Assembly (NCBI RefSeq): GCF_009905535.1
Contig: NZ_JAAALA010000001.1
Span: 1-64,000 of the forward strand
Source: Caulobacter sp. SLTY
GTDB taxonomy: Bacteria > Pseudomonadota > Alphaproteobacteria > Caulobacterales > Caulobacteraceae
Length of the DNA stretch: 64,000 nucleotides
Direction: 5' to 3'
Every line of letters begins with the position of its first letter. Position 1 is the first letter of the stretch. Under the pieces are notes generated by a model. That model had not been told where the DNA came from, did no database searches, and was given only the letters and a program-made list of their open reading frames with translations. A program made the translations under genes and the position numbers. Shown here piece after piece: positions 1 to 64,000 of this stretch.

Positions 1-82
1 GTCCTGGTCGGGCTGGACCTCGACCTGGTCGCGCCCGGCCCCCGCCGCGCGCGCCCAGGTCGAGGTCCAGCCCGACCAGGAC
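1..82. repeat. Perfect 28-bp inverted repeat at the window edge
   Basis: Positions 1-28 are the exact reverse complement of 55-82, separated by 26 bases. The right arm lies in the ftsK linker coding sequence (encodes QVEVQPDQD). The left arm stays open in the same frame but reads as a Trp/Ser-rich stretch that is odd for an FtsK linker. A perfect 28-bp fold-back exactly at the sequence end is typical of a contig-end or chimeric-read artefact, although a real hairpin cannot be excluded. The first ~54 bases of the ftsK translation should be treated with caution. Confidence 0.85.
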
Positions 83-1696
83 GAGCCGCAGGTCGCCGCG
101 CCCGAGCCCAAGCTGGCCATCCGCCAGCCCAAGGTCCCGGCCCGCAACTCCACCCGCGAAACCCGCGAACGCCAGCCGGCCTTCGACTTCGACGGCGGCG
201 AGGACGGCTTCCAGCTGCCTGAGCTGTCGATGCTGGCCCAGCCGAAGCCGCGCGCGGCCACCTTCGACGAGGCGGCCCTGCGCCAGAACGCCCGGCTGCT
301 GGAAAGCGTGCTGGCCGAGTTCGGCGTCCGCGGCCAGATCGACCAGATTCGGCCAGGCCCCGTGGTCACCCTCTACGAACTTACCCCCGCCGCTGGGGTC
401 AAGAGCGCCCGCGTGGTGGCCCTGAGCGACGACATCGCCCGCTCGATGAGCGTCGCCGCCTGCCGCGTGGCGGTGGTTTCCGGCCGCAACGCCATCGGCA
501 TCGAGCTGCCCAACGCCAGGCGCGAGACCGTCTATCTGCGCGACCTGCTGTCCTGCCCCGACTATGAAAAGCCCGGCACCATCCTGCCGATGGCGCTGGG
601 CGAGGGCATCGGCGGCGAGCCCTACATCGCCGACCTGGCCAAGATGCCCCACCTCTTGATCGCCGGCACCACCGGCTCGGGCAAGTCGGTGGGGGTCAAC
701 GCCATGATCCTGTCGATCCTCTATCGGCTGCCGCCGGACCAGTGCCGGTTCATCATGATCGACCCCAAGATGCTGGAGCTCAGCGTCTATGACGGCATCC
801 CGCACCTGCTTGCGCCGGTGGTCACCGACCCGAAGAAGGCCATCGTGGCGCTGAAGTGGACCGTCCGGGAGATGGAGGACCGCTATCGCCGGATGTCGAA
901 GATCGGCGTGCGCAACATCGGCGGCTACAACGAGCGGGCCCGCGAGGCGCTGGAAAAGGGCGAGCACTTCGAGCGCACCGTCCAGACCGGCTTCGACGAC
1001 GCCGGCCGCGCCATCTACGAGTCCGAGAAGATTCGGCCCGAGCACATGCCTTACCTGGTTGTGGTCATCGACGAGGTGGCCGACCTGATGATGGTGGCCG
1101 GCAAGGACATCGAAGGCGCTGTCCAACGGCTGGCCCAGATGGCGCGCGCCGCCGGCATCCACCTGATCATGGCCACCCAGCGCCCGTCGGTGGACGTGAT
1201 CACCGGCACCATCAAGGCCAATTTCCCGACCCGGATCAGCTTCCAGGTCACCTCCAAGATCGACGCCCGCACCATCCTGGGCGAGCAAGGCGCCGAGCAG
1301 CTGCTGGGTATGGGCGACATGCTCTACATGGCCGGCGGCGGGCGCACGACGCGCCTGCACGGCCCGTTCGTGTCCGACGGCGAGGTCGAGGCCGTGGCCA
1401 AGTTCCTGCGCGACCAGGGCGAGCCCCAGTACCTGGAGGAAGTCACCGCCGGCGAGGACGAGGACGGCGAAGGCGAGGGGGCCGTGGCCGCCGACGGCTC
1501 GGGCGGCGATCTCTACGACCACGCCGTGGCCGTGGTCACCCGCGACCGCAAGGCCTCGACCAGCTACATCCAGCGCCGCCTGCAGATCGGCTACAACCGC
1601 GCCGCTTCGCTGATGGAGCGGATGGAGCGAGAAGGCATCGTCGGGGCCGCCAACCACGCGGGCAAACGCGAAATCCTGGTGGGGCCGCCGCCCTAG
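2..1696 (+). CDS. ftsK: DNA translocase FtsK, C-terminal part (5' truncated by window)
   Basis: Hexameric double-stranded DNA pump at the division septum, which clears and aligns chromosome termini and activates XerCD at dif. Only the end of the linker, the RecA-like motor and the gamma domain are present. The frame is open from base 2. The acidic/Pro-rich linker is followed by the alpha domain ([14 protein letters not shown]), Walker [11 protein letters not shown] near 665-694, Walker B VVVIDE near 1058-1075, the MATQRPS motif near 1170, and a C-terminal winged-helix gamma domain ([10 protein letters not shown] ... [13 protein letters not shown]) that would read KOPS. The N-terminal membrane domain lies outside the window. 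The first ~54 bases may be artefactual because of the fold-back repeat. lolA follows 72 bp downstream on the same strand. Confidence 0.95.
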
Positions 1697-1768
1697 CGCA
1701 GCCTCCTTTTCGCCCCTTGGACGCGTCACCTTGCAACCCGAAGGACGACCAACGACTTTAGGGCCGAC

Positions 1769-2407
1769 ATGACCCAGACCCTCGACCGCCGCGCCGCCCT
1801 TGCCGGGCTGATCGCGCTTCCCGCCGCCTCGCTGCTGGCGTCGCCGGCCCTCGCGGCCCTGTCGGCCGCCGACAAGGCGCTGGTCGACAAGGCGACCGCC
1901 TATCTGCAGGGGCTCGACGCCGCCAAGGGACGGTTCATCCAGACCGATCCGCGCGGGACCGAGAGCCAGGGCGCCTTCTACCTGCAGCGCCCGGGCAAGG
2001 CGCGGTTCGCCTATGACGCCCCGGTCAGCAAGCTGCTGGTCAGCGACGGGCGGTTTGTCTCCGAGGCCGACACCCGGCTGAAGACCGTCAGCCGCTATCC
2101 ACTGGGCCAGACGCCGCTGGCCCTGTTCCTGGCGCGGGAGATCCGGCTGGACCGGGGGGTGGTGGTGACGCGGGTGTCGAAGCTGCAAGGCGGCTTCTCC
2201 CTGACCGTCCAGGATGGGCGCAAGCAGACGCGCGGCAGCCTGACCCTGAATTTCGCGGACTCCCCGATGTCGCTGATGGGTTGGACCATCAGCACGGTGC
2301 AGGGCTCGACCCGCGTACGACTGACCAATCTGGAGCGGGCGTCCGGCCTCGACCCCAAGCTGTTCGCCACTCCCTATCCAGAGCCCAGGAAGACCGGCCG
2401 ACCTTGA
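1769..2407 (+). CDS. lolA: Outer-membrane lipoprotein carrier protein LolA
   Basis: Periplasmic chaperone that ferries lipoproteins from the LolCDE exporter to the outer membrane. The 212-aa length is usual. The N-terminus has two arginines (DRRAALAG), a hydrophobic stretch and an A-L-A cleavage site near residue 29, consistent with export by Sec or possibly Tat. The mature part shows the LolA pattern: a helix (VDKATAYLQGL), then GRFIQTDPRG, then a GAFYLQRPGKARFAY strand pair, and a late DPKLFATPYP tail. It follows ftsK directly and is probably partly cotranscribed with it. Confidence 0.9.
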   Translation: MTQTLDRRAALAGLIALPAASLLASPALAALSAADKALVDKATAYLQGLDAAKGRFIQTDPRGTESQGAFYLQRPGKARFAYDAPVSKLLVSDGRFVSEADTRLKTVSRYPLGQTPLALFLAREIRLDRGVVVTRVSKLQGGFSLTVQDGRKQTRGSLTLNFADSPMSLMGWTISTVQGSTRVRLTNLERASGLDPKLFATPYPEPRKTGRP

Positions 2408-2455
2408 TCCGGACTGTGTCGAACCCGACACAGCCAAGGTTTCACGGAATTGTCG

Positions 2456-3744
<1,289 letters not shown>

Positions 3745-3759
3745 CGTAAGGTCGTGTCC

Positions 3760-4182
3760 ATGATCGCTCCCCTGCTCTCCGCCCTGCTGTTCCTCGTGCA
3801 ACCTGCGGCGCAAGCCTCCCCGCCCGCTGCTCCGCCGCCGGCGGCCAAGCCGGCTGAAGCGCCGCCGCCCTCGGCTCGGCTGGAAGCCGCGCTGGGCGAG
3901 CTGAAGGGCAAGCCGACGACCGCCTTCACGGCCCGGCTTGGCCCGGCCGGCAGCATCCGTCAGGCCACCGACGGCCAGGTGCTGTTCTGGACCATCAACC
4001 TCCCCGGCGAGACCGTCTGCGGCGGCGGCCCGGCCGGCGATCTGTCCTGCCGCCGAGAGGGCGGTGGCGACTGCCTGGTCGCGGTGGCGTTCAAGGCCGA
4101 TGGCGCGGCGTCGGTCTGGCGGACCAGCGGCGTCCCCGCCGCCTGCGAGAAGGCCGCTGACCAGTTGAAGCCCGCCGGCTGA
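3760..4182 (+). CDS. Secreted Pro/Ala-rich hypothetical protein
   Basis: 140 aa from ATG 3760. A GTG six bases earlier is possible, but AAGG at ~3747 is better spaced from the ATG. The hydrophobic N-terminus ([19 protein letters not shown]) looks like a signal peptide and is followed by a Pro/Ala linker. A small domain follows with four cysteines ([28 protein letters not shown]), so two disulphides are plausible in the periplasm. Its stop overlaps the proB start by one base (TGATG), so it is probably cotranscribed with proB. Function is not recognised. Confidence 0.75.
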
Positions 4183-5291
4183 TGCTGCGGGGGGCGCGGC
4201 GGATTGTCGTCAAGGTCGGCTCGGCCCTGGTCGCCGACGCCGCCACCGGCGCGGCCGACCGCGCCTGGCTGGCCGCTTTCGCCGCCGACGCCGCCGCTAT
4301 CGCTGAGGCCGGAACTCAGGTGCTGGTGGTCTCTTCCGGCGCCGTGGCGCTGGGCCGAGGCCGGCTGGGTCTGGGAGCGCGGAAGCTGACCCTGCCGGAA
4401 AAGCAGGCCTCGGCCGCCGCCGGCCAGTCGCTGCTGATGCGGGCCTGGGAAGAGGCGTTCGAGCCGCACGGCCGCGCCGTCGCCCAGATCCTGATGACCC
4501 GCGACGACACTGAGGTGCGCCGCCGCTGGCTCAACGCCCGCGCCACGACCGAGACTCTGCTGGCCCTCGGCGCCATCCCGGTCGTCAACGAAAACGACAC
4601 CGTGGTCACCGAGGAAATCCGCTACGGCGACAATGACCGCCTGGCCGCCCGCGTGGCCCAGATGATCGGCGCCGACCGTCTGGTGCTGCTGAGCGACATC
4701 GACGGCCTCTACACCGCCGATCCGCGCCGCGATCCGTCGGCCGTGCGACTGGAGCGGATCGAGACCCTGACGCCGGAGATCGTCGCCATGGCGGGCGGCG
4801 CCAACGCCGGCGCCGGGGTCGGCACCGGCGGCATGGCCACCAAGCTGGCGGCGGCCAGAATCGCCCAGGCGGCGGGCTGCGCCACCATCATTACGCTCGG
4901 CAAGCGCGTGCGGCCGCTGGCGGCCCTGGGTGAAGGCGCGGAGGCGACCCTCATCGAGGCTGGGACGACACCTTCGGCAGCCTACAAGAGTTGGATCGCC
5001 GGCAGCCTGTCGCCGGCCGGGGTGCTGACCGTGGACGCCGGCGCCGCCGCCGCCCTGAGCAAGGGCAAGAGCCTGCTGGCCGCGGGGGTGCGCGGGGTGG
5101 CCGGCCGCTTCGGCAAGGGCGACGCGGTGCGCATCGTCGGCGAGGACGGCGCGGAGATCGGCCGGGGCTTGTCCCGTTACGACGCCGAGGACGCCGAGAA
5201 GATTGCCGGCCTGAGGTCGGACGCCATCGAGGCAGCGATCGGCTTTACCGCCGGGCCGATGGTGCATGCGGACGATCTAGTGAGGGGCTAG
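4182..5291 (+). CDS. proB: Glutamate 5-kinase
   Basis: First step of proline synthesis: ATP-dependent phosphorylation of L-glutamate to gamma-glutamyl phosphate. 369 aa. The amino-acid-kinase domain opens [12 protein letters not shown], continues with [16 protein letters not shown] and [19 protein letters not shown], and has the [12 protein letters not shown] nucleotide loop. A C-terminal PUA domain (~275-357, [14 protein letters not shown]) is present, as in E. coli-type enzymes. No proA is adjacent. It converges on the Kef-type gene with a 4-base overlap of their ends. Confidence 0.95.
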
Positions 5292-7087
5292 GCCTTCTCT
5301 TCCGTCTCCGGCTCCGCATCCTTCTGCTTCCTGGCCGGGAACAGCGGGGCCGGGACCGGGGCGTTGCCGTACAGCACGCCGACGCCGGCATAGATGCCGC
5401 CGGCGATTTCCAGGTCGAAGCGGTCCTGGTCGCGTTGGCGGATGTCCTCGAGGGTCTCGGCCACCTCATGGTCGTCGAGGCCGAGGTGTTCCAGGGCCGC
5501 CGCGCCGAAGGTCAGGGCGGACTCGAAGGTCTCGCGGATCTGATAGGCGACCTCCTTCTTCACAAGGTCCAGCGCGTGACCCCGGTCGAAGGCGCGGACC
5601 ATCAGCTCGGCCTGGGGGAACTCGGCCTGGCAAAGCTCGACGATCTTCTCGGCGGCGTCCCGCTTGTCGACGCAGACGGCGATCAGCCGCGCCTCGGCGG
5701 CGCCGGCGGCGCGCAGGATGTCCAGCCGCGTGCCGTCGCCGTACCAGACCTTGAAGCCGAAGGGCTCGGCGTTGCGGATCCGGTCGGCGTTGATGTCCAT
5801 CAGGCTGACGTCGACGCCGCGCGCCAGCAGCATCTGACAGGCCACCTGGCCGAAGCGGCCAAAGCCGATGACCAGCACCTTGCCGGTGAGGCCGTCCGGC
5901 GCCTCGACGCCGTCCAGGTCCTGCTTGGGCTTCGGCAGCAGTCGGTCGGTGATCATCAGCACGAAGGGCGTGGCCAGCATCGACAGGATGACGGCGGCCG
6001 TCATGATGGCGTTCTGGCGGCCGTCGATGACCCCGGCCATGGCGGCGGCGCTGTAGAGGACGAAGGCGAATTCGCCGCCTTGAGCGAACAGGGCGGCCCG
6101 CTTGGCGGCCTCCAGCGGCGCGGCCTTGAACAGCCGGGCCACCATGAAGATGCCGAGCGCCTTGGCCGCCATCAGCGACGCGACCAGCAGGGCCAGATAG
6201 CGCCAGTCCTGGATCACCACGGCGATGTTCAGCGACATGCCGACGGCCATGAAGAACAGGCCGAGCAGGATCGAGCGGAAGGGGTCGATGTCGGCTTCCA
6301 GCTGGTGTCGGTAGGCGCTTTCGGACAGCAGCACCCCGGCCATGAAGGCGCCCATGGCCATGGACAGGCCGCCCGCCTGCATGAACACCGCCGCCCCCAG
6401 CACGACCAGCAGGGCAGCGGCGGTCATCACCTCCCGCGCCTTGGCTCGGGACAGCAGCCGGAACATCGGGTTAAGCAGCCAGCGACCGACCACATACAGC
6501 CCGACCAGGGCGGCAATGGCGATGCCGAATGACAGCCAGCGGCTGGGCGCATTGTCCTGCACCGGAGCCATCAGGGCCACGATCGCCAGCAGCGGCACGA
6601 TGGCCAAATCTTCCAGCAGCAGGATGGCGATCGACCGCTGGCCGGCCGGCTTGGCGATCTCGCCGCGCTCCTCCAGGGTCTGCATGATCACGGCGGTCGA
6701 GGAGAGCACGAAGCCCATCGCCCCGATGAAGGCGGCGGCCAGCGGCACGCCCAGCCCATAGGCCACCCCGGTCATCAACAGGCCGCAGCCGACCACCTGG
6801 GCGGCGCCGAGCCCGAAGATGTCCTTCTTCATGCTCCACAGCCGCTTGGGCCGCATCTCCAGCCCGATGATGAACAGGAACATGATCACGCCGAGCTCGG
6901 CGATATGCAGGATGGTCTCCGGCTCTGTCAGAACTTTAAGCCCAAACGGCCCGATCAGCATTCCGGCGACCAGGTAGCCGAGGATGGAGCCGAACCCCAG
7001 CCGCTTGAACAGTGGCCCGGCCACCACCCCCGCGCCGAGGACGGCCACCACCTGCAGAAGGTCCACGCCGCCCGATTCCGCCGCCAT
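5288..7087 (-). CDS. Kef-type monovalent cation:proton antiporter (CPA2) with RCK/TrkA-N domain
   Basis: 599-aa inner-membrane protein predicted to exchange K+ (or Na+) for protons. About 12-13 hydrophobic segments cover residues ~1-390 ([56 protein letters not shown]). A cytosolic NAD-binding TrkA-N domain follows ([21 protein letters not shown], then MDINADRI and [14 protein letters not shown]). This is the KefB/KefC architecture, but no kefF/kefG ancillary gene is nearby, so glutathione gating is unproven. Divergent from scoAB across 143 bp. Confidence 0.88.
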
Positions 7088-7230
7088 CTACCCCGACCTT
7101 TCCCTCAACGCCTGTCGCGGCGTCACCGCCTCATGCTAGCCTGCATGAAGCCGAACCGCGAATTTCATCAATAGTTGAATTTCGCGCCGATCCGGGCCAA
7201 ACGACCCCGGAAATTCAGTCAGGAGCGATC

Positions 7231-7941
7231 ATGGCCGACAAGGTCCGCAAGGACGCCGCCGCAGCCCTCGAAGGGGTGTTGTTCGACGGCATGACCATCA
7301 TGGCCGGGGGCTTCGGCCTCTGCGGCATTCCCGAGAACCTGATCGCGGCGATCCGCGAGACGGGGGTCAAGGACCTGACCGTAGTCTCCAACAACTGCGG
7401 CGTGGATGGGTTCGGCCTCGGCATCCTGCTGGAGAACCGGCAGATCAAGAAGATGATCAGCAGCTATGTCGGCGAGAACAAGCTGTTCGAACAGCTCTAT
7501 CTCTCCGGTGAACTGGAGCTGGAATTCAATCCGCAGGGCACGCTGGCCGAGCGTATCCGGGCCGGCGGGGCGGGCATCCCCGCCTTCTTCACCAAGACTG
7601 GTGTCGGCACCCTGGTGGCCGAGGGCAAGGAAGTCCGTGAGTTTGATGGCGAGGAATACGTTATGGAGACGGGGCTGAAGGCCGACCTCTCCATCGTCAA
7701 AGCCTGGAAGGCCGACCGCGAAGGCAACCTGATCTATCGAAAGACCGCCCGGAACTTCAATCCGATGATGGCCACGGCGGGCAAGGTTTGTCTCGTCGAG
7801 GTCGAGCAAATTGTAGAAATTGGCGACCTCGACAAGGACAACATCCACACCCCCGGCATCTATGTGGATCGCGTCTTCAAGGGCGCGGTGTTCGAGAAGC
7901 GCATCGAGCGCGTCACCACCCGCCAGAAGGAAACCGCCTGA
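7231..7941 (+). CDS. scoA: Succinyl-CoA:3-ketoacid CoA-transferase subunit A
   Basis: Alpha subunit of the heterodimeric 3-oxoacid CoA-transferase that activates acetoacetate with succinyl-CoA (ketone body/PHB and Leu degradation). 236 aa from ATG 7231, with AGGAG seven bases upstream. The family signature is present: [20 protein letters not shown], then [18 protein letters not shown] and [15 protein letters not shown] coupling to scoB implies one operon. Close match to SCOT-type rather than beta-ketoadipate (PcaI) type, judged by eye. Confidence 0.92.
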
Positions 7942-8573
7942 TGGCCTGGACCCGCGACGAGACCGCCGCCCGCGCCGCCCGCGAACTGCAGGACGGCTTC
8001 TATGTGAACCTCGGCATCGGCATTCCGACGCTGGTGGCCAACTACATCCCCGAAGGGATGCATGTGACCCTGCAGAGCGAGAACGGCATGCTGGGCATGG
8101 GCCCCTTCCCCTATGAGGGGGAGGAGGACGCCGACCTGATCAACGCCGGCAAGCAGACGATCACCGAGCTGGCCTCCAGCAGCTATTTCTCCAGCGCCGA
8201 CAGCTTCGCCATGATCCGCGGCGGGCACATCGACCTCTCCATCCTCGGCGCCATGCAGGTGGCGGCCAACGGCGACCTCGCCAACTGGATGGTGCCGGGC
8301 AAGATGGTCAAGGGCATGGGCGGGGCCATGGACCTGGTGGCCGGGGTCAAGCGGGTGGTGGTGGTCATGGACCACTGCGAAAAGACCGGCGCGCCGAAGC
8401 TCCTCAAGGAATGCACCCTGCCGCTGACCGGCAAGGCGGTGGTCGACACCCTGATCACCGACCTGGGCGTCTTCAGCATCGGCCGCGGCGCCGGGGTGAA
8501 GCTGCTGGAACTGGCGCCGGGCGTGACCCTGGACGAGGTGAAGGCCAAGACCGAGGCGGACTTCGAGGTCTAG
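7941..8573 (+). CDS. scoB: Succinyl-CoA:3-ketoacid CoA-transferase subunit B
   Basis: Beta subunit, 210 aa. It carries the catalytic glutamate in the [12 protein letters not shown] motif (family knowledge) and the [14 protein letters not shown] stretch. ATG 7941 overlaps the scoA TGA (ATGA), so the pair is translationally coupled. An HSD10-like dehydrogenase follows after an intergenic repeat, so branched-chain or short acyl-CoA catabolism is a reasonable context. Confidence 0.93.
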
Positions 8574-8607
8574 GGGACCGGTTGGCGCTGTAGACTTTCC
8601 AAGGCGC

Positions 8608-8703
8608 GATCCAGACGGTTTGCGCGACGCGTCTGGAGCCAGCCTGACTTGCCCGCCGGCGCTGACCGGGGACAGGTAGGCGCTGCGCGCCAACCCGTCC
8701 CCC
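8608..8703. repeat. Palindromic intergenic repeat, copy 1
   Basis: Two hairpins in tandem. The first is CCAGACG (8611-8617) pairing with CGTCTGG (8630-8636). The second is GGGGACAGGT (8668-8677) pairing with ACCCGTCCCC (8693-8702, one mismatch). The segment 8655-8681 matches 9687-9713 base for base through the GCCGGCGCTGACCGGGGACA core. The first hairpin is reversed relative to the other copy. No terminal transposase or target duplication is evident. It lies between scoB and the SDR gene. Confidence 0.75.
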
Positions 8704-8785
8704 AACGGCGCCTTACGCCACGTGAATCTTTCCAACGGCGCCGCGACGTGCTGGCCTTCCCAAAACGTCAAGGGAAGGACACACC

Positions 8786-9568
8786 ATGGATCTCAGCAAC
8801 GCATCGGCGCTCGTCACCGGCGGGGCCGGCGGTTTCGGCGGCGCCACTGTCAGGCGCCTGGCCCAGCGGGGGGCGCGGGTGGTGATCGCCGACGTCCAGG
8901 CCGAGCGGGGCGAGGCCCTGGCGGCCGAGGTCGGCAACGGCGCGGTCTTCGTCAAGACCGACATCATGAGCGAGGACAGCATCGCCGAGGCGGTGGCCAA
9001 GGCGGTGTCGCTGGCCCCGCTGCGGGCGGCGGTGGTGGTCCATGGCGGCCCGCCCGCCCCCGGCGCCACGGGACCTGCCCGCACCGTCAACCGCGAGGGC
9101 AAGCGCCTGCCGCTGTCGCAGTTCATGCATACGGTGAACGTCTATCTCAACAGCGCTTTCGCGGTGACCAGCCAGGCGGCCGAGGCCATGGCCGCCAACG
9201 AGCCGCTGGAGTCCAACCAGCGGGGGGTGATCATCAACACCGCCTCCATCGCCGGCTATGAGGGCCAGCCTGGGCAGGCCGGCTATTCGGCGGCCAAGGG
9301 CGGCATCATCGGCATGACCCTGACGGTGGCGCGGGACCTGGCGCCGCTGGGCATCCGGGCCATGGCCATCGCGCCGGGCACCTTCCTGACCTTCGCCTAT
9401 TCCTCGCGGATGACCGACGAACAGGCTCAGGCCCACTGGGGCCCGATGGTCCCCAACCCCAAGCGGATGGGCGATCCCGACGAATACGGCATCCTCGCCG
9501 CCCACATCGTCGAGAACGACTTCCTGAACGGGACCACCATCCGCCTGGACGGCGCGCAGCGGTTTTAG
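8786..9568 (+). CDS. Short-chain dehydrogenase, 3-hydroxyacyl-CoA dehydrogenase type-2 (HSD10) like
   Basis: 260-aa NAD(P)-dependent SDR. The nucleotide motif is TGGAGGFG near residue 11. The catalytic Ser lies in NTASIAGYEGQPGQAGYSAAK, where the closing residues are the YxxxK pair. The GQPGQAGYSAAKGGIIGMTL and ARDLAPLGIRAMAIAPG stretches are close to 2-methyl-3-hydroxybutyryl-CoA dehydrogenases of isoleucine degradation. The usual NNAG motif is replaced by VVHGGPP, a possible change in the cofactor pocket. AAGGA lies 8 bases before ATG 8786. It is isolated between two copies of a palindromic repeat, so it is probably its own transcription unit. Confidence 0.88.
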   Translation: MDLSNASALVTGGAGGFGGATVRRLAQRGARVVIADVQAERGEALAAEVGNGAVFVKTDIMSEDSIAEAVAKAVSLAPLRAAVVVHGGPPAPGATGPARTVNREGKRLPLSQFMHTVNVYLNSAFAVTSQAAEAMAANEPLESNQRGVIINTASIAGYEGQPGQAGYSAAKGGIIGMTLTVARDLAPLGIRAMAIAPGTFLTFAYSSRMTDEQAQAHWGPMVPNPKRMGDPDEYGILAAHIVENDFLNGTTIRLDGAQRF

Positions 9569-9574
9569 GTGCTT

Positions 9575-9611
9575 GGGGACCGGGTGGCCGCATCGCGGCC
9601 TCCCTGTCCCC
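9575..9611. repeat. Palindromic repeat, short variant
   Basis: GGGGAC (9575-9580) through TGTCCCC (9605-9611). The two halves pair over most of their length around GGCCGC/GCGGCC. It is the same hairpin type as the second hairpins of the larger repeats at 8668 and 9701, lies immediately after the SDR stop, and could terminate or stabilise its mRNA. Confidence 0.6.
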
Positions 9612-9640
9612 GGTTTGCGCCCACTGAAAGATCATGCGCG

Positions 9641-9737
9641 CTCCAGACGCGCTCGCGCGAACCGTCTGGATCGAGGTTGGGTTAGCCGCCGGCGCTGACC
9701 GGGGACAGGTAGGCCGCTTCGCGGCCAACCTGTCCCC
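9641..9737. repeat. Palindromic intergenic repeat, copy 2, forms the xdhC 3' end
   Basis: First hairpin CCAGACG (9643-9649) with CGTCTGG (9663-9669). Second hairpin GGGGACAGGT (9701-9710) with a perfect ACCTGTCCCC (9728-9737), extended by GGCCGC/GCGGCC (9712-9717, 9721-9726). Compared with copy 1, the first hairpin is inverted while the second keeps its orientation. On the minus strand the second hairpin is translated as the last ~18 residues of the XdhC-family protein and is followed at once by its TAA at 9682-9684. Confidence 0.75.
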
Positions 9738-10620
9738 CTTTGTGCTTCAACGCCACCACCTCGCCGACTACCGCCACGGCGATCTCCCAAGGAGCCTTCC
9801 CGCCGAGGTCCAAGCCGATTGGCGCACGCAAGCGGGCGAGGTCGCGGTCCGAGACGTCGGCGGCGCGGAGGCGGTCGAGCCGCTCGGCCAGCCGCCGACG
9901 GGCGCCGAGCAAGCCGACATAGGGGGCGGGGCTGGGCAGGGCGGCCAGCAGGGCGGCGTGGTCCAGGTCGATATCGTGGCCGCAGATGGCGACAGCCGTC
10001 CAGGCGTCTAGGGCGGCGAGGGCCGTGGCGGGTTCGTCGCGACGGTAGGCGACGCCCGCCAGCGGGCAGGCGAGGGGTCCGCGCGGGCGGACCAGGGTGG
10101 TCTCGAATCCGGACTGGGCGGCCAGGGTGGCGGTGGCGAGCGCGGTCGGGTCGGCGCCGAGCACCACCATCCGCCAGGCCGGATCATAGTTCAGGGTCAG
10201 GCCGGCGGCGGTGGTCCAGCTCGCCGGGCGACGCTCGTCCATGGCGGCCAGCAGGGCGCCGATGGCGGGGTCGTCCGGGGCGATCCGCTCGACCTCGATC
10301 TCGATCCGCGCCCCGCAGAGCAGGCGGATATCCGGCCAGGGACTGCCCTCGCCATAGACTAGCCGGCGCGGGGCTCCGTCCTCCAGGCAGGCGGCGGCGT
10401 GAAGGGCCACATCGCCTTCGACGCAGCCGCCTGAAAGGAAGCCGCTCACGAAATCGCGGCCGAACACCATCTGCGCTCCGACCGGTCGGGGGCCACCGCC
10501 GCTTAAGCCCGCGATGGTGGCCAGCACGGCCGGCTCACCCGCCTCGCGCATCTTTCGCAGGGCGGGCCGCTGGTCGTCGGCGAGGCCAAAGAGGGGCCAG
10601 TCGGGGAGGTCCTGCGTCAC
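9682..10620 (-). CDS. XdhC/CoxI family protein (molybdenum hydroxylase maturation type)
   Basis: 312 aa from GTG 10620 (VTQDLPDWPLFG); the frame is open farther upstream, but that part is antisense to the next gene. The N-terminal XdhC domain has AVLATIAGLSGGGPRPVGAQ, FLSGGCVEGDVALH and LLCGARIEIEVE. The C-terminal Rossmann-like domain has VVLGADPTALATATLAAQSGF and VGLLGARRRLAERL ... APIGLDLGGKAPWEIAVAVVGE. Family members insert or sulfurate molybdenum cofactor in xanthine dehydrogenase-type enzymes, but no such enzyme is in this window. The last ~18 codons (after ALKH, ending YLSPVSAGG) are repeat-derived. Divergent from the aminotransferase-like operon. Confidence 0.85.
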   Translation of the reverse strand: MTQDLPDWPLFGLADDQRPALRKMREAGEPAVLATIAGLSGGGPRPVGAQMVFGRDFVSGFLSGGCVEGDVALHAAACLEDGAPRRLVYGEGSPWPDIRLLCGARIEIEVERIAPDDPAIGALLAAMDERRPASWTTAAGLTLNYDPAWRMVVLGADPTALATATLAAQSGFETTLVRPRGPLACPLAGVAYRRDEPATALAALDAWTAVAICGHDIDLDHAALLAALPSPAPYVGLLGARRRLAERLDRLRAADVSDRDLARLRAPIGLDLGGKAPWEIAVAVVGEVVALKHKGGQVGREAAYLSPVSAGG

Positions 10621-10743
10621 GCCGACCAGATTAACGCCGGCGCAACCGTCCCGATACCGGTTCCTTAAGGTCTTGCCCGGCATGCTTACCGCCGGCTTCA
10701 CCATGACGTGGCGCCGACCTGAAGTTCCCGCGGAGCCGGCGCC

Positions 10744-11793
10744 ATGCCCCAGGCCGCCTTTGTCGCAGACCCCTTCCCGCGCCGGCCGCTGGCCCGGCCG
10801 ACGGCCAGCGGCTGCCGGCTGACCGACGAGGACGGCTGCGTCCGCATCGATTTCGACATGGCCGGCGGCGCGGTGCTGCTGGGCCATGCCCATCCCCGTA
10901 TCGAGGCAGCGGTGTCCGAGGGCGGCGCTGACGCCACGCGAGCCGCCGCCGCCCTTTCGGCCCTGTTGCCGCGCAAGCCGGCCGTCGCCTTCTGCGCCGC
11001 CGAGGGCCAGGCGCTTCCCGCCGCCGTGGCGGCCGCCCGCAAGGTCACCGGCCGCAAGCGCATCGCCGTATGGGAGCCCCGCGAGGGCGTCTGCAACGGC
11101 GAGACCGACCTGGCCGCGGTGCTGGCAGACCCACTCGGCATGACCCCGGCCCAGCTGCGCGCCGCCCGCAAGGCGGCCAGCGCGGCCGGCGCCGTGCTGA
11201 TCTTCGACGAGGGGGCCAGCGGCTTCCGTGTCCACGCCCAGGGCGCTCAGGGCCTGACCGGCGTCAAGCCAGACCTCGCGGTGTTCGGCGCCGGCCTGGC
11301 CAACGGCCGTCCGATCGGCGCCATCGCCGGCTCCAAAGACCTGATCGCCGCCTTGGACCCCGCCGACCTGCCCCCGCCCCGCGCCGACAGCCTGGCCGCC
11401 GCCGGCGCCACGCTCGACTTCCTGGGCCAGGCCGCGGTCGCCGCCCACCTGCAGGTGCTGGGCGCCGAATTGCAGACCGAAGTCGAGGGCCTGGTGGCGA
11501 AGGCCGGGGCCGGCCGCCTGTTCACCCTGGCCGGCGATCCCACACTGCCGACCCCGCTGTTCGCCGCCCCCGTCCTCGAAGGGCTGTGGATGCGGGAGAT
11601 GATCAGCCGCGACCTGATTGTGGTCGGTCCCCACGCCTTGAGCTTCGCCCACGGCGAGCCTGAGCTTTCCGCCCTCATCGACGCCTACGCCGCCGTGCTG
11701 CCGGCGATGATGGCCCGCAGCATGGCCGAGATCTTCGCCCGGCCCCGCCCCGAGTACGACCCGTATCGGTCCGCATCCGAAGGACGCGCATGA
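10744..11793 (+). CDS. Class III aminotransferase-like protein lacking the PLP lysine
   Basis: 349 aa with the fold signature of glutamate-1-semialdehyde aminomutases: GCRLTDEDGCVRIDFDMAGG, GHAHPRIEAAV, then LIFDEGASGFRVHAQGAQGL and GVKPDLAVFGAGLANGRPIG. In active members the last motif reads LGK..GGG.P.GA, with the lysine forming the PLP aldimine. Here residue 183 is alanine (codon 11290-11292). The phosphate-binding SGTEA motif is also replaced (CAAEGQ), and the protein is ~80 residues shorter than usual. A non-catalytic or different role is inferred. ATGA overlap with the next gene makes it the first gene of an AT-like/AKR-like/SpsF-like operon. Confidence 0.85.
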   Translation: MPQAAFVADPFPRRPLARPTASGCRLTDEDGCVRIDFDMAGGAVLLGHAHPRIEAAVSEGGADATRAAAALSALLPRKPAVAFCAAEGQALPAAVAAARKVTGRKRIAVWEPREGVCNGETDLAAVLADPLGMTPAQLRAARKAASAAGAVLIFDEGASGFRVHAQGAQGLTGVKPDLAVFGAGLANGRPIGAIAGSKDLIAALDPADLPPPRADSLAAAGATLDFLGQAAVAAHLQVLGAELQTEVEGLVAKAGAGRLFTLAGDPTLPTPLFAAPVLEGLWMREMISRDLIVVGPHALSFAHGEPELSALIDAYAAVLPAMMARSMAEIFARPRPEYDPYRSASEGRA

Positions 11794-12665
11794 GTTTCCC
11801 CCTCACCAAGCTCGGCCTCAGCGCCGCCCAGTTCGGACTGGGCGGCAACAGCGGCCCGCGCTCGCGCCCCCCGGAAGTGGAAGCGCGCGACATCCTCTCG
11901 ATCGCCGCGCGCGGCAAGCTGTCGGTGCTCGACGCCTCGGGCGTCTATGGCCGGGCCGAACAGATTCTCGGCGACCTGATTCCGCGCCCGTCCTCCTTCC
12001 GCCTCACGCTGAACAGCGTCCGGGCTGATCGCGGGCCCGACTTCGTCGAGCAGGAAGCCCGCAACTCCCTGCGCCGCATGGCCGTGGAGCGGGCCGACGC
12101 CATCGTGGTGCCGTCCGTCGGCGAGCTGTTCGGCCCGCACGGCATGGCCCTGTGGGACCGGCTGCAACAGCTGAAGGCCGAGGGCCTGTTCGCCCGCATC
12201 GGCATCTCGGTGCACGCCTCGGACGACCCGTTCGGGGTGGCCAAGCGCTTCAAGCCGGACCTGGTCCAGGCGCCGGCCTCCCTCCTCGACCAGCGCCTGC
12301 TGGCCGATGGCGCCCTGGCCCGCATCGCCGGGGCGGGGATCGAGGTGCAGCTGCGATCGATCTTCCTCAACGGCTTGCTGTTCCTGCCGCCAGACCGGGT
12401 GCCCGCCACCTTGAAGGGCGCCGCCGGGCGCCTGTCGCGCGTGCGCCGGATGATCGCCGAGGGCCGCAGCGATCCGCTGCAGGCGGCTCTGGGCTTTGCC
12501 CTGTCGCGCCCGGAGGCGACCGCCGTGCTTGTCAGCCCCACCACCGCCGCCGAGCTGTCGGCCATCATTGCCGCCGCCGCCAGCCCGCCGCCCGACCTCG
12601 ACTGGGACGATATGGCCCTCGATGACCCGGTCGCCCTGGATTCCGGGAGCTGGGCCGCCGCCTAG
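11790..12665 (+). CDS. Aldo/keto reductase-like protein with altered catalytic tetrad
   Basis: 291-aa TIM-barrel AKR homologue. It opens KLGLSAAQFGLGGNSG and has LDASGVYGRAEQILGDL, which supplies the tetrad Asp (~48) and Tyr (~53). Where active AKRs have Lys (…TK…) this one reads RLTLNSV (~71-77). Where they have His (…LLLH…) it reads AIVVPSVGEL (~104-113). The helix-strand GPHGMALWDRLQQLKAEGLFARIG is otherwise well preserved. Loss of Lys and His suggests no normal carbonyl reduction. Translationally coupled (ATGA) to the aminotransferase-like gene; 38 bp before the SpsF-like gene. Confidence 0.82.
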   Translation: MSFPLTKLGLSAAQFGLGGNSGPRSRPPEVEARDILSIAARGKLSVLDASGVYGRAEQILGDLIPRPSSFRLTLNSVRADRGPDFVEQEARNSLRRMAVERADAIVVPSVGELFGPHGMALWDRLQQLKAEGLFARIGISVHASDDPFGVAKRFKPDLVQAPASLLDQRLLADGALARIAGAGIEVQLRSIFLNGLLFLPPDRVPATLKGAAGRLSRVRRMIAEGRSDPLQAALGFALSRPEATAVLVSPTTAAELSAIIAAAASPPPDLDWDDMALDDPVALDSGSWAAA

Positions 12666-12703
12666 ACCCATCTCATAGGCCCGCTCAGAAGGAGCTCTTG
12701 CCG

Positions 12704-13405
12704 ATGATCCTCGCCATCCTCCAGTCGCGGATGACCTCTCGCCGGCTTCCCGGCAAAGCCCTGGCCAGCCTGGCCGGTCAGCCGATGGTGCTGCGCCAGA
12801 TCGAACGCCTGCGCGCCGCCCGCACCCTGTCAAAAGTTGTGGTCGCCACCAGCGTCGAGGCGGCCGATGACCCGCTGGCCGCCTTCCTGGTGTCCCGTGG
12901 CCAGGCGGTCTATCGCGGCGCGCCGGTCGACCTCCTCGGTCGCTTCGCCCGCTGCGCCGAAGTCGCCGGGGCCAGCCATGTGGTTCGGATCAAGGGCGAC
13001 GCCCCCTTCGTCGACCCGGCCATCGTCGACAAGGCCGCCCGCATCGCCCTGGAGAGCGGCGCCGACTACGTCCACAATCGCGGCTGGTTCGGCTTTCCCA
13101 AGGGGCTGGAGGTGGAGGTGATCCGCACGCCCGCCCTGATCGCCGCCGCCGAGGCGCCGCGCGATCCGGCCGCCCGCACCTCGCCGACCGCCTTCCTGCG
13201 CGCCGACCCGGCCCGGCACAAACAGGCCAGCTTCGCGGCTCCGCGTGATCTATCGGGGCTGGACTGGAGGGTGAAGACCCACGCCGACCTGGCCTTCGCC
13301 CGCTCGGTCTACGCCGCCCTGCACCCGGCCGACTCGGCGTTCGCCATGCGCGACGTCCTGGACCTGACCGGCGGCGGTCAGGACATGGCGCAGTACGCGG
13401 CTTAG
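12704..13405 (+). CDS. SpsF-like cytidylyltransferase-fold protein
   Basis: 233 aa. ATG 12704 is preceded by AAGGAG at a 9-base spacing. The glycosyltransferase-A type nucleotide-binding start is clear (ILQSRMTSRRLPGKAL), followed by RIKGDAPFVDP (normally R.TGDCP.IDP), DYVHN and FPKGLEVEVI. In SpsF/KdsB-like enzymes a later motif EHVTPYI and a metal-ligand Asp in VDT.eDL are conserved. Here they read RTSPTAFL (~158-165) and VKTHADL (~190-196, Lys for Asp). Homologues activate sugars with CTP for surface glycans. Activity here is doubtful. Last gene of its operon, followed by a strong terminator. Confidence 0.82.
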   Translation: MILAILQSRMTSRRLPGKALASLAGQPMVLRQIERLRAARTLSKVVVATSVEAADDPLAAFLVSRGQAVYRGAPVDLLGRFARCAEVAGASHVVRIKGDAPFVDPAIVDKAARIALESGADYVHNRGWFGFPKGLEVEVIRTPALIAAAEAPRDPAARTSPTAFLRADPARHKQASFAAPRDLSGLDWRVKTHADLAFARSVYAALHPADSAFAMRDVLDLTGGGQDMAQYAA

Positions 13406-13425
13406 TTGAAGGGCTGGAAACAATT

Positions 13426-13464
13426 GACCCCGCCGGCGGGGGGGATGGGCCGGCGGGGTCTTTT
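13426..13464 (+). terminator. Intrinsic terminator after the SpsF-like gene
   Basis: Perfect 12-bp GC stem (13426-13437 with 13449-13460), an 11-base G-rich loop, and TTTT at 13461-13464. Closes the aminotransferase-like operon and faces the end of the btuB-like gene. Confidence 0.85.
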
Positions 13465-13548
13465 GTATTCGAGGCGCCCGGGTTTCGGGGGGGCGTTTTC
13501 GGACGCCTCGGAGAAATAAATGCCGATCGCCCCAGTCGGTTCCGGGTC

Positions 13549-15384
13549 TTACGGGCGGAATCTGAATCCGATGAAGGCGGCGCGGCCGGTCTCCCCGTAG
13601 CCGAGGCTTTCCTGATAGTTCTCGTCGGTCAGGTTCTCGATCCTCAGGGTCAGTTCGACCGCCTCGGTGATCTTGAACCCGCCCGCCACATCGGCGGTAA
13701 CGAAGCCGTCGCGGACCTCCGGGCTAAAGGTCGAGGGATTGCTATCAGCCTGCTCGCCCTCGGCCCGCACGGTGAAGCGGCCGGTGAGCCGCTCGCCTTC
13801 CCAGCCCAGGCTGATCCGGCCCGAATGTTCCGGAACCCGCAGCAACCGCGCGCCGGTCGTGTCGTCCACCGCGTCGGTATAGGCATAGCCGGCGGAGAGC
13901 ACGACGTTGCCGAACACCGCGTCGCCCGACAGGGTGAAGCCGTCGGTGCGGGTGCGGTCGATGTTCACATAGCGGCCGGTCCCGTAGGAAATCTGGTCCT
14001 CGACCTCCAGCCGGTAGGCGACGGCCTGGACGAAGAAGCGATCATCGGCCGAGCGCCAGGAGGCGCCCAGGTCCCAGCCGTCGGCGGATTCCGGCTTGAG
14101 GCCGACAGAGGGGCCGGCCGGGAAGCAGAAGTCGCAGACCTGCTGGCTGATGGTCGGGGTCTTGTAGCCCTGGCCCCAGCTGGCCTGCAGCGCAAAGCCG
14201 CCGCCGACCGCCCAGGTCGCCGACAGGCGGGCGGTGGTCTTGGAGTCGAACTCGTCCGGCGCGTCGTGGCGCAGGGCGCCAGTCAGAACCAACGCTTCGA
14301 TGGGCGCGTAGCGCAACACGCCGAAGGCCGAGGTCGAGCCCAGGTCGTAGGCCGCGCCGGTACTGACCGTGGCCTCGGTGTCGTCGCGCTCGATCCCGGC
14401 GATGAACGACAGAGGGTCCTTCGCGCCTCCCCTGCCGGCCGTGTAGCGCCAGGTGGTCCGTTGGGCCTCGTAGGTCGAGGAGAAGGCGGAGATGTTGTCG
14501 CGCGAGAGGTCATAGGCGCTAAACGTCAGGCTGTGGTCGAGGCCGATCAGGTCGTTGGCGCGCAGGCGGGCGTAGCCGCTCCAGGACTCCGATTCGGCCC
14601 GGTCTGCGGTGTCGCCGAAGGCGAAGAAGGCGTCATAGCCGTCGATATCGACCTGGAATCTGTTGTAGCGGACGCGTCCGTCGAGGGTGACCTTCTCGCC
14701 CAGCGCCACGCGGCCGCCGAGGCTGGCGGTCCAGCTTTCGAAACCGTCGTCCTCGGTCCCGTTGGCCGCCTTGGAGACCCCGTCGGTGCGATAGGCCGCC
14801 ACCGAGCCGCCGACCGCGAACCGCTCCTGGGAGACGCCGCCGGACAGGTTGGCGCGAGCGGTCCCATGACTGCCGCCCTCCACGGCCAGGCGGACGCCGT
14901 TCGGCTCGCGGGTGGTGAAGCTGATTACCCCGCCGATGGCGTCCGAACCCCAAAGGGAGCCCTGCGGCCCCTGCAGGATCTCGATCCGCTCGATGTCCCC
15001 CAGGTCGAATCCGGCGAAGTCGAAGCCGCCATTGGGGCTGGAGGCGTCGTTCTGGACCATTCCGTCGACCAGGACGAGGGTCTTGTCCCCCGCCGCGCCG
15101 CGTATCCGCACCGTGGTCACGCCGCCGAAGGCGCCGTTGCGGCTGAGCGACAGGCCGGGCACGTCGCTGAGGATGTCGGCGGCGAACACCGACTGACGGG
15201 CGTCGATCTCCTGGTCGGTGATGACCGTGAGGCCGAGCACCGTCTCCGGTTCGCTGGGCAGGCGGGTGACAATCACCGAATCGACGTCCGCCGCGGCATC
15301 ATCAGCAAGAGAGGGGGCGGCAAGGGCGGCTGTGGACAGCAGGGCGAGGCCGCTGGTTGCGGCAAGCAGGGTGGCGATACGCAT
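13549..15384 (-). CDS. btuB: TonB-dependent receptor, BtuB-type (cobalamin uptake)
   Basis: 611-aa outer-membrane barrel that imports vitamin B12/corrinoids using TonB energy. Start ATG 15384 has GAGGAG nine bases upstream; a longer TTG start is less likely. Signal peptide MRIATLLAATSGLALLSTAALA, TonB box-like DSVIVTRLP, plug domain (DILSDVPGLSLSRNGAFGG ... VLVDGMVQND ... ERIEILQGPQGSLWGSDAIG), many barrel strands, and a C-terminal aromatic-rich strand ending FIGFRFRP. B12 specificity is inferred mainly from the cobalamin riboswitch just upstream, plus the 600-aa BtuB-like size. Confidence 0.9.
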   Translation of the reverse strand: MRIATLLAATSGLALLSTAALAAPSLADDAAADVDSVIVTRLPSEPETVLGLTVITDQEIDARQSVFAADILSDVPGLSLSRNGAFGGVTTVRIRGAAGDKTLVLVDGMVQNDASSPNGGFDFAGFDLGDIERIEILQGPQGSLWGSDAIGGVISFTTREPNGVRLAVEGGSHGTARANLSGGVSQERFAVGGSVAAYRTDGVSKAANGTEDDGFESWTASLGGRVALGEKVTLDGRVRYNRFQVDIDGYDAFFAFGDTADRAESESWSGYARLRANDLIGLDHSLTFSAYDLSRDNISAFSSTYEAQRTTWRYTAGRGGAKDPLSFIAGIERDDTEATVSTGAAYDLGSTSAFGVLRYAPIEALVLTGALRHDAPDEFDSKTTARLSATWAVGGGFALQASWGQGYKTPTISQQVCDFCFPAGPSVGLKPESADGWDLGASWRSADDRFFVQAVAYRLEVEDQISYGTGRYVNIDRTRTDGFTLSGDAVFGNVVLSAGYAYTDAVDDTTGARLLRVPEHSGRISLGWEGERLTGRFTVRAEGEQADSNPSTFSPEVRDGFVTADVAGGFKITEAVELTLRIENLTDENYQESLGYGETGRAAFIGFRFRP

Positions 15385-15524
15385 GCGCGTACTCCTCAAC
15401 AAAGGAGCCCGCGCGGCGCCGCGTGGCGGGAAGGGTCAGCGACAACATCGGCGCGCCGGCCGACGGTCGCTTCAACGGGTTCCCCCGCGCCATCAGCCTG
15501 GACCCGGGCTGCGGACGAACGACT
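15385..15524 (-). promoter_or_regulatory. btuB leader with hairpin masking the ribosome binding site
   Basis: Non-coding stretch between the riboswitch and the btuB start. On the minus strand CTCCT (plus 15403-15407) can pair with AGGAG (plus 15392-15396) across a six-base loop. This directly hides the Shine-Dalgarno that sits nine bases before ATG 15384. It is a plausible translational expression platform for the cobalamin aptamer; the competing pairing was not worked out. Confidence 0.55.
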
Positions 15525-15676
15525 GCGGCGGCAGGTCTCCTGGCTCACGGGTCGTCGGGTTCGCGCCGTCGCCTTCCCGGTTTCCCAGTGGCGCTCTCCG
15601 TGAAGAGGAGAGACCGACGCGGCCCTCGCCGCTTACAGTTGCGGGCACAGCCGGGGTTTCAAACCCCGTTCCCTCT
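15525..15676 (-). ncRNA. Cobalamin (B12) riboswitch
   Basis: Read on the minus strand, the aptamer landmarks appear in order: GGGAACGG then GAAACCCCGGCTG near the 5' end, GCCCGCAACTGTAAGCGG, a variable stem (GTCTCTCCTCTTCACGGAGAG), GCCACTGGGAAACCGGGAAGG, GCGAACCCGACGACCCGTGA, and the B12 box AGCCAGGAGACCTGCC (plus-strand 15530-15545). The order and spacing match the AdoCbl-class aptamer. It sits ~140 bases before the btuB start, so B12 would repress receptor synthesis (known behaviour of the class). Confidence 0.95.
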
Positions 15677-15805
15677 TGGCCCCCGGGGGGGGGACCGCCT
15701 GGCGCGGCTCATGCCGCGTTGCAGCACGCTTGGCAAGTCCGACGGGTGATGTAGGGTTCGCCCCCAACGGCCGTGTGGGCCGGCTTTGTTTTGGGGGAGG
15801 CCGCC

Positions 15806-16135
15806 ATGGCCCATTGGAAATCGTTCGCCGCCATTGCCGCGGTCACCCTGCTGGCCGTCGGGCCCGCCGTCGCCCAGACCGCGCCCGCCAAGCCGCCGGC
15901 CCGCAACACCAAGCCCTACCCGGCCGAGTTCAAGTCCAACTTCATGCCGGCCTGCACGAAGGACGCCGTTCTCAACGAGGCTCAGTGCGGCTGCATCCAC
16001 CGCAACATAGAGCGGGAATTTACCGAGGCGGAGTACATCGAGATGGACAAGGCGGCGATGGAGGGCAAGGAGCATCCGAGCAACACGCGCCTGAAGGAAA
16101 TCGTGGTCGCCTGCTACACCAACCCCGGATACTAG
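15806..16135 (+). CDS. Small secreted Cys-containing hypothetical protein
   Basis: 109 aa from ATG 15806, with GGGGGAGG upstream (15793-15800). Signal peptide AIAAVTLLAVGPAVAQ, a short Pro/Ala linker, then a domain with four cysteines (PACTKD, QCGCIHRNIER, VVACYTN), probably two disulphides. Divergent from the riboswitch-btuB unit, so the 15677-15805 gap holds promoters for both. No function recognised; a link to corrinoid uptake is only positional. Confidence 0.75.
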   Translation: MAHWKSFAAIAAVTLLAVGPAVAQTAPAKPPARNTKPYPAEFKSNFMPACTKDAVLNEAQCGCIHRNIEREFTEAEYIEMDKAAMEGKEHPSNTRLKEIVVACYTNPGY

Positions 16136-16177
16136 GGCTCTCCACGGGCGGGTTTGAGCCCACTTGTCGGAACGGGC

Positions 16178-16999
16178 CTAGTACCAGCCGGCGGCGCGCA
16201 GCGCCCCGGCATAGGCCCGGCTGACCGGCGCCACAGCGCCGCCCTTGAGGGTCAGGCTAGCGCGTCCGTCTCCGCGACGGGCGGCCTCCACGGCCCCCTT
16301 CGCCACCCACCAGGAGCGATGGGTGCGGGCGCCCTCGATGCCTTCCAGCTCGGCGACCGCGTCGGACAGGCGCATCAGGATCAGGTCCTGGCCCTTGCTG
16401 GTGTGCAGGCGCAGGTAGTGATCCTCGGCCTCCACCGCATAAAGCTCGGCGCCGCGCAGCTTGGGCGGCAGGCGGTCGAGGAACCGGGGCGGGCCTGACC
16501 CGGTCGGCTGGGCGTGGGTCTCCTGCGGTTGCCGCTGGACGACATAGTTCAGGGCGGTCAGCGCCGTGGTGACGATCAGCACCGGCAGGGCGTAGTGGAT
16601 CATCCGGCCCGGCCTCAGTCCACCGTTCAAGAGCAGGTCGGTGACCAGCCAGACGAAGACGATCAGGACGGGAGTGAGCGCCAGGGCGATCACCGCCCCC
16701 TGCACCCAGGGCCGCTCCTCCAGCCAGCCGGTGCGATCTATGACGGCGGAGATGGCCACCCCCACCGCCGATCCCGTCGCCATCAGGATGGCCCAGTAGA
16801 CCAGTCGGGTGGGGAGCGGCACGCCGCCGGTCTCGAAGGCGCCCGTCAGGGCCAGGAACACCCCGGCGATCAGGGCGATCACCGTGCCACGCACATGACG
16901 GTTGGCGAGCGTCCCCGCTACTGGCGAAGCGTGAACGGCGCCGCCTGTCCGTCCACGAACGGGCGGCGTCGGCTCGCGGCTTTGCGGATGCGGGCTCAT
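16178..16999 (-). CDS. Membrane-anchored LytTR-family transcription regulator
   Basis: 273 aa from ATG 16999. Four hydrophobic segments (~40-145: VIALIAGVFLALTGAF; LVYWAILMATGSAVGVAISAV; GAVIALALTPVLIVFVWLVT; YALPVLIVTTALTALNYVV) are followed by a C-terminal LytTR DNA-binding domain (ELYAVEAEDHYLRLHTSKG ... THRSWWVAKGAVEAA ... VSRAYAGALRAAGWY). LytTR proteins bind promoter direct repeats. No histidine kinase or separate membrane inhibitor is next to it, so it may sense a membrane signal itself (inference). Divergent from the DUF2141/carotenoid oxygenase unit and a candidate regulator of it. Confidence 0.88.
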   Translation of the reverse strand: MSPHPQSREPTPPVRGRTGGAVHASPVAGTLANRHVRGTVIALIAGVFLALTGAFETGGVPLPTRLVYWAILMATGSAVGVAISAVIDRTGWLEERPWVQGAVIALALTPVLIVFVWLVTDLLLNGGLRPGRMIHYALPVLIVTTALTALNYVVQRQPQETHAQPTGSGPPRFLDRLPPKLRGAELYAVEAEDHYLRLHTSKGQDLILMRLSDAVAELEGIEGARTHRSWWVAKGAVEAARRGDGRASLTLKGGAVAPVSRAYAGALRAAGWY

Positions 17000-17053
17000 C
17001 GGTCGGACCCTAAGCCCTGGGTCATCGACAACCGCAACGATGAGCACACCACC

Positions 17054-17503
17054 ATGATCTCCCGCACCACCCGCCTCGCCCTCCTCACCGCCGGGCTGCT
17101 GAGCTTCGCCGTAGTGAACGCCGGTCGCGCCCAAGCGCAAGAGCCGGGCGATTTGAGCGTCACCTTTTCCGGCCTGACCGCGCCCACCGGCGCCCTCTAT
17201 GTGGGCGTCTATGACAGCGAGGCCGCGTTTGGCGGCGGCAAGCCGGTGGCCGGAGAGCGGGTGGCGGTCAACGGCGCCACGGCCAGCCTGACGCTCAGTG
17301 GCCTCAAGCCCGGCCGCTACGCCATCAAGGTGTTCCACGACATCGACGGGGATGGGCGGATGAACACCAACCCCTACGGCATCCCGCTGGAGCCCTACGC
17401 CGCCTCCAACAACGCCCCGGCCAACATGGGCCCGCCCCGCTGGTCCGATGCGGTGTTCGACGTCACCGCCGAGGGCGCGGTCCAGGACATCACCATCCAA
17501 TAG
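17054..17503 (+). CDS. DUF2141 secreted protein
   Basis: 149 aa from ATG 17054. Signal peptide TTRLALLTAGLLSFAVVNA with Ala-rich cleavage region. The mature part is an immunoglobulin-like beta domain of the DUF2141 type: LSVTFSGLTAPTGALYVGVY, then LKPGRYAIKVFHDIDGDGRM (acidic, calcium-loop-like DIDGDGRMNTN), and GIPLEPYAASNN. Function of the family is unknown. It lies 23 bp before the carotenoid oxygenase and is probably cotranscribed. Confidence 0.85.
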   Translation: MISRTTRLALLTAGLLSFAVVNAGRAQAQEPGDLSVTFSGLTAPTGALYVGVYDSEAAFGGGKPVAGERVAVNGATASLTLSGLKPGRYAIKVFHDIDGDGRMNTNPYGIPLEPYAASNNAPANMGPPRWSDAVFDVTAEGAVQDITIQ

Positions 17504-17526
17504 CTTAGCGACCCCGGAGAACGACC

Positions 17527-18990
17527 ATGGACCGCCGCGCCCTGATCACCGCCTTCGCCGCCCTGCCGGCGGCGGCCATCCTCACCCCGGAGGCGGCCTT
17601 TGCCGCTTCCGCCCGGGCCAACCCGGCCTGGGCGCCGGCGGTGGGGGATGTCGAGACCGACATCGCCCCCCGCGCCCTGCGGCGGATCCATGGGCGGGCG
17701 CCCAAGGGGCTGGCCGGAACTCTGTTTCGCAACGGCCCGGCCAAGTTCCGCCGGCCGGGGGGAGACGCCGGTCACTGGTTCGATGGCGACGGCCTGGTGC
17801 GGGCCTTCCGCATCCGTGACGGCAAGGCCAGCCTCGCCGGTCGCTTTGTCGACACCTTCAAGCGCCGCCAGGACACGAAGGCCGGGGCCATGGTCAGCGC
17901 CGGCTTCGCCCAGGTCCCCCGCCCGGACGCCGTGGTCCGCCACGCCGATGACGCCAACGCCGCCAACACCGCCCTGCTGCCCATCGGCGGCGAGCTCCTG
18001 GCGCTTTGGGAGCAGGGCTCGCCCTATGCGATCGATCCGGTCACGCTGCAGACCAAGGGCCTGAAGACCTTCCGCCCCGACCTGGCCCACATGCCCTTCC
18101 TGGCCCATCCGCGCATCGAGCCGGACGGCCGGGTGTGGAACCTGGGGGTAGCCGGCCGCAAGGCGCTGGTCTGGACCCTCAGCCCCGATGGTTCGTTGGC
18201 CGGCACGGCGATGATCGATCTGCCCCGCGCCGCCTATATCCACGACTTCACCGCCACGCAGCGCCATCTGGTCATCGCCCTGCAGCCCTGGATCCAGGAC
18301 CGCCGCGCCCAGCCCTTCGTCGCCAGCATGAGCTGGCGGCCGGAGCAGGGGACTCAGGTGCTGGTCATCGACAAGGACGATCTGACCAAACGCCGGATCT
18401 TCGAACTGCCGGCCTTCTTCGCCTTCCACTTCGGCGACGCCTGGGAGGAGGCGGACGGGACCATCCGCTTCGACGCCTGCGTCAACGCCGAGCCGACCTT
18501 CGCCGCGCGTGGTGGCAGCGAACTGATCGCCTACAAGTCGCCCACTGACCATCAGGACACCCGCCTGGCCCTGATCACCCTGCGGCCGGGCGGCAAGGCC
18601 GAGCTGCAGTCCACCGGGCTGACCGCGGAGTTCCCCCGCTCGGACCCCCGCTTCGCCGGCAAGGCGCGGAGCAAATCGGTGATCAACACCGTGGGCGGCG
18701 GCGCGGACCTGCCCTTCCTGCGCGGGGTGGCGGTCAGCGACTGGCGCACCGGCAAGGCCGACGTCTTCGACTTCGGCCCCGATCACTGCGTCGAGGAGAT
18801 GCTGTTCGTCGCCCGGCCCGGCTCGACCCGCGAACTCGACGGCTGGCTGGTCGGAACCAGCCTGAACCTCAAGGCGCGAGCCACCGAGCTGCATGTGTTC
18901 GACGCCAAGGCGGTCTCGGCTGGACCTGTATGCAGCTGGCGCGCGGACGTCCCGTTGCCGGTCGGCTTCCACGGCGCCTGGATGGGCTAG
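17527..18990 (+). CDS. Exported carotenoid oxygenase (RPE65/CCD family)
   Basis: 487-aa non-heme Fe(II) enzyme of the carotenoid/stilbene cleavage family, a seven-bladed propeller. GTLFRNGPAKFRRPGGDAGHWFDGDG is the family opening (split here: GTLFRNGPAKF, HWFDGDGLVRAF). The four iron histidines are recognisable in LAHPRIEPDG, YIHDFTATQ, FFAFHFGDAW and the C-terminal GFHGAWMG. An N-terminal MDRRALITAFAALPAAAI stretch followed by EAAFAA suggests export (Tat-like RR), unusual for a family whose bacterial members are mostly cytosolic or membrane-associated. Partner gene DUF2141 upstream; tetR begins 38 bp downstream. Confidence 0.9.
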   Translation: MDRRALITAFAALPAAAILTPEAAFAASARANPAWAPAVGDVETDIAPRALRRIHGRAPKGLAGTLFRNGPAKFRRPGGDAGHWFDGDGLVRAFRIRDGKASLAGRFVDTFKRRQDTKAGAMVSAGFAQVPRPDAVVRHADDANAANTALLPIGGELLALWEQGSPYAIDPVTLQTKGLKTFRPDLAHMPFLAHPRIEPDGRVWNLGVAGRKALVWTLSPDGSLAGTAMIDLPRAAYIHDFTATQRHLVIALQPWIQDRRAQPFVASMSWRPEQGTQVLVIDKDDLTKRRIFELPAFFAFHFGDAWEEADGTIRFDACVNAEPTFAARGGSELIAYKSPTDHQDTRLALITLRPGGKAELQSTGLTAEFPRSDPRFAGKARSKSVINTVGGGADLPFLRGVAVSDWRTGKADVFDFGPDHCVEEMLFVARPGSTRELDGWLVGTSLNLKARATELHVFDAKAVSAGPVCSWRADVPLPVGFHGAWMG

Positions 18991-19028
18991 CTTGCCTATT
19001 CTGCCCGGCGCGGCCTATCGATGCCCCG

Positions 19029-19721
19029 ATGACTGCAACACGGGGTCGGCCGCGCAAAGACGGGCGGGGGCGGCCGAGCAAATCGTCCGGCATCGACATG
19101 CGCCAGGCCATCCTGGACGCCGCCGAAGGCCTGTTTGCCCGCCATGGCTTCTATGGGGTGACGACCCGCCAGGTGGCCTCCGAGGCCGGCGTCGACACCG
19201 CCCTGATCCACTACTATTTCGGCGCCAAGCGGGAGCTGTTCGACGCGGTCTTCCTGCGCCGGGCGGAGATCCTCAACCACGACCGCAAGGCCTCGATGGA
19301 CGCCTACGAGTCGGCCCATCCCGGGTCGATGACCACGCTGGGGGTGATCACCGCCTTCATCGATCCGCTGATCGAACGGTCGCTGACCGGCGGCCAGGGG
19401 TGGAAGAACTACTTCGCCCTGGTGGCCCAGGTGAACAACACCCCGACCTGGGGCGGGGAGACCATGCACCGGTTCTTCGACCCGGTCGTCCACCAGCTGG
19501 TCGACACGATCAAGCGGGCCAACCCCGAGGCCGAGCTGACCGACCTCTATTGGTGCTACCAGTTCCTGACCGGCTCGATGATGCTGGCCCTGTCGGAGAC
19601 CGGCCGCATCGACCAGCTGTCCGAGGGGCTGTGCCACTCCAGCGACCTGGAGGCGGTGCGTGCCCGCCTTTATCGATATTGCGCCGCCGGTTTCGAGGCC
19701 CTGGTCAGCCCGGCAGCCTGA
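19029..19721 (+). CDS. TetR/AcrR family transcription regulator
   Basis: 230 aa from ATG 19029. A basic N-terminal tail (RGRPRKDGRGRPSK) leads into the TetR helix-turn-helix (AILDAAEGLFARHGFYGVTTRQVA, then EAGVDTALIHYYFGAKRELF), residues ~25-72. The ligand domain (VITAFIDPLIERSLTGGQGW ... FFDPVVHQLVDTIKRANP) resembles the C-terminal TetR_C-type domains of lipid/steroid-responsive regulators. It lies just before a TonB receptor and MFS transporter, a common Caulobacterales/Sphingomonadales uptake arrangement, and probably controls them. Confidence 0.9.
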   Translation: MTATRGRPRKDGRGRPSKSSGIDMRQAILDAAEGLFARHGFYGVTTRQVASEAGVDTALIHYYFGAKRELFDAVFLRRAEILNHDRKASMDAYESAHPGSMTTLGVITAFIDPLIERSLTGGQGWKNYFALVAQVNNTPTWGGETMHRFFDPVVHQLVDTIKRANPEAELTDLYWCYQFLTGSMMLALSETGRIDQLSEGLCHSSDLEAVRARLYRYCAAGFEALVSPAA

Positions 19722-19970
19722 GGCGGGCTTCCCCGATTTGAGGGGCATTTCCGACACCAGCGACAAAACCCACACCCAGACTGTGGCGCCATTTCACCAA
19801 TCGATGAAAAAAGGCCGAAACCGGGCGACCGGGCCGTTGCGCGCGGCGGAGCTCTAAATCAGAGTGGGCTAAATTCGCGTTTCGGTGAATTTCTTGTAAT
19901 CAACAGCGTCCGCCAAACGGACCGGGACCCCTCAAGGTCCGCGCGCGACGCCGCCAGGGAGGGCGACCCG
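19722..19970. promoter_or_regulatory. Intergenic region before the TonB receptor
   Basis: 249 bp without a gene, AT-richer than its surroundings at 19740-19815 and 19855-19905. It must carry the promoter and probable TetR operator of the receptor. I did not find a convincing palindromic operator or a clear -35/-10 pair. GAGGG lies 8 bases before the receptor ATG. Confidence 0.4.
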
Positions 19971-22235
19971 ATGAAGACCATGTGGAAGGCCATGCTGCTG
20001 GCCGGTGCGGCCTGGAGCGCCGCGTCCGCCGCCGCCTATGCTCAGGACGTTCCCGCCGAGGATACGGCCGTCGACGAAGTCGTCGTGACCGCCCGCCGGC
20101 GCGAAGAAAACCTGAAGGACGTTCCGGTCGCCGTCTCGGCCGTCAGCGAGGCCGCCCTGGAGCGGACCGGCGGGACCGACCTGACCATCATCCAACAGAT
20201 CACCCCCAACGCCACTGTCCAGGTCGCCCGGGGCTCCAACTCCACCCTGATCAGCTTCATCCGCGGCGTCGGTCAACAGGATCCGCTGTGGGGATTCGAG
20301 CCCGGCGTCGGCCTCTACATCGACGACGTCTACGTCGCCCGCCCGCAGGGCGCGGTGCTGGACGTGTTCGACATCGAACGGATCGAAGTGCTGCGCGGCC
20401 CGCAGGGCACCCTGTACGGCCGGAACACCATCGGCGGCGCCATCAAGTACGTCACCAAGCGCCTGGGCAACGAGCCGACCGTGACCCTGAAGGGCGCCTA
20501 CGGCTCCTTCAACCAGATCGACCTGATGGCGTCGGGCTCGGTCCCGATCGGCGAGACCTTCGCCATCGGCGGCGCGATCGCCCGCTACACCCGTGACGGC
20601 TACGGCGAGAACCTGACCACCGGCGCCGAGCACTACGACAAGGACGTCACCGCGGCCCGCATCTCGGCCGAGTGGACCCCGAGCGAGAGCCTGTTCTTCC
20701 GCCTGGCCGGCGACTGGGTGCAGGACGACAGCTCCCCCCGTCACGGCTACCGTGAAGTCCAGGCCCTGAACGCCGGTGGCGTTCCGATCGCCGGCGGCGC
20801 CCCCCTTGGCGACGTCTACGACACCCTGTCCGGCGCCGGCGACAGCAACGACGTCCGCACCCGCGGCCTGTCGTTCACCGCCCAATGGGACATCAATGAG
20901 GTCCTGACCTTCAAGTCGGTCACCGCCTACCGCGACGGCGACACCGAGACGGTCATCGACTTTGACGGCCTGCCCGCCGCCATCCTCGACATCCCGGCCT
21001 ACTACGCCGACGACCAGTTCACCCAGGAGTTCCAGCTGCTGTTCAACGGCGAGCGGTTCCAGGGCGTCGCCGGCCTCTACTACCTCGACGGCCATGCCGA
21101 AGGCGCCTTCGACACCATCCTGTCGCAAGCCGGGATCGTGATCGGCACCGCCGGATCGGTGGACACCAAGTCCTTTGCCGCCTTCGCCGACTTCAGCATC
21201 GACATCACCGACCGCTTCAAGGTCTCGGTGGGCGCCCGCTGGACTCGCGATGAGAAGGACGGCGAGGTGTTCCGCGCCAACTACCTGGGCGCCACGCGCA
21301 GCCCCCTGCTGGGCGGCACGCCGCGCGCCCCGATCCTGCTCCGCTCGGATTACTCCAACAGCAAGTCGTTCGAGAAGGTCACCCCCCGGATCAGCCTCAG
21401 CTACGACCTGACCGATGACCTGACCACCTACATTTCCTACGGTCAGGGCTTCAAGTCGGGCGGCTTCGACATGCGCGGCGATGTCATCCTCACGCCGCAG
21501 ACCGTCAACGGCTATGAGCCGGAAACCGTCGACAGCTACGAGATCGGCCTGAAGGGCAGCCTCTACGACGGCCGGATCACCTTCGCGACCGCCCTGTTCA
21601 AGGCCGAATACAAGGACCAGCAGGTCACCACCCAGGTGCCGTCGGGCGCCAGCATCGCCAGCTTCGTCGACAACGTCGGCAGCTCGGAAATGTGGGGCTG
21701 GGAGTTCGAGGGCCGGTTCCGGTTCACCGACAACTTCAGCGCCGGCCTGACGCTCGGCTACATTGACGCGGAGTTCAACGAGTTCTTCCGCTTCTACCCG
21801 GCCGGCTCGATCAACCCGCTGACCGGCGCCGTGGTGCCGGTGGGTGGCGTGACCCTGAACATCGCCGACCTGGCGGTGTTCCAGAACACCCCGCCCTGGA
21901 CCGCCAACGTCAACGCGACCTGGACCTTCGACGTGGCCGACGGCACGCTCGCCATCACCCCGATGGCCAGCTTCCGCGACAGCTTCTCGATGTTCGAGTT
22001 CGCCGCCCCGCTGCTCGACCAGGAATCCTACTGGCTGTACGACCTGTCGGCCTCCTGGACCGCCCCCAGCGGTAACTGGAAGATCGTCTTCACCGGCAAG
22101 AACCTGACCGACGAGCGCTACCGCATCGGCGGCTACAACTTCCCGCAGTCGGCCGGCGTCCTGTTCGGCAACTCGGTCACCGGCTTCTACGGCCCGCCCG
22201 CGACCCTGACCCTCGGGGCCGAGGTGAAGTTCTAA
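19971..22235 (+). CDS. TonB-dependent receptor (unknown substrate)
   Basis: 754-aa outer-membrane receptor. Signal peptide MLLAGAAWSAASAAAYAQ, TonB box DEVVVTARRREENLKDVP, plug motifs FIRGVGQQDPLWGFEPGVGLYIDDVYVARP and ERIEVLRGPQGTLYGRNTIGGA (shown in parts: VGLYIDDVYVARP, RIEVLRGPQGTLYGRNTIGG), then a 22-strand-type barrel ending LTLGAEVKF with terminal Phe. It belongs to the large sphingomonad/caulobacter group that takes up plant, steroid or aromatic compounds. The substrate is unknown. tetR lies upstream and an MFS transporter downstream, after a terminator. Confidence 0.92.
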   Translation: MKTMWKAMLLAGAAWSAASAAAYAQDVPAEDTAVDEVVVTARRREENLKDVPVAVSAVSEAALERTGGTDLTIIQQITPNATVQVARGSNSTLISFIRGVGQQDPLWGFEPGVGLYIDDVYVARPQGAVLDVFDIERIEVLRGPQGTLYGRNTIGGAIKYVTKRLGNEPTVTLKGAYGSFNQIDLMASGSVPIGETFAIGGAIARYTRDGYGENLTTGAEHYDKDVTAARISAEWTPSESLFFRLAGDWVQDDSSPRHGYREVQALNAGGVPIAGGAPLGDVYDTLSGAGDSNDVRTRGLSFTAQWDINEVLTFKSVTAYRDGDTETVIDFDGLPAAILDIPAYYADDQFTQEFQLLFNGERFQGVAGLYYLDGHAEGAFDTILSQAGIVIGTAGSVDTKSFAAFADFSIDITDRFKVSVGARWTRDEKDGEVFRANYLGATRSPLLGGTPRAPILLRSDYSNSKSFEKVTPRISLSYDLTDDLTTYISYGQGFKSGGFDMRGDVILTPQTVNGYEPETVDSYEIGLKGSLYDGRITFATALFKAEYKDQQVTTQVPSGASIASFVDNVGSSEMWGWEFEGRFRFTDNFSAGLTLGYIDAEFNEFFRFYPAGSINPLTGAVVPVGGVTLNIADLAVFQNTPPWTANVNATWTFDVADGTLAITPMASFRDSFSMFEFAAPLLDQESYWLYDLSASWTAPSGNWKIVFTGKNLTDERYRIGGYNFPQSAGVLFGNSVTGFYGPPATLTLGAEVKF

Positions 22236-22254
22236 GAGACTCGGTTACAGACGG

Positions 22255-22285
22255 GGGGCGGTTCGGAAACGGACCGCCCCTTTTT
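22255..22285 (+). terminator. Intrinsic terminator after the TonB receptor
   Basis: Ten-base GC stem (22255-22264 with 22271-22280, one wobble), six-base loop, then TTTTT. It lies between the receptor and the MFS gene, so MFS expression would depend on read-through or its own promoter. Confidence 0.85.
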
Positions 22286-22309
22286 CTTTTGCGTATACGG
22301 GGAGACGCC

Positions 22310-23608
22310 ATGACCGCCGCATCGACCGCGAAGTCCGGCTCCGGCTATCGGATCTACGTCCTGGCGATCCTGATCGTCGTCTACACCTTCAACTTCCTGG
22401 ATCGGCAGATCCTCGGAATCCTGGCCGGGCCGATCAAGGCCGAGCTCGGCCTGACCGACAGCCAGCTGGGCCTGATGGGCGGGCTGGCGTTCGCCCTGTT
22501 CTACACGGGCCTGGGCATCCCGGTGGCCTGGCTGGCCGACCGCTGGAGCCGCAGCTGGATCATGACCGGCGCTTTGACGATCTGGAGCGGCTTTACCGCC
22601 GCCTGTGGCCTGGCCACCGGCTTCTGGAGCCTGTTCCTCTGCCGTATGGGCGTGGGCGTTGGCGAAGCGGGCGGCACGGCGCCCGCCTACAGCCTGATCG
22701 CCGATTATTTCCCGCCGAACCAGCGGGCGCGGGCGCTGGCCGCATACAGCTTCGGCATCCCGATCGGAACCGCGGCCGGCATCATCTTCGGTGGCCTGAT
22801 CGCCGCCGCCATCGACTGGCGGATGGCGTTCATCGTGGTCGGCCTGGCCGGGGTGCTGATCGCCCCGATCTTCAAGCTGACCGTCAAGGATCCCCGGCGC
22901 GGCGGCGCCTTCACAGCCGAGGGCCAGCCCGTCGACGAGCCGCTCGCGGCGCCGCCCAAAGCGCCCGGGATGGGCGAGGTGATGGCCACCCTGCTGCCCA
23001 AGGCCAGCTTCTGGCTGCTGTCGCTGGGCGCCGCCGCCTCAAGCGTCTGCGGCTATGGCATCGCCTTCTGGCTGCCGAGCTTCTTCGAGCGCAGCCTGGG
23101 CCTGGGTCTGGTCGATCGCTCCCTCTACCTCGGCGCCCTGGCCCTGGTCGGCGGCGTGGCCGGCGTGTGGGCCGGAGGCTGGCTGGGCGACCGGCTGGGC
23201 GGCAAGTCCAAGCGGGCCTATCCGATCGTGCCGGCCATCGCCTTCCTGATCGCCCTGCCTTGCTTCTTCCTGGCCATTAACGTGACCAACCTGTGGCTGG
23301 CCTTCCTGCTGTTCCTGATTCCCCAGGGGCTGAACCTGGTGTGGCTGGGCCCGATCATCACCTCGATCCAGCACCTGGTGCCCGGCCGGATGCGCTCGAC
23401 CGCCAGCGCCGCCTTCCTGTTCGTCAACAACCTGATCGGCCTGGGCCTGGGCACCTACTATTTCGGGGCCGTTTCTGACGCCCTGACCCCGATGTTTGGG
23501 GCCGAGGCCCTGCGCTATTCGATCTACAGCGGCCTCTGCTTCTATCTGGTCAGCGCCACCCTGTTCTTCCTCGCCAGCCGCAAGCTGGAGCGGGACTGGG
23601 TCGACTAG
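22310..23608 (+). CDS. MFS transporter, spinster-like subgroup
   Basis: 432 aa, 12 hydrophobic segments, from ATG 22310 with GGGGAGA upstream. Major-facilitator motifs: FNFLDRQILGILAGPIKAEL in TM1 (typical of Spinster/hexuronate-like members), the A-motif loop WLADRWSRSW, and CRMGVGVGEAGGTAPAYS in TM4. The C-half contains RMRSTASAAFLFVNNLIGLG. Substrate unknown. Placed after the tetR-TonB receptor genes, so it probably moves the same compound across the inner membrane. Confidence 0.9.
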   Translation: MTAASTAKSGSGYRIYVLAILIVVYTFNFLDRQILGILAGPIKAELGLTDSQLGLMGGLAFALFYTGLGIPVAWLADRWSRSWIMTGALTIWSGFTAACGLATGFWSLFLCRMGVGVGEAGGTAPAYSLIADYFPPNQRARALAAYSFGIPIGTAAGIIFGGLIAAAIDWRMAFIVVGLAGVLIAPIFKLTVKDPRRGGAFTAEGQPVDEPLAAPPKAPGMGEVMATLLPKASFWLLSLGAAASSVCGYGIAFWLPSFFERSLGLGLVDRSLYLGALALVGGVAGVWAGGWLGDRLGGKSKRAYPIVPAIAFLIALPCFFLAINVTNLWLAFLLFLIPQGLNLVWLGPIITSIQHLVPGRMRSTASAAFLFVNNLIGLGLGTYYFGAVSDALTPMFGAEALRYSIYSGLCFYLVSATLFFLASRKLERDWVD

Positions 23609-23639
23609 ACCCCCGAGGCCCGCAGGGCTGAGCATCCCC

Positions 23640-23672
23640 AACCCCGCCGACCCTGTCGGCGGGGTTGTTTCT
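23640..23672 (+). terminator. Intrinsic terminator after the MFS gene
   Basis: Perfect 12-bp stem (23640-23651 with 23655-23666), tight three-base loop, then a T-rich tail (GTTTCTTT). Confidence 0.85.
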
Positions 23673-23691
23673 TTCGCCTGTTTCCCACGCC

Positions 23692-23721
23692 TTGCCTGCC
23701 CCAAGGTGCGGCCCCTATAAC
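23692..23721 (+). promoter_or_regulatory. Candidate housekeeping promoter of the suc operon
   Basis: TTGCCT (23692-23697) and TATAAC (23716-23721), 18 bases apart. The extended -10 CCTATAAC agrees with 7 of 8 positions of the Caulobacter sigma-73 consensus GCTANAWC. It sits ~57 bp before the sucC start. Confidence 0.55.
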
Positions 23722-23777
23722 GCCTGCGGCCCGCGCTGCGGCGGGCGCAATTTCCGCCAGGCGAGCTCTTTTCAGCG

Positions 23778-24971
23778 ATGAACATCCACGAATACCAGGC
23801 CAAGGCCGTCCTCGCCGAGTTCGGCGCCCCGATCTCGCGCGGCTTCCCCGCCATGACGCCCGACGAAGCCGCCAGCGCGGCCGAGAAGCTGGGCGGTCCG
23901 CTCTATGTGGTGAAAAGCCAGATTCACGCCGGCGGCCGCGGCAAGGGCCGCTTCGAGGGCCTGGGCCCTGACGCCAAGGGCGGCGTCCGCCTGGCCAAGT
24001 CGGTCGAGGAAGTCCGCAAGCACGCCGAGGAGATGCTCGGCCGGGTTCTCGTGACCCACCAGACCGGTCCCAAGGGCAAGCAGGTCAACCGCCTCTACAT
24101 CGAGGACGGCTCGGACATCGACAAGGAATTCTACCTCTCCCTGCTGGTCGACCGTGAGACCAGCCGCGTGTCGGTGGTCGCCTCCACCGAGGGCGGCATG
24201 GACATCGAGCAGGTGGCCCACGACACGCCCGAGAAGATCTCGACCTTCTCCATCGACCCGGCCACCGGCGTCATGCCGCACCACGGTCGCGCCCTGGCCA
24301 AGACGCTGGGCCTGACCGGCGGCCTGGCCAAGGAAGCGGGCGTGGTGCTGGGCCAGCTCTATGCCGCCTTCACCGGCAAGGACATGGAGATGCTGGAGGT
24401 CAACCCGCTGATCATCACCGCCGACCAGCACCTGAAGGTTCTGGACGCCAAGATCAGCTTCGACGGCAACGCTCTGTTCCGCCACGCCGATATCGTCGCC
24501 CTGCGTGACGAGACCGAAGAGGACGAGAAGGAAATCGAGGCCAGCAAGTACGACCTGTCGTACATCGCGCTGGATGGCGAAATTGGCTGCATGGTCAACG
24601 GCGCCGGTCTGGCCATGGCCACCATGGACATCATCAAGCTGTACGGCGCCGAGCCGGCCAACTTCCTCGATGTCGGCGGCGGCGCCAGCAAGGAGAAGGT
24701 CACCGCAGCCTTCAAGATCATTACCGCCGACCCGAACGTCAAAGGCATCCTGGTCAACATCTTCGGCGGCATCATGCGCTGCGACATCATTGCCGAGGGC
24801 GTGATCGCCGCGGTGAAGGAAGTCGGGTTGCAGGTCCCGCTGGTGGTCCGCCTGGAAGGCACCAACGTCGATCTCGGCAAGAAGATCATCACCGAGAGCG
24901 GCCTGAACGTGATCGCCGCCAACGATCTTTCCGACGGCGCCGAGAAGATCGTCAAGGCGGTCCGGGGCTGA
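23778..24971 (+). CDS. sucC: Succinyl-CoA ligase [ADP-forming] subunit beta
   Basis: TCA enzyme converting succinyl-CoA to succinate with ATP formation. 397 aa. ATP-grasp N-terminus [67 protein letters not shown] and the CoA-ligase C-terminal domain with [15 protein letters not shown]. Its partner sucD is not adjacent: three secreted-protein genes and a 37-codon ORF intervene, although start/stop overlaps suggest all belong to one operon. Confidence 0.97.
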
Positions 24972-25534
24972 TGCTCCGCCCCCTGGCCATCCTGGCGGCA
25001 TGGGCGCTCGTCGCCCTGCCGGCGGTCTCCCAGGCCGCCGACAGCCCCCGCATGGCCGAGTTCCGCCGCCTCTGCGTCGAGACGGGGGCCGACCTCGAAG
25101 CGGCCCTGGCGATCGCCGATCGGAGCGGCTGGAAGAGCACGGGTTCCGAAGCGAAGCCGACCGGCGAGGGCATTGATCGCAGCGACAGCCGGATGATCAT
25201 GGACGCCGACGGCGCCCGGATACTCATGCTCGGTTCAGGCGACGTGCGCGGGCAGTTCAAGGGCCATATGTGCGCCTTGGGTGTTCAGACCGAAGACCCC
25301 GCCCTCATCCAGGAAGTGGTGGCCTTCGCCGGCGTCCCGGCTCATGCCGGCCTGTCTGCGGAGGGCACGACCGTCTACCTCTACGCCGGCTCCGGTGCGA
25401 ACCGGCGCAACCTGGCGGCGCGGAGTGAGGCGGAGATCGAAGCGATTGCGGCGAGGGAGCCGGTCTACATGGTCGCCGTTGGCCAGGACGAAGGCCTGGT
25501 CATGATCGCCTACGCCGTGTTGGGCGCCCAATGA
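24971..25534 (+). CDS. Periplasmic hypothetical protein, paralogue 1 of the sucC-sucD insert
   Basis: 187 aa. ATG 24971 overlaps the last base of the sucC stop. Signal peptide [21 protein letters not shown]. The mature protein begins [22 protein letters not shown], has a second Cys at [13 protein letters not shown], a mid [10 protein letters not shown] and ends [16 protein letters not shown]. It aligns by eye with the protein at 26262 ([19 protein letters not shown]), so the two are paralogues. Function unknown. Tail overlaps the next gene by ATGA. Confidence 0.82.
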
Positions 25535-26142
25535 TCGGCCGGAGCGTCCTGATCCTCGCTCTGGCGCTGATCGGGGCGCCGGCGCTTGCCGCGCCCGCTC
25601 CCGCGGCCGACCCGCGCCTGGACGCGTTCCGCGCCGCCTGCATGCCCGAGCACCGGTCGCCGGAAAAGCGGCCGGCGGTGTTCCGGCGCGAGGGCTGGGT
25701 CCCGGCGGCCGATGATGAGAGCCCGATGCTGGCCGGGGTGCTGAAGCTGTCCCGCGCCTACATCGAGGAGAGTAAGGCGGACGGGGTGAACGGCGATCTT
25801 TCGGTCTGGCGCAAGGAGGTCGGCGGGCGCACCGCCTTCCTGGTCATGACCACCGTGAGCGCCAAGTCGGTCGATGTGACCGGCTGCTATGTCTATGACT
25901 TCGGCGCGCTGAACGGCATCGACCCGGCCCTGGTCACGGCCTGGCTGGGCGAGGCGCCGGCCCAGACCGTCGATCGCGCCGGCATCGCCGCCCAGATCTG
26001 GAACGCAGAGGGCATCGAAGGCGTGGTCGAGCTGCAGAACGGCCTTGTCGCGCCCAACAGCCAGGCCGCGAAGATCCTCGGCTTCCACGGGGTCTCGATC
26101 AAGGTGACCTCCGGCGTCGAAGCCGCGAAGGATCCGTCATGA
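25531..26142 (+). CDS. Periplasmic hypothetical protein, paralogue 2 of the sucC-sucD insert
   Basis: 203 aa from ATG 25531 (ATGA overlap). Signal peptide [21 protein letters not shown]. Mature start [18 protein letters not shown], a second Cys in [10 protein letters not shown], and [11 protein letters not shown] near the end. It shares the layout of the two neighbours (early F..xC, central Cys followed by an acidic stretch) but is more divergent. No known domain recognised. Probably periplasmic and cotranscribed with sucC. Confidence 0.75.
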
Positions 26143-26252
26143 TGGAGCTGCGGGTTTATATCGACGGACCCATGCGGCGGGGGTACTGCGACGAGGACGA
26201 GGCCACGTCGATGATCATCAATTTCCGGCCGATCACGGCCGAGAAGACCTAG
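26139..26252 (+). CDS. Possible 37-aa microprotein in the suc operon
   Basis: ATG 26139 (or 26142) overlaps the previous stop and reads 37 codons to TAG 26250: [20 protein letters not shown] ... TSMIINFRPITAEKT. Composition is acidic and non-repetitive, unlike a random GC-rich frame, and the start/stop coupling matches its neighbours. It could equally be the remnant of a longer gene. Its stop overlaps the AGGAG ribosome-binding site of the next gene. Confidence 0.4.
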   Translation: MMELRVYIDGPMRRGYCDEDEATSMIINFRPITAEKT

Positions 26253-26261
26253 GAGCCAACG

Positions 26262-26840
26262 ATGCGTAGGACCGCCTTTCTCACCGCCCTGGTCGCCAGC
26301 GTCATGCTGGCCCTGCCGGCCGCCGCCGCCGACAGCGCGCTGATGGTCATGTTCAAGGACATGTGCGTCAACACCCGCGCCTCCATGGACCCCGCCCTGG
26401 CCAAGGCCGACGCCAAGAGCTGGGCGACCCTGCCCAAGGAGATGTTCAGCGGCTCCGAATTCAAGGAGATGGAGAAGTTCGAGGCCCGCTATTCGGCCGA
26501 GGGCGGCGGCATCAAGATGCTGTTCGTAGGCGTCGGCAACATCGACACCGAGTGGGGCAAGACCAAGGTCGACATCTGCTTCGTCGCCGACTCGGCGGCC
26601 GACGCCGACGCCCTGCTGAAGGAAACCCAGGCCTTCGCCGGCGTGCAGCCCGCCACCGGGGCCGGCGCCGCCAACCAGACCATGTGGGCCTACATCCAGG
26701 GGCCCAAGGGCAACGTGACCGCCGCCGGCATGAGCGACGCCGATACCGCCGCTGCCGCCAAGGCCGGCACCGCCCGTATCCTGCTTCACCAGAAAGAAAC
26801 CGGCCTCACCATGGTCGGCTACGCCATCCCCCGTATCTAG
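26262..26840 (+). CDS. Periplasmic hypothetical protein, paralogue 3 of the sucC-sucD insert
   Basis: 192 aa from ATG 26262 with AGGAG seven bases upstream. Signal peptide [24 protein letters not shown]. Mature part: [68 protein letters not shown] and the C-terminal [15 protein letters not shown]. Cysteine positions and these blocks match the 24971 protein. Followed after 8 bp by sucD. Function unknown; a periplasmic Cys-pair fold is inferred. Confidence 0.82.
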
Positions 26841-26848
26841 AGAGCTGC

Positions 26849-27733
26849 ATGTCCATCCTTATCGACAAGAACACCAAGGTCATCTGCCAGGGCATCACCG
26901 GCAGCCAGGGGACCTTCCACACCGAACAGGCCATCGCCTACGGGACCCAGATGGTCGGCGGCGTCACGCCCGGCAAGGGCGGCACGACCCACGTCGGCCT
27001 GCCGGTATTCGACACCGTGGCCGAGGCCGTGGACCGCACTGGCGCCGACGCCAGCGTGATCTATGTCCCGCCGCCCTTCGCGGCCGACTCGATCTGCGAA
27101 GCGATCGACGCGGAAATGCCGCTGATCGTGTGCATCACCGAGGGCATCCCGGTGTCGGACATGGTCAAGGTGAAGCGCAGCCTGCAGGGCAGCAAGTCCC
27201 GGCTGATCGGGCCCAACTGCCCCGGCGTGCTGACCCCCAACCAGTGCAAGATCGGCATCATGCCGGGCGGCATCTTCTCTGAAGGCAGCGTGGGCGTGGT
27301 CTCGCGGTCGGGCACCCTGACCTATGAGGCGGTGTTCCAGACCACCAACGTCGGCCTTGGCCAGACCTCGGCCGTCGGCATCGGCGGCGACCCGGTCAAG
27401 GGCACCGAGTTCATCGACATCCTCGAAATGTACCTGGCCGATGAGGCGACCAAGTCGATCATCATGATCGGCGAAATCGGCGGCAGCGCCGAAGAGGACG
27501 CGGCCCAGTTCATCGCCGACGAGAAGAAGAAGGGCCGCTGGAAGCCGATGGTTGGCTTCATCGCCGGCCGCACGGCCCCTCCCGGCCGCCGCATGGGCCA
27601 TGCCGGGGCGATCATCTCCGGCGGCAAGGGCGGCGCCGAGGACAAGATCGCGGCCATGGAAGCGGCCGGGATCGTGGTCTCGCCGTCTCCGGCCAAGCTT
27701 GGCGAGACGCTGGTGGGCGTGCTCAACGGCTAA
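26849..27733 (+). CDS. sucD: Succinyl-CoA ligase [ADP-forming] subunit alpha
   Basis: 294 aa. CoA-binding Rossmann domain ([38 protein letters not shown]) and ligase domain with [11 protein letters not shown] and the phosphohistidine loop [15 protein letters not shown]. Pairs with SucC encoded 1.9 kb upstream. Start ATG 26849 is 8 bp after the preceding stop. Confidence 0.97.
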
Positions 27734-27757
27734 GCCTTTCGCAGGCTGAACGCCATG

Positions 27758-27787
27758 ACGCCGGCGGGTTTTGCGACCCGCCGGCGT
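27758..27787 (+). terminator. Hairpin after sucD (weak terminator)
   Basis: Perfect 12-bp GC stem (27758-27769 with 27776-27787) and six-base loop TTTGCG, but the 3' side continues TGTGCTGCC without a T-run. May attenuate or stabilise the transcript rather than end it. The 27788-27941 stretch up to sucA is non-coding and AT-richer, and may hold a sucA promoter. Confidence 0.5.
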
Positions 27788-27941
27788 TGTGCTGCCTGGG
27801 GATATAGCCCTCGGTCATGGCAGACACCCGAAAAACTCAACAAATCCGCGCCCTTTATCTCCCCTTTCACAGGTGGGGGGCCTATATGAGGCCCCATTCG
27901 AACGACCGGCAGCGGGGCCGGTGCAATCTGGCGCGAGTGCA

Positions 27942-30905
27942 ATGGCCGACGACGCGGGTCTCATCAATCAGGTCCTGACCGAAACCTCCTTCCTCTACGG
28001 CGGCAACGCCGACTACGTCGAAGACCTGCACGCGCGCTGGGCCGAGAATCCGGCTTCCGTCGATCCCTCCTGGCAGGCCTTCTTCGCCAGCCTCTCCGAC
28101 CAGGCCGCCCAGGTGAAGGCCGCCGCCGCCAAGCCGGCCTGGACCCCGAACCGGCCGGGAGCGCCCCGCCCCGACTGGCTCCCGGCGCTGGACGGCCAAT
28201 GGCCCGCCGCCCCGGCCATCGAGGCCAAGATCGGCAAGGCCGTCGAGGGCCGCTCGCCCGCCGCGTCCCAGGAGGCGGTGCGCGCCGCCACGCTGGACAG
28301 CCTGCGCGCCATCATGATGATCCGCGCCTATCGGATGCGCGGCCATCTGCGGGCCAACCTCGATCCCCTGGGCATCGCCATCCCGCCCGGCGACGCCAGC
28401 GAGCTGGACCCGGCGAGCTATGGTTTCACCGAAGCCGACTACGACCGGCCGATCTTCCTCGACTATGTGCTGGGCCTGGAGACGGCCACCCTTCGCGAAA
28501 TCCTCGACATCGTCCGCCGCACCTACTGCGGCAGCGTCGGGGTGCAGTACATGCACATCTCCAATCCGGCCGAGAAGGGCTGGATCCAGGAGCGGATCGA
28601 GGGCCGCGACAAGGAGATCGTCTTCACCAAGGAGGGCAAGGTCGCCATCCTCAAGAAGCTGATCGAGGCCGAGGGCTTCGAGCGCTTCCTGCACAAGCGC
28701 TTCCCCGGCACCAAGCGGTTCGGCCTGGACGGCGGCGAGGCGGCGATCCCGGCTCTGGAACAGATCATCAAGCGCGGCGGCGCCCTGGGCGTGCGCGATA
28801 TCGTGCTGGGCATGCCGCACCGGGGGCGCCTGAACGTCCTGGCCGCGGTGATGGGCAAACCCTACCACGTCATCTTCCACGAATTCCAAGGCGGCAGCAG
28901 CCTGCCGTCGGACATCGAGGGCTCGGGCGACGTGAAGTATCACATGGGCGCCAGCTCCGACCGCGCCTTCGACGGCAACAACGTCCACCTGTCGCTGACC
29001 GCCAACCCCAGCCACCTGGAAATCGTCAACCCTGTGGTGCTGGGCAAGGCCCGCGCCAAGCAGGCCTTCACCCTGCGCGAGCAGCCGGACGCCGGCCGTG
29101 GCCACGTCCTGCCGCTGCTGCTGCACGGCGACGCCGCCTTCGCCGGCCAGGGCGTGGTGGCCGAATGCTTCGCCCTGTCGGGGCTGAAGGGCTATCGCAC
29201 CGGCGGGACGATCCATTTCATCGTCAACAACCAGATCGGCTTCACCACCGCGCCGCACTACAGCCGCACCAGCCCCTATCCGTCGGACGTGGCGCTGATG
29301 GTCGAGGCGCCGATCCTGCACGTGAACGGCGATGACCCGGAAGCGGTGGTCTATGCCGCCAAGGTGGCCACCGAGTACCGGCAGCAGTTCGGCAAGGACG
29401 TGGTCATCGACATGTTCTGCTACCGCCGGTTCGGTCACAACGAGGGTGACGACCCGACGATGACCCAGCCGCAGATGTATGCGCGCATCAAGGGTCACCC
29501 CTCCACCCGCGAAATCTACTCGACCCGCCTGATCGAGGAAGGCGTGGCCACCCAGGCCGAGGTCGATGGCTGGCTGAAGGAGTTCGACGACTTCCTCGAC
29601 GCCGAGTTCGAGGCCGGCAAGGCCTACAAGGCCAACAAGGCCGACTGGCTGGACGGCAAATGGGCCGGCCTGACCCTGCCGGGCGACGAAGAGCGTCGGG
29701 GCAAGACCGGCGTGCCGATGCAGAAGCTGGCCGACCTGGGCCGCAAGATCACCGCCATCCCCGACGGGGTGGACGTGCACAAGACCGTCAAGCGGATGGT
29801 CGAGAACCGCCGCGCCATGATCGACGCCGGCGAGGGCATCGACTGGGCGCTGGCCGAGCACCTGGCCTTCGCCACCCTGCTGGACGAGGGCTATCCGGTG
29901 CGCCTGTCCGGCCAGGACAGCGTGCGGGGCACCTTCACCCAGCGCCACTCCGACCTGATCGATCAGACGACGGAGGAACACTACACCCCGCTCAACAACC
30001 TGCGCCCGGGCCAAGGCAACTACGAGGTCATCGATTCGGCCCTGTCCGAAGAAGCGGTGCTGGGCTTCGAGTACGGCTTCAGCCTGGCCGACCCCAAGAC
30101 CCTGACCCTGTGGGAAGCCCAGTTCGGCGACTTCGTGAACGGCGCCCAGGTGGTGATCGACCAGTTCATCAGCAGCGGCGAACGCAAGTGGCTGCGGATG
30201 AGCGGCCTGGTCATGCTGCTGCCGCACGGCTACGAGGGCCAGGGGCCCGAGCACAGCTCGGCCCGCCTGGAGCGCTTCCTGCAGTCCTGCGCCGAGGACA
30301 ACATGCAGGTGGTCAACTGCTCGACCCCCGCCAACTATTTCCACGCCCTGCGCCGCCAGCTGCACCGCGAATTCCGCAAGCCGCTGATCGTCATGACCCC
30401 CAAGAGTCTGCTGCGTCACAAGAAGGCGGTGTCCAACCTGGCCGACATGGGGCCGGAAGGCAGCTTCCACCGGGTGATGGTCGACGGGGCCGAGGCCGGC
30501 TGCGATGTCGGCGGCGTGACCCTGAAGGCGGACGACCAGATCCAGCGGGTCATCGTCTGCTCGGGCAAGGTCTACTTCGACCTGGTCGAGGCGCGGGCCA
30601 AGGCCGGGCGCGACGACGTCTACATCATGCGGATCGAGCAGTTTTATCCCTGGCCGATGAAGTCGGTGATGCAGGTCCTGCAGCGCTTCCCGAACGCCGA
30701 GCTGATGTGGGTTCAGGAAGAGCCGAAGAACATGGGCGGCTGGACCTTCGTCGATCCCTGGCTGGAACTCACCCTCGACCGGATGGACATCAAGGCCAAG
30801 CGGGCCCGCTACGTCGGCCGCCCGGCCAGCGCGTCCACAGCCGCCGGCCTTATGAGCCGCCACATGAAGGAACTGGAAGCGTTCCTCACTGATGCCTTCG
30901 CCTAA
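27942..30905 (+). CDS. sucA: 2-oxoglutarate dehydrogenase E1 component
   Basis: Thiamine-dependent decarboxylase of the 2-oxoglutarate dehydrogenase complex, 987 aa, of normal size. ATG 27942 begins MADDAGLINQVLTETSFLYG; NADYVEDLHARWAENPASVD is the E1o N-terminal subunit-binding segment. Further marks: MGMPHRGRLNVLA-like GMPHRGRLNVLAAV, TANPSHLE, HGDAAFAGQG and IVNNQIGFTT (ThDP/Mg), CYRRFGHNEGDDP, and LLPHGYEGQGPEHSSAR in the C-terminal transketolase domain. sucB follows 42 bp later. Confidence 0.97.
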   Translation: MADDAGLINQVLTETSFLYGGNADYVEDLHARWAENPASVDPSWQAFFASLSDQAAQVKAAAAKPAWTPNRPGAPRPDWLPALDGQWPAAPAIEAKIGKAVEGRSPAASQEAVRAATLDSLRAIMMIRAYRMRGHLRANLDPLGIAIPPGDASELDPASYGFTEADYDRPIFLDYVLGLETATLREILDIVRRTYCGSVGVQYMHISNPAEKGWIQERIEGRDKEIVFTKEGKVAILKKLIEAEGFERFLHKRFPGTKRFGLDGGEAAIPALEQIIKRGGALGVRDIVLGMPHRGRLNVLAAVMGKPYHVIFHEFQGGSSLPSDIEGSGDVKYHMGASSDRAFDGNNVHLSLTANPSHLEIVNPVVLGKARAKQAFTLREQPDAGRGHVLPLLLHGDAAFAGQGVVAECFALSGLKGYRTGGTIHFIVNNQIGFTTAPHYSRTSPYPSDVALMVEAPILHVNGDDPEAVVYAAKVATEYRQQFGKDVVIDMFCYRRFGHNEGDDPTMTQPQMYARIKGHPSTREIYSTRLIEEGVATQAEVDGWLKEFDDFLDAEFEAGKAYKANKADWLDGKWAGLTLPGDEERRGKTGVPMQKLADLGRKITAIPDGVDVHKTVKRMVENRRAMIDAGEGIDWALAEHLAFATLLDEGYPVRLSGQDSVRGTFTQRHSDLIDQTTEEHYTPLNNLRPGQGNYEVIDSALSEEAVLGFEYGFSLADPKTLTLWEAQFGDFVNGAQVVIDQFISSGERKWLRMSGLVMLLPHGYEGQGPEHSSARLERFLQSCAEDNMQVVNCSTPANYFHALRRQLHREFRKPLIVMTPKSLLRHKKAVSNLADMGPEGSFHRVMVDGAEAGCDVGGVTLKADDQIQRVIVCSGKVYFDLVEARAKAGRDDVYIMRIEQFYPWPMKSVMQVLQRFPNAELMWVQEEPKNMGGWTFVDPWLELTLDRMDIKAKRARYVGRPASASTAAGLMSRHMKELEAFLTDAFA

Positions 30906-30947
30906 TCATTCAGCCGACTGACAAAAATAGAAATCGAGTAAGGATCC

Positions 30948-32168
30948 ATGGCCGACATCATGACCCCCGCCCTGGGCGAATCCGTCACCGAAGCGACGGT
31001 CGCCAGCTGGAAGAAGAAGCCGGGCGAGGCGGTGAAGAAGGACGAGATCCTCGTCGAGCTGGAAACCGACAAGGTCAGCCTGGAGGTCGCCAGCCCGGCC
31101 GACGGCGTGCTGGAGAGCATCGCCGCCAATGACGGAGACACCGTCACCCCCGGCGCCGTACTGGGCGTAGTCAGCGCCGGCGGCGCGGCCGCCGCGCCGA
31201 AAGCCGAGGCTCCCAAGGCCGAAGCCGCCCCGGCGCCCAAGGCCGAGGCTCCGAAACCCGCCCCGGCTCCAGCCGCCAAGCCTGCGGACGACAAGCCGCT
31301 GGCCCCCAGCGTGCAGCGCATCGTCAGCGAGACAGGCCTCGACCCCAAGGGCGTCACCGGCAGCGGCAAGGACGGCCGGATCACCAAGGGCGACGCCCTG
31401 GCCGCGTTGGACGCCCGCGCCTCGGCCCCGGCGGCGCCCGCCGCCCCCGCCGCCCCGCGCGCCATCCATGAGCGCGAGGAGCGGGTCCGCATGACCCGCC
31501 TGCGCCAGACGATCGCCCGCCGCCTGAAGGAGGCGCAGAACACCGCGGCCATGCTGACCACCTTCAACGAGGTGGACATGAGCGCGGTCATGGCGCTGCG
31601 CAATCAGTACAAGGACGTCTTCGAAAAGAGCCATGGGGTGAAGCTCGGCTTCATGAGCTTCTTCGTCCGCGCCTGCGTCGCGGCCCTGAAGGCCATTCCG
31701 GACGTCAATGCCGAGATCGACGGCCAGGACCTGATCTACAAGAACCACTACGACATCGGCGTGGCTGTCGGCACCGAGAAGGGCCTGGTGGTTCCGGTGG
31801 TGCGCGACGCGGACGCCATGAGCCTGGCCGAGATCGAAAAGGAGATCGGCGCCCTGGGCCGTAAGGCCCGCGACGGCCACCTGGCCATCGAGGACATGCA
31901 GGGCGGCACCTTCACCATCTCCAACGGAGGGGTCTACGGCTCGCTGATGTCGACCCCGATCCTCAACGCCCCGCAGTCGGGCATCCTGGGCATGCACAAG
32001 ATCCAGGAGCGGCCGATGGTGGTGAACGGTCAGGTCGTCATCCGGCCGATGATGTACCTGGCGCTCAGCTACGATCACCGCGTGGTCGATGGCCAGGGCG
32101 CGGTGACCTTCCTAGTCAAGGTCAAGGAAGCCATCGAGGATCCGCAGCGCCTGCTGCTGGACGTCTAG
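30948..32168 (+). CDS. sucB: Dihydrolipoyl succinyltransferase (E2 of 2-oxoglutarate dehydrogenase)
   Basis: 406 aa, start ATG 30948 with AAGGA upstream. A single lipoyl domain with the lipoylated Lys in [12 protein letters not shown], an Ala/Pro/Lys linker (~80-120), a peripheral-subunit-binding domain ([19 protein letters not shown] ... [12 protein letters not shown]), and the catalytic core ending [19 protein letters not shown] with the active-site His/Asp. Its E3 partner lpd lies 2.8 kb downstream after an ECF sigma cluster. Confidence 0.97.
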
Positions 32169-32193
32169 GTCGGGGTCTGCGCATCCTCCGCCC

Positions 32194-32844
32194 ATGGCGG
32201 AGAGCAAGCCCACCAACGTGCAGTCGGCCAAGGCCCGGTCCGCGCCGATCGTCGAGCCGGGCGGCGTCGCCTGGCCGTGGTCGCGCGGCGGTCGCGACCT
32301 CGACATCGGTCGGGCCGCGCTCGACAAGGGCGTGACCTTCCGCAGCGACACGGTGGAGAGCGGTCCGCCCCGGCCGACCAAGGTCGCCAGACGACCAGCG
32401 GGCGCCCTAGCCCCGCGCAAGGACACCCTGCTGGCCGGTGTGGCCAGGCCGATCATCGCCCTGCTGCTGGCCTTTCACCTGGCGCCGCATCTGGCCGACA
32501 CATTCGGACTGGGCTTCCTGGTCCGCCTTGCCGGGCTGCTGCCGTTCGGCGACTTGGTCGAGCCGGCGATCCGGTCCTGGGCCTTCCAGCCGACAGGAAT
32601 CTGGGTGATCGCCCTGATCCTTCGGTTCGTGGGGCTGAACATCGCCAAGAAGGAGCCGATAGCCGGCTTGGTCCTGGCCCTGCTGGCGTTCGGACTGGAC
32701 GCCGTCTCCTGGCTGTTCATCGGCCGGCCGCTGGGCGGCGACGGCGCGCTGCGCACCCTGTTGTTGGCCGAGGCGGCGCTGCTGGCCGTGCCGCTGGGCT
32801 TGGCCTGGGCCATGGCCCAGGCGCGTCGGCGAGATGTCGGGTAG
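32194..32844 (+). CDS. Hypothetical membrane protein (sigma-factor neighbour A)
   Basis: 216 aa from ATG 32194, 25 bp after sucB. Basic, Pro-rich N-terminal ~75 residues, then about four hydrophobic segments (IIALLLAFHLAPHLAD; PTGIWVIALILRFVGLNIA; AGLVLALLAFGLDAVSWLFI; LLLAEAALLAVPLGLAWAMA). Motif SWLFIGRPLGGDGALRTLLL resembles AWLYFGRKALETGF in the protein at 33655, suggesting distant paralogues on either side of an ECF sigma gene. Function unrecognised. Confidence 0.75.
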   Translation: MAESKPTNVQSAKARSAPIVEPGGVAWPWSRGGRDLDIGRAALDKGVTFRSDTVESGPPRPTKVARRPAGALAPRKDTLLAGVARPIIALLLAFHLAPHLADTFGLGFLVRLAGLLPFGDLVEPAIRSWAFQPTGIWVIALILRFVGLNIAKKEPIAGLVLALLAFGLDAVSWLFIGRPLGGDGALRTLLLAEAALLAVPLGLAWAMAQARRRDVG

Positions 32845-32861
32845 ACGACATTAGCCTTTGT

Positions 32862-32881
32862 TATGTCGTTGAATAGACATA
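32862..32881. promoter_or_regulatory. Inverted repeat TATGTC-N8-GACATA upstream of the ECF sigma gene
   Basis: Perfect 6-bp half-sites separated by 8 bases, inside the AT-rich 122-bp gap between 32844 and the sigma gene. Size and position suit an operator for a dimeric regulator. A GGGAACC block follows at 32892 but has no matching -10 element at EcfG spacing. Confidence 0.4.
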
Positions 32882-32966
32882 TGATTTTCGCGGGAACCGA
32901 TCTCGTAACCTGACATTTGATCCAACGGGCCCGCACGGACGGGCGGCCGAATTTCGGGATCATGCA

Positions 32967-33587
32967 ATGTCAGCGATGGATACCGCGGACGTCGGCTCCT
33001 GGCCGAGTAGCTCAAACAGCGACTTCAGAGAGCAACTCCTTGCGCTCGTCCCGGCCATGCGCGCCTTCGCCCGCTCCCTGAGCCGCGATCGGGAGGAAGC
33101 CGACGATCTCGCCCAGGAGGCCCTCTATCGCGCACTGGCCAACTGGCGAACCTTCCGGCCCGGCACCAACCTCAAGGCCTGGGTCTTCACCATTCTGCGC
33201 AACCGTTTCTACAGCCTCCGCCGTCGCAGCGTCAGGGAGACGAGCCTCGACCAGGAGTTCGCCGAACAGATCCCCGCCGCCTTCGGCGATCCTCTCGCCA
33301 GCTTCGAACTCGACGTCGTTCGCCTGGGCCTGAACCAGCTTCCCGCCGAGCAGCGGGAGGCCATCATGCTGATCTGCGCGGCGGGCCTCAGCTACGAGCA
33401 GGCCGCCGTGGTGGCCGACTGCCCGATCGGCACCATCAAGAGCCGGCTCAGCCGCGGCCGGACCAGCCTGGTCGCCCTGGTCGATACCGGCGCCGTCGGC
33501 GCCTCTGACGGCGCACGCCCATCACTGGCCCTCGATCGGCTGATGCAGGACGCCAGCCGGATGGCTGCGGCGGGCGCCCAGGCGTAG
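32967..33587 (+). CDS. ECF-family RNA polymerase sigma factor
   Basis: 206 aa from ATG 32967. Region 2: LLALVPAMRAFARSLSRDREEADDLAQEAL and the WRTFRPGTNLKAWVFTILRN stretch, typical of the EcfG/SigT-like alphaproteobacterial group. Region 4: LNQLPAEQREAIMLICAAGLSYEQAA with the helix-turn-helix CPIGTIKSRLSRGR. A Ser/Ala-rich C-terminal extension follows. No phyR/nepR or ZAS-type anti-sigma gene is adjacent; two membrane proteins flank it and are the only local candidates for signal transducers (inference). Confidence 0.9.
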   Translation: MSAMDTADVGSWPSSSNSDFREQLLALVPAMRAFARSLSRDREEADDLAQEALYRALANWRTFRPGTNLKAWVFTILRNRFYSLRRRSVRETSLDQEFAEQIPAAFGDPLASFELDVVRLGLNQLPAEQREAIMLICAAGLSYEQAAVVADCPIGTIKSRLSRGRTSLVALVDTGAVGASDGARPSLALDRLMQDASRMAAAGAQA

Positions 33588-33654
33588 ACCCCCGAGCGGG
33601 GTGACCCGCGCCCGCCATTGGTGCATCCTCGCCGCGTGGCCAGCGGGGGCGGGC

Positions 33655-34323
33655 ATGACAGACAGGCGGGATTCACCGATCATCCAGGGGCCGGAACCGT
33701 CTGGTTGGGCCATCTGGTGGAAGCGGCTCAGGGAGGCGCTCGCGGCCCTGCGCCGGCCGAAGGCGGATGCTGGGCCCCGCCCCGCCCACGCGAAAGCGGG
33801 GGCCGTCCCGCGCGCCGCCGAGCGCAAAACGGATAAGGCCGCGCTGAAGGCCTGGCGTGAGGTTCACGGTCGGCCGGCCATCTGGATGGCGCCCTTCTTC
33901 CTGGTCTTCGCGATGCTCTTCGCCTTGCCGCACCTGGCCCAGGTCATCCAGCCCCAGGCGCCGCGCAGCCTGATCACCGCCTTGGTCGCCGCCTTGCCGG
34001 ACCCGGCCCAGCCGCTGTCGCCGATGATCGCCGGCTGGCTTTGGGCGCCTTGGTGGCTGGGGCTGATTGCCCTGTTGCTGCGCCTGCGGGCCGCCTGGAC
34101 GGCGGGACGGGCCATTCTCGATGCCGTGGGCTGGGCCATGGCGGCCCTGGTCGTGGAGGGGGCAGCCTGGCTGTATTTCGGCCGCAAGGCGCTGGAGACG
34201 GGCTTCAGCCCGGCGGAGCGGTCGGGGGCCTGGCAATTGCTGGTCGCCGAGTTCGTCTTCCTGTTCCTGACCGCCGTGCTGTTTGCGCCGACCAAACGGC
34301 AACGAATCCGGTTCGAGCAATAG
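33655..34323 (+). CDS. Hypothetical membrane protein (sigma-factor neighbour B)
   Basis: 222 aa from ATG 33655 with a GC-rich GGGGGCGGG upstream; longer starts give no better context. Charged N-terminal ~85 residues, then four hydrophobic segments (PAIWMAPFFLVFAMLFALPHL; MIAGWLWAPWWLGLIALLLRL; ILDAVGWAMAALVVEGAAWLY; LLVAEFVFLFLTAVLFA). Shows the W-L-x-x-G-R motif and overall layout of the 32194 protein. 67 bp after the sigma factor stop, so possibly cotranscribed with it. Confidence 0.75.
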   Translation: MTDRRDSPIIQGPEPSGWAIWWKRLREALAALRRPKADAGPRPAHAKAGAVPRAAERKTDKAALKAWREVHGRPAIWMAPFFLVFAMLFALPHLAQVIQPQAPRSLITALVAALPDPAQPLSPMIAGWLWAPWWLGLIALLLRLRAAWTAGRAILDAVGWAMAALVVEGAAWLYFGRKALETGFSPAERSGAWQLLVAEFVFLFLTAVLFAPTKRQRIRFEQ

Positions 34324-34438
34324 GCAAAATCGAAGACCCCAGCGCGAGCTTTTCAACTTGAGCGGAAGAAGGCCGAGTCCGCCCGCGCCGCCCTGGTCCT
34401 GTTGATCCCTGGCGCTCTCTAGACGCCGGAAGTGGGTC

Positions 34439-34891
34439 ATGATCGATTGCCGGCATGCATTGTTCAAACATCCCGCGACAGCGACCGTGACCCCTGCGGA
34501 AGGCTTGCAGATTCTGGCCTGGATCGCCCGGTTCGTCGGAGCCTGGTACCTGTTCAACGGGGCGGTGGCGCTGAACGTCTGGCGGCGCACCATGGTGAAC
34601 CGGCGGCCGGAGACCGGGGTGGAGCATGTGCGCGCCTGGACCGTGCTGGCGGTGGCCAACCTGACCCTGCTGGGCGGGCTGCTGCTGTTGTTCCTCAGCC
34701 CGATGGCGCCGCACGTCTTCCTGGCTAGCTGCGCGTTTCAGGGCGCCTATTTCGCCTGGGCGCGCAAGGCGCTGCCGGCCCGGGACGAGGCCGGGCGGCG
34801 GGCTCGGCGGGTCTCCTTCACCGGCTTCATGGTCTACGTCGCGGTGACCCTGTTCGTCCTCGGCTGTAGCGAAGCAGGTCTGCTGGGCTGA
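34439..34891 (+). CDS. Small hypothetical membrane protein
   Basis: 150 aa. Three or four hydrophobic stretches ([74 protein letters not shown]) and a central basic loop ([15 protein letters not shown]). No recognised family. Located 79 bp before lpd on the same strand. Confidence 0.65.
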
Positions 34892-34970
34892 AATCTCCCG
34901 CGCGCCCTCGCATCCGGCGGCGGGATTTGCCATATGCAGCGCACAGCGAACGCAAGGGAAATTCAGGCCC

Positions 34971-36368
34971 ATGGCCCAGTACGACGTTGTCATTATCGGG
35001 GGCGGCCCCGGCGGCTACAACGCGGCGATCCGCGCCGGGCAGCTCGGGCTGAAGGTGGCCTGCGTCGAGGGGCGCGGCGTCCTGGGCGGCACCTGCCTGA
35101 ACGTCGGCTGCATGCCGTCCAAGGCCCTGCTGCATGCCTCGGAAATGTACGACCTGGCCAACAAGGACTTCGCCACCCTGGGCATCGAGGTGGCGCCCAA
35201 GCTGAACCTCGGCCAGATGATGAAGCAGAAGGCCGAGAGCGTGACCGCCCTGACCAAGGGCATCGAGTTCCTGTTCAAGAAAAACAAGGCCGACTACGTG
35301 AAGGGCTGGGGCCGCATCGCCGGGCCCGGCAAGGTGGCCGTCAAGGGCGAGGACGGCGCCGAGAGCATCCTCGAAGCCAAGCATATCGTTATTGCCACGG
35401 GCTCCGAACCGACGCCGCTGGCCGGGGTCGAGGTCGACCAGAAGCGTATCGTCGATTCTACCGGCGCCCTGTCGCTGCCCGAGGTTCCCAAGTCGATGGT
35501 GGTGATCGGGGCCGGCATCATCGGGCTGGAGCTGGGCTCGGTGTGGCGGCGGCTGGGCGCCGAGGTGACGGTGGTCGAGTACCTGCCGCGCATCACCCCC
35601 GGGATGGACGAGGAAACCGCCAAGACGTTCCAGCGCGCCCTGACTAAACAGGGCATGAAGTTCGAGCTCGGCGCCAAGGTGACCGCCGCCAAGGTCGGCA
35701 AGAAGGATGTCGAGCTGACCATCGAGCCGGCCGCCGGCGGCGAGGCCAAGAGCCTGAAGGCCGACTATGTGCTGCTGGCCATCGGCCGCCGGCCGTTCAC
35801 GGATGGCCTTGGCCTGGAGACGGTGGGCATCACCCCCGACAAGCGCGGCTTCATCGAGACCGACCACTTCAAGACCTCGGCCGAGGGCGTCTGGGCGATC
35901 GGCGACGTGATCCACGGCCCGATGCTGGCCCACAAGGCGGAAGAAGACGCGGTCGCCTGTATCGAACTGATCGCCGGCAAGGCGGGTCATGTCGACTACG
36001 ACCTGGTGCCCAGCGTGGTCTACACCTATCCGGAGGTGGCCTGGGTCGGGAAGACCGAGGAAGCGCTGAAGGCCGAGGGCGTCGCCTACAAGGCCGGCAA
36101 ATTCCCCTTCACCGCCAACAGCCGCGCCAAGATCAACCACGAGACCGACGGCTTCGCCAAGGTCCTGGCCGACGCCAAGACCGACCGCATCCTGGGCGTC
36201 CACATCGTCGGCCCGCAGGCGGGCGAGATGATCGGCGAATACTGCGTGGCCATGGCCTTCGCCGCCGCCTCGGAAGACATCGCCCGCATCTGCCACCCCC
36301 ACCCGACCCGCTCCGAAGCCGGCCGCCAGGCCGCGATGGGCGTCGAAGGCTGGACGATGCAGGCGTAA
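34971..36368 (+). CDS. lpd: Dihydrolipoyl dehydrogenase (E3)
   Basis: 465-aa FAD disulphide reductase that reoxidises lipoamide for the 2-oxoglutarate dehydrogenase complex. FAD motif [19 protein letters not shown], redox disulphide [21 protein letters not shown] motif [39 protein letters not shown], and the C-terminal catalytic HPHPTRSEA. Likely the E3 for sucAB, though separated from them by 2.8 kb. Confidence 0.97.
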
Positions 36369-36390
36369 CCCACCGAAGTTTACCACCCCT

Positions 36391-36529
36391 CCGTCATCCT
36401 CGGGCTTGTCCCGAGGACCCATTTCTCCGCGCGCACGGACAGCCAGGGTGGGGTCGCGGCCGCGGCCCCAACGGCAAGCGCTCGCGGCGGCCGAACCCTG
36501 GGTCCTCGGGACAAGCCCGAGGATGACGG
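36391..36529. repeat. Perfect 31-bp inverted repeat between lpd and the hydrolase
   Basis: 36391-36421 is the exact reverse complement of 36499-36529, with 77 bases between. Each arm is itself near-palindromic around TCGGGCTTGTCCCGAGGA. This resembles the dispersed CATCC-CGGGCTTG-ACCCGGG-type palindromes common in alphaproteobacterial intergenic DNA (family knowledge). Could act as a bidirectional terminator or an mRNA 3' stabiliser. Confidence 0.85.
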
Positions 36530-36573
36530 CAGTGGGGTTGGGACCTAAGTTGGGTGAATCAGCGGAGGGAACA

Positions 36574-37491
36574 ATGGCCGACGATATCCAGTGGCGCGAT
36601 CCGGAGATCGGCCAGGTACGGGCGCTGCTCGCCGCCCTGCGGCCGCCGACGCAGACCAAGCCGACCTGGGCTGAGCGCCGCGCGGGCCTCGACGCCTTCG
36701 GCGCGATGGCGGCCCTGCCGGACGGGACGCTGGTCATACCGGTGGATATCGAGGGCCTGCCCGCCGAAGGGCTGGTCCCGCCGGGATCGGACGAGAGCCG
36801 TCAAATTCTCTACCTGCACGGCGGCGGCTATTGCGCCGGCAGCCCGACCAGTCACCGGCCGGTCGCTGCCCGGATCGCCGCAGAGGCCGGCTGTCCGATC
36901 CTGGTCATAGACTACCGTCTGGGCCCGGAAAGCCCGTTCCCGGCCGCCGTCGACGATGCCGTGAAGGCCTGGTGCCACCTGCTGGAGGCCGGGATCGACC
37001 CGGCCCGCATGGTCATCGCCGGCGACAGCGCCGGGGGTGGCCTGGCTCTCGCCACGGCGCTTGCCCTGCGCGACGCCGGCCTTCCGCAGCCGGGCGGGCT
37101 GTTCTGCATCAGCCCCTGGGCCGACCTGCGCCAGGTCGGCGCCGCCTATGAGCGGCTGGCCCACCTCGACCCGATGATCAGCGCCGAGGGACTGAACGAT
37201 TTCGCGCAAGCCTATCTGAACGGCGCCGACCCCTCCCACCCCCACGCCTCGCCGGCGCTTGGCGACTACAGCGGCATCGCCGCGATCCTGATCCAGGTCA
37301 GCGGCGCCGAGGTGCTGCTGTCCGACAGCCTGGCGGTGGCCCAAGCCGCCGGCCTGGCCGGGGTCGAGGTCAAGCTGGAGATCTGGCCGGAGATGCTTCA
37401 CGTCTGGCACGCCTTCTTCGGCCAGTTGGGCGCCGCCCGCCGGGCCATCACCGGCGCGGCGGGGTGGATCCGGGAGAAGACGGGCGCTTAG
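36574..37491 (+). CDS. Alpha/beta hydrolase, hormone-sensitive-lipase family
   Basis: 305 aa from ATG 36574, with GGAGGGA upstream. Oxyanion-hole motif LYLHGGGYCAGSP, nucleophile GDSAGGGLALATALAL (Ser ~152), acid region around SGAEVLLSD, and catalytic His in WPEMLHVWHAF. Resembles esterase/epsilon-lactone hydrolase (MlhB) members that act on small acyl esters or lactones. Substrate not predictable. Convergent with gdhZ; their stops overlap by 4 bases. Confidence 0.9.
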   Translation: MADDIQWRDPEIGQVRALLAALRPPTQTKPTWAERRAGLDAFGAMAALPDGTLVIPVDIEGLPAEGLVPPGSDESRQILYLHGGGYCAGSPTSHRPVAARIAAEAGCPILVIDYRLGPESPFPAAVDDAVKAWCHLLEAGIDPARMVIAGDSAGGGLALATALALRDAGLPQPGGLFCISPWADLRQVGAAYERLAHLDPMISAEGLNDFAQAYLNGADPSHPHASPALGDYSGIAAILIQVSGAEVLLSDSLAVAQAAGLAGVEVKLEIWPEMLHVWHAFFGQLGAARRAITGAAGWIREKTGA

Positions 37492-40400
37492 GCGCTCCGG
37501 CTTGCCGCCGCTTCAGCCAGTTCCCGAAGCGCCGCGTTGACGATGGTCAGCTTGGCGAAGGTCCAGCCGCCGCCGGCCGACTCGATCTCCTCGACGGTGC
37601 GGCGCACAGTGCGGCCCGGGCCCGAGTGCATGGCGGCCCAGGACTTGACCGTGGCGGCGGCCTGTTCCGGGGTCTCGCCGCCCTGGGGGCTGGCCGCATA
37701 GGTCATCACCGCGCGGGTCACCTGGGTCTGTTCGACCAGCATGTCCTCGATCAGCCGGCGGACGGCCATCCGCTCATAGTGGTCGCCCCCGCGCTTCTCG
37801 CCGGCGGCGGCCCGCAGCTTGTCGAAGCTGAAGGCGGCTCCGACCTGGTGATACAGCCGGGCGGCGGCCGGGGCCGGCCAGTTCATCGAGGCGGCCAGGT
37901 CCAGCAGGTCTGCCGCGGTGGTCAGCGGTTGCAGGGCCGCCACCGCCGTGGCCAGGGCTTCCGGCGCGCCGTCGGCGGCGAAGGCCTTGGCGCGGCGGGC
38001 GACCGCCTTCTGCTCGAAGGACGAGAGGATGGCGGGGCTCAGGGCCGCCAGCTCGGCCGTGGCCGGCTTGTAGCGATCAACCAGCGCCTGGACGCTCTCT
38101 CCGGTCTTGGCCCGGCGGGCCATCCAGAAGGTCTGGCTGCGGATCAGGTGGGCCAGGGCCCGGAACAGCGACAGCTGGCCGGCGGCGGCCACCTTGCCAT
38201 CCAGCGCGGCGACCTCGTCCCACAGGTCATCGACGCCCAGGATGCGGCGGCCGGCCTCGAACCCGACCACCAGGGCGGCATCATCGGCGCCGGCGGCGGC
38301 CTTCAGGCGGCTGGCGAAGGTGGGGCCGCAGCGGTTGACGATCTGGTTGGACAGCACCGTGGCGATGATCTCCCGCCGCAACCGATGCTGGTCCATCTCC
38401 GCGTCGTAGCCGCGCACGCCTTCGGGGAAATAGCCCTCCAGCGTGTCGCGGAAGGCCGGATCGTCCGGACCCTTGCCGCCAATCATGTCGGAGAACAGGT
38501 CGAGCTTGCCATAGGCCAGCAGCACGGCCAGCTCCGGCCGGGTCAGCCCCTGGCCGGCCTTGGCCAAATCCTGCAAAGTGATGGCGTCAGGCAGGCCCTC
38601 GACCTTGCGGTCGAGTTTGCCGTCGTGTTCCAGCTCGGCGATGAATCGGGCGTGGCTGTCCAGCTCGGCGGCGGCGTCCTGCTGCAGCAGGGAGAGCGCC
38701 AGCGTCTGGTCGTAGTTGTGGGCCAGCACGTGCTCGGCCACGTCGTCGGTCATCGAGGCCAGCAGCTTATCGCGCGCCGGGCGGTCCAGCTTGCCGGCCC
38801 GTTCGACCATGCCGGTGAGGATCTTGATGTTGACCTCATGGTCGGAGCTGTCGACCCCGGCCGAGTTGTCGATGGCGTCGGTGTTGATCCGGCCGCCCGC
38901 CCGGGCGAACTCGATCCGGCCGGCCTGGGTGAGGCCCAGGTTGGCGCCCTCGCCGACCACCTTGACCCGCAGGTCCGTTGCGTCGACGCGGATGGCGTCG
39001 CTGGCCTTGTCGCCGGCGTCGGCGTGGGTCTCGCGCTTGGCCTTCACATAGGTGCCGATGCCGCCGAGGTAGAGCAGCTCGGCGCGGCTCTTGAGAATGG
39101 CGGTCATCAGCTCGTTGGGGCTGAGGCTATCGGCCTTGATGTCGAGCGCCGCCTTGACCTCGGGCGAGATCGGGATGGTCTTCAGGGAGCGGGCGAAGAC
39201 GCCGCCGCCCTTGCTGATCTTGCTCTTGTCATAGTCGTCCCAGCTGGAGCGGGGCAGCTTGAACATCCGGTCCCGCTCATCCCAACTGGTCGCCGGGTCC
39301 GGATCGGGATCGAGGAAGATGTGGCGGTGGTCGAAGGCGGCCAGCAGGCGGATCTGCTTCGAAAGCAGCATGCCGTTGCCGAACACGTCGCCGGACATGT
39401 CGCCGACGCCGACCACGGTGAAGGGTTCCTTCTGGATATCCTTGCCGGCCTCGCGGAAGTGGCGCTTGACCGCTTCCCAGGCGCCGCGGGCGGTGATGCC
39501 CATGACCTTGTGATCGTAGCCGGCCGAACCCCCGGAAGCGAAGGCGTCGCCCAGCCAGAAGCCATAGGATGCGGAGATGCCGTTGGCGATGTCGCTAAAG
39601 GTGGCCGTGCCCTTGTCGGCCGCGACCACCAGGTAGGGATCGTCCGGCTCATGGGCGATCACCCCGGCCGGCCGGACCACATCATTGTTGGCGTCGATGT
39701 TGTCGGTGATGTCCAGCAGGCCCGACAGGAAGACGGTGTAGGCGGCGATGCCCGCCGCCCGCGTCTGGTCCGGCGTGCCGCCGCGCGGCAGCTGCTTGGG
39801 ATAGAAGCCGCCCTTGGAGCCGACCGGCACGATGACCGCGTTCTTGACCTGCTGAGCCTTCACCAGGCCCAGCACCTCGGTGCGGAAGTCGTCGCGGCGG
39901 TCGGACCAGCGCAGCCCCCCGCGCGCCACCGGTCCGAAACGCAGGTGGACGCCCTCGACCATCGGGCTCCAGACGAAGATCTCGCGGAAAGGCTTGGGAG
40001 CCGGCAGGTCGTCGAGCTCGCGGCTGGCGACCTTGAAGCTGATGTAGGGCTTCGGCTGGCCGGCCTCGTCCTGCTGATAGAAGTTGGTCCGCTTGAGCGC
40101 CATGACCAGCAACGCCAGGCGGCGCAGCACCCGGTCGGCGTCGAGGCTCTCGACGTTCTGCAGAGCGGCGACGATCTCGCCCATCACCGCTTCGGCCTGC
40201 CGTTGGCGGGCGGGGATGTCGGCGGTGATGGCCGGGTCGAACTTGACGCGGAACAGGTCGAGGATCAGCCGGGCCACGCCCGGATTGTCGCGCAGGGCCT
40301 CTTCCTGCACCGCCTGGCTGGGGTCCAGCCCCGACTGCTGGCGATACTTGGCCAGGGCCCGCACCAGGGCCGCCTCGCGCCAGGAGACGCCCAACTCCAG

Positions 40401-42335
40401 AACCAGGCGGTTGAACCCATCGCTCTCGGTCTGGCCGAGCCAGACGGCGGTGAACAGGGCCTCGAAGGCGTCCTTCACATCGGCGAACACTAGGTGCTCG
40501 CCCGCCCGGTCCTCGAGCAGGAACTCATGGACCCAGACGGTCTCCTTGCCGTTCGCCCCGACCGGCGACAGCTCGAAGGCGTCTTCGATTAGCGCCCGCA
40601 GGCCCATGTTCTCGAGAATCGGGGTGACATCGGCCAGCGGCACGTGCTCGCCTCGCCGATAGAGTTTGAACCGAAACCGTACGGCGCTGTCACCGACCTG
40701 GCGGAAGGCGCGGGCTCGGAACTCGTCGTCCGGCCCCATGGCGTCGACCTCGGCCAGGTCAGCCATCGCCTCCTCGGCCGGGTAGAAGTCGCGGTAGCCG
40801 CCACTGAACGCCTCGGACCAGCGGCCAAGCGTGGGGGTGGTCGGCAGGCCGGAGGCCCGCACCGCGGCCTCGAACCGGTCGCCCCAGGTGCGGGCGGTCT
40901 CGGCGACCTCGGCTTCCAGTTCGGCCAGGTCCGGCTCGGCGTGGTCGCCCGGATTGACCCCGATGATGTAGTGGACCCGGGCCAGGGGCGCGTCGGAGAA
41001 GCTGGGATAGTAGGCCGAGACCCGGCCGTTGTAGGCCGCCGCGATCAGCCTGCCGGCCCGCTCGCGCACGCCGCTGTCGTAGCGGTCTCGCGGCACATAG
41101 AGCAGCACCGAGATGAACCGGTCGAAGGCGTCCTTGCGGGCGAACAGCTTCAGTCGCGGTCGGTCGGTCAGGTGCAGAATGCCCATCGCCTGTTCGAGCA
41201 GTTCGTGCGCGTCCAGTTGGAACAGCTCGTCGCGCGGATAGCTCTCGATGACGTGGCGCAGCCGCTTGTCGTTGTGGCTGCCGGGCGTCACATGCGCCTC
41301 TTCGAGGGCCAGGCGAACCTTGCGCCGGATCAGCGGCACCTCATTGGCCGGGGTCTCGTAGGCCTCTACGGTGAACAGGCCCACGAAGCGGACCTCGCCG
41401 GAGGGCAGGCCATCGGCCCCGTACCGCTTGACCCCCACGTAGTCCATGTAGGCCCGGCGGTGGACCGCCGAGCGCAGGTTGGATTTGGCCACGGTCAGAA
41501 CCGGGCCTGCTTCCAGGTGGCGACGCACCTGCTTGGACAGGATGGCCGGCTCGCTGGCCCGGCGCAGCACGGCGCGGCTCTGATCACGCAGGACGCCCAG
41601 GCTGCCTTCCGGCTGGTAGAGCGGCTCCTCGGCCGCGTAGCCGCCATCGGCGGTGCGGGGATACTCGTAGGTACGGGCCCCGAGGAAGACGAAGTGGTCG
41701 CCCTCCAGCCACCTCAAGAAGGCCAGCTGCTCGGCCCGCTCGTCGGGATCGGCGTCGCCCAGGTCGGTGGCCTCGAGCTCCTCGATGGTGCGGCGCACCA
41801 GGCTCTTCATCACATGGAAGTCGTCGACCGCCAGCCGCACGTCGGCCAGGGCTTTGGTCAGCGCATCCAGCAGCCCGGCGACCCGATCCTCGCCGATCGG
41901 ATCGAGATGCACCTGGATCAGGGATCGAGCCTCTCCGCCGACGCTGCAGATGGGGTGGAACATCGCCCGCACCGCCAGGCCCGCGTCGGCCACCTGGCCC
42001 ATGATGCTGTCGACCAGGAAGGGCCGGTCGTCCTGCACGATTTCCAGCAGGTCGCGGCCCAGGTCGTCGCCGGTCGGGCTTACCCAGCGGCGCAGGCGGA
42101 TGGCCGGATCCTGGCCCTTGGCCTGTTCGGCAAACCGCCAGAAATCGGCGAACATCGCGCCCAGGTCTTCATCGGAAACCGCCGGCAGCTCCTCGGCCTG
42201 CAGGTCGCTGGCCACCTGGGCCAGGAAGGCGGCCTCGTCGGCGCCGGGCGCCTGGCGCCCCAATCCCCCCGCGAAAGTCTTGGCCAGGGCGTCCGCCTTG
42301 GCCTGCATCGCCGGGTCGTTTTTCGCGCCGCTCAT
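37488..42335 (-). CDS. gdhZ: NAD-specific glutamate dehydrogenase, large (GDH180-class)
   Basis: 1615 aa, the usual length of the large bacterial class that deaminates glutamate to 2-oxoglutarate. An N-terminal regulatory half with ACT-like segments (ISIELL-type blocks such as DRPFLVDSIMGQVADAGLAV) precedes the catalytic core: FGPVARGGLRWSDRRDDFRTEV, the substrate Lys region VPVGSKGGFYPKQLPRGG, NDVVRPAGVIAHEPDDPYLV and AGYDHKVMGITARGAWEAVK. In Caulobacter the homologue GdhZ also restrains FtsZ in response to metabolism. The start MSGAKNDPAMQ has GAGG 9 bases upstream. Confidence 0.95.
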   Translation of the reverse strand: MSGAKNDPAMQAKADALAKTFAGGLGRQAPGADEAAFLAQVASDLQAEELPAVSDEDLGAMFADFWRFAEQAKGQDPAIRLRRWVSPTGDDLGRDLLEIVQDDRPFLVDSIMGQVADAGLAVRAMFHPICSVGGEARSLIQVHLDPIGEDRVAGLLDALTKALADVRLAVDDFHVMKSLVRRTIEELEATDLGDADPDERAEQLAFLRWLEGDHFVFLGARTYEYPRTADGGYAAEEPLYQPEGSLGVLRDQSRAVLRRASEPAILSKQVRRHLEAGPVLTVAKSNLRSAVHRRAYMDYVGVKRYGADGLPSGEVRFVGLFTVEAYETPANEVPLIRRKVRLALEEAHVTPGSHNDKRLRHVIESYPRDELFQLDAHELLEQAMGILHLTDRPRLKLFARKDAFDRFISVLLYVPRDRYDSGVRERAGRLIAAAYNGRVSAYYPSFSDAPLARVHYIIGVNPGDHAEPDLAELEAEVAETARTWGDRFEAAVRASGLPTTPTLGRWSEAFSGGYRDFYPAEEAMADLAEVDAMGPDDEFRARAFRQVGDSAVRFRFKLYRRGEHVPLADVTPILENMGLRALIEDAFELSPVGANGKETVWVHEFLLEDRAGEHLVFADVKDAFEALFTAVWLGQTESDGFNRLVLELGVSWREAALVRALAKYRQQSGLDPSQAVQEEALRDNPGVARLILDLFRVKFDPAITADIPARQRQAEAVMGEIVAALQNVESLDADRVLRRLALLVMALKRTNFYQQDEAGQPKPYISFKVASRELDDLPAPKPFREIFVWSPMVEGVHLRFGPVARGGLRWSDRRDDFRTEVLGLVKAQQVKNAVIVPVGSKGGFYPKQLPRGGTPDQTRAAGIAAYTVFLSGLLDITDNIDANNDVVRPAGVIAHEPDDPYLVVAADKGTATFSDIANGISASYGFWLGDAFASGGSAGYDHKVMGITARGAWEAVKRHFREAGKDIQKEPFTVVGVGDMSGDVFGNGMLLSKQIRLLAAFDHRHIFLDPDPDPATSWDERDRMFKLPRSSWDDYDKSKISKGGGVFARSLKTIPISPEVKAALDIKADSLSPNELMTAILKSRAELLYLGGIGTYVKAKRETHADAGDKASDAIRVDATDLRVKVVGEGANLGLTQAGRIEFARAGGRINTDAIDNSAGVDSSDHEVNIKILTGMVERAGKLDRPARDKLLASMTDDVAEHVLAHNYDQTLALSLLQQDAAAELDSHARFIAELEHDGKLDRKVEGLPDAITLQDLAKAGQGLTRPELAVLLAYGKLDLFSDMIGGKGPDDPAFRDTLEGYFPEGVRGYDAEMDQHRLRREIIATVLSNQIVNRCGPTFASRLKAAAGADDAALVVGFEAGRRILGVDDLWDEVAALDGKVAAAGQLSLFRALAHLIRSQTFWMARRAKTGESVQALVDRYKPATAELAALSPAILSSFEQKAVARRAKAFAADGAPEALATAVAALQPLTTAADLLDLAASMNWPAPAAARLYHQVGAAFSFDKLRAAAGEKRGGDHYERMAVRRLIEDMLVEQTQVTRAVMTYAASPQGGETPEQAAATVKSWAAMHSGPGRTVRRTVEEIESAGGGWTFAKLTIVNAALRELAEAAASRSA

Positions 42336-42672
42336 CCCGTTTTCCTCGAGAATTTTATCGTTTGGACGTGTGTGGCGGTCGCTTTAGCCTGATTTCGAGC
42401 GGCTAGCGCCCAAAATCGACCCCAGGTCGCCGAAATTCCGCAAGGTCAGTCTAGCCCGGCCGACGGAGCGGCTGAACCCCAGACCGATGTCCTTTCGTTG
42501 CGAAGGTCATGCCCCGACGCCAAACCTCAAAGGCGAGGATCGATCGGCTCGCTCTCCATGGCCAGCAGCGCCAGAGCGACCAAGCGGGACCATGCCTCGC
42601 CTGATGTCGGCCTTGCCGCCCCGAATTGAGTAATTGTAGTCTACCCGACAGTAGATTGGGGGGCGTGGGGTG
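42336..42672. other. Intergenic region between gdhZ and the CxxC protein
   Basis: 337 bp between divergent genes. It holds the gdhZ leader (on the minus strand GCTAAAGC at about 42386-42393 resembles a sigma-73 -10 element) and a small inverted repeat TCTAC-N6-GTAGA at 42640-42655, 18 bp before the 42673 gene. No convincing ORF. Confidence 0.45.
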
Positions 42673-44223
42673 ATGGAGGACTATCGCGCGGCCGCTTTGA
42701 AGGTCTGCCTCGACGATGTGGCGCGACTGACGCGGTTCGATGCCGACGATCTGGTCCAAGAGGGCGGGCTGGTCCAGGCCTTCGCCGTCGCCGTGCACCA
42801 GACTTATCAGGTCACGGTGGATACGGTGACTCAACGGGTTCACGGCGAGTCGAGCGGCGCCGGCCGCTCGGTCGGTTCCAGCAGTGGCTGGCAGGAGGCG
42901 ATCTCGGCGCTTCGGGCGGAGGCGCTGGCCGCGCCCCGGTTGACCGAGGGCGTTCTGGCGACGGTCAGCGCCGCGCCGTTTGCCGGCAAGATGCAGGGAT
43001 GGTCCTTGGGCACACACGGCCGCTCGGTTTATTGGCGGCAGACCTGCAGCGGCTGTCGCGGGCGGGGCCGGGTCACCTGCACCGCCTGTGGGGGCAGTCG
43101 CCAGACCCGGTGCGCCATGTGCGGCGGCGCTGGACGGACCAAGTGCAGTCCATGCTGGGGGGCGGGCGGCAGCTCCTACACCGTGACCGAAGGCTATCCG
43201 CCCAATGAGCGGCAAGTAAGCCGCTGGCAGACCTGCATCCACTGCGGCGGCGCGGGGGAGAACGCCTGCCACAGTTGCGGCCAGCGCGGTTGGGTCAGCT
43301 GCTCGGCCTGCGGGGCCAGCGGCGAGGTGACTTGCGGCGACTGCGGTGGCACAGGATCGGTTACCGATATCGCCAGCTTCAGGCTGGTGGTGACCCCGAC
43401 CCTGGCTTTCGGGGCTGTAACGCCGGAGGACAGTCGAGCGCGTTCGCTGATCGTGGGACGGATCGGCATCGGCGGGCTGGCCGCCGTGGCTTCTCAGGAG
43501 ACCACCGACTGGGAGCGATCCGAAAGCGGCGCGCGGGTTACGGGGCTGAGCCGATTTGAGGTGCGGGGATGCGAACTGGTCCTGCGGCGCGGGGACCGGG
43601 TGTTCAGGCCCTACGCCCTGGGGCCGGCTGCGACGATCTGGGACTATGACGGGGTGGTCGAAGATCTGCTGGAGGCGGATCTGACGGCCCTTGAGGCGGC
43701 CGCTCCGGCGCTGGCGCTGATCCCGGAGAAGGCGGAGCCGGCGGCCTTTGGCGTTGTGCGGGCCTTCTGCGAAAACGAGGCGAACCAGGCGCTACTGGCC
43801 GCGGCGCGGACGGCGCAGAACCCAGTTCAGCTGAAGGAGGCGATCAAGGGGACGGTGTCCGTCGCCTATGCGGAGCGGGTGACCAAGGCGATGAGCGTGT
43901 TCGTCGCCCGGCTGACCCGACGCCACATGGCGGTGGGGCTGGGGCTGGGAACGGCCGCGGCGGTGCTCACCGCGGCGGTCTGGGCCTTGCTGTGGTGGGG
44001 CCTGCGGCCGACCAGCTTTGGCCAGGACTGGGAATTGCTGGGCTGGCTGGCGCCGACCGGCTGGCTGCTTGGGGCGGCGACCGGCTGGCTGACGGCGTCG
44101 GCGCGGCTGAAGGGGTTGGGCGGCGAGCCGCTGAAGGCGTTCACCAAACGCAAGGACCTTGGCCTCGGGGGCCGCCTCAAGCTCGGCTGGAGGCGCAAGA
44201 ACAGGGGTGAGGCGACTGACTGA
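42673..44223 (+). CDS. Membrane protein with eight CxxC motifs (DnaJ-type zinc-finger array)
   Basis: 516 aa from ATG 42673 (GTG 42670 possible). An N-terminal ~115 residues of unknown fold, then a cysteine-rich domain (~122-230) with eight CxxC pairs in two blocks: CSGC, CTAC, CAMC, CSPC and, after a 25-residue spacer, CIHC, CHSC, CSAC, CGDC, most followed by G.G as in DnaJ. A beta-rich middle region follows. Near the C-terminus two hydrophobic segments (GLGLGTAAAVLTAAVWALLWW; LLGWLAPTGWLLGAATGWLT) and a basic tail. No J domain. Possibly a zinc-stabilised membrane chaperone or scaffold. Convergent with comM, 7 bp apart. Confidence 0.8.
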   Translation: MEDYRAAALKVCLDDVARLTRFDADDLVQEGGLVQAFAVAVHQTYQVTVDTVTQRVHGESSGAGRSVGSSSGWQEAISALRAEALAAPRLTEGVLATVSAAPFAGKMQGWSLGTHGRSVYWRQTCSGCRGRGRVTCTACGGSRQTRCAMCGGAGRTKCSPCWGAGGSSYTVTEGYPPNERQVSRWQTCIHCGGAGENACHSCGQRGWVSCSACGASGEVTCGDCGGTGSVTDIASFRLVVTPTLAFGAVTPEDSRARSLIVGRIGIGGLAAVASQETTDWERSESGARVTGLSRFEVRGCELVLRRGDRVFRPYALGPAATIWDYDGVVEDLLEADLTALEAAAPALALIPEKAEPAAFGVVRAFCENEANQALLAAARTAQNPVQLKEAIKGTVSVAYAERVTKAMSVFVARLTRRHMAVGLGLGTAAAVLTAAVWALLWWGLRPTSFGQDWELLGWLAPTGWLLGAATGWLTASARLKGLGGEPLKAFTKRKDLGLGGRLKLGWRRKNRGEATD

Positions 44224-44230
44224 TCCGGCG

Positions 44231-45799
44231 TCAGATCGCCAGCCGGTGGAACCCCGGCGCCGGCGGCGCCGCAACCCCATCTTCAGCGCCCGGCGTCACG
44301 CGGCGATAGACCAGGGCCTCGGCCACATGGATGCGCTTGACCGATGGCGCCTGGTCAAGGTCGGCGATGGTGCGGGCCAGGCGCAGGGTGCGGGTCCAGC
44401 CGCGCGCGGTCAGCCGGCCGGCCTCGGCGGCGCGGCTCATCAGGGCGCGGGCCGCCGGGTCGAGGTCCAGGGCCTTCTCCAGGAAATCGCCGTCGGCGCG
44501 GCTGTTCAGCGTCGGGGCGTCGGCGCCCGCCTTCTCCGCCCGTTCAGCCTGCAGGGCGCGAGCGGCCGCCACCCGCGCGGCGGCCTCGGCGCTGCCCTCG
44601 ATGGGCGGCGGCAGGGCCAGGTCGGCGGCGGTCACCGAGGGCACGTCGATGGCCAGGTCGATCCGGTCCATCAGCGGCCCCGAAACCCGCCCCTGATAAT
44701 CGCGCTGACAACGCGGGGCCTTTCCACAGGCGCCTTTGCCGGCCCCGCCATGGCCGCAGCGGCAGGGGTTCATGGCGGCGACCAGTTGAACCCGGGCGGG
44801 GTACCGGATGTGGAAGTTGGCGCGAGCGACCATCACCTCACCCGTCTCCAGGGGTTGCCGCAGGGAATCCAGTGCCTGGACGCCAAACTCGGGCAGTTCG
44901 TCGAGGAACAGCACCCCATTGTGCGCCAGGCTCACCTCGCCGGGCTTGGCCTTTATGCCTCCGCCGGTCAGGGCGGCCATGCTGGCGCTGTGGTGGGGCG
45001 CACGGAAGGGCCGGTCGCGGGTCAAGGTCCCCTTGGCGATGAGCCCGGCTACCGAATGCACCATGCTGGTTTCCAGCAGTTCCCCGGCGGTCAGAGGCGG
45101 GAGGATGCCCGGCAGCCGCTGGGCCAGCATCGACTTGCCCGACCCCGGCGGGCCGCAGAGCAGCAGGTTATGCCCGCCAGCGGCGGCGATCTCCAACGCT
45201 CGCTTGGCCTGCTCCTGACCGCGCACATCGCGAAGGTCCGGACCGCCGGTGGTTTGGACCACATCGCCGGCGCGGGGCGCGGCGATGATCTGCGTGCCCC
45301 GGAAATGGTTGAGGAGGCTGATCAGCGAGCGGGGCGCCAGGATGCGGGTGTCGCCCGCCCAGGCCGCCTCCGGCCCGCAGGCCTCCGGGCAGATCAGACC
45401 CAGCCCCATGGCTCCCACCGCGATGGCGGCAGGCAGGGCGCCGGCCACCGGTGCGATGCTGCCGTCCATCGACAGCTCGCCCATCGCCGCCCAGCCATCG
45501 AGAGCATCGAGCGGGATGATTCCCATGGCCGCCAGCAACGCCAGCGCGATCGGCAGATCGTAGTGGCTGCCCTCCTTGGGCAGATCAGCGGGCGCGAGGT
45601 TGGCGATCAGCCGGCGGGAGGGCATCGACAGTCCCATCCCCGCGAAGGCGCCCCTCACCCGTTCCCGGCTCTCCCCGACCGCCTTGTCGCCCAGGCCCAC
45701 GACAACGAAGGCTACGGCGCCGCCGGTCAGCTGAACCTCGACGTCCACACGCCGGGCCTCGACTCCCTGAAAGGCGACCGTGACGACCTTTGCGACCAT
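44231..45799 (-). CDS. comM: Mg-chelatase-like AAA+ ATPase ComM/YifB
   Basis: 522 aa from ATG 45799. A Lon-protease-like N-terminal domain (FVVVGLGDKAVGESRERVRGA) precedes the MCM/Mg-chelatase AAA+ core: Walker A LLCGPPGSGKSMLAQRLPGI, Walker B NGVLFLDELPEF, and the zinc/Cys segment MNPCRCGHGGAGKGACGK. ComM is a hexameric helicase aiding branch migration during natural transformation (known for Vibrio); its role outside competent species is less clear. Confidence 0.93.
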   Translation of the reverse strand: MVAKVVTVAFQGVEARRVDVEVQLTGGAVAFVVVGLGDKAVGESRERVRGAFAGMGLSMPSRRLIANLAPADLPKEGSHYDLPIALALLAAMGIIPLDALDGWAAMGELSMDGSIAPVAGALPAAIAVGAMGLGLICPEACGPEAAWAGDTRILAPRSLISLLNHFRGTQIIAAPRAGDVVQTTGGPDLRDVRGQEQAKRALEIAAAGGHNLLLCGPPGSGKSMLAQRLPGILPPLTAGELLETSMVHSVAGLIAKGTLTRDRPFRAPHHSASMAALTGGGIKAKPGEVSLAHNGVLFLDELPEFGVQALDSLRQPLETGEVMVARANFHIRYPARVQLVAAMNPCRCGHGGAGKGACGKAPRCQRDYQGRVSGPLMDRIDLAIDVPSVTAADLALPPPIEGSAEAAARVAAARALQAERAEKAGADAPTLNSRADGDFLEKALDLDPAARALMSRAAEAGRLTARGWTRTLRLARTIADLDQAPSVKRIHVAEALVYRRVTPGAEDGVAAPPAPGFHRLAI

Positions 45800-45809
45800 G
45801 GCGGCCCCC

Positions 45810-46583
45810 TCAGAACGCGCGCCGCTGGCCCGTGGCCGTGCAGAGTCCCCGGGCGACCTCGCGGCCATCGTTCGACTGACGGGCGATGGCGCCGGTCTGC
45901 CGGTCGATTCGATAGGTATCCGGGGCTGAACCGAGCCGGAAGGTGGCGCCCGCCGCGTTCAATGACTTGCGGCCGACGGGCTTGCGCGCGCCGTCCAGCA
46001 CATCGCCATAGTAGTCATCGAAATAGAGCTCCAGTCGCTTCCCATCGACCTCGCAGCTGACCGGGATCGGGGTGGACAGGATGCGCGCGTGAACTGCCGG
46101 TTCAAACCGGATGAGCACCATCTCGGTCTCGACCTCACACTCGAAGGTCGCGATCGTGGATCCCAGATCCCATTGCTCGAGCTGGAAAGTCGCATCGAAC
46201 CCGAAGTTCCGAACAAGCTCCGCGCGGCGGACAGGCTGGCCGAAGGCGCGGCCGAGCCATGCGCGCGACGCCCTGCAGGCGCCGGGCGCATCCCCCGAGC
46301 CTCTCAAAAGTACAGCCACCTGGCTCGGGTTGGCCTTGGTCACCGTGATCAGCATGTCGTAAGTCTGATCCCCGGCGCGGACCCCGCTCTTCCGGCGCTC
46401 GCCATTCTCGCCCTCGGTCGTGTCACGCCACAGAGGCTTGGACTCGATCTGTCCCCACTGGAAGCTCCGCCAGGCATCGGGCGATGACCAATGATCCTGG
46501 GCCAGCGCCGGACTCGACAACAGCGCCAAGCCCAGGGTGGCCGCCGTAATGAGACCGCGACCTGCCCGTCTTCCGCCATTCAT
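45810..46583 (-). CDS. Secreted hypothetical protein
   Basis: 257 aa. Basic N-terminus and signal peptide GLITAATLGLALLSSPALAQ. Mature region begins DHWSSPDAWRSFQWGQIESK and is rich in beta-type sequence, with cysteines in GACRASRAW, ATFECEVE, PVSCEVDGK and RGLCTATGQ (four, possibly two disulphides). No recognised domain. Ten bp upstream of comM and probably cotranscribed with it. Confidence 0.75.
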   Translation of the reverse strand: MNGGRRAGRGLITAATLGLALLSSPALAQDHWSSPDAWRSFQWGQIESKPLWRDTTEGENGERRKSGVRAGDQTYDMLITVTKANPSQVAVLLRGSGDAPGACRASRAWLGRAFGQPVRRAELVRNFGFDATFQLEQWDLGSTIATFECEVETEMVLIRFEPAVHARILSTPIPVSCEVDGKRLELYFDDYYGDVLDGARKPVGRKSLNAAGATFRLGSAPDTYRIDRQTGAIARQSNDGREVARGLCTATGQRRAF

Positions 46584-46608
46584 CCGCTAACCCCTTGAGT
46601 TACCCCAC

Positions 46609-46617
46609 TTATCCACA
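46609..46617 (+). promoter_or_regulatory. Single perfect DnaA box in an AT-rich gap
   Basis: TTATCCACA exactly matches the DnaA 9-mer consensus. It lies in the 46584-46724 intergenic gap, which is the most AT-rich stretch seen here (46640-46690). Only one box was found, so an origin is not implied; DnaA control of the adjacent minus-strand gene is possible. Confidence 0.5.
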
Positions 46618-46724
46618 AGACCAGCACGGGTTGAGGCTCAAAGCAAGAACAAATATAGAACTAGATGAGAAGTTCAGTGCTTACAGTCATATAGCTGTCA
46701 CAAGTTCAGCCGGTGTGACCGCGC

Positions 46725-47021
46725 TCAGTCGAGGTAGCTGGTGGTGATCTCGTACTGGCGGCCGCGCTCCAGGCGCTTGCGGCGCTCGAACATCGCCACC
46801 CAGGCCGAGCCTCCGAGCCAGACGATCACGCCGCAGAACCACGGGAACGCCGTCTTGGTGACCAGCACCACACCCGCCATGGCCATCAGGCAGCAGAGGA
46901 CCACCGGCGTCACCAGCCGCCGCCCATACCAGCAGGCGACCAGGGAGGGGACGATCGCCGCCAGAGCCGCGGCGGCGAGCATGAACTCAAGATCGAGGGT
47001 GACAGGGGGCTGAACGACCAT
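46725..47021 (-). CDS. Small membrane protein
   Basis: 98 aa from ATG 47021. Three hydrophobic segments (FMLAAAALAAIVPSLVACWY; LVTPVVLCCLMAMAGVVLVT; FPWFCGVIVWLGGSAWVAMF) and a basic tail (ERRKRLERGRQYE). No family recognised. Last gene of the likely rsmI-yraN-sirB1-gshB run, 53 bp after gshB. Confidence 0.65.
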   Translation of the reverse strand: MVVQPPVTLDLEFMLAAAALAAIVPSLVACWYGRRLVTPVVLCCLMAMAGVVLVTKTAFPWFCGVIVWLGGSAWVAMFERRKRLERGRQYEITTSYLD

Positions 47022-47074
47022 GGGCCCATCCTGCCGGGCCGTGGTTTCCAGGCCGTTCAGGCCGGGACGAAAAG

Positions 47075-48022
47075 TCAGCCGGCGCGGATCGCCTCGATAC
47101 GGTCCCACATCGCCACGGTTACGTCCGGCCCGCCGAACCGCTTCAGCTGCTGGGCGCCGGTGGGGGAGGTGACGTTGATCTCGGTCAGGTAGTCGCCGAT
47201 CACGTCGATGCCGACGAACAGCAGGCCCCGGCGTTTCAGCTCCGGCCCGATGATGGCGCACAGCTCGCGGTCGCGGGCGGTCAGCTCGACCGCCTCGGCC
47301 CGGCCACCGCGCGCCAGGTTGGAGCGAACCTGGCCCTCGGCCGGCACCCGATTGATCGCCCCGACCGGCTCGCCGTCGACCAGCAGCACCCGCTTGTCGC
47401 CCTTGGAGACGGCCGGGATGAAGGCCTGGGCGATCACCTGTTCACGGCCGATCAGAGCGTGCAGTTCCAAAAGGGCGTCGAGGTTCGGATCGCCCTTCAT
47501 CAGCCGCACCACGCCCGAGCCGCCGCCGCCGTAAAGGGGCTTCAGCACGATGTCGCCGAACCGCTCCTGGAAGTCATGGATGGCCTCCACGTCGCTGGTG
47601 ATCAGGGTCGGCGGCTGAACGCCGGGAAAGCTGGTGACGAACAGCTTCTCCGGGGCGTTGCGCACCTCGGTAGGATTGTTCACCACCAGGGTCTTCGGGT
47701 GGATCGCATCCAGGAAGTGGGTGGCGGTGATGTAGGCCATGTCGAACGGCGGATCCTGGCGCATCAGGACCACGTCGATGTCCTCGGCCAGATCCAGCAC
47801 CACTGGATCGCCGGCGGTGACATGGTTGCCCTTCTCGCGCCGGATGGTCACCGGGATGGCCCGGGCCAGGACCCGGCCTTCCGACAGGCTGAGCTTATCG
47901 GGGGTGTAGACCCAGAGCTTGTGGCCACGCTCCTGGGCGTTCTCCATCATCAGGAAGGTGGTGTCGGTATCGATGTTGATTCCCTGGACGGGATCCATCT
48001 GGACGGCGACGCGCAGGGTCAT
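47075..48022 (-). CDS. gshB: Glutathione synthetase
   Basis: ATP-grasp ligase joining gamma-glutamylcysteine and glycine. 315 aa. [39 protein letters not shown], the ATP loop [17 protein letters not shown], and C-terminal [18 protein letters not shown]. Provides the glutathione that Kef-type channels elsewhere use for gating; gshA is not in the window. Confidence 0.96.
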
Positions 48023-48111
48023 GGGGGCTCTCGGGATGATGTGACGCTAACTTGAGGCGCGGCGGTGGCTTTCGCCAGGGGGCGGGCCGGCGGTTTTACG
48101 TGGGCGGGCTT

Positions 48112-48927
48112 TCAGTTCAGCTGCATCCGCACCCGTTCCCTGGCGGCGCGGGCGGCGATGGCCGCGCCGCCGTCGAGGATCTGGGCGCGGCTCAGGGCCT
48201 CCTGGGCGCCGACCAGGGCCCCCTGGCCCTCGCGGGCGCGGGCGACATCCAGCCAGGGGCGGTGGTCGGCGGGGTTGAGCAGGGCGCGGCGGATGGCGCT
48301 GCGCTCGGCGGCCGGCCAGTCGGCCCGCTGCTGGGCGCGGGCAAAGATGTTGTTCTGCAGCCGGATCAGCACCGCCCGGTCGCTGACCGGCGCCATCAGC
48401 GCCTCCAGGCGGCTGGCCACGTCCGGCGTCAGGCCGGCGCGCAGGGCCCGGCGGCTGAGCTCCGACGGCAGGACGATCCGCCCTTCGCTGAACGGGTCCA
48501 GCGCCATCGGCCCTTCGCCGGTCTCGATGCGCAGCAGGAAGTGGCCGGGAAAGTCGACCCCATGCACCTGCAGCTTACAGCCGCGCGCCGCATGGATGTA
48601 GATCACCCCCAGCATCACCGGCAGGCCCTTGCGCCGGTCGGCCAGGGCGATCAGGTCGGCATTGTCCGGATCGTCATAGGTGAGGACATCGCCCTCCAGC
48701 CGCAGGTCGCCGGCCATGGCCTCTGCGATGGCCTCCTCCGGGCTTTCGCGATCCAGCCGGGCGGCCAGCCGCTCGACCGCATCCTTGCCCAGCTGCAGGG
48801 CCGCGGCCGCGTCGCGGTCGGGCTCCTCATGGATGGCGCAGGCCAGGGCCGCCTCGAACAGGGGGAAGGCCTCGTCGGCCGCCTGGCCTGCCTCCGCCAG
48901 CATCCGTTCGGCGTCCTGTCGGGTCAT
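48112..48927 (-). CDS. SirB1-like transglutaminase/TPR protein
   Basis: 271 aa. The SirB1-type core is visible: DLRLEGDVLTYDDPDNADLI, then ADRRKGLPVMLGVIYIHAAR and VHGVDFPGHFLLRI, ending with Ala-rich tetratricopeptide-like helices (RRALLNPADHRPWLDVARAR). Biochemical role in the family is unclear; members often sit near prmC or, as here, yraN/rsmI. Seven bp after yraN, so one transcription unit. Confidence 0.85.
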   Translation of the reverse strand: MTRQDAERMLAEAGQAADEAFPLFEAALACAIHEEPDRDAAAALQLGKDAVERLAARLDRESPEEAIAEAMAGDLRLEGDVLTYDDPDNADLIALADRRKGLPVMLGVIYIHAARGCKLQVHGVDFPGHFLLRIETGEGPMALDPFSEGRIVLPSELSRRALRAGLTPDVASRLEALMAPVSDRAVLIRLQNNIFARAQQRADWPAAERSAIRRALLNPADHRPWLDVARAREGQGALVGAQEALSRAQILDGGAAIAARAARERVRMQLN

Positions 48928-48934
48928 GAATCCC

Positions 48935-49312
48935 CTAATAGCTGTCCGGCCAAGCGTCGGGAATATGACATGGCCATTTGCCCGGAGAGAGGGCGATGAG
49001 GTCGAGCCGCACCGTAACGCCCTGAAGCGCCGGCCGGTTCGCCGCCAGCTGCGCCCCCGCCCGCCGCAGCCGCTCGCGCTGCTCGATGTGGACCGCTTCC
49101 AGAGCGGCTTCCGGGGTCGTGCGGCTCTTGACCTCGACCACCGCCAGCACCCTGCCCTTGAGCGCCAGGAGGTCGATCTCCCCCTGCGGCGTCCTCAGGC
49201 GAAAGCCCAGGATCCGGTAGCCGCGCAGCATCAGGGCCAGGGCGGCGAACACCTCGGCCCGGCGGCCGGACTGGCGCGCCGCCCCGCCGCGCAGCCGGCG
49301 CGCCTCGCTCAC
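48935..49312 (-). CDS. yraN: UPF0102 family protein YraN
   Basis: 125 aa from GTG 49312, one base after the rsmI stop. Endonuclease-like fold with G(Y)RILGFRLRTPQGEIDLLA and VLAVVEVKSRTTPEAA, the GEIDL…VEVKxR signature of the Holliday-junction-resolvase-like superfamily. Function unproven. The rsmI-yraN pair is widely conserved. Confidence 0.92.
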   Translation of the reverse strand: MSEARRLRGGAARQSGRRAEVFAALALMLRGYRILGFRLRTPQGEIDLLALKGRVLAVVEVKSRTTPEAALEAVHIEQRERLRRAGAQLAANRPALQGVTVRLDLIALSPGKWPCHIPDAWPDSY

Positions 49313-49313
49313 C

Positions 49314-50180
49314 TCAGGCGTCCTTCATCGCCAGGGCGCGGCGATAGAGGTCGCGGCGATTGACGCCCAGGGCCTTGGCCACCTCCGACGCCGCCTCGCC
49401 GGGCGGCAGGCGGGTCAGGGCCTCGCGCAGGGCCGCCTCGGCGTCGGCCTCGGTGGCGACCTCGGCTTCGCCGGGGCCGACCAGGACGACAATCTCACCC
49501 TTGGGATCGTCCAGAGCGGGGTTGGCGGCCAGTTCGGACAGCCGGCCGCGCACGCAGGTCTCGTGAAGCTTGGTCAGCTCGCGGCAGACCGCCGCCGGCC
49601 GGTCGCCCAACACGTCAGCCATGTCGGCCAGGCTGGCGGCCAGGCGGGAGCCGCCCTCGAAAAAGATCAGGGTGGCCCGCACCGGCGCGAACTCCGCCAG
49701 GAAGGTCTTCCGCGCGGCGCTCTTGGGCGGCGGGAAGCCTGCGAACAGGAAGCGGTCGGTGGGCAGGCCCGCCAGGGTCAGGGCCGCCAGGGGAGCCGAG
49801 GCGCCGGGGATGGGAATTACCGGATGCCCCGCCACGATGGCCTCGGTGGCCAGCCGATAGCCCGGATCGCTGACCAGGGGGGTGCCGGCGTCGCTGCACA
49901 GGGCGATCCGCTGCCCTTCGGCCAAGGCGGCCAGGGCGCGTGGGCCGGCGCGGGCCGCCGCGTGCTCGTCATAGCGTTCCAGCCGCTTGGACAGGCCATA
50001 GGCGGTCAGCAGCTTGGCCGTGACCCGGGTGTCCTCTGCCAGCACCAGGTCGCAGCCGTTCAGCACGTCCAGCGCCCGCAGGGTGATGTCCCGCAGGTTT
50101 CCGATCGGGGTGGCGACCAGATAGAGGCCGGGGTCTAGCGGGGCCTGGGACAAGGCCGGCGGCGGCGGACGGGACGACAT
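49314..50180 (-). CDS. rsmI: 16S rRNA 2'-O-ribose C1402 methyltransferase RsmI
   Basis: 288 aa from ATG 50180. LYLVATPIGNLRDITLRAL, VLAEDTRVTAKLL, IALCSDAGTPLVSDPGYRL and IPGASAPLAALTLAGLPTDR are diagnostic of the SAM-dependent tetrapyrrole-methylase-fold RsmI. Modifies C1402 in the ribosomal P-site. Divergent from the 50245 gene with only 64 bp between. Confidence 0.95.
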   Translation of the reverse strand: MSSRPPPPALSQAPLDPGLYLVATPIGNLRDITLRALDVLNGCDLVLAEDTRVTAKLLTAYGLSKRLERYDEHAAARAGPRALAALAEGQRIALCSDAGTPLVSDPGYRLATEAIVAGHPVIPIPGASAPLAALTLAGLPTDRFLFAGFPPPKSAARKTFLAEFAPVRATLIFFEGGSRLAASLADMADVLGDRPAAVCRELTKLHETCVRGRLSELAANPALDDPKGEIVVLVGPGEAEVATEADAEAALREALTRLPPGEAASEVAKALGVNRRDLYRRALAMKDA

Positions 50181-50244
50181 GGGCGCCAGAGCGCCTTGCC
50201 GGGGGCCTCGCGTCAAGGGATAGAAGGGCGTCCGTAACGCGCCG

Positions 50245-50901
50245 ATGGAGCCGCCGGTGAAGAAATTCGTCCTCTGGCTCGTCCTGATCGCCATCCTGGC
50301 GCTCGCCGGCCTGTTTGCATGGTGGTGGTTCGACGTGCGCTGGCAGCCCAAGACAATCACCAAGAAGCCCGCCGAGATCGCCAAGATCCTCGAGGCCAGC
50401 GGCTATGTCTCGCCGGGGCTGGGCGGACCGAAGGCCTATGTGATCGTGTTCCGCGGCTGCCCCGACTGCGTGCGGTATGTGACCGAGGAATTCCCCAAGC
50501 TGCATGAGGCGGGGGTCGATACCCGGGTCATCGCCGTTGCCCGCGCCGACGTCGGCGGCCAGCCGAAATCCACGCCGGTCGAGCGCGCGACGGTGGCCGA
50601 ACTGTGGATCAACCGCAGCTGGCCGCTGTGGGAACAGTGGAACGCTTCGAGCGTCGAGGCCTGGACCGCGCCCGGCCTGAAACCCGCCGACGGGGACATG
50701 GCCCGCGGCGCGGTCGTGGAAATCTCACGCAAGGCGGTGGCGGACCTCAAGCCCCTCCTGGCCGCCAACGGCGTGCAGGTCGGCGAGGATGGGGTGAAGT
50801 ACCCGACCCTGATCTGGTGGACCAAGGACGGGGCGATGAAGGCCTGTGTCTGCGAGGATCCGCGCAGCTACCGCTTCGTGCGCAAGGATCTGGGGGCATA
50901 A
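50245..50901 (+). CDS. Membrane-anchored thioredoxin-like protein with a CPDC motif
   Basis: 218 aa. N-terminal anchor KKFVLWLVLIAILALAGLFAWWW (residues ~6-28), then a domain with YVIVFRGCPDCVRYVTEEF, a CxxC at the end of a strand as in thioredoxin folds, plus KYPTLIWWTKDGAMKACVCE near the C-terminus (cis-Pro-like YPT and an extra CVC). Probably a periplasm-facing thiol oxidoreductase of DsbG/DsbC-like design; partner unknown. 78 bp before glnD. Confidence 0.75.
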   Translation: MEPPVKKFVLWLVLIAILALAGLFAWWWFDVRWQPKTITKKPAEIAKILEASGYVSPGLGGPKAYVIVFRGCPDCVRYVTEEFPKLHEAGVDTRVIAVARADVGGQPKSTPVERATVAELWINRSWPLWEQWNASSVEAWTAPGLKPADGDMARGAVVEISRKAVADLKPLLAANGVQVGEDGVKYPTLIWWTKDGAMKACVCEDPRSYRFVRKDLGA

Positions 50902-50979
50902 GAGGCAGGTTCGGGAAACTCTTCCGCGGCGCGGTGGGAGAGTTGCGCCGCCCTCCGTCGCAGCGCACATAAGGCTCCC

Positions 50980-53793
50980 ATGCCTCCCCGCCTTCGCCCC
51001 ACGCGCCTGGAACACGTCGTAGACGGCGAAGCCCTGCGGGCCCGGCTGTCGGCCGCCGCCCTCGATGCGTTGGGTGACGAGGCCGAGCAGCGCCGCCGCG
51101 CGCTGGAAATCCTCAAGCAGGCGCTGTTTCGCGGGCGGATGATCGCCAAGGAGCGGCTGGAGAACGGCGCGGGCGGGATCGAGACGGCGCGGCTGCTCTG
51201 CGGAGTGACCGACGAGGTGGTCACCGCCCTGTACGACTTCACCACGGTGCATGTGTTCCGGGCGCGAAACCCGACCGAGGGGGAGCGGCTCTGCCTGCTG
51301 GCGGTAGGGGGATACGGCCGGTTCGTGCTCAGCCCCTACAGCGATCTCGACCTGCTGTTCCTGCGCCCCTGGAAGCAGACGGCGCATGCCGAGAGCGTCA
51401 TCGAATACATGCTCTACGCCCTGTGGGACCTGGGCTTCAAGGTCGGCCACGCCAGCCGGACGGTCGAAGAGTGCATCAAGCTCTCCAAGAGCGACTTCAC
51501 CATCCGGACCTCCCTGCTGGAGGCCCGGCGCCTGTCCGGCGACGAGGCCCTGGCGGCCGAGCTGCGCAAGCGCTTCCAGGCCGAGGTGATGCGGGGCACC
51601 GGCCCCGAATTCATCGCCGCCAAGCTGAAGGAGCGGGACGAGCGCCACGCCCGGGCGGGAACCAGCCGCTACATGGTCGAGCCCAACGTCAAGGAAGGCA
51701 AAGGCGGACTTCGCGACCTGCACACCCTGATGTGGATCGCCGAGTACCTCCACCCCGTGGAACGGCCAACCGACATCTTCCGCCTGTCGCTGTTCGCCCC
51801 GCGCGAGGTACGGGCCTTCACTCGCGCCTTCGACTTTCTGCATGCGGTGCGGGCCCATCTGCACTTCACCACCGGCCGGCCCGAGGAACGGCTGACCTTC
51901 GACGTCCAGCCGGAGATCGCCCGCCGCATGGGCTATGGCGACCGGGCCGACAATCCGGCGGTCGAGCGCTTCATGCGCCACTACTTCCTGATCGCGCGGG
52001 AGGTCGGGGCCCTCACCCGCGCCTTCTCGGCCAAGCTGGAGGCCGAACAGCTGAAGCAGGAGCCGCGCGGCCTGTCGCGCTTCCTGCCCGGCCGGAGCAA
52101 GATCAAGCGCCGGGGGCTCGACTACCCCGGCTTCCACGAGGAGAACGGCCGCCTCAACATCGAGGGGCCGCAGGTGTTCGCCCGCGACCCGGTCGACATC
52201 ATCCGCATGTTCCGCATCGCCGACGTGCTGGACCTGGACCTGCATCCGGACGCCTTCACCGCCGCCACCCGCGCCCTGCCGCTGATCGGTAGCAAGCTGC
52301 GCCGCGATCCCGACGCCGCCGAGGCCTTCCTCGACATCCTGGCGCGGGGCAAGAAGCCCTACCGGACACTGACCCTGATGAACGAGGCCGGCGTGCTGGG
52401 CAGGTTCCTGCCGGAGTTCGGCCGGGTCGTGGCCCAGATGCAGTTCAACATGTACCACTCGTTCACCGTGGACGAGCACACCCTTCGGGCCATCGGCATC
52501 ATCAACGATATCGAGCATCACCGGCTGGAGGACGACCATCCCCTGGCCACCTCGATCATGCCGCTGATCGACGACCGCGAAAGCCTGTTCCTGGCCATGC
52601 TGCTGCATGACACCGGCAAGGGCGGCGTGGGCGGCCAGGAGAAGGCCGGGGCCCGTTCGGCGCGTTCGGCCACCGAGCGGCTGGGCCTCGACCGGGGCAA
52701 GATCGAGCTGATCGCCTGGCTGGTCGAGCATCACCTGGTGATGAGCGATTTCGCCCAGAAGCGGGACGTGGCCGACCCCGCCACCGTGGCCGCCTTCGCC
52801 CGCATCGTCGAAAGTCCCGAGCGGCTGCGCCTCTTGCTGGTGCTGACCGTGGCCGACATCCGGGCCGTGGGGCCGGGGGTTTGGAACGGCTGGAAAGGCC
52901 AGCTGCTGCGGGAGCTCTATGCGGCCACCGAGGCCACCTTCCGGGGCGGGCGGGGCAGCGATCCGGCCGCCTCGGCCCAGCGTCATCTCGAATCGGCGGC
53001 GCAGCAGGCCCGAACCGCCGTCGCCGGCGAGCACCCGGAGGCCGCCGACTGGGCGGCGAGCATGGAGAACGCCTACTTCAGCGCCTTCTCCAGCGCCGAG
53101 ATCGCCGAGCACGCGGCCCTGGCCCAGCGCGCCGCCGCCCAGGGCGGAGCCGCCGCCGGCGGCCGCATCCGCGCCGATCGCAACACCGCCGAGGTGGTGG
53201 TCGCCGCCCGCGACCGCCGGGGGCTGTTCGCCGACCTGGCTGCCGCCCTCTCCGGCCTGGGCGGCAATGTGCTCGGCGCCCGGGTGTTCACCTCCCGCGG
53301 CGGCCAGGCTCTGGACGTCTTCCAGGTGCAGGACGCCACCGGCGCCCCCTACGGCGCCGAGAACCCCCGCGCCCTTCGCCGGCTGGCCGACGCGCTGGAG
53401 GCCGCCGGGCGCGGCGAGCCGGTGGCGCCGGAGAGCCGTCGAAGCGACCTTGGCCGCGCCGCCGCCTTCGCCATCGTGCCCACCGTGATGCTCGACAACG
53501 AGGCCTCGACCGAGGCGACCGTGGTGGAGGCCTCCGGCCGGGACCGACCGGGCCTGCTGCACTCCCTGGCGCGGGCGATCTCCGAGGCGGGCCTCAGCAT
53601 CGTCTCCGCCCATATCGACAGCTACGGCGAGCGCGCCGTCGACGCCTTCTACGTGACCACCGCCGCCGGCCAGAAGGTCACCGACCCGCGCAAGCAGGCG
53701 GCGCTGAAGGGCGAATTGATGGCGGTGCTCGAGGCCGGGGAGGTCGAGACCAAGGGCCGGCTGCAGCGGGCGCGCGCCTCGGTGGCGCGTTGA
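50980..53793 (+). CDS. glnD: Bifunctional [protein-PII] uridylyltransferase/uridylyl-removing enzyme
   Basis: Nitrogen sensor that uridylylates PII when glutamine is low and removes UMP when it is high. 937 aa, typical for alphaproteobacteria. Nucleotidyltransferase domain with LAVGGYGRFVLSPYSDLDLL, PNVKEGKGGLRDLHTLMWI, an HD hydrolase domain (MLLHDTGKGG, residues ~545) and two C-terminal ACT domains (EVVVAARDRRGLFADLAAAL; ATVVEASGRDRPGLLHSLAR) that bind glutamine. With gdhZ, it makes nitrogen/glutamate balance a theme of this window. Confidence 0.96.
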   Translation: MPPRLRPTRLEHVVDGEALRARLSAAALDALGDEAEQRRRALEILKQALFRGRMIAKERLENGAGGIETARLLCGVTDEVVTALYDFTTVHVFRARNPTEGERLCLLAVGGYGRFVLSPYSDLDLLFLRPWKQTAHAESVIEYMLYALWDLGFKVGHASRTVEECIKLSKSDFTIRTSLLEARRLSGDEALAAELRKRFQAEVMRGTGPEFIAAKLKERDERHARAGTSRYMVEPNVKEGKGGLRDLHTLMWIAEYLHPVERPTDIFRLSLFAPREVRAFTRAFDFLHAVRAHLHFTTGRPEERLTFDVQPEIARRMGYGDRADNPAVERFMRHYFLIAREVGALTRAFSAKLEAEQLKQEPRGLSRFLPGRSKIKRRGLDYPGFHEENGRLNIEGPQVFARDPVDIIRMFRIADVLDLDLHPDAFTAATRALPLIGSKLRRDPDAAEAFLDILARGKKPYRTLTLMNEAGVLGRFLPEFGRVVAQMQFNMYHSFTVDEHTLRAIGIINDIEHHRLEDDHPLATSIMPLIDDRESLFLAMLLHDTGKGGVGGQEKAGARSARSATERLGLDRGKIELIAWLVEHHLVMSDFAQKRDVADPATVAAFARIVESPERLRLLLVLTVADIRAVGPGVWNGWKGQLLRELYAATEATFRGGRGSDPAASAQRHLESAAQQARTAVAGEHPEAADWAASMENAYFSAFSSAEIAEHAALAQRAAAQGGAAAGGRIRADRNTAEVVVAARDRRGLFADLAAALSGLGGNVLGARVFTSRGGQALDVFQVQDATGAPYGAENPRALRRLADALEAAGRGEPVAPESRRSDLGRAAAFAIVPTVMLDNEASTEATVVEASGRDRPGLLHSLARAISEAGLSIVSAHIDSYGERAVDAFYVTTAAGQKVTDPRKQAALKGELMAVLEAGEVETKGRLQRARASVAR

Positions 53794-53849
53794 GGCCCGT
53801 CTGCGCCAAATGATCGCTGTTCCTCCACGCGGCCCCGCTTGACCCCTGA

Positions 53850-55544
53850 ATGGGGCGGGCGCAGAAGCGCCGCGTGAGCGACGAGACCCTGCCCTCCCCG
53901 ACGCCGGACCAGCAGACCACGCCCAAGGTCCCGCCGGGAACGCCAGAGTCGCAAAAGCCCGAGCCCAAACGGCCGAGCATCATCAAGTCGTCGCTGATCT
54001 TCTCAGGCCTGACCCTGGTCAGCCGGTTCATGGGCCTGGCCCGCGACCTGGTGATCACCGCCCGCCTGGGCGCCAGCCAGACCATCGCGGCCGACGCCTA
54101 TTACACGGCCTTGAGCTTCCCCAACCTGTTCCGCCGCATCTTCGCCGAGGGCGCCTTTGCGGCCGCCTTTGTGCCGGCCTACAGCCGCAAGCTCGCCGCC
54201 GACGGCGAGCGCAGCGCCGACGAACTGGCCACCGACGGCATGGCGGCGCTGGCGGCGGCGACCATCGTGCTGACCGTCCTCTGCATGCTGACGATGCCGT
54301 GGCTGATGTTCGTCATCAACCCGGGTTACGCCGACGAGCCGGACAAGTTCCGGCTGGCCTGGATGCTGACCATCGTCACCATGCCCTACCTGCCCTGCAT
54401 GGCGATCACGGCGCTGTTGTCAGGGGTGCTGAACGCCCGTGGCCGGTTCATCCTGTCCGGCGCCGCGCCCACGGTGCTCAACGCTGCCATGCTGGTGGCG
54501 GTGATCCCGGTGAAGGACCCGGTGGCCGCGGCCTGGGCTGCCAGCTTCGGCGTCCTCGGCGCGGGCTTCGTCCAGGCAGGCCTGCTTTGGTGGGGCGCGC
54601 GGAAATCCGGGGCCATCCTCCGTTTGACGCTGCCGCGCCTGACGCCGGATGTGAAGGCCCTGATCCTGCTGGCCATCCCCGGCGCCATCGCCGCGAGCGC
54701 CACCCAGATCAACATCTTCATCTCCGGCATGCTGGCCAGCCAGATGACCGGCGCTCGCTCCTGGCTCAACGTGGCCGACCGGCTCTACCAGCTGCCGCTG
54801 GGCATGGTGGGCGTGGCCATCGGTGTGGCCCTGCTGCCCCGGCTTTCCCAGGCGCTGGGCAAGGGCGACGCCAAGGACGCCCAGGAGAGCACCGACCTGG
54901 CCATCGTCGCGTCGCTTGCCCTCGCCCTGCCGGCCGCCGCCGGGATGATGGCGGTGCCCCACTATCTGATCGACGGCCTGTTCACCCGCGGCGCCTTCAC
55001 CGCCTTCGACGCCGAGCAGACGGCCCTCGCGTTGTTCCACTACGGCTGGGGCACGCCGGCCTTCATCCTGGCCCGCGTTCTGTCGCCGGTCTTCTTCGCC
55101 CGCCAGGACACCAAGGCGCCGATGCGCTTCGCCCTGATCTCGGTGGCGATCAACATCGTGCTCGGCCTGGCCCTGTTCCACTGGATCGGCTTCCAGGGGA
55201 TCGCCGCGGCCACCGCTGTGGCCAGCTGGTTCAACGTCGGCCAGATGGTCTTCGCCCTTCACAGATCCGGCGACTACCGGCCCAGCAAGCAGGCCTGGGG
55301 CAAGATCGCTCGGCTGGCCATCGCCAGCGCCATCCTCGGCGCCCTGCTGGTCTATGCCGGCCTCAATCGGGCCTGGATCGAAGCGCCGCTGGCCGGCATC
55401 CATTTCCTTGGCCTCGGGGCCAAGGAGATCGGCATCCTCAGCCTCTTCCTGGTCGCCTCGGCGGTCTATCCGGTGCTGGTGCTGGGCACGGGCGGCATGA
55501 CCCTGGCGGAGATCAAGGGCCTAGTCCGGCGGCGGCGCGCTTGA
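53850..55544 (+). CDS. murJ: Lipid II flippase MurJ
   Basis: 564 aa with 14 hydrophobic segments; moves lipid II to the periplasmic face for peptidoglycan synthesis. The start is uncertain: ATG 53850 has no clear ribosome-binding site and GTG 53874 (VSDETLPS) is an alternative. A Pro-rich cytosolic N-tail of ~45 residues precedes the first segment SSLIFSGLTLVSRFMGLARD. Core motifs: FPNLFRRIFAEGAFAAAFVP and PLGMVGVAIGVALLPRLSQA. In alphaproteobacteria murJ often follows glnD, and trpS is next here. Confidence 0.94.
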   Translation: MGRAQKRRVSDETLPSPTPDQQTTPKVPPGTPESQKPEPKRPSIIKSSLIFSGLTLVSRFMGLARDLVITARLGASQTIAADAYYTALSFPNLFRRIFAEGAFAAAFVPAYSRKLAADGERSADELATDGMAALAAATIVLTVLCMLTMPWLMFVINPGYADEPDKFRLAWMLTIVTMPYLPCMAITALLSGVLNARGRFILSGAAPTVLNAAMLVAVIPVKDPVAAAWAASFGVLGAGFVQAGLLWWGARKSGAILRLTLPRLTPDVKALILLAIPGAIAASATQINIFISGMLASQMTGARSWLNVADRLYQLPLGMVGVAIGVALLPRLSQALGKGDAKDAQESTDLAIVASLALALPAAAGMMAVPHYLIDGLFTRGAFTAFDAEQTALALFHYGWGTPAFILARVLSPVFFARQDTKAPMRFALISVAINIVLGLALFHWIGFQGIAAATAVASWFNVGQMVFALHRSGDYRPSKQAWGKIARLAIASAILGALLVYAGLNRAWIEAPLAGIHFLGLGAKEIGILSLFLVASAVYPVLVLGTGGMTLAEIKGLVRRRRA

Positions 55545-55678
55545 ACCTTCCGGCGTGCTCGCCTATTGCCGTGGTCATGGTCCAGCTCACTCAGCGATGG
55601 CGCAGCCTCTGATCGTCCGCTAGAGCCCCGCGCGGGGATGATCCCGCGCGCCGACCGACCTGCCTTTCGAGTATCTCC

Positions 55679-56710
55679 ATGACCGACACCGACATCCAAT
55701 ACGCCGGCCCGCAACGCGTGCTGTCCGGTGTCCAGCCCTCCGGCGCCCTGCACCTGGGCAACTATCTCGGCGCCCTGGTGAAGTTCGCCAGGCTGCAGCA
55801 CGAGATCGACACTTTCATCTTCGTCGCCGACATGCACGCCATCACCGTGTGGCAGGAGCCGGCCCAGCTGGCCGCCCAGACGAGGGAGATCGCCGCCGCC
55901 TACCTGGCCGCCGGCCTCGACCCGGCCAAGGCCACCATCTTCCCGCAATCGGCCGTGCCCGAGCACGCCGAACTGGCCTGGATCTTCAACTGCGTCGCCC
56001 GGCTCGGCTGGCTCGACAAGATGACCCAGTTCAAGGAGAAGAGCGGCAAGCACAAGGAACGCTCCTCGGTCGGCCTCTACACCTACCCGGTGCTCCAGGC
56101 CGCCGACATCCTGGTCTACAAGGCCACCGCCGTGCCAGTCGGCGAGGACCAGAAACAGCACCTGGAACTGGCCCGCAACATCGCCCAGAAGTTCAACCAC
56201 GACTTCGCCGCGCCCGGCTGCTTCCCCCTGCCCGAACCGCTGATCCAGGGGCCGGGCGCGCGGATCATGAGCCTGCGCGACGGCTCTGCGAAGATGAGCA
56301 AGTCAGACCCGTCCGACCTGTCGCGCATCAACCTGACCGACGACGCGGACACGATCGCCAGCAAAATCCGCAAGGCCCGCTCCGACGCCGACGTGCTGCC
56401 CGAGACGATGGAGGGGCTGGAGGGCCGCGCCGAGGCCCGCAACCTCGTGGGCATCTACGCCGCCCTGGCCGGGGAAACCAGCGAGGCGGTGCTGGCCAAA
56501 TTCGCCGGTCAGGGCTTCGGCGCCTTCAAGCCGGAGCTGGCCGATCTGGCCGTCGCCAGCCTGGCCCCGGTCAGCGACGCCATGCGCCGTTACCTGGCCG
56601 ATCCGGCCGAGATCGACCGCATCCTGGCCGCCGGCGCCGCCAAGGCCCGCGAGGCCGCCGCCCCCACGGTGGCCGAGGCCAAGAAGCTGGTCGGTTTCTG
56701 GGGGACCTAA
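55679..56710 (+). CDS. trpS: Tryptophanyl-tRNA synthetase
   Basis: 343 aa class I synthetase. The HIGH-type motif appears as [18 protein letters not shown], tryptophan-pocket residues in [11 protein letters not shown] and [20 protein letters not shown], and the KMSKS loop as [12 protein letters not shown]. Start ATG 55679. Located 134 bp after murJ; the gap contains a GC-rich hairpin (about 55628-55651) without a T-run. Confidence 0.96.
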
Positions 56711-56719
56711 GGGCCGCCC

Positions 56720-57640
56720 ATGCGTTGCGGGCGGATGACCGACATGCTGGACGCTCTCATCGTCGGCGGCGGGCCCGCGGGCCTGACCGCCGCCATCTAT
56801 CTTGGCCGCTACAAGCGCCGCTTCGCGGTGATCGACGCAGGCGACAGCCGCGCCGCCTGGATTCCCATCACCCACAACCATCCAGGCTGGCCGGACGGCA
56901 TCAAGGGCACGGACCTCCTGGCCCGCATCCGCCAGCAGGCGGAGATCTATGGCCCCGACATCCGCGAAGGCATGGTCGAGGCGATCAAGCCCATCGACGG
57001 CGGCTTCGAGGTCACCATCGATGGCCGCACGGTGACCGCCGCCAACGTCCTGCTGGCCTGCGGGGTCAAGGACAACGACCCGCCCCTGCCCGGCGTCGAG
57101 GACGCCATCCGCAAGGCGCTGATCCGCATCTGCCCGATCTGCGACGGCTATGAGGTCAGCGGCCAGGCCGTCGGGGTGCTGGGTGACGGCCCGCTGGGGG
57201 TGCGCGAGGCCCTGTTCATCCAGACCTGGACCGACGACATCACCCTGGTCCACGTCGGACCGCCGGACGCGCTCTCGGCCGAAGACCGCGACAAGCTCAC
57301 GAAGGCGAACATCACCCTGATCGAGACCGCCTGCGAAAGCGTCGTACTCGAGAACGACACCCTGACCGCCCTCTGCTTCGGCCCTGACCACACCCTGCGC
57401 TTCGACGCCCTCTATGCGGCGCTCGGCTGCACGGCGCGCTCCGACCTGGCCATCCAGGCCGGCGCCCGGCTGGACGACGCCGGCCGGCTGTTCGTCGACG
57501 ACCACCAGCAGACCAGCATCCCCGGCCTGTTCGCCGCCGGCGACCTGGTGCGTGGCCTCAACCAGATCACCACGGCGGAGGGCGAGGCCTCGATTGCGGC
57601 GACCGCGATCCATAATCGGTTGCGAGGGGTGCTGCCTTAG
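56720..57640 (+). CDS. Thioredoxin reductase-like FAD/NAD(P) oxidoreductase
   Basis: 306 aa from ATG 56720 (AAGGG seven bases upstream; ATG 56735 also possible). FAD motif ALIVGGGPAGLTAAIYLGRY, a redox pair CPICDGYEV at the thioredoxin-reductase position, NADPH motif VGVLGDGPLGVREALFI, and C-terminal FAD site PGLFAAGDLVRGLNQ. It differs from TrxB in the CxxC spacer (PI rather than AT) and the SCATCDG context, so it may serve another small redox protein. Convergent with the P450 gene, 4-base overlap. Confidence 0.88.
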   Translation: MRCGRMTDMLDALIVGGGPAGLTAAIYLGRYKRRFAVIDAGDSRAAWIPITHNHPGWPDGIKGTDLLARIRQQAEIYGPDIREGMVEAIKPIDGGFEVTIDGRTVTAANVLLACGVKDNDPPLPGVEDAIRKALIRICPICDGYEVSGQAVGVLGDGPLGVREALFIQTWTDDITLVHVGPPDALSAEDRDKLTKANITLIETACESVVLENDTLTALCFGPDHTLRFDALYAALGCTARSDLAIQAGARLDDAGRLFVDDHQQTSIPGLFAAGDLVRGLNQITTAEGEASIAATAIHNRLRGVLP

Positions 57641-58899
57641 GCCCGCGCCGGAATGACCACCGGCAGCCGTTCATAGCCCTTCACGAAGCTGGAGAAGACT
57701 CGCTTCGGCTCGCCCACCACGTCGATGCGGGGGAAGCGCTTGAGCACCTCTTCCCAGACGATCCGCAGCTGCATCTCGGCCAGCCGGTTGCCGACGCAAC
57801 GGTGGATGCCGAACCCGAAGGACATGTGATGCCGGGGCCGCTCGCGGTCGATGATGAAGGCGTTCGGGTTGTCGATCGCCGTCTCGTCGCGGTTGCCCGA
57901 GACATACCACATGACCACCTTGTCGCCCTTCTTGATCAGCTTGCCGCCCACCACCGTGTCGGCCACGCAGGTGCGGCGCATGTGGGCCAGCGGCGTCTGC
58001 CAGCGGATGATCTCCGACACCATCCCGGGGATCAGCGAGGGGTCGGCCCGCAGCTTGTTGTACTGATCGGGGTTCTGGTTCAGGGCCAGCAGGCCGCCGG
58101 TGATCGAGTTCCGCGTCGTGTCATTGCCGCCGACGATCAGCAGGACGATGTTGCCGAGGTACTCCATCGGCGTCATGTCTCTGGTGCTCTCGCCGTGGGC
58201 AAGCATGGAGATCAGGTCCGGCGCCGGCGGGGCGTTGATCCGCTCGTTCCACAGCCTCGTAAAATACTCCAGGCAGCCCAGGAGTTCGGCCTGACCCTCT
58301 TCCTCGGTCTCGACGATGCCCTGGCCCGGAATGGCGGTGGCCACGTCCGACCAGCGGGTCAGCTTGCGGCGGTCCTCCCAGGGAAAGTCGAACAGGGTGG
58401 CCAGCATCTGGGTGGTCAGTTCGATGCTGATCTTGTCGACCCAGTCGAATTCCTCGCCGATCGGCAGGCTGTCCAGCAGCGCCGCCGCCCGCGCGCGGAT
58501 GACCGGCTCCAGCTCCATCAGCCGCTGCGGCCCCACCGAGGGGCTGACCGTCTTGCGCTGCACGTCGTGCTTGGGCGGGTCCATGGCGATGAACATCGGC
58601 AGCATGAACTCAGGATTGAAGTCAGCCAGGGTGATGCCGCCGAGATAGGCGTCGCTGCTGAACGCCTGGTGGTTGGTGTCCACCGCCACGATGTCCTCGA
58701 ACTTCGTCACCGACCAGTAGGGTCCCCACTCGCTTTCCGGCGTAAAGTGAACGGGATCCTCCTGCCGCAGTCGCTCGAACACCGGCCAGAAGCTGTCGTC
58801 GGCGAACCGGTCGGGCAGGCCGGGGTTCAGCTGGTCCAGTGGGGTGGCGTAGGCCGCCGCTCTATCGGCGGCGCGCTTGTCGAAATTGCCATCGGCCAT
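57637..58899 (-). CDS. Cytochrome P450 (tandem copy B)
   Basis: 420-aa soluble bacterial P450. I-helix oxygen-activation motif VGGNDTTRNSITGG, K-helix EIIRWQTPLAHMRR, heme loop SFGFGIHRCVGNRLAEMQ with the cysteine ligand. Similar to the CYP108/CYP111 type that hydroxylates terpenes, and to steroid- or alkyl-acid-oxidising members. No ferredoxin or ferredoxin reductase gene is adjacent. Begins four bases after the stop of copy A and is about 80% identical to it by eye, a recent tandem duplication in one operon. Confidence 0.93.
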   Translation of the reverse strand: MADGNFDKRAADRAAAYATPLDQLNPGLPDRFADDSFWPVFERLRQEDPVHFTPESEWGPYWSVTKFEDIVAVDTNHQAFSSDAYLGGITLADFNPEFMLPMFIAMDPPKHDVQRKTVSPSVGPQRLMELEPVIRARAAALLDSLPIGEEFDWVDKISIELTTQMLATLFDFPWEDRRKLTRWSDVATAIPGQGIVETEEEGQAELLGCLEYFTRLWNERINAPPAPDLISMLAHGESTRDMTPMEYLGNIVLLIVGGNDTTRNSITGGLLALNQNPDQYNKLRADPSLIPGMVSEIIRWQTPLAHMRRTCVADTVVGGKLIKKGDKVVMWYVSGNRDETAIDNPNAFIIDRERPRHHMSFGFGIHRCVGNRLAEMQLRIVWEEVLKRFPRIDVVGEPKRVFSSFVKGYERLPVVIPARA

Positions 58900-58903
58900 G
58901 GGA

Positions 58904-60166
58904 TCAGACCTTCGCGGGGATGATGACGGGAAGGGTGTCGTAGCCCTTCACGAAGCTGGAGTAGACGCGGGTCGGCTCGCCGACCACGTCGATGCGGGGG
59001 AAGCGTTTCAGCACCTCCTCCCAGACGATGCGCAGCTGCATCTCGGCTAGTCGGTTGCCCACGCACCTATGGATGCCGAAGCCGAACGACAGGTGATGCC
59101 GGGGTCGCTCGCGGTCGATGATGAAGGCGTTCGGGTTTTCGATCACCGTCTCGTCGCGATTGCCCGAAACGTACCACATGACCACCTTGTCGCCGGCCTT
59201 GATGGTCTTGCCGCCGACCACCGTGTCGGCCACGCAGGTCCGCCGCATATGGGCCAGCGGCGTCTGCCAGCGGATGATCTCCGAGACCATGCTGGGGATC
59301 AGCGAGGGATCGGCCCGCAGCTTGTCGTACTCCGCCGGGTTCTGGTTCAGCGCTAGCAGACCCCCGGTGATCGAGTTTCGCGTGGTGTCGTTGCCCCCGA
59401 CGATCAGCAGGATGATATTCCCCAGGTACTCCATGGGGTCCATGTTTTTGGTGTGCTCGCCATGGGCCAGCATCGAGATCAGGTCATTGTGCGGCTCGGC
59501 GTTGATCCGCTCGTTCCAGAGCCGGGTGAAGTAGTCGAGGCACTCTTTCAGTTCGAGCCGGCGCTGCTCCTCGCTCTGGACGATGCCGTTGCCGGGAATG
59601 GCGGTGGCCACGTCGGACCAGCGGGTCAGCTTGCGCCGGTCCTCCCAGGGGAAATCGAACAGGGTGGCCAGCATCTGGGTGGTCAGCTCGATGCTGATCC
59701 TGTCGACCCAGTTGAATTCCTCGCCGATCGGCAGGTCGTCGAGCAGCTTGCCGGCCCGCTCGCGGATCAGTGGCTCCAGCAGCATCAGGCTGGCCGGGCT
59801 GACCATCGGCTGGACGGTCTTGCGCTGCACGTCGTGCTTGGGCGGGTCCATGGCGATGAACATCGGCAGCACGAAGTCGGGCTTGGGATCCCGGATGGTG
59901 ATCCCGCCCCGGAAGGCGTCGCTGCTGAAGGCCGCATGGTTGGTGTCCACCGCGACGATGTCGTCGAACCGGGTGATCGACCAGTAGGCGCCCCATTCGC
60001 TGTCGGGCGTGAAGTGGACGGGGTCTTCCTGGCGCAGCCGCTCGAACACCGGCCAGAAGGTATCGTCACGGAAGCGGGCCGGATCGCCGGGGTTCAGCCG
60101 CTCCAGGGGCGTCGACCAGGCCTCGGCGCGCGCCGCCGCCTGCTTGTCGAAGGATCCATCGGCCAT
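58904..60166 (-). CDS. Cytochrome P450 (tandem copy A, upstream)
   Basis: 420 aa from ATG 60166 with GGGAGG upstream; a longer in-frame start at 60199 lacks a good ribosome-binding site. Same motifs as copy B: VGGNDTTRNSITGG, EIIRWQTPLAHMRR, SFGFGIHRCVGNRLAEMQ. Differences cluster at the N-terminus (MADGSFDKQAAARAEAWSTP), the B-C region and a mid-segment (residues ~195-225), which are substrate-recognition areas. First gene of the pair. Confidence 0.93.
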   Translation of the reverse strand: MADGSFDKQAAARAEAWSTPLERLNPGDPARFRDDTFWPVFERLRQEDPVHFTPDSEWGAYWSITRFDDIVAVDTNHAAFSSDAFRGGITIRDPKPDFVLPMFIAMDPPKHDVQRKTVQPMVSPASLMLLEPLIRERAGKLLDDLPIGEEFNWVDRISIELTTQMLATLFDFPWEDRRKLTRWSDVATAIPGNGIVQSEEQRRLELKECLDYFTRLWNERINAEPHNDLISMLAHGEHTKNMDPMEYLGNIILLIVGGNDTTRNSITGGLLALNQNPAEYDKLRADPSLIPSMVSEIIRWQTPLAHMRRTCVADTVVGGKTIKAGDKVVMWYVSGNRDETVIENPNAFIIDRERPRHHLSFGFGIHRCVGNRLAEMQLRIVWEEVLKRFPRIDVVGEPTRVYSSFVKGYDTLPVIIPAKV

Positions 60167-60264
60167 GGTCCCATCCTCCCTTATCTTGTCATTGTTCACA
60201 TTGGGCCACGGAACCGTGGTTTTGTGAAGCGGGGAGGGATCAAAGACGACCAGCGCTCTTGGCG

Positions 60265-60383
60265 CCCCCTCCCTAAGGGAGGGGGTAGGGGGAGGGTTTA
60301 AGGTGTCCGAAGGTTGGCGTTCGTAAACCCTCTCCCTCCCACCGCTTCGCGGCGGGTCCCTCCCTCTCCCTCAGGGAGAGGGG
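60265..60383. repeat. Complex palindromic repeat upstream of the P450 operon
   Basis: Nested hairpins: CCCCCTCCC (60265-60273) with GGGAGGGGG (60277-60285); AGGGTTTA (60293-60300) with TAAACCCT (60324-60331); and CCCTCTCCCT (60362-60371) with AGGGAGAGGG (60373-60382). CT/GA-rich palindromes of this look recur in caulobacterial intergenic DNA. It lies between the P450 start and the chemoreceptor stop, so it may also end the chemoreceptor transcript. Confidence 0.7.
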
Positions 60384-60417
60384 TTTGAAAGATCGGCCGA
60401 ACGGATTGGAAAGGGAG

Positions 60418-62268
60418 CTAACCAGCCCGAGCGTAAGCCGGTCGCGACGCGGTCGCGCCCGCCGCGCTGACCTTGAACCGGCGGATCAGGGCGCCGAGTT
60501 GCTCGGCCTCCTGACGCATCATGTGCGAGGCGGCGGTGCTTTCCTCGACCATGGCGGCGTTCTGCTGGGTCATCTGGTCCATTCGGTTGGCGGTCAGGGT
60601 GACTTCGCGCAGGCCGATCGACTGTTCGCGCACCGAGCCGGTGATCTCGGTCATCAGGGCGGTCACGTCGCCGACCCGCTCGACGATCCGGTCCAGGGCC
60701 GCGCCGGCCTGGCCGACTAGGTCGACGCCGGAACTGATTTGCTGGCTTGAGGCGGCGATCAGGCTCTTGATTTCCTTGGCCGCCTCGGCCGAGCGCTGGG
60801 CCAGGGCGCGGACTTCCTGGGCGACCACGGCGAAGCCCCGGCCCGACTCTCCGGCACGGGCCGCCTCGACCCCGGCGTTCAGGGCCAGGAGGTTGGTCTG
60901 GAAGGCGATTTCGTCGATCACGCCGATGATCTGGGTGACATGGCGCGAGCTTTCCTCGATGTCGGCCATGGCGGTGACCGCCCGGCGGACCACCTCGCCC
61001 GAGCCACGCGCATCGGCGCCGGTCTCGGTCACCACCTGGTCGGCCTTGCCGGCCCCTTCGGCGGCGCGGGCGGCGGCGGCGGTGATCTGCTCCAGGGCCG
61101 AGGCTGTCTGTTGCAGGCTGGCGGCTTGGGCCTCGGTGCGGCGCGAAAGGTCGTCGGCGGCGCTGCTGGTCTCACCGGACACCGACTCGATGGTCACCGC
61201 ACGCTCGCTGATGGTGCGAATGACCCCGGCCAGCTCGATGACCGTGTTGTTGAAGTCGTTGCGCAGGCCTTCGTAGGCGTCGGCGAACGGGGTGGTCAGC
61301 TGGAAGGTCAGGTCGCCCTGCGACAGGCGGCTCAGACCCTCGGCCAGGCCTTCGACGACTTGGGCCTGCTCGCGGCTGGCGGCGGCCCGGCGGGCCTCCT
61401 CCCCGGCGCGGGCCTGGTCCTGCTGGGCGCTGGCCGCGTCCTGCTGGGCGGCCAGTTCGGCCAGACGCAGCTGGTTGTCGCGGAACACCACCAGCGAACG
61501 CACCAGGGCGCCCAGCTCGTCGCCGCGCTTCATCCGGTCCAGATCGACGCTGTTGTCTCCGCCTGCCAGAGTCTCGGTCGCGCGGGCGATGCCCATCACG
61601 TCCTTGCGGATCACCATGACCAGCAGGAAGGCGATCCCCGCCACCCCGACCAGAGCCAGCAGCACCAAGCCGATGGCGGCCGAGCCGATCAGCTTGGCCT
61701 GGGATACCGAGGCCTCCGCCCGGGCGATGGATCCGGCGCTGATGTTGGCCGCCGCCTTGTCCAGGGTGGCGGTCATCTTCACATAGGCTTCCTCGAACGG
61801 CACGGTGAACTGGGCCGCCGTGGCGGTATCGACCTCCAGCATCGACATGACGACGCCCACCGCGTCCTCATAGTCCTTGAGGTCCTTCTTCAGCCCGGCC
61901 AGGTCGGCGCGCTCCTTGGAGCCGGCCGGCCATTTGTCGTGCGCCTGGTCGACGGCCTTCTTGATCTGGGCCACCTCGGTGGTCAGGGCCTCGGCCCGGC
62001 CCGAAATCGTGCCCTGCTCGATGCCGGCCGACTGGCGGGTCAGCAGCAAATAGAGTTCGCCATGGGCCGAGCGGATCCGCTTGGAGATGGTCGCCAGCTC
62101 CAGCATGGCCGGGGTGTCGGTCTGGACGACCTGTGTCAGCACCGCGCGCTGGTTGACGTTCATCCACCAGGAGCCGCCGGCCACCAGGGCCAGGGCCACG
62201 ATGGCCAACATCGGCGCGAGCCCGACCTTGATGGCGAGCGGAGCGTCTGCAAGCCGAGGCATGCGCAT
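60418..62268 (-). CDS. Methyl-accepting chemotaxis protein
   Basis: 616 aa. TM1 near residues 13-33 ([21 protein letters not shown]), a ~150-residue four-helix-bundle sensor (4HB_MCP type), TM2 [21 protein letters not shown] followed by HAMP (~210-265), a second HAMP-like segment ([13 protein letters not shown]), and the conserved signalling hairpin [20 protein letters not shown]. Ends without an NWETF-type CheR pentapeptide. Ligand unknown. Confidence 0.94.
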
Positions 62269-62386
62269 GTCTGGTAGTCCCCTTGGTCCCGAACCCTAAG
62301 GTGCAAAGTCGGGCAAGAGGGTAATCCTCAGGTTAAGGATACCGGTCCCCGAGACGATTATTTCCCGCTGCGGGTTCCAGAAACGC

Positions 62387-62421
62387 GAAAACGCGCGGCG
62401 GTCGCAGGACCACCGCGCGTT
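62387..62421 (-). terminator. Intrinsic terminator after the small TonB-C-like gene
   Basis: On the minus strand a 14-bp stem (62408-62421 with 62390-62403, one wobble) with a four-base loop is followed by TTTT (62387-62390, partly in the stem). It lies 37 bp after the stop of the 62459 gene. Confidence 0.8.
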
Positions 62422-62458
62422 CCGATGCCCTTGGGAAAGGGCGGAGGCTTCAGGCCTG

Positions 62459-62761
62459 TCAGGCGCCGGTGAAGCGCAGCGGCACCCGGATCACACCGGA
62501 CTTGCCGCCCATCGGCAGGGCGCCGGCCACGCAGATGGCGGCGGCTTCGAAGCCCTTCGACGGGGCTTCGCTCTCGACCACCTTGCAGGCGGACAGCTTG
62601 CCGGCCGCGGCGGTGCATTCCAGGGTGACCTTGGCCGCCTGGCGGGTGTTGGCGTGTTTGGTCAGGCAGCGGGTCATTTCCGACTGCAGGTCGCCGGCCG
62701 AGCCCGCGCTGGCCACGGACAGCATTCCGAGAGCCGCGACCGCGGCAATGATCTTTTTCAT
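62459..62761 (-). CDS. Small secreted protein resembling a TonB C-terminal domain
   Basis: 100 aa: signal peptide MKKIIAAVAALGMLSVASAG and then a domain reading VTLECTAAAGKLSACKVVES, APSKGFEAAAICVAGALPM and IRVPLRFTG. The pattern (strand, G-x-L-x-x-C-x-V, E.P..GF..AA, hydrophobic end) is that of TonB C-terminal domains. Here it has no membrane anchor or Pro-rich spacer and has four cysteines. Soluble periplasmic role inferred; function unknown. Confidence 0.75.
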   Translation of the reverse strand: MKKIIAAVAALGMLSVASAGSAGDLQSEMTRCLTKHANTRQAAKVTLECTAAAGKLSACKVVESEAPSKGFEAAAICVAGALPMGGKSGVIRVPLRFTGA

Positions 62762-62909
62762 AAGCTAGAGCCCCTTCTGAGCTTGTGGGTCGAATGACGG
62801 GGGTAGCTAATCGAAGAGTCCTTAAAGGTGGCTTACGCCGCATTGCAACTTGACCGGCCGCGCCGGCCTGGCCCTTGCCGCAAGGCCGCGCGGGTCCCAT
62901 GTTCGGCTC

Positions 62910-63476
62910 ATGTTTATCCAGACCGAAGCCACCCCGAATCCCGAGGTGATGAAGTTCCTGCCCGGCCGCGAAGTGCTTGGCGAAGGCAGCCGCGAGCTGG
63001 CCTCGCCGGAAGAGGCGGTCATCTCCCCGCTCGGGAGGGCGCTGTTCGACCTGGGGGACGTGACGCGAGTATTCCTGGGTCCGGACTTCCTGACCGTGAC
63101 CCGGGCGGAGGGTGTCGACTGGTCGCACCTGAAGGCGCCGATCCTGGCCGCTATCATGGACCACTACACCTCCGGCCAGCCGGTGCTGACCGGCGATGAG
63201 GCCGCCCCCGCCGACGAGATCGTCTATGAGGGCGAGACCGCCCAGATCGTCGCCGAGATCAAGGACCTGCTGGACAGCCGGGTACGCCCGGCGGTGGCCC
63301 AGGACGGCGGCGACATCGTCTTCGCCCGCTATGAGGCGGACACCGGCGTGGTCTACCTGCACATGCGCGGCGCCTGCTCGGGCTGCCCCTCCTCGACCGC
63401 CACGCTGAAGAGCGGCGTCGAGAACATGCTGCGCCACTACGTGCCCGAGGTGACGCGGGTCGAGCAGACGCTCTGA
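62910..63476 (+). CDS. nfuA: NfuA-type Fe-S cluster carrier
   Basis: 188 aa. N-terminal Nfu_N domain (MFIQTEATPNPEVMKFLPGR) and C-terminal NifU-like domain with VRPAVAQDGGDIVF and the cluster-binding RGACSGCPSSTATLKSG. Delivers 4Fe-4S clusters to target enzymes. The mitochondrial-like N-terminal type is standard in alphaproteobacteria. Stands alone; a rutE-like gene follows 90 bp later. Confidence 0.95.
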   Translation: MFIQTEATPNPEVMKFLPGREVLGEGSRELASPEEAVISPLGRALFDLGDVTRVFLGPDFLTVTRAEGVDWSHLKAPILAAIMDHYTSGQPVLTGDEAAPADEIVYEGETAQIVAEIKDLLDSRVRPAVAQDGGDIVFARYEADTGVVYLHMRGACSGCPSSTATLKSGVENMLRHYVPEVTRVEQTL

Positions 63477-63566
63477 AGGGCGCCATTTCCATCGGCGAAC
63501 GTTAGAGACTGGTCCGTCGGGTCTCCGACGCTATATGCAACCCAGTCCGTTACTGATGGAGTCTCT

Positions 63567-64000
63567 ATGTCCGCGCCCCTGCCCGACGCTTCCCTCGACC
63601 AACTGTTCCGCGAGGCGCGCAGCTACAACGCCTGGAAGACCGAACCCCTGCCGGAGACCCTGCTCCGCGCCGTCTACGACCTGGCACGCATGGGCCCGAC
63701 CAGCGCCAACTGCAGCCCGGCACGCTTCGTCTTCTGCACCAGCGCCGAGTCCCGCGAGAAGCTGGCCTCCCTCGCCTCGGCGACCAACGGCGCCAAAATC
63801 CGCCAGGCTCCCTGTACGGTGATCATCGGCCACGACCTGGAATTCATGGACCGCATCCCCGAGCTCTTCCCCCACAACCCGGGCGCCAAGGACTGGTTTC
63901 CCAAGGGCTCGGACCTCGCCGAACGCACCGCCTTCCGGAACGGGACATTGCAGGGCGCCTACCTCATCCTGGCCGCAAGGTCGCTCGGTCTCGACTGCGG
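63567..64000 (+). CDS. rutE: RutE/HadB-type nitroreductase, 3' end cut by window
   Basis: The first 144 codons are visible from ATG 63567. LFREARSYNAWKTEPLPETLL, MGPTSANCSPARFVF, and PELFPHNPGAKDWF followed by ERTAFRNGTLQGAYLILAAR closely match the E. coli malonic semialdehyde reductase RutE (MKWGPTSANCSPARIVF; LAEETAFRNSSMQAAYLI). FMN-dependent reduction of malonic semialdehyde in uracil breakdown is the family reaction. No other rut genes are visible, so a general nitroreductase role is possible. Confidence 0.88.
   Translation, partial: MSAPLPDASLDQLFREARSYNAWKTEPLPETLLRAVYDLARMGPTSANCSPARFVFCTSAESREKLASLASATNGAKIRQAPCTVIIGHDLEFMDRIPELFPHNPGAKDWFPKGSDLAERTAFRNGTLQGAYLILAARSLGLDC

Follow-up and report, generated by a model that had tools for sequence, protein, structure and literature searches.

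The window, the whole stretch of DNA analysed here, comprises 64,000 nucleotides of Caulobacter sp. SLTY. It contains three consecutive genes that encode an aminotransferase-like protein (AT), an aldo/keto reductase-like (AKR-like) protein and an SpsF-like cytidylyltransferase homologue (Table 1). The genes are tightly coupled, as had been proposed in an earlier reading made from the sequence alone (the sequence-only reading). The first two share a stop/start overlap, and 38 nt separate the AKR-like stop from the SpsF-like ATG; an alternative TTG start at 12698 in the same forward-strand ORF would reduce this distance to 32 nt and give a protein of 235 aa. The trio has an XdhC-like gene upstream and a TonB receptor gene downstream. 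A short-chain dehydrogenase gene is also among the adjacent genes examined, and none of these encodes NeuB or another nonulosonic-acid pathway protein.

Table 1. Features of the three-gene operon (coordinates are those of the window)
Feature	Coordinates	Strand	Details
Tentative, degenerate CtrA-box-like sequence, TTAACGCCGGCGCAA	10631..10645	+	TTAA-N7-TTAA with 2 mismatches
CCTTAAG element 5' of AT, probable piece of the operon promoter region	10663..10669	+	Alignment
AT, class III aminotransferase-like (GSA-aminomutase-like) pseudoenzyme	10744..11793	+	349 aa; PF00202, 1e-14
ATGA stop/start overlap, AT/kidO	11790..11793	+	Identical 4-nt overlap in 18/18 AT-kidO loci
kidO, aldo/keto reductase-fold regulator (AKR-like)	11790..12665	+	291 aa; NF011432; tetrad D-Y-N-P; C-terminus WAAA
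SpsF-like cytidylyltransferase homologue	12704..13405	+	233 aa from ATG 12704; PF02348, 6e-19
Intrinsic terminator	13426..13464	+	12-bp GC stem, 11-nt loop, TTTT; folding; stem region 13426-13460

The claim that a strong terminator closes the operon is borne out by folding: the 72-nt stretch has a predicted energy of -39.8 kcal/mol (z -5.8), and none of 200 shuffled sequences was equally stable. A simple terminator scan picked up only short pieces of the stem, with two found against 1.4 expected, which is about chance. Upstream, a CCTTAAG element lies 56-82 nt before AT in all 18 loci with AT and in none of the 68 other kidO loci examined. A scan for promoters of the sigma-70 type returned no site. 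The kidO promoter is described as CtrA-dependent in the covered passage of PMC6169604. No TTAA-N7-TTAA sequence with at most one mismatch was found near the operon, the sole match in the window being at 62822, and such a box lies upstream in 15 of 86 kidO loci.

The three proteins belong to their families beyond chance, as judged from Pfam models above their cut-offs and from sequence changes that recur in orthologues. The catalytic positions discussed below (the AKR tetrad, the lysine of AT that binds pyridoxal phosphate (PLP) and the metal-binding aspartates of SpsF) are those that we take from general knowledge of these families. AT scores 54.5 bits against PF00202 (cut-off 30.5). The site of its Schiff-base lysine reads VFGAGLANG instead of the FGKGLANG of intact relatives, and alanine or serine stands there in all 18 orthologues from the genus, so that the protein is lysine-less as first described; the lysine is missing from 28 of 29 aligned sequences of the family. 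In an alignment with two intact homologues (those of G078 and L228), the YHGW stretch and the SSTMGG (phosphate) loop are likewise absent or replaced. In the intact homologue both segments form part of the lining of the PLP site. The best NCBIfam match of AT is to the PRK06209-type glutamate-1-semialdehyde-aminomutase-like aminotransferases of sugar loci (NF004856, 2.4e-30), but at 105.4 bits it remains far below the cut-off of 486, with the PLP lysine and the flanking segments of the PLP site gone, whereas an intact homologue from another genus of the family (G078) matches at 1.1e-113. The frame of AT has nevertheless stayed open after the loss of the lysine in 18 of 18 loci of the genus and in 10 loci of other genera, and about 100 positions are invariant among 18 sequences. 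In 25 of 25 places AT is found immediately upstream of kidO, all 25 kidO partners being visible among the kidO places listed; the AT search scored at most eight candidates per genome. Since the profile for this search derives from AT copies that are linked to kidO, the linkage is partly by construction within the genus, which does not apply to the 11 places in other genera. The AlphaFold2 model of AT (mean pLDDT 62.8) is too poor to use.

The AKR-like protein scores 487.5 bits against the NCBIfam model NF011432, 'bifunctional regulator KidO' (cut-off 244). This match identifies the middle protein as KidO, known from C. crescentus as an NADH-binding regulator that acts on FtsZ and the CtrA pathway. 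The sequence-only reading had ranked the operon as the best candidate in the window for an undescribed system; because the AKR-like gene, kidO, encodes a cell-cycle regulator that has already been studied, that possibility is ruled out. Among homologues of metabolic enzymes that were recruited to cell-cycle control, KidO is a textbook example, reportedly characterised in C. crescentus by Radhakrishnan et al. in 2010. The covered passages on C. crescentus KidO describe it as binding NADH and FtsZ and as restraining the CtrA pathway (PMC7083601, PMC8262945, PMC12421884, PMC6169604), with its C-terminal alanines used for clearance by ClpXP (PMC7083601). We assume, by analogy, that these properties carry over to the protein described here. 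It is about 77-78% identical to the KidO of C. vibrioides DSM 9893, with which it has in common a short C-terminal alanine tail and an SpsF-like gene downstream; the C. vibrioides KidO protein L039 scores 575.3 bits against NF011432. In contrast to the present locus, the C. vibrioides kidO locus has no AT-like gene. The two proteins also differ in which residues of the catalytic tetrad have been lost, the pattern being D-F-S-H in L039. Here, as had been noted, aspartate and tyrosine (D48, Y53) are retained, while lysine and histidine are replaced (N75, P108). A full tetrad is found in none of 87 KidO proteins, and the loss does not follow one fixed pattern, with 28 different four-letter patterns among the 87 and different tetrad members missing from other KidO proteins. 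The last two residues are AA in 48 of the 87 and VA in 39. A C-terminal AA also occurs in 2 of 16 AKRs from outside the family.

The SpsF-like protein scores 69.1 bits against PF02348 (cut-off 22.6) and has the nucleotide motif. It carries GDAP as the enzymes do, but VKTHAD in place of their VDxPxD and TSPT in place of their EHVT, in agreement with what the sequence-only reading reported. The second metal aspartate is lysine in 55 of 58 orthologues (the 61 sequences found minus three short pieces), arginine in two and aspartate in one, and the first aspartate is retained in 57. The AlphaFold2 model (pLDDT 88.8) has 6oew as its best PDB match (TM 0.90). As far as the covered passages of PMC7439481 and PMC7591256 describe the SpsF/FlmC-type CMP-sugar cytidylyltransferases, the CTP_transf_3 fold and the nucleotide motif are common to both, and the differences are the lysine at the second metal site and SP in place of EH. 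The genome also encodes an intact SpsF paralogue adjoining PseG, which provides the pseudaminic-type pathway with an intact copy of its own. We therefore reject the SpsF-like protein as the flagellin-glycosylation enzyme FlmC, for which the separate gene beside PseG is the better candidate.

Searches of the family covered 249 genomes. Among 87 kidO loci, which combine 30 from one search with the best 80 of 115 from another and include many close relatives, AT is present in 18, the SpsF-like gene in 61 and all three genes in 16. One locus with the trio is that of C. ginsengisoli DSM 18695 (L035). Since 69 loci lack AT and 26 lack the SpsF-like gene, KidO does not in general require either of them. 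All three genes are under purifying selection. We looked for relaxed selection and found median dN/dS values below 1 throughout, at 0.365 for AT, 0.144 for KidO and 0.230 for the SpsF-like protein in the clade of the window, and 0.185, 0.107 and 0.177, respectively, in a second clade (by the NG86 method alone, which is rough at this GC content). Recent pseudogenes are ruled out by these values, by the open frames and by the changes common to orthologues. In individual genomes, one kidO match is split over two frames (G027) and one SpsF-like frame stops at 117 aa (L063).

Within the family one genome, G078, carries the three genes in unchanged order and with all their motifs intact, namely TFGKGLANG in AT, D-Y-K-H in the AKR, and EHVTPF and VDRPEDF in SpsF; no recognised sugar genes were seen among the flanking ORFs read. 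Phylogenetic trees place G078 as the sister of the altered proteins both for AT (100/97, then 100/99) and for the SpsF-like family (96/94, then 100/99). In a careful AKR tree G078 is not sister to all altered KidO proteins and groups weakly with other early genera (94/75, 87/66), so that agreement among the three trees is partial. Outside the family the full AKR tetrad is found in 16 of 16 sequences, the AT lysine in 9 of 9 (one of them a remote match of 31%), the second SpsF aspartate in 10 of 10 and the EH pair in 9 of 10. Homologues of AT and SpsF both lie near the AKR in 7 of 16 of these neighbourhoods, which upholds the idea that the three families co-occur in glycan loci. One such neighbourhood, L228, also contains NeuB, GNAT, HisF-like and amidotransferase-like genes. 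The same three families stand side by side, intact, in nonulosonic-acid clusters with NeuB such as that of L228, whereas the genes adjoining the trio of the window are not sugar genes. A fused SpsF-like/AKR protein is described in a Pse cluster in the covered passage of PMC7371886. No AT or SpsF gene lies near the outside-family AKRs closest to KidO (L218-L220), and none adjoins the closest non-KidO AKR matches of a plain search, in which two sub-threshold AT matches were seen (L111, E 0.41 and 0.72).

We consider it probable that the kidO operon arose from a nonulosonate-type sugar operon and turned regulatory through losses that were staggered, with AT first and the AKR later. The ancestral operon would have encoded a working aminotransferase, aldo/keto reductase and SpsF cytidylyltransferase and would have been of the nonulosonic-acid type (sialic-acid-like sugars), its chemistry being lost stepwise as sugar making gave way to regulation. 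The inactivation of AT probably preceded the loss of the AKR active site: in two other genera (g14, g18) AT already lacks its lysine and the AKR still has the full tetrad, together with a C-terminal AA. The sequence-only reading had instead proposed a set that co-evolved to a new role. This is not supported, because the losses are staggered and the trio is not obligate. It had also held that an intact homologous trio in a close relative would count against a new role. Such a trio exists in G078, but what it reveals is the origin of the trio, not that the altered copies are meaningless.

It is possible, although on balance unlikely, that KidO alone matters and that AT and the SpsF-like gene are left over from the sugar operon, carried in a needed transcript and lost lineage by lineage. 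Their patchy presence beside kidO would be expected from such slow decay, as would the irregular tetrad losses, the dN/dS of AT, the fastest evolving of the three, and the split and shortened frames, which show that breakage occurs. Yet AT is open in every locus of the genus, with the same ATGA, and in the 10 loci of other genera that have lost its lysine, dN/dS is well below 1, and the nearly fixed lysine at the SpsF metal site is unlike drift. The constancy of the ATGA overlap and of the linkage between AT and kidO also suggests that AT might act as a translational leader, its coupling setting the amount of KidO while the AT protein itself does little. We think this improbable, since most kidO loci have KidO without AT and the many invariant positions of AT indicate a constrained protein.

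Other readings concern all three proteins. Their coupling, their joint alteration wherever the trio occurs in the 16 loci, and the clustering of their homologues in glycan loci might point to a so far unknown three-protein complex or glycan-sensing assembly; this seems quite improbable given that KidO is already a known regulator with targets in FtsZ and the CtrA pathway, that the trio is not obligate and that the losses are staggered. Least credible to us is that the three are still enzymes with altered chemistry that make or modify a surface sugar. The SpsF-like protein does retain the nucleotide motif, the first aspartate and the cytidylyltransferase fold, but AT lacks the lysine, YHGW and SSTMGG of the PLP site, the neighbours are XdhC-like and TonB-receptor genes, and the genome has an intact SpsF paralogue beside PseG.

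Under the favoured origin from a sugar operon by staggered losses, we infer that the AT-like protein may now set the dose of KidO or serve it as a non-catalytic partner, through translational coupling and perhaps through binding, and that the SpsF-like protein may be a pseudoenzyme that the kidO operon has retained and that binds a nucleotide or sugar nucleotide. The two neighbours of kidO thus emerge as candidate partners. A further step, which we offer only as a doubtful speculation, is that the former sugar-nucleotide operon is a division-control module, in which, alongside the NADH-sensing KidO, the AT-like and SpsF-like proteins are working subunits that bind KidO and/or a sugar nucleotide (CTP or a CMP-sugar) and thereby adjust how KidO acts on FtsZ and the CtrA pathway; if true, division would be coupled to envelope-sugar supply. 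The literature passages covered contain no statement on the origin of KidO, and titles and abstract openings yielded nothing on its AT-like and SpsF-like neighbours, which the 2010 KidO paper may mention. For the origin of KidO, G078 would represent the intact state at the outset, g14 and g18 the stages in between, and Caulobacter and Phenylobacterium the final state. The G078 protein, whose catalytic residues are intact, also exceeds the NF011432 cut-off, at 392.8 bits, which shows that the label 'bifunctional regulator KidO' is applied to some proteins with possible remaining enzyme activity.

The middle gene of the trio is identified as kidO by its match to NF011432, the NCBIfam model for the 'bifunctional regulator KidO' (487.5 bits, cut-off 244). 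The sequence-only reading had taken the three genes, which encode a class III aminotransferase-like protein (AT), an aldo/keto reductase homologue (AKR) and a cytidylyltransferase homologue (SpsF-like), for a co-evolved set of altered enzymes and a candidate undescribed system. The alterations are real and old; there is no undescribed system, the middle gene matching a known regulator, and the altered trio is informative on the origin of that regulator. In a scan of named genomes kidO orthologues were found in Caulobacter, Phenylobacterium and other Caulobacteraceae, the nearest being those of Caulobacter MAGs (90-91%). NF011432 also accepts AKRs with the full catalytic tetrad Asp-Tyr-Lys-His, namely those of G078, a genome from another genus of the family (G078:C12, L170:18398-19291, 392.8 bits), and of loci L160 (404.9 bits) and L218 (276.4 bits), so the KidO name may be put on working enzymes.

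Features of the trio operon and its upstream flank in the window
Feature	Position	Strand	Remarks
XdhC-like gene	9682 to about 10620	-	upstream of trio, divergent from operon
CCTTAAG element	10663-10669	+	upstream of AT; common to AT loci
AT-like gene	10744-11793	+	ORF
AKR-like gene (kidO)	11790-12665	+	ORF
SpsF-like gene	ATG 12704 to 13405	+	ORF; alternative TTG 6 nt before ATG
Terminator	13426-13460	+	12-bp stem + TTTT; closes trio unit

All three genes follow one another on the + strand, with an ATGA stop/start overlap between AT and kidO and 38 nt from the kidO stop to the SpsF-like ATG. This coupling and the strong terminator had been described from the sequence alone and were found again on rechecking, as were the altered residues in all three proteins: AT is without the PLP lysine, the AKR tetrad reads D-Y-N-P, and in the SpsF-like protein Lys replaces the second metal Asp and EH is absent. 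The catalytic roles of these positions we take from general knowledge of the families. A TonB-dependent receptor gene lies downstream on the opposite strand, and the XdhC-like neighbour also adjoins kidO or AT in L035 and L039. The window also encodes an RPE65-family (lignostilbene/carotenoid dioxygenase-like) protein (17527-18990, +). The CCTTAAG element stands 56-82 nt 5' of AT in all 18 AT loci and in none of the 68 other kidO loci examined. No CtrA box with at most one mismatch was found near the operon within the window, and one occurs upstream in 15 of 86 kidO loci. The window's only match of this quality is at 62822-62836 (+), against 0.43 expected by chance.

Recurrence of the substitutions among orthologues, proposed as a check in the sequence-only reading, was followed across 87 distinct kidO genes, pooled from 30 loci of one search and the best 80 of 115 of another. 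AT lies upstream of kidO in 18 of these loci, always with the 4-nt overlap and always with the lysine replaced by Ala or Ser. The KidO tetrad is incomplete in all 87, Asp being kept in 83 (Glu in 4), Tyr in 33, Lys in 10 and His in 14. An SpsF-like gene is downstream in 61 loci, and both neighbours are present in 16; among 58 SpsF-like sequences (three short pieces were excluded) the second Asp position holds Lys in 55, Arg in 2 and Asp in 1, Ser-Pro replaces the Glu-His of the enzymes in all, and the first Asp is kept in 57. Profile searches of 249 genomes of the family gave at least 25 AT matches (E <=1e-40, at most 8 candidates scored per genome), 14 in the genus and 11 across six other genera, 232 KidO matches (E <=1e-15) and 152 SpsF-like matches, paralogues among them (E <=1e-10). 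kidO is directly downstream of AT on the same strand in 25/25 AT places. Outside the genus the AT lysine is replaced by Asp, Glu, Pro, Ala or Ser in 10 of 11 and kept in one, G078. In genera g14 (L155, L160) and g18 (L157) a full AKR tetrad stands beside a lysine-less AT, which suggests that AT died first on those branches. The most altered KidO-like proteins seen (G062, G108 and G124 of genus g13; L186, L216, L217) have also lost the tetrad Asp, with the pattern L-TR. In one Caulobacter genome the kidO match falls in two overlapping pieces, suggesting a frameshift (G027:C1:173190-174066), and in L063 (about 9049-9400) the SpsF-like frame stops after 117 aa and is possibly broken.

The sequence-only reading had counted an intact homologous trio in a relative against its claim. 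Such a trio exists in G078, in the window's order on one strand and with all motifs intact (TFGKGLANG, D-Y-K-H, EHVTPF, VDRPEDF); judged from these sequences, it shows the starting state of the altered trio. First, quick trees had long branches, and careful versions followed. The G078 AT is sister to the altered ones (group including G078 100/97, altered ones 100/99), with L228, a locus outside the family, next (100/100); on this tree one lysine loss would suffice by parsimony. In the SpsF tree, too, the intact G078 protein and the altered group are sisters (96/94 and 100/99), and L228 follows (89/82). In the AKR tree the outside enzymes are set apart (100/99), and Caulobacter, Phenylobacterium and kin form one 14-row clade (100/100) with a full tetrad in no row; G078 is weakly joined to other early genera (94/75, 87/66) and is thus not a plain sister. 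With the G078 AKR as query, 20 of 385 genomes of the class matched, 16 of them outside the family, and all 16 neighbourhoods were fetched. The tetrad is full in 16/16; an AT match is near 9, an SpsF match near 9 and both near 7. The AT lysine is present in 9/9 (L222 being a remote match, 31%), and ten SpsF matches have the second Asp in 10/10 and EH in 9/10. L228 also holds NeuB (1e-88), GNAT, HisF-like and glutamine-amidotransferase genes, a set with the look of a nonulosonate cluster, and L225 holds PIG-L, sulfotransferase, methyltransferase and ATP-grasp genes. The AKRs nearest to the family (L218-L220) are without AT or SpsF nearby.

What we report of the trio itself is its anatomy, conservation and ancestry only. 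Aligned with the G078 and L228 proteins, the window AT lacks the beginning of the N-terminal region, a loop of 10 residues and a further 36 residues, YHGW among them. Ala stands in for the lysine and other sequence for the SSTMGG loop, and the Asp of FDE is retained. Given these losses, PLP chemistry is unlikely. The AlphaFold2 model of AT is poor (62.8); that of the SpsF-like protein is good (88.8), its best PDB match being a Leptospira cytidylyltransferase (6oew, TM 0.90). The most probable mechanism is that of a KidO module, in which KidO, by orthology, would act as known in C. crescentus, the ATGA-coupled AT would set KidO dose or serve as its partner, and the SpsF-like protein would be a retained ligand-binding pseudoenzyme. 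Slow decay, with AT and the SpsF-like gene as two passengers, stays a serious rival because most kidO loci are without AT and 26/87 are without the SpsF-like gene. Median dN/dS (NG86) in the window clade (5 sequences, 10 pairs) is 0.365 for AT, 0.144 for KidO and 0.230 for the SpsF-like protein, and in a second clade (6 sequences, 15 pairs) 0.185, 0.107 and 0.177; all medians are thus below 1, and the highest pair is not above 0.52.

KidO ends in AA in 48 and in VA in 39 of the 87 sequences. Among 23 further family loci (L155-L217, in which L163 and L211 are one gene and L166 repeats L101) the end is AA in 22, including the intact G078 AKR (WAAA), and VA in 1; it is AA in 2/16 AKRs outside the family (L218-L233). 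The AA tail therefore seems older than the active-site loss, a lead that would agree with proteolytic regulation having arisen before that loss.

The sugar pathway has its place elsewhere in the same genome as the window, where an SpsF paralogue with intact motifs (EHVT, VDRPDD) is encoded (G000:C36:11109-11801), directly followed by a PseG gene (L240; TIGR03590, 193.2 bits, cut-off 153.55). The two are likely a flmC-flmD pair, resembling the one described for C. crescentus (PMC7591256).
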